This document shows positions 1 to 33,796 of a DNA stretch of 33,796 nucleotides, in pieces; the first letter of the stretch is position 1; every line of letters begins with the position of its first letter. The translations under genes were made by a program, and so were the position numbers. This DNA comes from Nitrospirota bacterium (GTDB taxonomy: Bacteria > Nitrospirota > Thermodesulfovibrionia > Thermodesulfovibrionales > JdFR-85), in contig WGEZ01000138.1 of the NCBI GenBank assembly GCA_015492515.1, positions 1-33,796 on the forward strand, in the 5' to 3' direction. The notes beneath the pieces were generated by a model. That model did not search any database and was not told the DNA's origin. It saw nothing but the letters and a program-made list of their open reading frames with translations.

Positions 1-45
1 AGGATGACGGGAAATTGACGGAGGGGAGGGATCGATGGGGAGGGC

Positions 46-1308
46 TCAGAAGCCGAACTCCTTCAGCAGCGCATCCACGTCCTCCTGGCTCGAGAGGGCG
101 TCTTCGGACTCCCTGGTCCGGGGTCCCGCGAGCTGCTCCTCGACCTTCTTGGACTCTATCTTGACGCCGAAGACCTTCACAAGCCTTACGAGCTGGGATT
201 CGAGTTCGGCCACGAGGGCTATTACCTTCTTTATTATCTGGCCCGTCAGGTCCTGGAACTCCTGGGCCAGGAGCACCTCCATGAAGTCGCCGTTCATCCT
301 CTCCAGCGACTGCCTCAGGAACCCCATCGCCTCCCTCTCCTTGTCGGCCTTCCTGAGGCCCTTCAGCCTCCTGTCGATCAGGTCGAGCCTCTTGATGATC
401 TCGCTCTGCAGCGAGAGGTTCTTCTCCATCAGGTTGATCGTCTTCTCAGCCGCTTCCTCCGTCCTGGAGATCACCCACTGCAGCTTGTCCGTCGCCTCGG
501 GCATCTCCTCGAGGGCCATGTTCTTGAGCCTCGGATCGATGAGGGTCTTGAACTCGGTGAGGGCGTTGTGGAGGTTCCGGGTTATCTTGCCGATCTCGGT
601 GAAGAGCTCCTTCTCGCCGACCACGGATATCTCCGCAAGGATGGCCTCGGCGCTGTCGAGGTCTCCGCTCGAGAGGGCGTCGAGAAACTCCTGTATATCC
701 GCCATTATCTGCTGGACGACCTCCCTCTCGAGCCCCTTTGATTCCGCCCTGTCGATGATCTCCTCCCTCACCTCTTTCTTGAGATACTCGCCTCCCATAC
801 CTGAGACCTTCCTGGTCACCACGATCCTGCCTTCCTCGGTCCTCTCCGTCTTCACGATGTTGTCCTCGAGCAACGTCATGTCACCGACGGAGAGGAGCCT
901 GGAGAAGTCGATGAGCTGCAGGAGCCTGTCCTCCTCGAGCGTGGCGACGCCCCTGATGTAATCACCGGATGTCTTCGAGATGACGCCCACGTTCTCCCTT
1001 ACGTCCTTCTCCTCGAGGTTCACCACCCCGGTGATGCTGTCCACCACACCGCCTATGGTCATCCTCCCTATATTGACCACGATTATCTTCTGTTCCTGCT
1101 CTCCGTTGCCTCCACTCTCGATGCCGAGCCTCTTCTTCAGCTCGATCACCGGGATCACCTTCCCCCTGAGGTTGATGATCCCGAGCACGTGTTCAGGGGA
1201 CTCGGGGATCCTCGTTGCCGGCACAGGCTTTATTATCTCCTGGACCGCGAGTATCGGGATGGCGTACTCCTCGCCGCCGAGCATGAAGCCGATGTGTTGT
1301 GACGACAT
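46..1308 (-). CDS. CheW-CheZ fusion: N-terminal CheW adaptor domain, C-terminal CheZ-like phosphatase domain
   Basis: N-term 'IGFMLGGEEYAIPILAVQEIIKP...GIINLRGKVIPVIELKKRLG' is CheW-like. C-term 'LLAQEFQDLTGQIIKKVIALVAEL' matches the CheZ active-site helix, and the terminal 'SQEDVDALLKEFGF' matches the CheZ CheY-binding tail. Confidence 0.88.
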   Translation of the reverse strand: MSSQHIGFMLGGEEYAIPILAVQEIIKPVPATRIPESPEHVLGIINLRGKVIPVIELKKRLGIESGGNGEQEQKIIVVNIGRMTIGGVVDSITGVVNLEEKDVRENVGVISKTSGDYIRGVATLEEDRLLQLIDFSRLLSVGDMTLLEDNIVKTERTEEGRIVVTRKVSGMGGEYLKKEVREEIIDRAESKGLEREVVQQIMADIQEFLDALSSGDLDSAEAILAEISVVGEKELFTEIGKITRNLHNALTEFKTLIDPRLKNMALEEMPEATDKLQWVISRTEEAAEKTINLMEKNLSLQSEIIKRLDLIDRRLKGLRKADKEREAMGFLRQSLERMNGDFMEVLLAQEFQDLTGQIIKKVIALVAELESQLVRLVKVFGVKIESKKVEEQLAGPRTRESEDALSSQEDVDALLKEFGF

Positions 1309-1374
1309 AGAGACCTCCCTCTCAAGGATGATCCGCCCGCTCCTCGGCAGGCCCTGTCAGAACTGCATGCATCT

Positions 1375-1402
1375 ATATCGTCCAGGGGAGGCGAAATCTT
1401 TA
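1375..1402 (-). promoter_or_regulatory. sigma28 (FliA)-like promoter for the CheW-CheZ gene
   Basis: Minus strand reads TAAAGATT-N12-GACGATAT. The -10 matches 6/8 of GCCGATAA; the spacer is 1 nt longer than canonical N11. Confidence 0.5.
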
Positions 1403-1419
1403 AGGCCCCGGGGAGGAGC

Positions 1420-1446
1420 TAAAGATTTTCAGGCAATGTCCGATAG
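1420..1446 (+). promoter_or_regulatory. sigma28 (FliA)-like promoter for flagellin
   Basis: TAAAGATT-N11-TCCGATAG against consensus TAAAGTTT-N11-GCCGATAA, with canonical spacing. Confidence 0.8.
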
Positions 1447-1505
1447 ATACCACGAAGACGACGGAAAGGGCGATGATCCGGAAAGGAGGTGTGAGAACCC
1501 TGGGA

Positions 1506-1524
1506 CCGGGTCAGGAACACCCGG
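1506..1524 (+). promoter_or_regulatory. Flagellin leader hairpin 1 with CAGGAAC loop (candidate CsrA site)
   Basis: CCGGGT-CAGGAAC-ACCCGG: perfect 6-bp stem, AGGA in the loop. Confidence 0.55.
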
Positions 1525-1547
1525 CTCGTGGATCGGAAGCCCGAACA

Positions 1548-1568
1548 GGGACAGCCGGACGCTGTCCC
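1548..1568 (+). promoter_or_regulatory. Flagellin leader hairpin 2 with CGGAC loop (candidate CsrA site)
   Basis: GGGACAGC-CGGAC-GCTGTCCC: perfect 8-bp stem, GGA in the loop. Confidence 0.6.
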
Positions 1569-1585
1569 GGAAAGATCAGAAACTT

Positions 1586-1595
1586 ACACGGAGGT
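1586..1595 (+). promoter_or_regulatory. Flagellin Shine-Dalgarno overlapping a CsrA-like motif (ACACGGAGGT)
   Basis: GGAGG lies about 9 nt before the ATG at 1604. The wider UUACACGGAGGU resembles the CsrA SELEX consensus RUACARGGAUGU. Confidence 0.6.
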
Positions 1596-1603
1596 AAAAG
1601 AAG

Positions 1604-2446
1604 ATGGGTTTGGTCATCAACACCAACATCATGTCCTTGAACGCCCAGAGGAACCTCACTGCGAGCACCAACAAGCTCGCCGTGTCGGTACAGAGGTTGT
1701 CCTCGGGCCTCAGGATCAACAGCGCCAAGGACGATGCCGCCGGGCTCTCCATCTCTGAGAAGCTGAACGCCCAGACCAGGAGCATAGCCGTCGCGATCAG
1801 GAACTCCCAGGACGGCATCAGTCTCGCCCAGGTTGCGGAAGGCGGCCTGCGGGAGATCGGTAACATCCTCGCCAGGATGAGGGAGCTGGCAGAAGAGGCG
1901 GCCAACGGCACCCTCGGCACGAGCGAGAGGTCGGCCCTTGACAACGAGTATGCACAGCTGAAGAGCGAGATCGACAGGATAGCCAACGTCACCGAGTTCA
2001 ACAACATCAAGCTCCTCGACGGATCTCAGAGCGCGAACGGTGTGACCCTCCAGGTCGGGTTCCAGAACACCACCAACGACAGGATAACCTTCTTCTCCGG
2101 CATCGATGCCACCAGCACGACCAAGCTCGGTCTGACAGGGCTGTTCGGTACCATCTCCATAGCCAGTAACGCCCAGTCCGCGCTCACCCAGATCGACAGC
2201 GCCATACAGACGGTGGCTACAAGGAGGGGCACGCTCGGTGCGATCCAGAACAGGCTCGACGCCACCATCGCCAACCTGAGGGTGGAGTCGGAGAATCTGT
2301 CCGCTGCAAACTCCCGCATCAGGGATGCAGACTTCGCCTACGAGACGGCGGTGTTCACGAGGAACCAGATACTGGTTCAGGCCGGCACGGCGATCCTGGC
2401 CCAGGCCAACGTGCTTCCTCAGAACGCCCTCGCGCTCCTGCAGTAG
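1604..2446 (+). CDS. fliC: Flagellin (short, about 280 aa)
   Basis: N-term 'INTNIMSLNAQRNL...SVQRLSSGLRINSAKDDAAGLSISEKLNAQ' and C-term 'ILAQANVLPQNALALLQ' are classic flagellin D0/D1 signatures. Confidence 0.97.
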   Translation: MGLVINTNIMSLNAQRNLTASTNKLAVSVQRLSSGLRINSAKDDAAGLSISEKLNAQTRSIAVAIRNSQDGISLAQVAEGGLREIGNILARMRELAEEAANGTLGTSERSALDNEYAQLKSEIDRIANVTEFNNIKLLDGSQSANGVTLQVGFQNTTNDRITFFSGIDATSTTKLGLTGLFGTISIASNAQSALTQIDSAIQTVATRRGTLGAIQNRLDATIANLRVESENLSAANSRIRDADFAYETAVFTRNQILVQAGTAILAQANVLPQNALALLQ

Positions 2447-2463
2447 GCGTTTCCGGCGTAATG

Positions 2464-2493
2464 AGGCGGGGTCTCCCGGTGGCGGCCCCGCCT
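2464..2493 (+). terminator. GC-rich hairpin between flagellin and flaG; possible partial terminator or mRNA-stabilising element
   Basis: AGGCGGGG-N14-CCCCGCCT perfect 8-bp stem just after the flagellin stop; no T-tract follows. Confidence 0.4.
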
Positions 2494-2500
2494 TGATCCA

Positions 2501-2854
2501 ATGGAGATGGCGATGATCAATACAAAGGATACACTAATCACAGCGGCCCTTCAGCCCGGAGCGAAGAGCGAGAAGTCCGACGAGACCGAGGGCAGGAGGG
2601 TATCTGAAACAAGCCATCCCGACAGGGGCAGCACGGAAGGCCCGGAGAGGAAGGAGAGGCCCAAGGTACGGCTGAAGAACCACCTGAACAGGCAGATACG
2701 CCTTGAGGTCGACGATGAGCTCCACAGCATCATCTTCAAGCTGATCGACAAGGAAAGCGGCAGGGTCATCCGTCAGATACCACCGGAGGAGTTCATCGAA
2801 CTCGCCAAGAAGATGAGGCAGATGGACGGTCTCCTCATCGATAAGGAGGCTTAG
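2501..2854 (+). CDS. flaG: FlaG-family flagellar protein
   Basis: 'LNRQIRLEVDDELHSIIFKLIDKESGRVIRQIPPEEFIELAKKM' is FlaG-like; lies between flagellin and fliD. Confidence 0.88.
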   Translation: MEMAMINTKDTLITAALQPGAKSEKSDETEGRRVSETSHPDRGSTEGPERKERPKVRLKNHLNRQIRLEVDDELHSIIFKLIDKESGRVIRQIPPEEFIELAKKMRQMDGLLIDKEA

Positions 2855-2856
2855 CG

Positions 2857-4260
2857 GTGTCCGTGATCTCGGGCATAGGGCTCTCTTCAGGGATAAACTA
2901 CGATGAACTGATCTCCAGCCTGGTGGAGCTCCAGAGGCAGCCGATATACATCCTCCAGGACAGGCAGTCCACCTACAACGACAAGATCAGCGTCTACAAC
3001 CAGCTCTCTTCAAAGGTCTCGGCCCTCAAGAGCGCCGCCGACACCCTCAGGACCACCTCCGACTTCTACGCGAAGACCTCCTCTGTGAGTGATTCCACGG
3101 TGCTCGACGTCTCTGTGAGCAGCTCAGCGGACGTGGGGACCTATTCGATATCGGTAACGCAGCTCGCCCAGGCCCACAAGATCACCCACAACACGGGGCT
3201 GAGCGACAAGGACAGCACGACGGTCCTGGCCTCGGGAAACACGTTCCAGTTCACCATAAACGGCGAGACGAAGACCATAACCGCTGCATCCGACCTCACC
3301 CTCGAGGACCTCGCCTCCCAGATAAACAGCCAGACCTACACCGGTACCGTGGAGGTGGAGGCCACCGTGGTGAACACAGGGACCTCGAGCTCTCCGTCCT
3401 ACAAGCTGATACTGACGAGCAACACCACAGGCGCCGACTACGGCATCACCATTGATACGGACCAGTCCATACTCGACCTCACCGACACCCAGGCCTCGGA
3501 CTCTGACTCGGACGGACAGTACCGGGTGGAGCTGAAGGCGGCGCAGGACGCGGTGTTCACCGTCGATACCATGCAGGTGACGAGGAGCTCCAACACGGTG
3601 AGCGACGTCCTGACGGGTGTCACCTTCACCCTGAAGGAGGACGGCTCTTCGGCCACCTTCACCGTATCGAACGATACGGAGACCATAAAGGGAAACATAG
3701 AGGCCTTTGTGAATGCGTACAACGACGTGGTCACCCACGTGACGTCCAACTCCGTCTATGATACGGAGACGAACACGGGAGGTCCCCTCGTCGGGGAGTC
3801 CACATCAAGGAACGTCGTAAACAACCTCAGGAACATCATCATAAGCAGGGTCACCTCCAATCCCCAGGACATGCGGGCCCTCTCCCAGCTCGGCATAGAG
3901 ACCGACTACGAGACGGGCCAGCTCACCATCGACACCTCGACCCTGGAGGACAAGCTCTCCACCGACCTGGACGACGTGGCCACCCTCTTCACCGACAGCT
4001 CCAGCGGTATCGCCGTCAGGATCTATGACACCGCAGACGACATAACGGACTCCATCGACGGCTCCATCGCCATCAGGATAGACGGCCTCGAGACACTGGT
4101 GGACGACGTCAGCGACGACATCAGGGAGATGGAGGAGAGGCTCGAGAGGATGGAGGAGGACCTGAGAAGGCAGTTCGCGGCCCTGGAGATGCTCCTCGGC
4201 GGACTCTCCTCACAGGGAGCCTTCATCAGCAGCATGATGAACAGCTGGGCAAATTCTTGA
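2857..4260 (+). CDS. fliD: Flagellar filament cap protein FliD (GTG start)
   Basis: 'GIGLSSGINYDELISSLVELQRQPIYILQDRQSTYNDKISVYNQLSSKVSALKSAADTL' and C-terminal coiled coil 'MEERLERMEEDLRRQFAALEMLLGGLSSQGAFISSMM'. Confidence 0.93.
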   Translation: MSVISGIGLSSGINYDELISSLVELQRQPIYILQDRQSTYNDKISVYNQLSSKVSALKSAADTLRTTSDFYAKTSSVSDSTVLDVSVSSSADVGTYSISVTQLAQAHKITHNTGLSDKDSTTVLASGNTFQFTINGETKTITAASDLTLEDLASQINSQTYTGTVEVEATVVNTGTSSSPSYKLILTSNTTGADYGITIDTDQSILDLTDTQASDSDSDGQYRVELKAAQDAVFTVDTMQVTRSSNTVSDVLTGVTFTLKEDGSSATFTVSNDTETIKGNIEAFVNAYNDVVTHVTSNSVYDTETNTGGPLVGESTSRNVVNNLRNIIISRVTSNPQDMRALSQLGIETDYETGQLTIDTSTLEDKLSTDLDDVATLFTDSSSGIAVRIYDTADDITDSIDGSIAIRIDGLETLVDDVSDDIREMEERLERMEEDLRRQFAALEMLLGGLSSQGAFISSMMNSWANS

Positions 4261-4278
4261 TAAGATCAGGAGGTAAGG

Positions 4279-4698
4279 ATGCAACAGGCAGCAGAGTACA
4301 GAAAGACGGAGGTGAACACCTCGGACAGGGTGAGGATCGTCTCACTGCTCTACGACGGAGCGATCAATTTCGTGAGGATGGCGAAGAACAAGCTTGACGA
4401 GGGAGACCTGGCAGCCAAGGGGCTCTACACCGGGAAGGCGACGGCGATCGTGGGAGAGCTGTCGAGCACGCTGGACGTGAAGGCCGGGGGTGAGATCGGT
4501 CAGAACCTCAGACGGCTCTACGACTTCGTCATGGACAGGCTCTTCTACGCCAACATGAGGAACGACAGGACCGCCTTCGAGGACGCCGAGAGGGTGCTCG
4601 ACGTGCTGCGCGGTGCGTGGAAGGAGATGGCGGAGAGCAACAGTGAGGCCGGAAGCAGAAGGGAGCTCAACGGCACCGGCATGGAGCTGAGGGTATGA
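4279..4698 (+). CDS. fliS: Flagellin export chaperone FliS
   Basis: 'YRKTEVNTSDRVRIVSLLYDGAINFVRMAKNKLDEGDLAAKGLYTGKATAIVGELSSTLDVKAGGEIGQNLRRLYDFV'; follows fliD. Confidence 0.92.
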   Translation: MQQAAEYRKTEVNTSDRVRIVSLLYDGAINFVRMAKNKLDEGDLAAKGLYTGKATAIVGELSSTLDVKAGGEIGQNLRRLYDFVMDRLFYANMRNDRTAFEDAERVLDVLRGAWKEMAESNSEAGSRRELNGTGMELRV

Positions 4699-5027
4699 GC
4701 AGATCGATCGTCGGGCTCTGCAGCGAACTGCTCCGCCTGGCCGAGGGTCAGAGGGACGCCCTCCTGGCGGGAGACCTCCTCAAGGCCGTGGAGCTTCAAC
4801 AGAGACGCCGGGAGCTTACAGAGGAGATGGCCCGCGCCGGACCGGACGGTGAGGCCTGCCGCGAGGCGGTGGGGCTGCTGGAGCGGGTCCTTAAGGTCGA
4901 CGGCCTCCTGAAGGACCTCGTCCGCGAAGGCCTCAACTCGACCATGGAGAGGATGCGCTCCATCGGAAAGCTCAGGGCCTACCACCTCCATGAACGGAAG
5001 AGGGCCGGCATAAATATAAACGTATAG
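4695..5027 (+). CDS. FliT/FlgN-like flagellar chaperone (helical, 110 aa)
   Basis: Overlaps fliS stop by 4 nt; small helical protein in the usual fliT position; sequence similarity only general. Confidence 0.55.
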   Translation: MSRSIVGLCSELLRLAEGQRDALLAGDLLKAVELQQRRRELTEEMARAGPDGEACREAVGLLERVLKVDGLLKDLVREGLNSTMERMRSIGKLRAYHLHERKRAGININV

Positions 5028-5297
5028 GACACCCCCCACACCCATCCGATCGCGACCCACCTCTACCCTGTCCAGTGATCCAACCCCTGGGTTCAAATTT
5101 TTGACACCTCGGGAAAAGAAGGCCTGCCGGAGGAAGAGATTTCCCGGTGGAGTTCAACATCCCGACGGACCCTCCCCGTGAAGCGACCTCAGCGGCGAGC
5201 CGCAGCCCTCACCCTGATGCCTGGTTCGAGGCGAGGGGAACACGACCCTCGTGCATGATCCGCTCGCCGTGGATATCCGATCCGGGCAATCCCGGCC

Positions 5298-5313
5298 TGG
5301 CATAGATGTTGCT
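5298..5313 (+). promoter_or_regulatory. sigma54 (RpoN)-like promoter upstream of the glycan locus
   Basis: TGGCATAGATGTTGCT against TGGCACGN4TTGCW: exact GG-N10-GC spacing, two mismatches in defined positions. Confidence 0.7.
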
Positions 5314-5385
5314 TGGTGCTTGGTGTCCTTGATGTCACCGTACAGCTGCATCACGCAGAGGAAGGCCGGTGCATGAGGCCTCTGT

Positions 5386-7593
5386 TTGCACGACATGGGC
5401 AGGGATTCGGAAACTACGGTAGAGGGGACCGCGGGTCGAACAAAGGCGGATTCCCCGGAAGGGTCGACGGTGCTACCTTCGGTTGAGGATTTAGACAGGA
5501 GGAACTCTGCCGGAGACGCAGCCTACCTGCCTTTTGGCAGGCCCAACTTCTCTGACGAGGAGATAGAGGCTGTGGCGAGGGTGATGCGTACCGGCTGGAT
5601 CGGGATGGGGCCGGAGACCATCGCCTTCGAGAAGGAACTATCCCGTTTCCTCGGTGCACCCCACGTCGTCACCGTCAGTTCCTGTACCTGGGCCCTCTTC
5701 CTCTCCCTCCTCGTCCACGGGATCGGGCCGGATGACGAGGTGATCTGTCCGAGCCTCACCTGGTTCAGCACGGCGAATGCAGCCCTCTACCTGGGGGCGA
5801 GGCCGGTCTTCTGCGACATCGACCCCCACACACTGAGCGTGACGCCTGAGACGATAAAGGAGAAGCTGACCGACCGTACCAGGGCGGTCGTGGTCGTCCA
5901 CATGGGCGGCTATGCGGTGGATGTCGATGAGATCCGGGGCATCCTGCCCGATGGCGTGGCGATAGTGGAGGATGCCGCCCATGCCCTCGGTTCGAGGTTC
6001 GCCGACGGAAGACCCGTCGGCTCATCGGGGAACCTCACCTGCTTCAGCTTCTATGCAAACAAGAACCTCTCGACCGGAGAAGGCGGGGCGATCGCCCTCC
6101 ATGACGGGGAGCTGGCCGGGAGGCTCTGCTCGCTGAGGCAGCATGGATTGGCTGCAGATGCATGGAGGCGTTACAGCAACCCCCGGTGCGCCCTTGTGCC
6201 GGGGCTTAAAGAACTGGGTTACAAGATGAACTTCACCGATCTGCAGGCCTGTATAGGACGTGTCCAGCTGAGGCGTCAGGGCGAGTTTGCCCGGATCAGG
6301 AAGGAGATAGCCCGGCTCTATCACGACGCACTGGATGGCAGGGGTGTAACGTTTCAGAAGGGCTGCCTCGACGACGGTCACTCCAGGCACCTCTTCACGG
6401 TACTGCTGCCCCTGGAGGGGCTCGTGAAGTCGCGGGACGAGTTCGTTCTGGAGCTGAGGAGAAGGAAGATAGGGGCTGCGATCCACTACTCCCCGCTGCA
6501 CCGGATGCCCCACTATGAGAGGCTCTGTTCAACGAGCCTGCCGAACACGGAGTTTGTCAGCCAGAGGATCATCACCTTACCGATCAGCGCGAGCATGGGG
6601 ATCGAGGACGCCCGCCGGGTGCTGGAGGAGTTCACGGAGATCTTAGAGGCCTCGCGATCCGTTACCGGCCGGGCGGGGACCGGCACGATCTCGGCTCCAG
6701 GGTATGTGAAGAGTGACGGCAGCCCGGGGAAGGTCACCAAACCGGTCTTTATCGTAGGCTGCGGCAGGTCGGGAACGACCTTCCTGTTCAACATCATGAA
6801 GAAGCATCCCCGCCTGAGGGCCACGACGGGCTACCCCGACGGTGAGGATCATACAGGCTGGATCAAGCACGGAGGATGCATAATAAGCGGCCTCGGTCAC
6901 GCCCATATCGAGAAGGGCCATACGGGGTATCATTACTGCCTCTACATGGATGAGAAGGACGTAACCCCCCGGGTCGTGGAGTCGATGCACAGGTATTATC
7001 ACGAGGATGTGCTGGGTGGTGACGGCTCAAAGAGGGTGCTGAACAAGTGCCCCCATCTGTCGAACAAACTGAGATATGTGAGGGCGATCTTCCCCGATGC
7101 GAAGTTTATCCATATCATCAGGGACTGTCTGCCCGTGGTCTCCAGCTGGATCAAGATCATGGAGACCCAGCCTCATCTGGTCCTGTACCTGCCTGACGAC
7201 GAGTATCCCTGCCACTGGGTCCTCCCGGCCCCTCCAGATGGAGAGAGGGAGACCGTCTTACGCAGGCATGGCAGGATATTTCCAGGCGGCGGGGTGGAAC
7301 GGCTGGTGGATTACTGGTCGATCGTGAACAGAAACATCCCCCTCCAGCTTCTGGACACCCCCGGGCAGCTGCTGACGGTCAGGTACGAGGACCTCTGCGC
7401 CGATACCGCCGAGACACTGAGACGGATCTGCCGCTTCTGCGAGATCCCTTCATTCGATGAAATCCCTGAGGAGATTTCCATAGACGTCACACTGAACAAC
7501 AACGAAAAGTACAAGACCCATCTGACGGAAGAACAGATCACGGCGTTCTTGAAGCGTTCGGAAGTTACCCGTTCAATATTCGGTTATGTCTGA
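5386..7593 (+). CDS. DegT/DnrJ/EryC1/StrS aminotransferase fused to a C-terminal sulfotransferase
   Basis: N-term 'FGRPNFSDEEIEAVARVMRTGWIGMGPETIAFEKEL...CFSFYANKNLSTGEGGAIALHD' (PLP Lys motif). C-term 'FIVGCGRSGTTFLFNIMKKHP' (5'-PSB-like PAPS motif) and 'FIHIIRDCLPVVSSW' (3'-PB-like). Start may be TTG 5386 or ATG 5395. Confidence 0.85.
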   Translation: MHDMGRDSETTVEGTAGRTKADSPEGSTVLPSVEDLDRRNSAGDAAYLPFGRPNFSDEEIEAVARVMRTGWIGMGPETIAFEKELSRFLGAPHVVTVSSCTWALFLSLLVHGIGPDDEVICPSLTWFSTANAALYLGARPVFCDIDPHTLSVTPETIKEKLTDRTRAVVVVHMGGYAVDVDEIRGILPDGVAIVEDAAHALGSRFADGRPVGSSGNLTCFSFYANKNLSTGEGGAIALHDGELAGRLCSLRQHGLAADAWRRYSNPRCALVPGLKELGYKMNFTDLQACIGRVQLRRQGEFARIRKEIARLYHDALDGRGVTFQKGCLDDGHSRHLFTVLLPLEGLVKSRDEFVLELRRRKIGAAIHYSPLHRMPHYERLCSTSLPNTEFVSQRIITLPISASMGIEDARRVLEEFTEILEASRSVTGRAGTGTISAPGYVKSDGSPGKVTKPVFIVGCGRSGTTFLFNIMKKHPRLRATTGYPDGEDHTGWIKHGGCIISGLGHAHIEKGHTGYHYCLYMDEKDVTPRVVESMHRYYHEDVLGGDGSKRVLNKCPHLSNKLRYVRAIFPDAKFIHIIRDCLPVVSSWIKIMETQPHLVLYLPDDEYPCHWVLPAPPDGERETVLRRHGRIFPGGGVERLVDYWSIVNRNIPLQLLDTPGQLLTVRYEDLCADTAETLRRICRFCEIPSFDEIPEEISIDVTLNNNEKYKTHLTEEQITAFLKRSEVTRSIFGYV

Positions 7594-8632
7594 CACGGCA
7601 TCCCCATGGAGAAAAAAGAATAACATGGAGAACAGGGCAGCGCGACGGGAAGGCAAGGAGATCGTTGAATACGGTTTTTACGGACGGCTGAAGGCCGGGT
7701 TCCCTTCACAGATAATCGTGGATATCACAGAGGTCTGCAACCTGAGCTGTATCCACTGTCTCCACCGGGAGTTCAGGAGGTCCGGGCATTACTCCGCCGC
7801 GCACCTGGACCCTGAACTGAACGCCAGGATGGTGGATGAGGTGAGAAGGCACGGCCGGGGCCTCACCCGGTATATCCGCTACACCGGCGACGGTGAACCC
7901 CTGTTGCATCCCGGCGGCTATGAGATGATTGAGCATGCAGTCCGCCATTCCGGCGTCTTCGTCACCCTCACCACCAACGGGACCGTACTGGACGAAAGGA
8001 GGACGGAGAGACTGCTGGACTCGGGCATCCACATGATCGATATAAGCATCGATGCCTACAGTGCCGAGACCTATGCCAGGATCCGCATCGGCGGAGACCT
8101 GAGCGTGACGCGTGCAAACGTCCTGAGGTTGATAGAGATGGTCAGGAGCGGCGGATACAAGACCAGGGTGGTCGTCAGTTATGTGGAGCAGCCCCTGAAT
8201 CTTCACGAGACGGCGGACTTCGAGGGGTTCTGGAAGGACCACGGTGCCGATTACGTCGTCATCAGGAGGCTCCATTCCTGCTCCGGAGCCAAGGGGGATC
8301 TGGCCGAGCAGATGAGGAGGGACAACGGCAGGAGGAGGCCCTGTCTCTATCCCTGGGAGAGGATCGTCCTGAAACCCAAGGGGGTGCTCACCTTCTGTCC
8401 CGCAAACTGGTTTGAAGAGACCTTTGTATCGGAGTACCGCGGCACAACCATAAGGGAGACGTGGCAGGGGGAGTATTATCAGGACCTCCGGAGGGCCCAC
8501 CTCTGCAACGACTTCTCAACCCAGCCCTTCTGCGGGCAGTGCCCGGACTGGAGCGCGACGCGCTGGCCCTCTGAGGGCCGGAGCTATGCCGATATGATAG
8601 AGGAATTCATCGAAGATGAGCACAGCCGTTGA
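7586..8632 (+). CDS. Radical SAM protein with SPASM-like C-terminal cysteines
   Basis: 'EVCNLSCIHCLHREF' CxxxCxxC motif; C-terminal 'FCPANW' and 'PFCGQCPDW'. ATG 7625, preceded by a purine-rich GGAGAAAAAAG, is an alternative start. Confidence 0.87.
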   Translation: MSDTASPWRKKNNMENRAARREGKEIVEYGFYGRLKAGFPSQIIVDITEVCNLSCIHCLHREFRRSGHYSAAHLDPELNARMVDEVRRHGRGLTRYIRYTGDGEPLLHPGGYEMIEHAVRHSGVFVTLTTNGTVLDERRTERLLDSGIHMIDISIDAYSAETYARIRIGGDLSVTRANVLRLIEMVRSGGYKTRVVVSYVEQPLNLHETADFEGFWKDHGADYVVIRRLHSCSGAKGDLAEQMRRDNGRRRPCLYPWERIVLKPKGVLTFCPANWFEETFVSEYRGTTIRETWQGEYYQDLRRAHLCNDFSTQPFCGQCPDWSATRWPSEGRSYADMIEEFIEDEHSR

Positions 8633-9353
8633 CAAAAGGACCGTTCCCCTCATCGACCGGATAGAAGCCGTGGTGGCCGATATACCGGGATGGTCGCCCG
8701 TGGACCAGCTCTACACGCTCTTCTGTCTCGTGTATCTCGACCCCGAGGCCGAGGGCGATATCATAGAGATCGGTTCGTGGTGTGGAAGGTCCTCCGTCGT
8801 GCTCGGGATGGCCGCCCGCATGACCGGTGCCGCCAGGGTCTACTGTATAGACCTCTTTCCCGAGAAGGACGACTGGAGAGAGAACGACGACGGCACCTAT
8901 TCCTTCGAGGTCGTCCTGGACGGCCGGAGATATGCCGGACACAACGTACAGACGGTCTGGAGGGAGCCCTTTCAGAGGGATATCGCCCCTGTCTACGAGA
9001 GATACAACAGCGTATTCGACCGTTTCATCAAGTCCGTCGAGGACAACGACCTGCAGGATATAGTCAGGCCCTGCAGGGGCACGTCGGAGATGATCAGGGA
9101 CTTCGTGCCGGAAGGCTTCAGATGCAGGCTTGCGTTCATCGACGGCGAACACAGCTACGAGGCCGTGTGCCGGGACATAACAAACGTGGAGCCCTTCCTG
9201 GTGGAAGGGGGCTGGCTCTGTTTTGACGACGCCTTCACCACCTACAGCGGGGTAAACAGGGCGATAGAAGACCTCGTACTCGACAACCCCGGTTACGAGC
9301 TCTGCCGACAGATGACGAGGAAGCTCTTTGTTGCAAGAAGAAGGAGGGGGTGA
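8616..9353 (+). CDS. Class I SAM-dependent methyltransferase
   Basis: 'GDIIEIGSWCGRSSVVLGMAARMTGAARVYCIDLFP' motif I and 'RLAFIDGEHSYEAVCRDITNVEPFLVEGGWLCFDD'. Confidence 0.8.
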   Translation: MSTAVDKRTVPLIDRIEAVVADIPGWSPVDQLYTLFCLVYLDPEAEGDIIEIGSWCGRSSVVLGMAARMTGAARVYCIDLFPEKDDWRENDDGTYSFEVVLDGRRYAGHNVQTVWREPFQRDIAPVYERYNSVFDRFIKSVEDNDLQDIVRPCRGTSEMIRDFVPEGFRCRLAFIDGEHSYEAVCRDITNVEPFLVEGGWLCFDDAFTTYSGVNRAIEDLVLDNPGYELCRQMTRKLFVARRRRG

Positions 9354-9357
9354 AGAG

Positions 9358-10068
9358 GTGAAGGTGGGAATCATCCAATCGAGCTACATCCCCTGGAGGG
9401 GATACTTCGACTTCATCGACAGCGTGGATCTGTTCATCCTCTTTGATGACGTAGCGTATTCCAAGGGCAGCTGGCGGAATCGTAACAGGATCAAGACGGC
9501 CTCCGGCCTGAAGTGGCTGACCGTACCTGTAAGAACCAGGACGGGCGTCCCGATAGACCAGGTGCTCATATGTGACACATCATATAGAAGATCATGGCAG
9601 AGGAGACATCGCAACCTCTTGAGAAGCGCCCTTGAACCGGCTCCTTATTTCAAGGATGCCCTGGAGATCTGGGAAGAGGGGGTCTCCGCCGGTCATACCA
9701 GGCTGAGCCGGCTGAACCTCGGCCTGATCAAACTGATCTGCGCGTACCTCGGCATCAAGACGCCGATCGCGCTTTCCCGGGACTATGAAGCAGCTGGCTC
9801 CGGGACGGAGAGAGTGATCAACCTCCTCAGAAAGGTCGGGGCCACCGTGTATCTCTGCGGACCATCGGCAAGGGCATACCTTGACGAGACCCTCTTCGAG
9901 AAGCACGGCATAGGGCTGCAGTACAAGAGATATGACTACAGGCCCTATCCCCAGCTCTGGGGAGGGTTTGAGGGGGCCGTGACCGTGCTCGACCTGATAG
10001 CGAACTGCGGACCCGGGTCGAGGCGCTATCTGAAGAGCCAGAGCCCGGATGAGGTGGTGGTAGGATGA
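9358..10068 (+). CDS. WbqC-like family protein
   Basis: 'VKVGIIQSSYIPWRGYFDFIDSVDLFILFDDVAYSKGSWRNRNRIKTASGLKWLTVPV' is typical. GTG 9358 with upstream AAGGAGGGGG is preferred over the TTG at 9328. Confidence 0.87.
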   Translation: MKVGIIQSSYIPWRGYFDFIDSVDLFILFDDVAYSKGSWRNRNRIKTASGLKWLTVPVRTRTGVPIDQVLICDTSYRRSWQRRHRNLLRSALEPAPYFKDALEIWEEGVSAGHTRLSRLNLGLIKLICAYLGIKTPIALSRDYEAAGSGTERVINLLRKVGATVYLCGPSARAYLDETLFEKHGIGLQYKRYDYRPYPQLWGGFEGAVTVLDLIANCGPGSRRYLKSQSPDEVVVG

Positions 10069-11345
10069 GGGTCGTCTTCTTCGGGAACACGAACAACTAC
10101 CCCTACCTGCTGGCCAGGGCGGTACGGAACCTCGGCCATGAGGTGGTCCTGCTGGTGAACAGGGCTGAGAGGCTCCACAGACCGGAATCGATGGAGCCCG
10201 GATATCTCGACGGGTATCCGGCATGGATCAGGGACGTCTCCGGGATAGACGAGGGCTGCTATGTTGAGCCGGACGGGAGGATAGAGCCGGTGGTCAGAGA
10301 ACTGGCCGGTGCCGACGGCCTCGTCCTGAACCATATCGGACCGTCGCTGCTCGACTTTGTGAAGAGACCCGCCATCGCGATGCTGACCGGGTCTGACCTC
10401 GATTATTACGCCAACTTCTCCACCCTCGGCGTCAGGCAGTCGGGCTGGGGGGAGGATTTCCTCTTCTCAGCGCAGGGGAGGCGGGAGTGCCTCCTCTGGG
10501 CTGACTTCATCCAGCGCCAGAGGCTGGGCATACGGATGTCCAGGGCGGTGAGCTACTTCCCCAGAGGGGTCGTCCCCGAGGGGGACAGGCTGCTGGACGG
10601 AATAGGGGTGAGCGACGGCAGGAGGTTCTTCATCTATATGGCGAATCCGTTTATTCCCCTTGACGGTGAGCCCCTTTCCGGCGGAGCGGTGCGTATATTC
10701 TGCGGCACCCGCCTCACCTGGAGGAAACCCGTGAGGGAGGGCGCGAGCACCCTGGATTACAAGGGCTCGGACGTCATGATCAGGGGGCTGGGCCTCTTCC
10801 TCAGGAGGCGGTCCATACCCCTTGAGGTCCGCATCGTGAGGAAGGGGCTGGATGTAGAAGAGACAGAGGAGCTCGCCAGGGCTGAAGGGATAGCCCACTC
10901 CGTTGAATGGCTTGAGGAGATGAGCCTGAAGGACTTCTACAGGGAGCTCCGGCGCGCTGACATCGTCTTCGAGCAGCTCGGCGACAGTTGTGTGGGGATG
11001 GCGGGCCTGGATGCCATGGCGATGGGCAAACCCGTGATCGCCAACGGCCGCCCAGAGGTCCTCGGCAGGGTGCTGCCCCGGCCGCTGCCGGTCTGCCAGG
11101 CCTCCACACCTGAGGAGGTCTCGGAGGCACTGGAGAGGCTCACCCTCGATGAGGGATACCGAAGAAGGGTCGGGGAAGAGGCCCGGGAGTACGCGAGGCG
11201 GTTTCTGTCCCCCGAGTATTACGCCGAAAGATGCATCGAGATCCTATCGAGACCGGATCGAGGCGATGATCCCTTAAGCGCAGACCGGTTTCCTGGAAGA
11301 GACCGGGCATCACGTGAAGGAGGAGACCGCTATGTACGAGGATGA
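10065..11345 (+). CDS. Glycosyltransferase (GT4-like)
   Basis: C-terminal 'ADIVFEQLGDSCVGMAGLDAMAMGKPVIANGRPEVLG' GT4-type nucleotide-sugar binding region; N-term 'MRVVFFGNTNNYPYLLARAVRNLGHEVVLL'. Confidence 0.75.
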   Translation: MRVVFFGNTNNYPYLLARAVRNLGHEVVLLVNRAERLHRPESMEPGYLDGYPAWIRDVSGIDEGCYVEPDGRIEPVVRELAGADGLVLNHIGPSLLDFVKRPAIAMLTGSDLDYYANFSTLGVRQSGWGEDFLFSAQGRRECLLWADFIQRQRLGIRMSRAVSYFPRGVVPEGDRLLDGIGVSDGRRFFIYMANPFIPLDGEPLSGGAVRIFCGTRLTWRKPVREGASTLDYKGSDVMIRGLGLFLRRRSIPLEVRIVRKGLDVEETEELARAEGIAHSVEWLEEMSLKDFYRELRRADIVFEQLGDSCVGMAGLDAMAMGKPVIANGRPEVLGRVLPRPLPVCQASTPEEVSEALERLTLDEGYRRRVGEEAREYARRFLSPEYYAERCIEILSRPDRGDDPLSADRFPGRDRASREGGDRYVRG

Positions 11346-11466
11346 TCTCGACAGCCTTCTTGCAACCCTGTACAGGGTGATCCCCTTGACAGGGGAGGAC
11401 GACGGTGAGGAGACGACGTGGTCAACGTTTGAGGACTGGCGGTGTGATCTGGACAGCGAGTATTAG
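11332..11466 (+). CDS. Small acidic ORF (44 aa), not in the supplied ORF track
   Basis: MYEDDLDSLLATLYRVIPLTGEDDGEETTWSTFEDWRCDLDSEY; GAAGGAGGAGACC ribosome binding site just upstream; fills most of the gap before the carbamoyltransferase. Confidence 0.5.
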   Translation: MYEDDLDSLLATLYRVIPLTGEDDGEETTWSTFEDWRCDLDSEY

Positions 11467-11480
11467 AGGGAGGTGTCTTC

Positions 11481-13169
11481 ATGAACGTCCTTGGCATATC
11501 CTGTTATTTCCACGATGCCGCGGCGACGCTGGTGAGTGACGGCAGGGTCGTGGCTGCAGCGGAAGAAGAGCGTTTCACCAGGAAGAAGCATGACAACAGG
11601 TTCCCTGAACTCGCCATCGGCTACTGCCTCAGGGAGGCGGGCTTGAAGGCCTCTGACATCGATCTCGTCTGTTTCTACGAAAAACCACTCCTCAAACTGG
11701 AGAGGGTGCTGCTCCAGGGGAGGCGATGGCAGGCGATGCCCCGGGCACTCGTGAAACGGCAACTCTCACAGATGATGCATGAACACCTCTTCCCCGAGGA
11801 AGTGCTGAGGGAGAAGACAGGCTACGAAGGGAGGGTGGTCTACACAGAGCATCATCTCGCCCATGCCGCCTCTGCCTACTACATATCGGGCTTCGACGAC
11901 GCGGCGGTGCTGACCGTTGACGGTGTCGGAGAGAGGGCCTCCACCGCGATCTTCACCGCCGCCGGCAACAGCCTGCAGAAGATGCAGGAGATACGGTATC
12001 CCCACTCCCTGGGACTGCTGTACAGCACCGTAACGGCCTTTCTCGGTTTCAAGGTGAACAACGACGAATACAAGGTGATGGGGCTTGCTTCCTACGGTCG
12101 GCCGAGATACGTGGACAAGATCCATCAGCTGATAACGTTCAACGGAGACGGCAGCTTCCGTCTCGACCTCGACTACTTCAGTTTCATGTATGACAACAGA
12201 CGGATGTACAGCGGGAAGTTCATCGAGCTCTTCGGCCCGCCGCGGGTTCCGGAAGGGCCGATAACCCAGTACCATATGGACCTGGCCGCCTCGCTGCAGC
12301 ACCTCCTGGAGGAGGCGATGGTGAGGCTGGGGAACCTGTTGTATGCGAAGACGGGAAGCGACAACGTCTGTCTCGCCGGCGGCGTGGCCCTCAACTGTGT
12401 GGCGAACTCCAGGTTCATGAAGCACACCCCTTTCAAGAGGGTCTCCGTTCAGCCTGCGGCGGGCGATGCAGGCGGCTCGATGGGGGCCGCCATGTACGCC
12501 TACTACACCCTCTGCGGCGACCGCCCCAGGCCCGAGGAACACTCGACTCTCCTCGGACCCTGGTATTCCAACGGCGAGATCAGGGGCTTCCTTGATTCAG
12601 TCGGCGCCACCTACACCGAGTACGATGAAGAGACGATCTGCAGAAAGACGGCGGAGCTGATCCACGGGAACAAGATCGTCGGATGGTTCCAGGGAAGGAT
12701 GGAGTTCGGCCCCAGGGCGCTGGGCAGCAGGAGCATCCTTGCAAACCCCTGCAACCCGGAAATGAAGGACATTCTCAACGCACGGGTGAAGTTCAGGGAG
12801 GATTTCCGCCCCTTCGCCCCGGCGGTTCTTGCAGAGAAGGCGCGGGAGTATTTCGATCTCGACTTCGACAGCCCCTACATGCTCTTCATAGCGGACGTCA
12901 AACCCGGGATGGCGAAGCTGATCCCCTCGGTCACGCACACCGACAACACGGCCCGCGTACAGACCGTCTCCAGAAGGGAAAACCCGATCTTTTATCGACT
13001 CATCGAGGAGTTCGGCAGGATATCAGGGGTCCCCGTGGTGATCAACACGTCCTTCAACATCCGTGGAGAGCCCATCGTATGCACCTGTGAGGATGCATAC
13101 AACTGCTTCATGAAGACGGACATAGATTTCCTGGTCATGGGAAACTATCTGATCGAGAAGGAGGTCTGA
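11481..13169 (+). CDS. Carbamoyltransferase, NodU/CmcH family
   Basis: 'NVLGISCYFHDAAATLVSDGRVVAAAEEERFTRKKHD' and 'LCLAGGVALNCVANSR'-type motif 'VCLAGGVALNCVANSRFM', 'GRMEFGPRALGSRSILANP'. Confidence 0.95.
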   Translation: MNVLGISCYFHDAAATLVSDGRVVAAAEEERFTRKKHDNRFPELAIGYCLREAGLKASDIDLVCFYEKPLLKLERVLLQGRRWQAMPRALVKRQLSQMMHEHLFPEEVLREKTGYEGRVVYTEHHLAHAASAYYISGFDDAAVLTVDGVGERASTAIFTAAGNSLQKMQEIRYPHSLGLLYSTVTAFLGFKVNNDEYKVMGLASYGRPRYVDKIHQLITFNGDGSFRLDLDYFSFMYDNRRMYSGKFIELFGPPRVPEGPITQYHMDLAASLQHLLEEAMVRLGNLLYAKTGSDNVCLAGGVALNCVANSRFMKHTPFKRVSVQPAAGDAGGSMGAAMYAYYTLCGDRPRPEEHSTLLGPWYSNGEIRGFLDSVGATYTEYDEETICRKTAELIHGNKIVGWFQGRMEFGPRALGSRSILANPCNPEMKDILNARVKFREDFRPFAPAVLAEKAREYFDLDFDSPYMLFIADVKPGMAKLIPSVTHTDNTARVQTVSRRENPIFYRLIEEFGRISGVPVVINTSFNIRGEPIVCTCEDAYNCFMKTDIDFLVMGNYLIEKEV

Positions 13170-13172
13170 TCC

Positions 13173-13352
13173 ATGAGGAAGAGCTATTTCGACCCCGACG
13201 TGCTGGAGAGGAAGATGGCCCGTCTCAGGGAGGAGGACAGGTGCGAGCCCTGGCTTATCAGCGCACTGGAGACCCTGAAGAGGAACGTGGACCGGATACC
13301 CGTTGAAGAGGACGAGAACAGATACGTGGTCGAGTTCATATACCCTCACTGA
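13173..13352 (+). CDS. Small ORF (59 aa), not in the supplied ORF track
   Basis: MRKSYFDPDVLERKMARLREEDRCEPWLISALETLKRNVDRIPVEEDENRYVVEFIYPH; GAAGGAGG ribosome binding site upstream; exactly fills the gap between the carbamoyltransferase and SGNH genes. Confidence 0.65.
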   Translation: MRKSYFDPDVLERKMARLREEDRCEPWLISALETLKRNVDRIPVEEDENRYVVEFIYPH

Positions 13353-13361
13353 AGCGTCACC

Positions 13362-15605
13362 ATGAGGTTTAGAGAAGGAAGGAGCTACGGGATCGTGGAG
13401 AGGAAGCCCGAAGGGGTGTTCAGGGTCCTCTGCCTGGGGGATTCCATGGTTTATGGTCAGGGGGTCGACAACGGCGAGACGCTGCCCTCGATGCTCGAGC
13501 GGTTTCTGAACCGTGCCGTCTGGAACCGCTGGGTGGAGGTGATAAACGAGGGCACGTGCGGTTTCTCCGTCTATGATGAATGGCATCAGTTCATCCAGAG
13601 AGGACATCGTCTTCGACCAGACCTGATCCTGTTGATACTGTCCAACAACGACGCCGAGCTCTTCGGGGTCCAGCAGGGGTATGTGGAGCACGTGATGGAA
13701 TGCTGGAGCAGAGAGGGTGTGCATCTGCCCTACTTCAGGTTGCTCCTCAAGGACGTCGCAAGGGAGCTGAAAGCCCTGAGGATCCCCGTACTCGTCTGCT
13801 TCTACGAGATATATGAAGGCGAACTGAGGGAGATATGCACCGCATCGATCAAGGAGGCCTGTGAATGGTCGGGACTGGACTTCCTGGACCTCTCGGTCGA
13901 CTTCCTCGGTGCCTCTTCGGCCCAGATGAACAGGGGCATGAGGGTCGACGATCTGGACGGGCACCCCTCTGCCCAGGCGCACCGGACCGCAGCACTCAGG
14001 CTGACCAGGCATCTGATACGCAAGGGTTACATCGGGGCTGAAAACGACCGCCTGACGCCCGAGGGGACGCTCTACGGCGGCCTCCTGAAGACCTCGGAGA
14101 GGATGTTGAGGGCTGGATATCGACCTCATGAGGTCCTGTACCGTCTGAGTGAGACGCTCCTGAGGAAGAGGGAGAGCAACCTCCGCCTGAGGCTCTCGGA
14201 GCCGGAACGCATGAGCGATGACGACTTCAGGGAGCTCCTCGCCGCGGTGAGGTCCCTCTACGAGAGGAGCCTGATCCTGCTGTCCTGGCAGGCGTATTCA
14301 ACAGTGCTCAGGTTTGAGAGGCAGCGATTCCTCACCGCCTGCCGCAACGCCGACAGGCTGATCCAATCACTCCTGAAGAAACTCTTCATCATCGAAAAGA
14401 ACCTGACTGGAGACCCGGAGCTCCGTTATCAGCCGGTTGCGGACGAATCGGTGGAGAAGAGGGAGCGTATCGATCCAGCGGCCTTCGAGTACGAGGTTGC
14501 CCGCTGGTTGACCCTTCTGGCCAGGGTGAACGAGACACTGTCGGTTTCACGGCCCCCTGCCTCTGAGGGGCTTGAGGGTCTCGCCGCGAGGATCGACCAC
14601 GGCATGGAAACGGAGAGGCACCACATAGGCGAGTACCTGGCCGAAGGCGAGAGGATCCTGAAGGCCTGTCAGCACGTCCTTTCACTCCATGATCACCTCT
14701 CTGGGCCGGGCAACGGAAACGGCGGCGAGGCCGGGGCCGCCGATCCTGTCCTGTCCGAGCTCTCAAGCCTTGCGGCGGAGGCTGGGCTTCTCCTCGAGCT
14801 GCTCCGGCTGGAGGAGGCCCAGGAGCCCCCTCCCCTTCCGGAACAGCCGGTCTGCCGTGTCGATGTCCTCCTGACGTCTGTTGCGGAAGAACCCTTCAAC
14901 CTCGTCGTCCGGCTGGACTCCCTGGTGCCCGACTATCCTGCCGTCGAGGATCATCGGATGGTACAGAACGACGGCGGCCTCCGGCGCTATCACTTCGAGT
15001 TCCCCCTCACCTGCCTGGGAAGATTCAGGCTCTCCTTCCCGGGTAACGGCAGGTCCCTGAGCCCCGACGACGGTATCCGCGTCGAGAGGATGGAGTTGAG
15101 CTCAGGCCGGAGGGCGATGACGATCGACGGAAGGGACCTCGTCCACGGCAGCGACGGCTCCCTTGAAACACCCCTCATCTGGGACCTCAACGGATCGGTC
15201 GAGACACCCGACGCCGTAGCCGACGGGATGAGGGATGAACTCTTTGCGGAGCTTCCGTACACGGAGTACAGGATACCGGAGGAGGAGATGGAAAAGGACG
15301 ACGGTTACTGTTACACCTTCAGCTTCAGGACGAGGGCGAGTTCCTTATTCACCGGCTCGAGGGTTTATCGCGGCATGAGACTGTTTGAAGACGGTCGGCC
15401 GTTGAGATTCGATCGGACACCCCGTTACGAGATCGTACGGCTCGGTGGAGGACGCTACTCCCTCACACCCGGGAAGGTCCTCTTCTCGTCTTCCGACAAC
15501 ACCGATCCCCGTACGAACGGAAGGGTCTACACCCTCCTTGTTCCCACGTTCGTATATCTCCTGGAGAACCTCTCCGATGGACAGATCGAGAGGTTCAGAC
15601 TGTGA
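13362..15605 (+). CDS. SGNH/GDSL hydrolase with a large C-terminal region of unknown function
   Basis: Block I 'VLCLGDSMVYGQGV', 'LLILSNNDAELFG', block V 'DGHPSAQAH'. Roughly the last 450 aa not recognised. Confidence 0.8.
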   Translation: MRFREGRSYGIVERKPEGVFRVLCLGDSMVYGQGVDNGETLPSMLERFLNRAVWNRWVEVINEGTCGFSVYDEWHQFIQRGHRLRPDLILLILSNNDAELFGVQQGYVEHVMECWSREGVHLPYFRLLLKDVARELKALRIPVLVCFYEIYEGELREICTASIKEACEWSGLDFLDLSVDFLGASSAQMNRGMRVDDLDGHPSAQAHRTAALRLTRHLIRKGYIGAENDRLTPEGTLYGGLLKTSERMLRAGYRPHEVLYRLSETLLRKRESNLRLRLSEPERMSDDDFRELLAAVRSLYERSLILLSWQAYSTVLRFERQRFLTACRNADRLIQSLLKKLFIIEKNLTGDPELRYQPVADESVEKRERIDPAAFEYEVARWLTLLARVNETLSVSRPPASEGLEGLAARIDHGMETERHHIGEYLAEGERILKACQHVLSLHDHLSGPGNGNGGEAGAADPVLSELSSLAAEAGLLLELLRLEEAQEPPPLPEQPVCRVDVLLTSVAEEPFNLVVRLDSLVPDYPAVEDHRMVQNDGGLRRYHFEFPLTCLGRFRLSFPGNGRSLSPDDGIRVERMELSSGRRAMTIDGRDLVHGSDGSLETPLIWDLNGSVETPDAVADGMRDELFAELPYTEYRIPEEEMEKDDGYCYTFSFRTRASSLFTGSRVYRGMRLFEDGRPLRFDRTPRYEIVRLGGGRYSLTPGKVLFSSSDNTDPRTNGRVYTLLVPTFVYLLENLSDGQIERFRL

Positions 15606-15660
15606 TCATGGTGACGGCGGTGGTTGAGGCGGTGCAGTTGCTGTACGAGGGGAGAAGATC

Positions 15661-17487
15661 ATGTGCGGGATAACGGGTTTCGTCTCCTTCTCCGGCGGGA
15701 GGGTCGATGAAGGGATGCTCAAGGGCATGCGAGACAGCATCGCCTACAGAGGTCCCGACGACGCCGGCATCTACATATCGGGGGACCGGTCCGTCGGACT
15801 CGCCCACCGCAGGCTGGCGATCATCGACCTGTCACCCGCAGGTCATCAGCCCATGTCCAATGAGGACGGCAGCATCTGGATCACCTACAACGGAGAGGTC
15901 TTCAACTACCGGGAGCTGATGAGGCGGTTGAAGCGGTCCGGACACACCTTCAGATCCAACTGCGACACGGAGGTGATCATCCACCTCTATGAGGAGTACG
16001 GAACGGACTGTCTCGCTTATCTGCGGGGACAGTTCGCCTTCGTGATATGGGATTCCGTTAAAAGAAGGCTCTTCGGTGCGAGGGACCACCTCGGGATAAA
16101 GCCCCTTTATTACCGCTGGGACGGCTCGACCCTGGCCTTCGCTTCGGAGCTGAAGGCACTCCTGCCCGCAGCGGGAAAGGGCGAGATAGACTACGGCTCC
16201 GTCGTGGATTACCTGGTCCTTCAGTACATCCCGGCACCGAAGACGGTATACAGGGATATCAGGAAACTGGAGGCGGGCACATACTTCTGCGTCGAAGACG
16301 GGACGTTCAAGGTGAGAAGGTTCTGGCGACCGGAGCCGCTCCGGGGCCATCAACTTCCGGAGGAGATACTCGTGGAGAGACTGGATGAATTGCTGCACCA
16401 GTCCGTCAAGGGGCAGCTCGTGGCCGACGTCCCCCTCGGGGTCTTCCTCTCCGGAGGCGTGGACTCCAGCACCATAACCTATTACATGTCGAAGATCAAC
16501 AACGGACGGGTCCAGGCATTCTCGGTGGGGTTCGAGGAGCAGGAGTACAACGAGATCGAATACGCCGCCGGTACGGCAGGGCATCTCCAGAACGTGGACC
16601 ACCACAAGCTCCTCCTGAAGGCGGACAGGGCCTTCGAGATCATCCAGAGCCTCATAGAGTCCATCGACGAACCCTTCGCTGACCAGGCGATCGTGCCTAC
16701 GTATATGATGTCCAGGTATGCAAGGGAATCCGTCACGGTCTGCCTCTCCGGCGAAGGGAGTGACGAGATCTTCGGAGGGTATGACAGGTACAGGCTGGCG
16801 ATAGAGCGGGTCAAGAAGCTGGGCGAGCTTACGAGGTTCTATCCCGACCTGAGCCCCTACCTGCGGGACAGCCTCTCCGTCGAGTATCTGGACTATCTCT
16901 CCAGCCTCTGCTCCTTCAGGCCTGATGAGGTCTCTTCGGTGTTTACGGAGACGAAGTACATCTACAAGAGTTTCGCAACCTCGGCCTTCAGGGAGGGTTT
17001 TGCGGCCCTGGAGGCGATGGACGAGCTTGAACGCCTCCAGCGGTTCGACCTCAAGACCTATCTCGCCGACAACCTCCTCTTCAAGGTGGACAGGGCGAGC
17101 ATGCTCGCCTCCCTTGAGGTCAGGGTCCCCTTTCTCGAGCCCGAGCTCGTCAACTTCGGCTTGGGGCTGCCCTTCGAGATGAGATACAGGAGCCATCTGC
17201 AGAAATACATCCTGAAGAAGCTGATGGTGGACAGGGTCCCGAACAAGGTCGTATACAGGAGCAAGATGGGCTTCTCCGTGCCGATCTTCGTCTGGTTCCG
17301 GAAGGGGTTCTACGACTATCTGCGCGAGACCCTCCTGAGCAGGAGGGCGAGGGAGCGTGGCTGCTACAGGATCGCAGAGATCGAGAAGCTGCTCGATCCC
17401 GACATTTCCATGAGGGACAGGCGGAACTCCCTCAAACTCTGGTGTCTGCTGATCCTGGAGGAGTGGTTCAGGAGGTATCATGACTGA
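15661..17487 (+). CDS. asnB: Glutamine-dependent asparagine synthase-like amidotransferase
   Basis: 'MCGITGFVSFSGG...SIAYRGPDDAGIY...RLAIIDLSPAGHQPMSNEDGSIWITYNGEVFNY' class II glutaminase; 'PLGVFLSGGVDSSTI' PP-loop. Confidence 0.95.
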   Translation: MCGITGFVSFSGGRVDEGMLKGMRDSIAYRGPDDAGIYISGDRSVGLAHRRLAIIDLSPAGHQPMSNEDGSIWITYNGEVFNYRELMRRLKRSGHTFRSNCDTEVIIHLYEEYGTDCLAYLRGQFAFVIWDSVKRRLFGARDHLGIKPLYYRWDGSTLAFASELKALLPAAGKGEIDYGSVVDYLVLQYIPAPKTVYRDIRKLEAGTYFCVEDGTFKVRRFWRPEPLRGHQLPEEILVERLDELLHQSVKGQLVADVPLGVFLSGGVDSSTITYYMSKINNGRVQAFSVGFEEQEYNEIEYAAGTAGHLQNVDHHKLLLKADRAFEIIQSLIESIDEPFADQAIVPTYMMSRYARESVTVCLSGEGSDEIFGGYDRYRLAIERVKKLGELTRFYPDLSPYLRDSLSVEYLDYLSSLCSFRPDEVSSVFTETKYIYKSFATSAFREGFAALEAMDELERLQRFDLKTYLADNLLFKVDRASMLASLEVRVPFLEPELVNFGLGLPFEMRYRSHLQKYILKKLMVDRVPNKVVYRSKMGFSVPIFVWFRKGFYDYLRETLLSRRARERGCYRIAEIEKLLDPDISMRDRRNSLKLWCLLILEEWFRRYHD

Positions 17488-19291
17488 GGGATGCCGTTAT
17501 TGCGGCTGTGACACGATCGTCTCGGACTCCGTATTCACCCACAGCGGCAGGAGATACGAGGTGAGGGAATGCCTCGAGTGCGGTCTCTCCTCCCTGTACC
17601 CCTTCCCGGATCACTCCACCCTCAAGACCGCCCTGAGGATCTTCAGGAGGCATCTCCCCGGCTATGACCCCGGGTTCGACTGGAGATCCTTCTTCGCCAG
17701 AAGATACCTTGACGACGGCGATAAGGTCTTGAGCATCGGCAGAGAAGACGGAACCCTGCAGAACACGTTCATGAAGGAGAACCTCCATCTCGTTCAGTGC
17801 GATGCCTTCACCCCCGATGCACTCTCCTGCTTCTCGGACAACGAGTTCGACGCCGTCTTCGTTGAAGACAACATCGGTTTTGTGAAAGACCTGAGAGGCT
17901 TCCTCGACCAGATCAATAGAATCCTGAAGGACTCCGGGCTCGTCTCTTTCAGAACGAGGGACGCCTGCTCCAGGCTCAACAGGGACAGGGGCAGGGAGAA
18001 CTACCTGCTCGGAGACTTCAACTTCATGGGGAGGAGGTTCGTCCGAACCGTCTTCAGGAGACACTTCGGCTCGATCCCCACCTGCATAATGCAGGAGAAG
18101 TTCAACGACAGTTTCATCGTCGCCTACGGCCGGCTCAACAGCGGATGTGACAGATACTTCATGAGCGTGCTCATCCTGGTACATCATTATCTCTTCGCAA
18201 GGCTCGACGACGCCACGGGGCCGAGGGGAAGGGTGATGAACACCGTCGACATGCTCGACAGAAAGGGGGTCAAGGCGGACATATCCTTCTCACTCACACC
18301 CTATGTCGACGAAAACTATGACCTTGTACATCTGTTCCACAACGCCTGGGAGACGCAGGATGCGATATCGCAGATGCTTTCCGTGAAGGAGGCGGACAAG
18401 AAGGTCGTCGTTTCAACCATATACATGGACATGTCGGAGACGAACTTCATCATAAACGTCCTGGGCAGGATATTCAAGATGCCCGATGAGGACGAGAGGG
18501 AGGCCTTTCTGGAGATGCTGGCGCGGGGGGATCTGAAGGCCGGAAGGTTGCACCAGAAGATGCGCTTCTATGCGAGGTGGAACCTCGAGGAGGACCAGAG
18601 GGCGCTCCTTGAGATGGCCGACAGGCTGATCTGCTTCTCCTACACCGAGATGCGCCAGATGAGCCTGAACCTCGATCGTCAACGGCCCTTCTCCATTGTA
18701 TACAACTCTGCCGATGACGAGCTCTTCGGCGAGTCCGGCCCTGAGTACTTCATCGAGCGATACGGGGTGAGGGATTTCATCATATCGGCGGGACACCTGG
18801 AGTGGAGGAAGAACCAGCTCATGACCCTGTACGCGCTGAGGGACTACCCCGAGATACCGGTGGTGGTGGTCGGTGCTGAACAGGATGAGGAGTACCACGA
18901 GCTGTGCAGGTTGTGGGCGCACAAGAACACGATCTTCATCTCCCAGCTTAAGCACCGCCATCTCGCAAGCGCCTTCGCGGCGGCCAGGGCCCACGTCCAG
19001 CCGAGCTGGATAGAGGGGATCGCCCTGTCCACCATAGAGGCAGCGATGTGCGGATGCTCACCGGTCGTTGCAGACAGGGCGGGAGAGATCGAATACTACG
19101 GCGACCTCGGGTTCTACGTCAATCCCGGCTCGGCGGCCTCGATAAGGAAGGCCGTGCTCGCAGCATACGGCAACAACCACAACGTGAGGGAAGAGACCCG
19201 CAGGTTCGTCAGGGAGCGGTACAGCTTCAAGAGGGCCGTCGATATGACGATCGATGCATACCGGAAGGTGCTGGAGGCTGAGCGGTGTTGA
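17480..19291 (+). CDS. Zinc-ribbon plus degenerate methyltransferase-like domain fused to GT4 glycosyltransferase
   Basis: 'CRYCGCD...CLECGLSSLYPFP' CxxC pairs; 'DKVLSIGREDGTLQNTF' weak SAM motif I; C-term 'ARAHVQPSWIEGIALSTIEAAMCGCSPVVADRAGEIEYYGD' GT4. Confidence 0.75.
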   Translation: MTEGCRYCGCDTIVSDSVFTHSGRRYEVRECLECGLSSLYPFPDHSTLKTALRIFRRHLPGYDPGFDWRSFFARRYLDDGDKVLSIGREDGTLQNTFMKENLHLVQCDAFTPDALSCFSDNEFDAVFVEDNIGFVKDLRGFLDQINRILKDSGLVSFRTRDACSRLNRDRGRENYLLGDFNFMGRRFVRTVFRRHFGSIPTCIMQEKFNDSFIVAYGRLNSGCDRYFMSVLILVHHYLFARLDDATGPRGRVMNTVDMLDRKGVKADISFSLTPYVDENYDLVHLFHNAWETQDAISQMLSVKEADKKVVVSTIYMDMSETNFIINVLGRIFKMPDEDEREAFLEMLARGDLKAGRLHQKMRFYARWNLEEDQRALLEMADRLICFSYTEMRQMSLNLDRQRPFSIVYNSADDELFGESGPEYFIERYGVRDFIISAGHLEWRKNQLMTLYALRDYPEIPVVVVGAEQDEEYHELCRLWAHKNTIFISQLKHRHLASAFAAARAHVQPSWIEGIALSTIEAAMCGCSPVVADRAGEIEYYGDLGFYVNPGSAASIRKAVLAAYGNNHNVREETRRFVRERYSFKRAVDMTIDAYRKVLEAERC

Positions 19292-22149
19292 GGATACACC
19301 TCGTATACCAGTGGTACACACCGGCCATGGTCAGGAGACTGCTACGACCTCTCGAGATCCTGGAGGAGGCCGGGCGTATCGAGCTCTCCTGCTACAGCGC
19401 CTCTGGGTACAGGAACGTCCTCGTCTCCGGTGCCGACGTGATCATCTTTTCGAACATCGTCTGCCGGACGGCGACGGTGACGGCGGAGGAGGCGAGGCTG
19501 AAGGGTGTCAGGATGATCTATGACGAGTCTCTTGAGTCCGGCTCAGACGGCCCCTCCCACGGCTTCATCCGCGATTACTACCACGACGTCAGGGCCCGCA
19601 ACGTCAGGGACCGTCTCTTGAGAACCGTCGATGCGGTAATCTCTCCGGAGGCGACGATCGTGGAGAGGCATCCCCACATAAGGGGGCGTTGTCATGTCAG
19701 GGAGAAGATCAGCCCGGACTGGCTGTACGACACCCTGAAGGCCGTCAGCCCCGTACGGGCACGGGACGGCGGTCTCTCCAAGAGGATCCTCTTCATCACC
19801 CCGACGCTGATGTGGCCCTATCAGCAGATCGCAGACCTGATGGCCGAGGAGCTCATGAGGATGGGGCATGATCTCCATCTCTTCACCGTCAACCCCCCGG
19901 GGTTCCTCTATCAGACCCTCTGCAAACCCGGGCTCTTCGAGGAACGCCTGGTGAGAAGGATCGTCGATTATTCAGAGGATGCCTATAAGATACCCCTCCT
20001 GATCGACAGGACGGAGCCTGACGTCGTCCTTACCATCCAGGGCTATGTGATACCGCGGCAGATACTGAAGGAGATAAAGAAGCGCGGTGTCCCGTCCGCC
20101 GTCTGGTTCATGAAGGAGCCTTACGATACCATGAGGAGTTGTTCCTACGGCAGATACTTCACCCATGTATTCCTGCAGGACAGGGCCTCCCTCATGTATC
20201 ACAGGCGCTACGGCAACCCGAACAGCTTCTATCTGCCCCATGGATCAGCCCCGGTCATTGAGGACGCTCCTCCGAACGGTGACGACCGCTACAGATACGG
20301 GCTCTCTCTGACGGGAACCCCCACGGAGGATCGGGTGAGGCTCGTACGAGGCCTCCGGGAGGCCGGCATGGAGGTGACCGTCGCAGGGCCCGGATGGGAA
20401 GGGGTGGAGGAGGTGAACGTCCGGCGGATCCGATCTCACAGGGACAGATGCGACCACTTCAGGTCCTCCCTCGTCAACATCAACCTCCACGGCACGGAGC
20501 GGTCCTCGTACAATCCCTGGCAGCTGAAGGCGTACAGCCCGAACCTCGAAACCTTCGACATCTCGGCATCCGCCGCATTCCAGCTCGTGGATGACCGTCG
20601 AGAAGGCGTCAAGGAGTGTTTTGAGCCGGGGAAGGAGATCGTCCAGTTCTCCGACGTAAGCGACTGCATCGAGAAGGCGAGGTATTACCTGGAGAACGTG
20701 GAGGAGGTGAAGGCGATAGCCTCTTCAGCCCATGAACGGGCATGCAGGGAACACGGCTACAGACACCGTATCGAGTTCATATTGAAGACCGTCGAGGATA
20801 TCGGCCCGGAACCCGAGGGCCGGTGCCATTACAGGATGGGCTACGTCCAGTTCTCGTCGGAGGTCCCTGAGTCCGTGGATCTGCTGCCTGACTCAGCCAC
20901 GCTGACCGCCGTATCGGAGGACTCCTCGAGGTTGTACATAGAGAACAAGATGCGCGTCATACAGTGCCGCCGTGAAGAAGGCTTCTCATCGGCCCTGAAC
21001 GGCGCCGTCCTGAACACCCCCTCCGATCACATCGCCGTTGGTCCGTCGGGGCTGTGGCACAGGCATTCAGAGATCACTTCCCTCGTCGACGGATTTCTCG
21101 AGGACCTGCAGCTTGGAGCCCTTCTGTTGAGGGACCCGGAGGGCGGTGAGATCACCGGCATCGTGATGCCCGCAAGGGTGCTCATGGATGCGGGCAGCTT
21201 CAGGTACGGAAACGCTGAACGATCCCTGCTGGACATCCGATACAGGTTGGAGGAGGCCGGACTGGTCGTCAAAGAGACGCCCTTTGCATCCTCCCCGCTC
21301 GCCGGGTCGATCTTCTCCCTCCCCGCCACAGAGGCCGAGGAGAAGGAGTTCCTGAGGGAGTGGACCGGGACGCCTGCCGAAAGGTTGACCGCCTCCAGGC
21401 TGCTCGGCCTCGTCCTCGACAACCCGGAGAGGCTCGACGAAGGGGAGGCGACAAGGAGCATACAGAAGACGGTGGAGGTCTGTCCCGGGTTTCTGAAGGG
21501 CCGCGAGTACCTGGCGAGGCTTTACCTGAAGCAGGGCAAGGCCTCCAGGGCGATCGGACATCTCGAATTCATATGGGAGAGCAACCCCGGGGACGGACAG
21601 ACCGGGCTCCTCCTCTCCTTGGCCCTCATCATGAAAAAGGAGTTCCACAGGGCCTCGTCGATACTGGAGAGGATCCTGGACACCGATCTTGAACCCTCGC
21701 TCAAGGCGAGCGCCCTCTATCAGAAGGGCCTGCTGCTGAAAGGGGACAACGACGTCGACCGCGCCATGGAGTGTTTCAACCTCGCCCTCGGGACTGATCC
21801 GACGCACCTGAATGCGATGAGGGAGCTCGCCATGATCTGTATCGAGCTCGGCAGGCCGGAGGAGGCCCTGGAGCTCATGAAGGCGAGGTTGTCCTTCCTC
21901 GTCAGCGAAGAGACGCTGAACGACGTCGGCGCCGCATACTGGATGAGGGGTGAGAAGGAGGAGGCCTATCAGTACTTCCTCAAGGCCCTCGAGTCGGACC
22001 CGGCCTCAAAGAGCGCCGTCGTCAACGCCGTCACCGCGGCTGTAGAGCTCGGCCGTGATCCCGAAGAGGTGAGGGACCTTCTCGTCGGATACCTCAATCA
22101 CCATCCCGATGATCTGGAGGCGTGGAGGCTCCTTGAAGGCATGAGGTAG
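19285..22149 (+). CDS. Multidomain glycosyltransferase: CgeB-like GT, a possible degenerate GT2 segment, C-terminal TPR repeats
   Basis: 'WQLKAYSPNLETFDISASAAFQLVDDRREGVKECFEPGKEIVQFSD' CgeB-like; 'NGAVLNTPSDHIAVGPSGLWHRHSEI' GT2-like; TPRs such as 'LKASALYQKGLLLKGDNDVDRAMECFNLALGTDPTHLNAMRELAMICIELGRPEEALELM'. Confidence 0.75.
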   Translation: MLRIHLVYQWYTPAMVRRLLRPLEILEEAGRIELSCYSASGYRNVLVSGADVIIFSNIVCRTATVTAEEARLKGVRMIYDESLESGSDGPSHGFIRDYYHDVRARNVRDRLLRTVDAVISPEATIVERHPHIRGRCHVREKISPDWLYDTLKAVSPVRARDGGLSKRILFITPTLMWPYQQIADLMAEELMRMGHDLHLFTVNPPGFLYQTLCKPGLFEERLVRRIVDYSEDAYKIPLLIDRTEPDVVLTIQGYVIPRQILKEIKKRGVPSAVWFMKEPYDTMRSCSYGRYFTHVFLQDRASLMYHRRYGNPNSFYLPHGSAPVIEDAPPNGDDRYRYGLSLTGTPTEDRVRLVRGLREAGMEVTVAGPGWEGVEEVNVRRIRSHRDRCDHFRSSLVNINLHGTERSSYNPWQLKAYSPNLETFDISASAAFQLVDDRREGVKECFEPGKEIVQFSDVSDCIEKARYYLENVEEVKAIASSAHERACREHGYRHRIEFILKTVEDIGPEPEGRCHYRMGYVQFSSEVPESVDLLPDSATLTAVSEDSSRLYIENKMRVIQCRREEGFSSALNGAVLNTPSDHIAVGPSGLWHRHSEITSLVDGFLEDLQLGALLLRDPEGGEITGIVMPARVLMDAGSFRYGNAERSLLDIRYRLEEAGLVVKETPFASSPLAGSIFSLPATEAEEKEFLREWTGTPAERLTASRLLGLVLDNPERLDEGEATRSIQKTVEVCPGFLKGREYLARLYLKQGKASRAIGHLEFIWESNPGDGQTGLLLSLALIMKKEFHRASSILERILDTDLEPSLKASALYQKGLLLKGDNDVDRAMECFNLALGTDPTHLNAMRELAMICIELGRPEEALELMKARLSFLVSEETLNDVGAAYWMRGEKEEAYQYFLKALESDPASKSAVVNAVTAAVELGRDPEEVRDLLVGYLNHHPDDLEAWRLLEGMR

Positions 22150-22151
22150 CC

Positions 22152-23849
22152 GTGGAGATGAAGCATGTCAGGAGAGAGATGATCCACGTCGTACCCGCAA
22201 GGTCCGGCGCCCTCACCCTGAAGCTCTCCTCGCCGGACGGAGGGAGCAGGGCCATACACAGCCTCTACGACCCGGAGGCGGAGGCGGAGGCGCTCGTGAA
22301 CGCCTCCCGTTTCGATGAGGAGGGCATACTGGTTGTACTGGGCCTGGGGCTCGGCTACCACCTGAAGAAGTTGATCGAGAAATACCCCGATGCATGCATC
22401 GTCGTGGTGGAAGCCCTTGAAGAGATATATGAAATTGCGAAGTCGGAGAAGGGGGTCGACCTCCTGAGGGAGGGGATCGAGTTCATCGTTGCAGCCTCCC
22501 CCCGGGAGGTCCTGGAAAGGATCACGAAGATCCAGCTTGAAAGGGGCATGCCGCCGATCGGGGTCTTCAACCTCTCCTCAGCAACCGGCGCGTTCCCTGA
22601 GTACTACCGACCCATAGCAGCGAGGCTCACTGCGGCGGCGTCCTTCAGGCTCTGGGAGAGGCTCCGGTATCGGAAATTCAAGACCCCCGTCTTGAAGGTC
22701 GCCGTAATGGACTTCGACTATTTCCTCACCCTCGAGATCGAGAGGGCCCTGAGGGGCCTCGGGCACAGGGTGTACAGGATAAAGGGGGACCTCAAGAGAG
22801 AGAAGGCCGCTGATATACTCACCAAGGTCGTCAAGGCCGTCCTGGACATCAAACCCGACTTCCTCATCGCGGTAAACCACATCGCCTTTGACGAGGAGGG
22901 GGTGGTCAGCTCCTTCCTCCATTCCATAGAGATGCCCGTTGCGGTCTGGTACGTGGACAGCCCCACGATCATCGTCAAGGCCTTCAAGGGCAACGCCACA
23001 CCCAATACGGCCGTATTCGTCTGGGACAGGACGTACATCGAGGACCTGAGGGCCATGGGCTTCGAATCGGTCCACTACCTGCCGCTGGCAACGGATGAAA
23101 CGGTCTTCTTCCCCAGGGACGTCACGAGGGAGGAGATGGAGACGTACGGGGCTGAAACGGGGTTCATCGGCAACTCGATGGTGAGATCGACCGAGGAATA
23201 TATGGAGAGACTGCCCCTCCCCCTTCGCCCCCTCGTGGAGAAGCTGGCCCGTCCAATGAGCGAGGGGAGGCAGCGCTTCAACGATGCACTCCGGACCCTC
23301 GACGAGAGGGAGCTGGAGATGCTCGACTCCTCTCCGGAGAAGACGAGGTCCGATTTCGAGACCGCCCTCCTGAGGAAGGCCACCTTCCTGTACCGCCTCT
23401 CCTGCATCGGATACCTCTCCTCCTTCAATACCGTGATCCACGGTGACAGGGGCTGGCGGAAGATATTGAACGGCAACTATATCATAAGGCCCAGGCTGAA
23501 TTACTACACCGAGCTTCCCGTCTTCTACAACGCCTGCAGGATAAACTTCAACGCCACGAGCCTCCAGATGAGGGAGGCGGTGAACCAGAGGGTCTTCGAC
23601 GTGCCCGCCTGCGGGGCCTTCCTCCTCACGGACCATCAGGGGGCGATCGAGGAGCTCTTCGAGGTGGGCGAGGAGGTGATCACCTACAGGGAGAGGGGGG
23701 AGATACCCGAACTCGTGAGGTTCTACCTCAGAAACCGGGGACAGAGGGAGGCCGTCGCCGGGAGGGGCAGGGAGCGGGTCCTCGGTGAGCACACATACCG
23801 CCGGAGGATCGAGAGGATGATTCAAGTTATGAGGAAGATCTACCGATAA
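22152..23849 (+). CDS. Maf-like N-terminal Rossmann domain fused to a CgeB-like glycosyltransferase
   Basis: 'RAIHSLYDPEAEAEALVNASRFDEEGILVVLGLGLGYHLKKLIEKYPDACIVVVEALEEIYEIA' (Maf N-domain-like). C-term 'REAVNQRVFDVPACGAFLLTDHQGAIEELFEVGEEVITYRERGEIPELVRFYLRN' (CgeB-like). Paralog of 30212..31993. Confidence 0.75.
   Translation: MEMKHVRREMIHVVPARSGALTLKLSSPDGGSRAIHSLYDPEAEAEALVNASRFDEEGILVVLGLGLGYHLKKLIEKYPDACIVVVEALEEIYEIAKSEKGVDLLREGIEFIVAASPREVLERITKIQLERGMPPIGVFNLSSATGAFPEYYRPIAARLTAAASFRLWERLRYRKFKTPVLKVAVMDFDYFLTLEIERALRGLGHRVYRIKGDLKREKAADILTKVVKAVLDIKPDFLIAVNHIAFDEEGVVSSFLHSIEMPVAVWYVDSPTIIVKAFKGNATPNTAVFVWDRTYIEDLRAMGFESVHYLPLATDETVFFPRDVTREEMETYGAETGFIGNSMVRSTEEYMERLPLPLRPLVEKLARPMSEGRQRFNDALRTLDERELEMLDSSPEKTRSDFETALLRKATFLYRLSCIGYLSSFNTVIHGDRGWRKILNGNYIIRPRLNYYTELPVFYNACRINFNATSLQMREAVNQRVFDVPACGAFLLTDHQGAIEELFEVGEEVITYRERGEIPELVRFYLRNRGQREAVAGRGRERVLGEHTYRRRIERMIQVMRKIYR
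23822..23849 (+). promoter_or_regulatory. sigma28-like promoter for the chemotaxis receptor gene, overlapping the upstream stop codon
   Basis: TCAAGTTA-N12-ACCGATAA; -10 is 7/8 match to GCCGATAA, -35 is 6/8 match to TAAAGTTT. Confidence 0.55.
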
Positions 23850-23888
23850 GAAAAAAGAGGTATTCACGGCCTCCACGGAAAGGAGAAG

Positions 23889-25796
23889 GTGCATATGGAC
23901 ATGGTGCTGAAGAAGTCGGTCGTAAAGAACGCCGCGGTCTTCGTCGTCCTCGCCGTGTTCAATATATACCAGGGATTCAACGCCCTCTACGTTCTCTCCT
24001 CGGCCCTCCTCTTCCTCCTGATCCTGGCGGGGGACCTCTGGGTGCTCCTGCCGCTTAAGAGGAGGACGGTACGGCTGGCTGGGTTCGTGGACGACCTTGC
24101 AGCGGGCGGAAGGGATCTCACAAAGAGGATCGACGTCGACGGCGATGACGAGGTCTCGAGGCTGGCGGCGGGTCTGAACAGCTTCGTCAGCAGGCTCCAT
24201 AACCTCATCGGCAGGTCGATGAACACGGCCAACCAGGTCGCCTCGGCGTCGGGCGAACTCTCGAAGTTCTCGACCAGGATGGCCGCCGGAGCGACGAGGC
24301 AGGACGACCAGGTGAGGCAGGTCGCCGTGGCCACGGAGGAGCTGAACTCCACCGTGAACGAGGTGGCGGCCAATGCCCAGAAGGTGGCCGAGCTGGCGAA
24401 GGGATCGGTGGAGATCGCCGAGAGGGGCAGGCAGACCGCGGTGACAGGCATGGAGGATCTGAAGAGGATGACCCTCTCGGTGGAGGACTCCTCCAGGATC
24501 ATCGCCGAGCTCGGAGAGCGGGTGGCCTCGATCGGAGAGATAATATCGCTGATAGAGGATATAGCGGACCAGACGAACCTCCTGGCCCTGAATGCGGCCA
24601 TCGAGGCTGCGAGCGCAGGGGAGATGGGGAGGGGCTTTGCAGTGGTGGCCGATGAGGTGAGGAAGCTCGCCGAGAGGACCACCCGGGCGACGAAGGAGAT
24701 CGCAGAGGTGATAAAATCGCTCCAGAAGGGGGCTGAAGAGGCGATGGGGACGATGGAGTCCGCATCGGGAGAGTCGAGGAAGGCCCAGGAGTTCGCAACG
24801 GAGATATCGAGGGCCCTCGATGACATCGCAGGGGCCTCAAGGAGCGTATCGGACAGCATCAATCAGATAGCCACGGCTGTGGAGGAACAGTCTTCGACCA
24901 CGACGGAGATCTCGGGCAACATCGAGGCGATAGCCCAGGTGGTGGAGGATACGGCCAAGAACGTCAAGAAGACCTCTGATGCAGCCGTCGAGCTCAGCAA
25001 GCTCTCCAACGAACTCCTTGAAGAGGTGGGGGGCTTCAGGATGAACCTCTTCGGCGTCGTTCCCCTGAAGAACGCCGTGGAGATGAACAGGAAGTTCGCA
25101 CCCCTCGTCGAATACCTCGGCAGGAGGCTCGGCATGGACCTGATAATAAAGGTGGGGAAGGATTATCCGGAGGCGATCGAAGACCTCGGCACCGGCAGGG
25201 CGCTCATATCATACCAGACACCCACCACCTACATAGAGGGGAAGCACAAGTACGGCGTCAGGCTCCTCGGCTACTTCGAGCAGAACGGCTCGCCCACGTA
25301 CAGGAGCGTCATCGTGGTCTCAAGAAGCAGCGGGATAAGGAGCGTGGCGGAGCTGAGGGGGAAGAGGTTCGCCTTCGGCAGCGAGAAGTCAACGGGCAGC
25401 ACCCTCGTCCCGATGGCGATGCTCGCCGAGGCCGGGATCACCCTGAACGACCTCTCGGGACACGCCTTCCTCGGCTCCCACGACTCGGTGGCCAGCGCCG
25501 TCCTGAAGGGAGAGTTCGATGCCGGAGGGATGATGGAGTCCGTCGTTGCTGAGTTTGCGGAGAAGGGGCTTGAGGTGATCAAGGTCTCCGAACCGATACC
25601 GCAGTTCCCGATCTGTGCGACCAGGGACCTGCCGCCCGATCTGGTCGGCAGGATCGTCGAGGCCCTCCTCTCGATTCCGGACCCCTCCATACCCAGGGCG
25701 ATAGACAGGGGTTATACGAGGTTCCTGAGGGCCGAGGACAGCGACTTCGACGGTGTGCGCCAGATGGTGAAGAGACTCTATGGTGTACAGTACTGA
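23889..25796 (+). CDS. Methyl-accepting chemotaxis protein with C-terminal PhnD-like periplasmic-binding-protein-type domain
   Basis: Two N-terminal hydrophobic segments, HAMP-like region, '[41 protein letters not shown]' signalling hairpin, then '[15 protein letters not shown]...[46 protein letters not shown]...[24 protein letters not shown]' PhnD-like. Confidence 0.92.
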
Positions 25797-25806
25797 CGGA
25801 GAGACG

Positions 25807-25830
25807 GGGCGGATCACAGCCGCTCCGCCC
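25807..25830 (+). terminator. GC-rich hairpin after the MCP gene (possible terminator, no T-tract)
   Basis: GGGCGGA-N10-TCCGCCC stem 11 nt after the stop codon. Confidence 0.4.
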
Positions 25831-25879
25831 TCGATACAGGGCTGGATGTGACGGGGGTATCCTCACCTCCCGCCTGAAC

Positions 25880-25899
25880 AGCGGCGAAGGCGCCGCTGA
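25880..25899. other. Perfect inverted repeat upstream of the sulfotransferase gene
   Basis: CAGCGGCG-AAGG-CGCCGCTG, 8-bp stem with a 4-nt loop. Confidence 0.5.
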
Positions 25900-25936
25900 G
25901 AGGTTATCACTCAGAGCAGACTTCCGGGGAAGACGC

Positions 25937-27463
25937 GTGATGTTCGAGAAGATCAGAGAGCAGGATCATCTGTCCTGTCTGAAGGAGTTGATAGACCGGG
26001 TCAAACGACACCCCGAGGACAGGCGGGCCTGGAAAGAGATCGGACAGCTGTGCTGGGACCTCGGTGATATGGAGACGGCCCAGAGGCTGTTCGCCCTCTA
26101 CGGCGACGATGCAAGGCACAGGGTGGGGATCGACCTCATACCGTATGAGCGCGGCGATGAGGTGCTGATGGACTTCGGGATAAACACCAATCCAGGAAGT
26201 CAGGTGGAGGTGAGCGCCCTGGACCTCGCTGGATGGGTGCTTGGCAGGCGGTCCCCGGCCCTGAGGGTGGAGGTCGTCCATGAGGGGAGGGTGATCCTCA
26301 GGAGCCCGGTCTGTGCACCCACCCCCGACCTGGCCGACCGCTATCCGGACCTGCCCGGAGCGGGGAACTGCGGCTTCCGGGTCATGGTGGGCCTGCTCGG
26401 CATGCCCCTGGAGTTCGAGCTCTCCCTCTTCGCGCTCTTCAAGGATGGACACCGGTTGCCCCTGGCAAGGCTCGGTGTCCAGCGCAAGCCCCTGAGCTCA
26501 GGCTTCCGCCCGGTCCTGCAGCCGCTCATGGTGACGAGTCTGGGCAGGATGGGGACGACGCGGCTGATGCAGCTGCTGAGAGAGCATCCATCCATCGTTG
26601 TTCATTCGAGGTACCCCTATGAAGCGAGGGTTCTGAGCTACTGCACCTTCATGTTCAAGACCCATTCGGAGATGATGAACCTCATCCAGCAGGTCGATCC
26701 ATTCGGCTACCTGAGCGGATTCTTCGGCCACCTCCATCCAGGGTACATCAGGCCCATCGGCTACGGTGCAATCGATTACCAGTTCCGCCACCGGTTCGAG
26801 CTGATCTATACGGAGCAGGCGCTGGCGTCGCTGCAGCGGAGCGTCGATGAGTTTTATCTGAGGCTGGCGGCAGAACAGGGGAAGAGAGGGGCGCTCTTTC
26901 TTGCCGAGAAGATGTATCCGGGCGATATCCCCCCGCAGGTCTGGGAGCTCTATCCCGGGGCCCGCGAGATAATCCTGGTCCGCGATCTCCGCGACATGAT
27001 CTGCTCCGTGCTCGCTTTCAACAGGAAGCGCGGCTTCGTGGACTTCGGCCGTCAATGCGTATCCACGGATGAAGAGTATATCGAAACACGGGTGAGGGCC
27101 GGCGCCATGAGGCTCCTCAACAGCTGGAAGCAACGGGCCGGAAAGGCGTATCTGCTCCGTTACGAGGATCTCATACTGAACCCGGAAGAGGCCCTCTCGG
27201 GGATACTCAGGTACCTGGGACTGGATGACCCGCCCTCTGTGGTCGAGGGCGTGTTGAAGAGGGCGTCCGGGGATGCACCTGAGCTGAGGATTCATCGGAC
27301 CACCCCTGATCCTGCGGCATCCATAGGACGGTGGAAACGGGAGATGAGCCCGGAGATGCAGGCCCTCTGCAACGATCTACTGGGGGAGATACTGAGGGAG
27401 TTCGGTTACACGACCGGCAGCGACGACCTTCAAGGCCTTCAGCTCGAGAGGGGTCGATCATGA
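25937..27463 (+). CDS. Sulfotransferase with N-terminal TPR-like and beta-sandwich-like regions
   Basis: 'LMVTSLGRMGTTRLMQLLREHPSIVVH' 5'-PSB-like; 'EIILVRDLRDMICSVLAFNRKRGF' 3'-PB-like; 'IGRWKREMSPEM' near the C-terminus. Confidence 0.8.
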   Translation: MMFEKIREQDHLSCLKELIDRVKRHPEDRRAWKEIGQLCWDLGDMETAQRLFALYGDDARHRVGIDLIPYERGDEVLMDFGINTNPGSQVEVSALDLAGWVLGRRSPALRVEVVHEGRVILRSPVCAPTPDLADRYPDLPGAGNCGFRVMVGLLGMPLEFELSLFALFKDGHRLPLARLGVQRKPLSSGFRPVLQPLMVTSLGRMGTTRLMQLLREHPSIVVHSRYPYEARVLSYCTFMFKTHSEMMNLIQQVDPFGYLSGFFGHLHPGYIRPIGYGAIDYQFRHRFELIYTEQALASLQRSVDEFYLRLAAEQGKRGALFLAEKMYPGDIPPQVWELYPGAREIILVRDLRDMICSVLAFNRKRGFVDFGRQCVSTDEEYIETRVRAGAMRLLNSWKQRAGKAYLLRYEDLILNPEEALSGILRYLGLDDPPSVVEGVLKRASGDAPELRIHRTTPDPAASIGRWKREMSPEMQALCNDLLGEILREFGYTTGSDDLQGLQLERGRS

Positions 27464-30207
27464 GGATCTCCGTCTCGATGATCACGTTGAACGAGGCGAG
27501 GCACATAGGGAGGGCCCTTAGCTCGTGTACATTCGCCGATGAGATAGTGGTCGTGGACGGTGGGAGCACCGACGGCACCCTTGAGATCCTGAGCTCCTTC
27601 GACAGGGTCAGGCTGGTACAGCATCCCTGGGAGGGCCACTTCGGGAGACAGAGGCAGATCTCCCTGGAGAATTGCACGGGAGACTGGATCGTGCGGCTCG
27701 ATGCAGACGAGGTCTTCTCCGAGGAGTTCGAGAGAGGGATCAGGCCCCTCCTGGAATCGACACCGCCCGGTGTGGTGGGCTACAAGGTGAGGAAGTGCAA
27801 CCTGGTGGGGAGCGAGGACTTCTACGCGAAGGCCCATGACCGCTACGAAGACACACCGAGGATCTGGCGGAACAACCCCGGGGTCAGGTGGGAACGCCAT
27901 GTCCACGAGATACCCGTCGGCCTCGCCGGAGAGATCGCCTGCTGGGACGTCTATATCGTCCACTACAACATCATCGACAGGGAGCGCTTCGAGAGGAAAG
28001 GAAGGTTCTATTCGAACATCCCGGGAAGCGGGTTTGAACGACCGGAGGACCTCTACTACAGGGAGTACGACATCCAGCCGAGACCGCGAAGGAGCAGGGT
28101 CTCGCCCCATGTGCCCCCCTTCGAGACGGAGGGAGAAGAGGGGAGAGGCCTGAAGGTCGCGATAGTTCGCGGGCCCAACCTGAACCCCTGGGAGATGCAG
28201 AACTACGAGGCCCTGACGGACCGGTTCGACGTTACGGCCTACACCACCACGGAGCCCAGCTTCGATATAAGAGGGATCAAGCTCCCCGTGGTCAAGCTCC
28301 CGCCCCATCCGGATCACCCGGCATACATGATGGGGCTGGAGTTCGCGCTCTTCGACAAAGACCTCATCTACACGGCCGACACGACCTGGATCTTCTCGCA
28401 CCAGGCCGTCATGATAAAGGAGAAGTTCGGCACACCCGTCGTCTGTCTGCAATGGGAGAATATCCCCTTTGCCTATGAGGAGGACGAGCGGATAAGGTTG
28501 GCCAAGAGGAGGGTCCGGCAGGAGGCCGATCACTTTGTCGCCGTGACGGAGAGGGCGAGGGAGGCCTTGATGCTGGAGGGTGTTCCTCCGGAGAGGATAA
28601 CCGTGATCCCGATGGGTATAGATATCGAGAGGTTCAGGCCCGAAAGGGCAGCCGGTCTCGGGCTCAGGAGGGAACTCGGCATCGACCCTGAAGAGAAGGT
28701 CGTACTCTTTACGGGGAGGATCGTATGGGAGAAGGGGATCTACGACCTGGTCCATGCGGCACGGCTCGTCCTCCGGCGGATAGGCGGTGATGCGGTAAGG
28801 TTCGTCGTCGTGGGGAGGGGACCGGAGCTGGCGGCGGTGAAGCAACGGGTGCGGGAGCTATCGATGGAGGACTCCTTCCTCTTCATGGAGAGCTGTCCCT
28901 ACCACGAGATACACAGGATGTACAACCTCGCCGATCTCTTTGTGCTTCCGAGCATCTCCACGAGGATGTGGAAGGAGCAGTTCGGGATGGTGCTGATAGA
29001 GGCGATGGCCTGCGGCGTCGCCGTTGTCTCGACCCACTCCGGCTCCATCGCCGAGGTGGTGGGTGATGCAGGCGTTCTCGTGCATCCCAATGATCCAGGA
29101 CCTCTTTCCTCGGCGCTGATCGAGCTGCTCCGTGACGACGAGAAGAGGAGGGCCCTGGGTGGCAGGGGTCGGGAGAGGGTTGAATCAAGGTTCAACGCCA
29201 GAAGGGTCTCGGAGAGGATAGGGGAGCTCTTCGAGGCCCTCCTGGAAGAGAGGGCCGGGGATCGCAAGGCGAAGGCGACTTCCGTGGCAGGCCCCGCTGT
29301 CTCATCGGTCAGCGACGGCGGTTACCACGGCCAGGAGAGGAACGACGTGGAGACCGTAATCCCCGGGGGTATAGAGAGGGTACTGGATGTGGGTTGCGGA
29401 GAGGGCATCCTCGGCAGGAAGCTCCTCCGGAAGGGAGCAACAGAGGTGGTCGGTGTGGACATCGTCCCGGAGGTCTGCAGGAAGGCGGAAGAGAACCTGA
29501 CGAGGGTCATATGCGGAGACATAGAGGAGATCGACCTCCCCTTCGATGAGGGTTATTTCGACTGCATGATCTTCGCCGATGTCCTGGAACACCTCAGGGA
29601 CCCCCTCGCGGCCCTGAGGAGACTGAAGCGCTACCTTGCCGACCACGGCACGATAGTGGCCAGCATCCCCAACGTGAGGTACTTCAAGGTCCTGGTCATG
29701 CTGGCGGAAGGACGCTGGGAGTACAGGGACCGGGGCATCCTGGACAGGACCCACCTGAGGTTCTTCACCAGGAAGGAGATGGAGCTCCTCTTTGCAGGGG
29801 CGGGACTGGAGATAACGGGGATAACGGAGAACCTGGACCCCTCCTACGGCCTGATCCAGGACCCCCTTGCCGGAGAGATATCCCTGGGCAGGATCTCCCT
29901 GAAGGACCTCTCCCCTGAGGAGCTGAAGGACCTCTTCGTCTTCCAGTACCTGATAAGGGCGCAGAAGGCGGAGCAGAGGCTGAAGGGCCTGAAGACCGCT
30001 GTCCGGGCAGAGGACCTTGAAGAGGGCAGGAGGGTGCTCGAGGGACATCTGGAGCTCCATCCTGCCGACCTGGAGGCCCTCTACAGGCATGCCGAGGTCT
30101 GCTACAGGCTCGGTCTGGTGGAGAAGGCCCTTGAGAGCCTTGACAGGCTCCTCGTCTTCGAGCCGGAGAGGCCGGAGGCGCTCGCCCTGAGGAAGAAGAT
30201 GGAGTAG
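27460..30207 (+). CDS. Four-module protein: GT2, GT4, SAM methyltransferase and TPR-like C-terminus
   Basis: 'MRISVSMITLNEARHIGRALSSCTFADEIVVVDGGSTDGTLEIL' GT2; 'VVLFTGRIVWEKGIYDLVHAA...EQFGMVLIEAMACGVAVVSTHSGSIAEVVGD' GT4; 'RVLDVGCGEGILGRKLLRKGATEVVGVDI' MTase. ATG 27460 (ATGA overlap with previous stop) preferred over 27331. Confidence 0.88.
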   Translation: MRISVSMITLNEARHIGRALSSCTFADEIVVVDGGSTDGTLEILSSFDRVRLVQHPWEGHFGRQRQISLENCTGDWIVRLDADEVFSEEFERGIRPLLESTPPGVVGYKVRKCNLVGSEDFYAKAHDRYEDTPRIWRNNPGVRWERHVHEIPVGLAGEIACWDVYIVHYNIIDRERFERKGRFYSNIPGSGFERPEDLYYREYDIQPRPRRSRVSPHVPPFETEGEEGRGLKVAIVRGPNLNPWEMQNYEALTDRFDVTAYTTTEPSFDIRGIKLPVVKLPPHPDHPAYMMGLEFALFDKDLIYTADTTWIFSHQAVMIKEKFGTPVVCLQWENIPFAYEEDERIRLAKRRVRQEADHFVAVTERAREALMLEGVPPERITVIPMGIDIERFRPERAAGLGLRRELGIDPEEKVVLFTGRIVWEKGIYDLVHAARLVLRRIGGDAVRFVVVGRGPELAAVKQRVRELSMEDSFLFMESCPYHEIHRMYNLADLFVLPSISTRMWKEQFGMVLIEAMACGVAVVSTHSGSIAEVVGDAGVLVHPNDPGPLSSALIELLRDDEKRRALGGRGRERVESRFNARRVSERIGELFEALLEERAGDRKAKATSVAGPAVSSVSDGGYHGQERNDVETVIPGGIERVLDVGCGEGILGRKLLRKGATEVVGVDIVPEVCRKAEENLTRVICGDIEEIDLPFDEGYFDCMIFADVLEHLRDPLAALRRLKRYLADHGTIVASIPNVRYFKVLVMLAEGRWEYRDRGILDRTHLRFFTRKEMELLFAGAGLEITGITENLDPSYGLIQDPLAGEISLGRISLKDLSPEELKDLFVFQYLIRAQKAEQRLKGLKTAVRAEDLEEGRRVLEGHLELHPADLEALYRHAEVCYRLGLVEKALESLDRLLVFEPERPEALALRKKME

Positions 30208-30211
30208 CTCC

Positions 30212-31993
30212 GTGGAGGAAAGGCCCTTCGAGAAGAACATGGAGGTCCTGAGCACCCGGGACCCCGGGCTGGCGGCATTGATCGCGGCTGCAGGGAGGGG
30301 AGGCGACCTCCGTCCCTGCACCTCGAGGACGGGCCACCCCGTCCTGAAGGCGTCGGGCATCGCCCTCCACAGCCTCTATGACCCGCTGGGGGAAGCGGAG
30401 GCGTGGCTCGGGCATTACAGGGAGAGGATCGAAGGGGCCTCCACGGTGGCCGTCCTCGGCTTCGGCCTGGGCTACCACGTCATCGAGCTCTGCAGGGCGA
30501 CGGAGAAGGAGGTGGTCGTCTTCGAACCGAGGGTGGACATCCTCAGGACCGCCCTCGAGCTTCTGGACCTCACCGCCGTCCTCTCCAGGGTGAGGCTCGT
30601 CACGGACGAGGGACCGCCTCCAGGGATGAGGGGGTTCACGATCGTGAGACATGAACCGTCGATCAACCTCTCCCCCGGTTATTTTGAGAGGCTCCTCGGA
30701 AGGCTTCAGGTCCTTCAGACCTTCGACAGGGGGCTGAGGATCATGGTCGTGGGCCCGATCTACGGCGGTTCACTCCCGACAGCGCGGTACTGTGCGGATG
30801 CCCTCAGGCGGCTCGGCCACAGGGTGGACTTCGTCGACAACAGCCTCTACAGGGACGCCTTCCTCGGCATCGAGAGGATTACGGGCAACAGGACCCACAG
30901 GAATCAACTGACGGAGCTCTTCGTTGACTTCGCCTCCGAGGCCGTGATTGCAAGGTGTGCCGAGTTCAAGCCTGACCTCGTCTTCGCCCTCGCCCAGGCA
31001 CCCCTGGCGGCGGCCTCCCTCAGAAAGCTCACCGACTGCAGGGTCCCGACGGCCTTCTGGTTCGTAGAGGACTACAGGCACCTGGAGTACTGGAAGGAGA
31101 TCGCCCCTCTTTACAGCTACTTCTTCACCATCCAGAGGGGCCGGTTCTTCGAGGAGCTGAAGGCCGGAGGGGTGAAGGACCCCCGTTACCTCCCGCTCGC
31201 CGCCTCCCCCGGGGTCCACAGGAGGCTCAGGCTCGACCCCGGGGAGCAGCGACGGTACGGAAGCGACGTATCCTTCGTGGGCGCCGGTTACCACAACAGG
31301 AGGGTCCTCTTCACCGGCCTGCTCGACTTCGACTTCAAGATCTGGGGGAGTGAGTGGGACGTGAACTCACCCCTCGGGGACCGCATCCAGGACTCCGGCA
31401 GGTGGGTGGAGACGGAGGAGGCGGTGAAGATATTCAACGCCACGAAGGTCAACATAAACCTCCATTCCTCCGCATACCGCGACGGGATCGACCCCTACGG
31501 TGATTTCGTCAACCCCAGGACGTTCGAGATCGCCGCCTGCGGAGCCTTCCAGCTCGTCGACTACCGCTCGGAGCTGCCGGAACTTCTCGAGCCGGGCAGG
31601 GAGATAGTCTGTTTCGAGGACCTGGACGACCTGCGGGGAAAGATCAGGTATTATCTGGAGAGGCCGGAGGAGAGGGAGGCGATCGCCTCCCGCGGCAGGG
31701 AGAGGGTGGCCAGGGACCATACCTATGAGCAGAGGATGGAAGAGATGCTCCAGTTCGTGCTTGACAGGGGCTATGAACCGCCGCCGTGGAGTTCGGAGCT
31801 TGCCGGCGTGGAGACCCTCATCGAGTCAGCCGGCGAGGGGACGGAGCTCGGCCGGTATCTCTCCCGGTTCGAGGGCAGGATAGGTCTTGACGAGATCGTG
31901 GAGGCGATAAACTCCGGAGACGCGTCCCTCTCCGAGGTGGAGAAGATATTCCTGCTGATGGAGGAGATGAGGAAGGTCTACCTGAAGGGTTAG
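30212..31993 (+). CDS. Maf-like N-terminal Rossmann domain fused to CgeB-like glycosyltransferase (paralog of 22152..23849)
   Basis: 'IALHSLYDPLGEAEAWLGHYRERIEGASTVAVLGFGLGYHVIELCRATEKEVVVFEPRVDILRTAL'; C-term 'FVNPRTFEIAACGAFQLVDYRSELPELLEPGREIVCFEDLDDLRGKIRYYLERPEEREAIASRGRERVARDHTYEQRM'. Confidence 0.78.
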   Translation: MEERPFEKNMEVLSTRDPGLAALIAAAGRGGDLRPCTSRTGHPVLKASGIALHSLYDPLGEAEAWLGHYRERIEGASTVAVLGFGLGYHVIELCRATEKEVVVFEPRVDILRTALELLDLTAVLSRVRLVTDEGPPPGMRGFTIVRHEPSINLSPGYFERLLGRLQVLQTFDRGLRIMVVGPIYGGSLPTARYCADALRRLGHRVDFVDNSLYRDAFLGIERITGNRTHRNQLTELFVDFASEAVIARCAEFKPDLVFALAQAPLAAASLRKLTDCRVPTAFWFVEDYRHLEYWKEIAPLYSYFFTIQRGRFFEELKAGGVKDPRYLPLAASPGVHRRLRLDPGEQRRYGSDVSFVGAGYHNRRVLFTGLLDFDFKIWGSEWDVNSPLGDRIQDSGRWVETEEAVKIFNATKVNINLHSSAYRDGIDPYGDFVNPRTFEIAACGAFQLVDYRSELPELLEPGREIVCFEDLDDLRGKIRYYLERPEEREAIASRGRERVARDHTYEQRMEEMLQFVLDRGYEPPPWSSELAGVETLIESAGEGTELGRYLSRFEGRIGLDEIVEAINSGDASLSEVEKIFLLMEEMRKVYLKG

Positions 31994-31995
31994 CA

Positions 31996-33720
31996 ATGAA
32001 GGAGGCACTCGTCATAAACCTCACCAGGATGGGCGACCTGATACAGACCACCCCCGTGATCTGCGGGCTGAAGGAGAGGTATCCGGGCGTGCGGGTGACC
32101 CTCCTTGTCAACTCCGCCTTCTCGGAGATCTGCGGCTTCATCCCCTTCATCGACAGGCTCATCGTCTTCGACATAAGGGGCCTGCTGAGGATGCTCAGGG
32201 ATGAAAGGGACGGGATCGTGAAGGCCTACAGATACATAGAGGGGCTGCTCGCCGAGGTGAACGACACCGCCTATGACGTTGCGATAAACTTCACCCACTC
32301 CACGGACAGCGCGGTCCTGATGTCGCTGATCCGGGCCAGGGAGAAGCGGGGGGTCGGCATCGACGAAAAGGGCTTCAGCGTCAAGAGGCATCCCTGGATA
32401 AGGTACTTCTTCAACGTGATCCCCGGCAGGGAGTACAACCCCTTCCACCTCTGCGACATGCATCTGAAGGTGGGCGGGGTGATGCCCTCCGAGAGGGGGC
32501 TCCGTCTCGACGTCCCCGGCGACATCGAGGAATGGATGGGGATGACCCTGGAGAAGGAGGGGGTCGGAGAGGGTGAGCTCCTGATAGGGCTTCAGCTCGG
32601 TGCGAGCGCAGAGGACAAGCGCTGGCCCGTCTCCTCCTTTGCAGCACTGGCCAGGAGGCTCACCGGGTCGCTCGGTGCAAGGGTCGTCCTCACCGGCTCG
32701 GCCGGAGAGGCAGGTCTCGGAAGGGAGTTCGAGGCCCTCTACGGAAGGGGAACGATCAACCTGATCGGCAAGACCGACCTCAGGGAGCTCGCTGCATTGA
32801 TAAAGAGGTGCGATCTCTTCATAAGCAACGACACCGGCCCCCTCCATATAGCCACCGCCGTGGGGACAAGGACGGTGAACATCTCCCTGGCATCGGTCAA
32901 CTTCAGGGAGACCGGCCCTTACGGCGAGGGGCACTATGTGGTGGCGCCCGACATCCCCTGCAGCCCCTGCGGCTTCATGCTCGATTGCAAGGACACGGTC
33001 TGCAAGGAGCTGATAAAGGCCGGGAACGTCTTCGACCTCGTGGAGCGGGTGCTCCGGGAAGGCATGCTGGAGGGGATCGAGGACTCCCCGCTCTGGAGGG
33101 ACGTCCAGGTCTACGGCTCGTACTTCGATCGCGACGGTCTGATCGATTACCGACCCCTGATAAGGAGGCCCCTCAAGAGGGAGCTCCTCTACAACCATAT
33201 CTACCGGCGGACCTGGACCACCGTGCTCGACGCCCCTCCGGTGGCGGAGGGGATCGAGGAGGCCTGCCGGGCCGTCGCCGAAAGGCTCCGTTCCTGGTAC
33301 ACGGAACGGTCCGTGACGGCCGTCCTCGACTCCCTCGACGAGGACATGGCTGCACTCACAAGGCTCCTCGGCGTCGCTGAAGAGGCGCAGGCAAGGGTCA
33401 CCCTGATAAGCAGGGAGGCCGGCCGGCCCTCCCCGGATATCCAGTGGATAAAGGAGACCTGGGCCGATGTCCCCTCCCTGGACCGGGAGATAGAGACCAT
33501 CGGCCACACCTGCCGGCCCCTCAGGCCCATGACGGTGATCTTCAGGTACGGGAAGGAGGCCCTGGAGGGGGAGGGGCTTCTTGAGCAGGCGGAGGAGACA
33601 CGACGCCTCTACCACGAGCTGAAGGCCCACGCGTCGATGATCCTGGAGATCCTGAAGGGGTTGCGGGAGCGGTTCGGCTGCGGCAGATCGGCCCCGGAGC
33701 TGACCTCGACGAGCGGATGA
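31996..33720 (+). CDS. GT9 (heptosyltransferase-like) family glycosyltransferase with a C-terminal extension
   Basis: 'ALVINLTRMGDLIQTTPVICGLKERYPGVRVTLLVNSAF', 'GLQLGASAEDKRWPVSSFAALARRL', 'CDLFISNDTGPLHIATAVGTRTVNI', 'PCSPCGFMLDCKDTVC'. About 200 aa C-terminal not recognised. Confidence 0.9.
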   Translation: MKEALVINLTRMGDLIQTTPVICGLKERYPGVRVTLLVNSAFSEICGFIPFIDRLIVFDIRGLLRMLRDERDGIVKAYRYIEGLLAEVNDTAYDVAINFTHSTDSAVLMSLIRAREKRGVGIDEKGFSVKRHPWIRYFFNVIPGREYNPFHLCDMHLKVGGVMPSERGLRLDVPGDIEEWMGMTLEKEGVGEGELLIGLQLGASAEDKRWPVSSFAALARRLTGSLGARVVLTGSAGEAGLGREFEALYGRGTINLIGKTDLRELAALIKRCDLFISNDTGPLHIATAVGTRTVNISLASVNFRETGPYGEGHYVVAPDIPCSPCGFMLDCKDTVCKELIKAGNVFDLVERVLREGMLEGIEDSPLWRDVQVYGSYFDRDGLIDYRPLIRRPLKRELLYNHIYRRTWTTVLDAPPVAEGIEEACRAVAERLRSWYTERSVTAVLDSLDEDMAALTRLLGVAEEAQARVTLISREAGRPSPDIQWIKETWADVPSLDREIETIGHTCRPLRPMTVIFRYGKEALEGEGLLEQAEETRRLYHELKAHASMILEILKGLRERFGCGRSAPELTSTSG

Positions 33721-33761
33721 AGGGAGGCATCTCCTGGTCCGGGTTCCTTACGGCTGATTTC

Positions 33762-33770
33762 TGATATAAT
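33762..33770 (+). promoter_or_regulatory. Extended -10 promoter element (TGATATAAT) at window end
   Basis: TGnTATAAT perfect match in a GC-rich background, 40 nt after the last stop; no convincing -35. Confidence 0.45.
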
Positions 33771-33796
33771 ACCGCAACGAAGGGGCGGGCGGGAGC

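Follow-up and report, generated by a model that had tools for sequence, protein, structure and literature searches.

The locus described here raises the question of whether a chemotaxis adaptor and a CheY-P phosphatase have been joined in a single protein and, if so, what such a protein would do at the receptor array. It lies in a stretch of DNA of 33,796 nucleotides (the window), in which a previous reading of the sequence alone had recognised, at positions 46..1308, one open reading frame (ORF) carrying a CheW-like adaptor followed by a CheZ-like region, and had proposed that CheY-P dephosphorylation is thereby tethered to the array, giving a spatially fixed signal sink. That reading was silent on the strand. 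The frame, here named cheWZ, runs on the minus strand (46..1308), starts with an ATG, ends with the stop codon at 46-48, and specifies a protein of 420 amino acids.

Domains and conserved residues of CheWZ

When CheWZ was searched against Pfam, both families expected from the sequence-only reading were matched within the one ORF, CheW (PF01584) with E = 1.3e-37 and 129 bits over profile positions 2-135 of 138 (cut-off 23.5 bits), and CheZ (PF04344) with E = 2.5e-43 and 149 bits over the full profile, positions 2-203 of 203 (cut-off 30.7 bits). The two halves were also matched by NCBIfam models, with sub-equivalog scores, and the Pfam search returned no receiver domain (Response_reg) in the protein. 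The CheW domain spans residues 5-140 (889..1296, minus strand) and the full-length CheZ domain residues 234-420 (49..609, minus strand; 1KMI_Z match, E = 4e-16), the two being separated by a linker (residues 141-233; 610..888, minus strand) without a Pfam match. In the AlphaFold model, residues 1-148 adopt the CheW beta fold, and the best PDB matches of this half are CheW chains (Foldseek E = 6.5e-14). Residues 152-181 are poorly predicted and are followed by helices, among them two long ones of ∼58 residues each (259-316 and 322-379), as the CheZ hairpin requires. When the CheZ half was submitted to Foldseek on its own, 1KMI appeared only at rank 48 (E = 0.64); since this ranking is uninformative, the fold and family membership of the CheZ half rest on sequence homology.

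The residues on which both activities depend in E. coli are kept. E24 (1237..1239, minus strand; E38 of E. coli CheW) and R48 (1165..1167, minus strand; R62 of E. coli CheW, within an NLRG motif) are invariant in 28 fusions. The phosphatase active-site motif D353-L-T-G-Q357 (238..252, minus strand; D143 and Q147 in E. coli) lies within the segment already quoted in the earlier reading, EFQDLTGQIIKK; among the fusion sequences covering the site, the aspartate is present in 56 of 56 and the glutamine in 55 of 55. The CheY-binding peptide quoted in the same reading, DVDALLKEFGF, was likewise found in place as residues 410-420 (49..81, minus strand). In alignment, its counterpart in E. coli CheZ is the tail DQVDDLLDSLGF; the peptide is conserved among the fusions, the C-terminal helix of CheWZ ending in GF.

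Judged from the aligned sequences, what is gone from the CheZ half of the fusions is the tip at which CheA-short docks. The hairpin-tip motif D[DE]WF, to which CheA-short binds, was present in none of 51 fusions, and residues W94, W97 and F98 of E. coli CheZ are not conserved in them. Nearly all fusions have 69 or 79-80 residues between the point where the bundle begins and the active-site aspartate, whereas E. coli CheZ and most of the proteobacterial CheZs measured have 90; in nearly all cases the hairpin is thus 10-21 residues shorter than that of E. coli. The tip contacts of E. coli CheZ have been described, and the CheZ of Azorhizobium has a similarly short hairpin without the CheA-short motif, although no CheW fusion has been reported for it (PMC7750401).

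Distribution and genomic context

To delimit the distribution of the architecture, a profile (A1) built from 28 fusions was searched over 396 sampled genomes of the window's phylum, counting as fusions those with a single full-length A1 match that began no later than position 6 and reached the last of the 407 positions (tallied by hand). A one-frame CheW-CheZ fusion was present in 84 of the 396 genomes, 83 in the window's class plus G111 outside it, with stop-free open frames of about 390-485 amino acids. In G252, G347 and G081 the A1 match was split, yet both domains fall within one ORF. Fusions of the same type were also found in G400, G956 and G1090, whose phylum is taken, from the grouping of the sampled genomes, as a second one. 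A survey within the window's order also returned the same unbroken fusion in relatives; the frame, whose integrity in independent assemblies had been left for checking, is therefore intact in independent genomes. With the gene lying 45 bases from the contig end, a frame artefact or a misassembly joining two genes might be suspected, a reading rejected as vanishingly improbable since the same frame recurs in 84 genomes, of which six or more are single-contig assemblies (G027, G030, G036, G129, G191, G321). In Pseudomonadota, no CheW domain was present in any of eleven CheZ genes that have long open frames. In G111, which belongs to a different class, the fusion operon (locus L102) lies on a 10.8-kb contig and may reflect either horizontal transfer or a misbinned contig.

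In the genome from which the window comes, the fusion lies on contig C138 beside flagellar genes: it is divergent from the flagellin gene fliC (1604..2446, plus strand; PF00669 and PF00700), beyond which lie flaG, fliD, fliS and a fliT-like gene (2501..5027, plus strand; Pfam assignments, the fliT-like gene being below the Pfam cut-off). A like arrangement is seen in G006. Upstream of fliC is a sigma-28-like site (TAAAGATT-N11-TCCGATAG; 1420..1446, plus strand); the window contains no other match with two or fewer mismatches. As 27 of 100 shuffled sequences also had a match, the significance of the site is modest and it is given as context only. A sigma-54 scan produced chance-level matches only. 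Farther along, a single 735-amino-acid ORF (5386-7593, plus strand) joins a DegT-type aminotransferase to a sulfotransferase, and belongs to a cluster next to the flagellin gene that also includes glycosyl- and carbamoyltransferases and is possibly devoted to flagellin modification.

In relatives, the fusion gene belongs to an operon with the order HEAT-cheR-REC-cheY-cheA-cheWZ-cheB or a close variant (G027, G030, G036, G170, L005), often adjoining flhF/flhG/fliA (G027, G030, G036, G170), the gene order varying somewhat. The corresponding genes of the window's own genome are on contig C140 (flhA, flhF, flhG, fliA, HEAT, cheR, a receiver, cheY, cheA and cheB; HEAT, cheR, cheA, cheB and flhA identified by Pfam, the remainder read from the sequence), and this operon contains neither cheW nor cheZ. 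Its CheY is identical to E. coli-type CheY at 81 of 128 positions (63%). At most of the loci read, the chemotaxis operon is headed by the gene of a HEAT-repeat protein of ∼470-650 amino acids (e.g. L112, 5623-7461).

The sequence-only reading had also pointed to other CheY-P phosphatases as a check. None was found in the own genome, either as stand-alone CheZ, CheC or CheX or as a FliY/CheC-type phosphatase, and the fusion is its only CheZ. CheX is missing in most fusion-bearing relatives and present in some (e.g. G018, G030, G041, G057). Adaptors are more numerous: the genome has nine CheW domains, along with several CheA clusters, and a stand-alone CheW on contig C84 (L155, 1663-2250) groups in the tree with the CheWs of flagellar operons. 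Since this ordinary CheW is available as well, CheWZ is probably an additional, CheV-like adaptor and not the only one in the array. The idea that it might be the array's sole CheW, suggested by operon order, was dropped on account of the C84 grouping.

Role of CheWZ and alternative readings

Taken together, the evidence makes it likely that, in the flagellar chemotaxis system, CheWZ acts both as an auxiliary adaptor of the array and as a phosphatase of CheY-P. An array-tethered phosphatase is the best reading since key residues are kept in both halves, the docking tip is absent, and the genome has no other CheZ and no CheC or CheX. According to the proposed mechanism, the CheW half would dock between receptor tips and the P5 domain of CheA, as CheW or CheV does, while the CheZ halves would pair as a four-helix bundle, so that each dimer would have two CheW anchors. 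The tail would then capture CheY-P, and its dephosphorylation by the D/Q pair would take place at the array, next to the kinase. The covalent tether would thus stand in for the CheA-short tether of enterobacteria, and would fix the ratio of phosphatase to adaptor. It is also conceivable, with rather low probability, that CheZ dimerisation cross-links the CheW modules in pairs, which would make the phosphatase a structural part of the lattice with an activity gated by receptor state; if so, the array would control both the production and the removal of CheY-P.

The array-tethered sink originally proposed for this locus therefore stands in part. The architecture is real and conserved; its spatial logic is not new, and the fusion is probably not the array's only adaptor. 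In E. coli, too, CheZ is bound in part to the array (PMC2673030), through CheA-short, so what is new is the covalent, adaptor-based tether and not the principle.

The strongest alternative, though still an unlikely one, is that the CheW half functions as no more than a localisation tag, binding receptors or CheA weakly without building the lattice, which would make the protein in effect a polar CheZ. The ordinary CheWs of the same genome, including the one that groups with the CheWs of flagellar operons, would fit such a role, as would the separate CheW found in the same operon in G030 and at L119, and the reversion, tolerated in some lineages, to a CheZ that lacks the CheW half (see below). 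It is not expected of a mere tag, however, that the entire CheW domain be kept with both E24 and R48 (E. coli E38 and R62) invariant in 28 fusions, and the operon of G036 has no other cheW.

Less probable again is that the CheZ half acts mainly as a CheY-docking device rather than as a sink, compensating for the P2 domain missing from the operon's CheA. The CheA encoded on C140 comprises P1, P3, P4 and P5 but no recognisable P2, whose place is taken by 80 residues rich in Pro and Glu, and the CheY-binding tail of the fusion is conserved, as docking would require. Docking alone, however, has no need of the catalytic D and Q, which are invariant; furthermore, P2-less CheAs are common and form the majority of CheAs (PMC10782961), and as far as is known most of them occur without such a fusion.

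Since the genome has several CheA clusters, the fusion might instead serve a chemosensory pathway other than the flagellar one, with pili or some other output, but this is very improbable given that the operon and neighbouring genes are flagellar (flhA, flhF, flhG, fliA, fliC) and that fusion and flagellin strongly co-occur: among 61 genomes, 28 had both, one the fusion only, 10 flagellin only and 22 neither (Fisher p = 5e-8, uncorrected for relatedness). Some of the 10 flagellin-bearing relatives lacking the fusion are incomplete assemblies.

With the array-tethered adaptor and phosphatase as the preferred reading, CheWZ can be set beside known systems. It resembles CheV in having a CheW domain with a C-terminal signalling module and in occurring alongside an ordinary CheW, but the second module of CheV is a receiver while that of CheWZ is a phosphatase family domain. 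FliY and CheC of the Bacillus type also remove CheY-P at a fixed place; unlike CheWZ, they have a different fold and are located at the motor. E. coli CheZ (1KMI; PF04344) shares with the fusion full-length homology, the active-site D/Q pair and the CheY-binding tail, but it is a protein of its own, which CheA-short anchors to the array via W97 and F98 of the hairpin tip (PMC7750401), whereas CheWZ has a shorter hairpin, no tip, and a CheW domain fused on. The placing of a phosphatase within an array component has a precedent in the CheC/CheX-CheA fusions of Leptospirae (PMC10782961), in which a CheY-P phosphatase is also covalently part of an array component, although the phosphatase family is unrelated and the array partner different. 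No description of a CheW-CheZ fusion was found in the open-access literature searched, and the architecture may already be known to database curators.

How the phosphatase is placed with respect to the kinase influences both the CheY-P profile and the response curve; in E. coli, the response of mutants whose CheZ is not anchored differs from that of the wild type (discussed in PMC2673030). The relatives of the window offer a covalent natural solution, with the phosphatase inside the adaptor and the CheA-short anchor missing. The fusion has been kept across scores of species of little-studied swimming bacteria, in which the off-switch is apparently fixed to the sensor array. For annotation, the consequence is that in the window's order CheZ would be overlooked if the gene were labelled simply as CheW.

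Origin and apparent fission of the fusions

In the CheW tree, the CheW halves of fusions of the window's type (F1) form one clade, with the type found in G081/G212 as its sister. Two further types were recognised, F2 in G845/G881, in the same operon, and F3 in G061/G070/G078 (L150-L152), which belong to another class of the window's phylum; the F3 linker is long and, in L150 and L152 at least, Pro/Glu-rich. The CheZ halves of F2 and F3 fall on a different branch from those of the window's type. The trees suggest separate origins for the three fusion types, while AU tests do not reject a single one (p = 0.25 with CheW and p = 0.34 with CheZ for a single clade of all three). Other members of the phylum have CheZ frames of ∼200-286 amino acids, and the one that was read is without CheW. 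In the phylum of G400, CheZ proteins of ∼430-530 amino acids (L129-L139) have an N-terminal region of ∼230 amino acids, with no Pfam match in L129.

The fusion clade also includes two groups of stand-alone CheZ, and a clade of F1 fusions alone was rejected (AU p = 0.0005). One of these groups starts within the old CheW-CheZ linker, and the CheW half has apparently been lost in the two of them. As the fusion appears to have been split to a stand-alone CheZ in some lineages (L123, L124, L125, L127), the covalent tether is not indispensable. These re-split lineages, together with the fusion types that have other linkers, provide natural comparisons for the effect of covalent tethering. At L123, L124 and L154 the stand-alone CheZ has 245 amino acids and starts inside the former linker, and at L123 and L124 its gene lies beside cheY and fliA.
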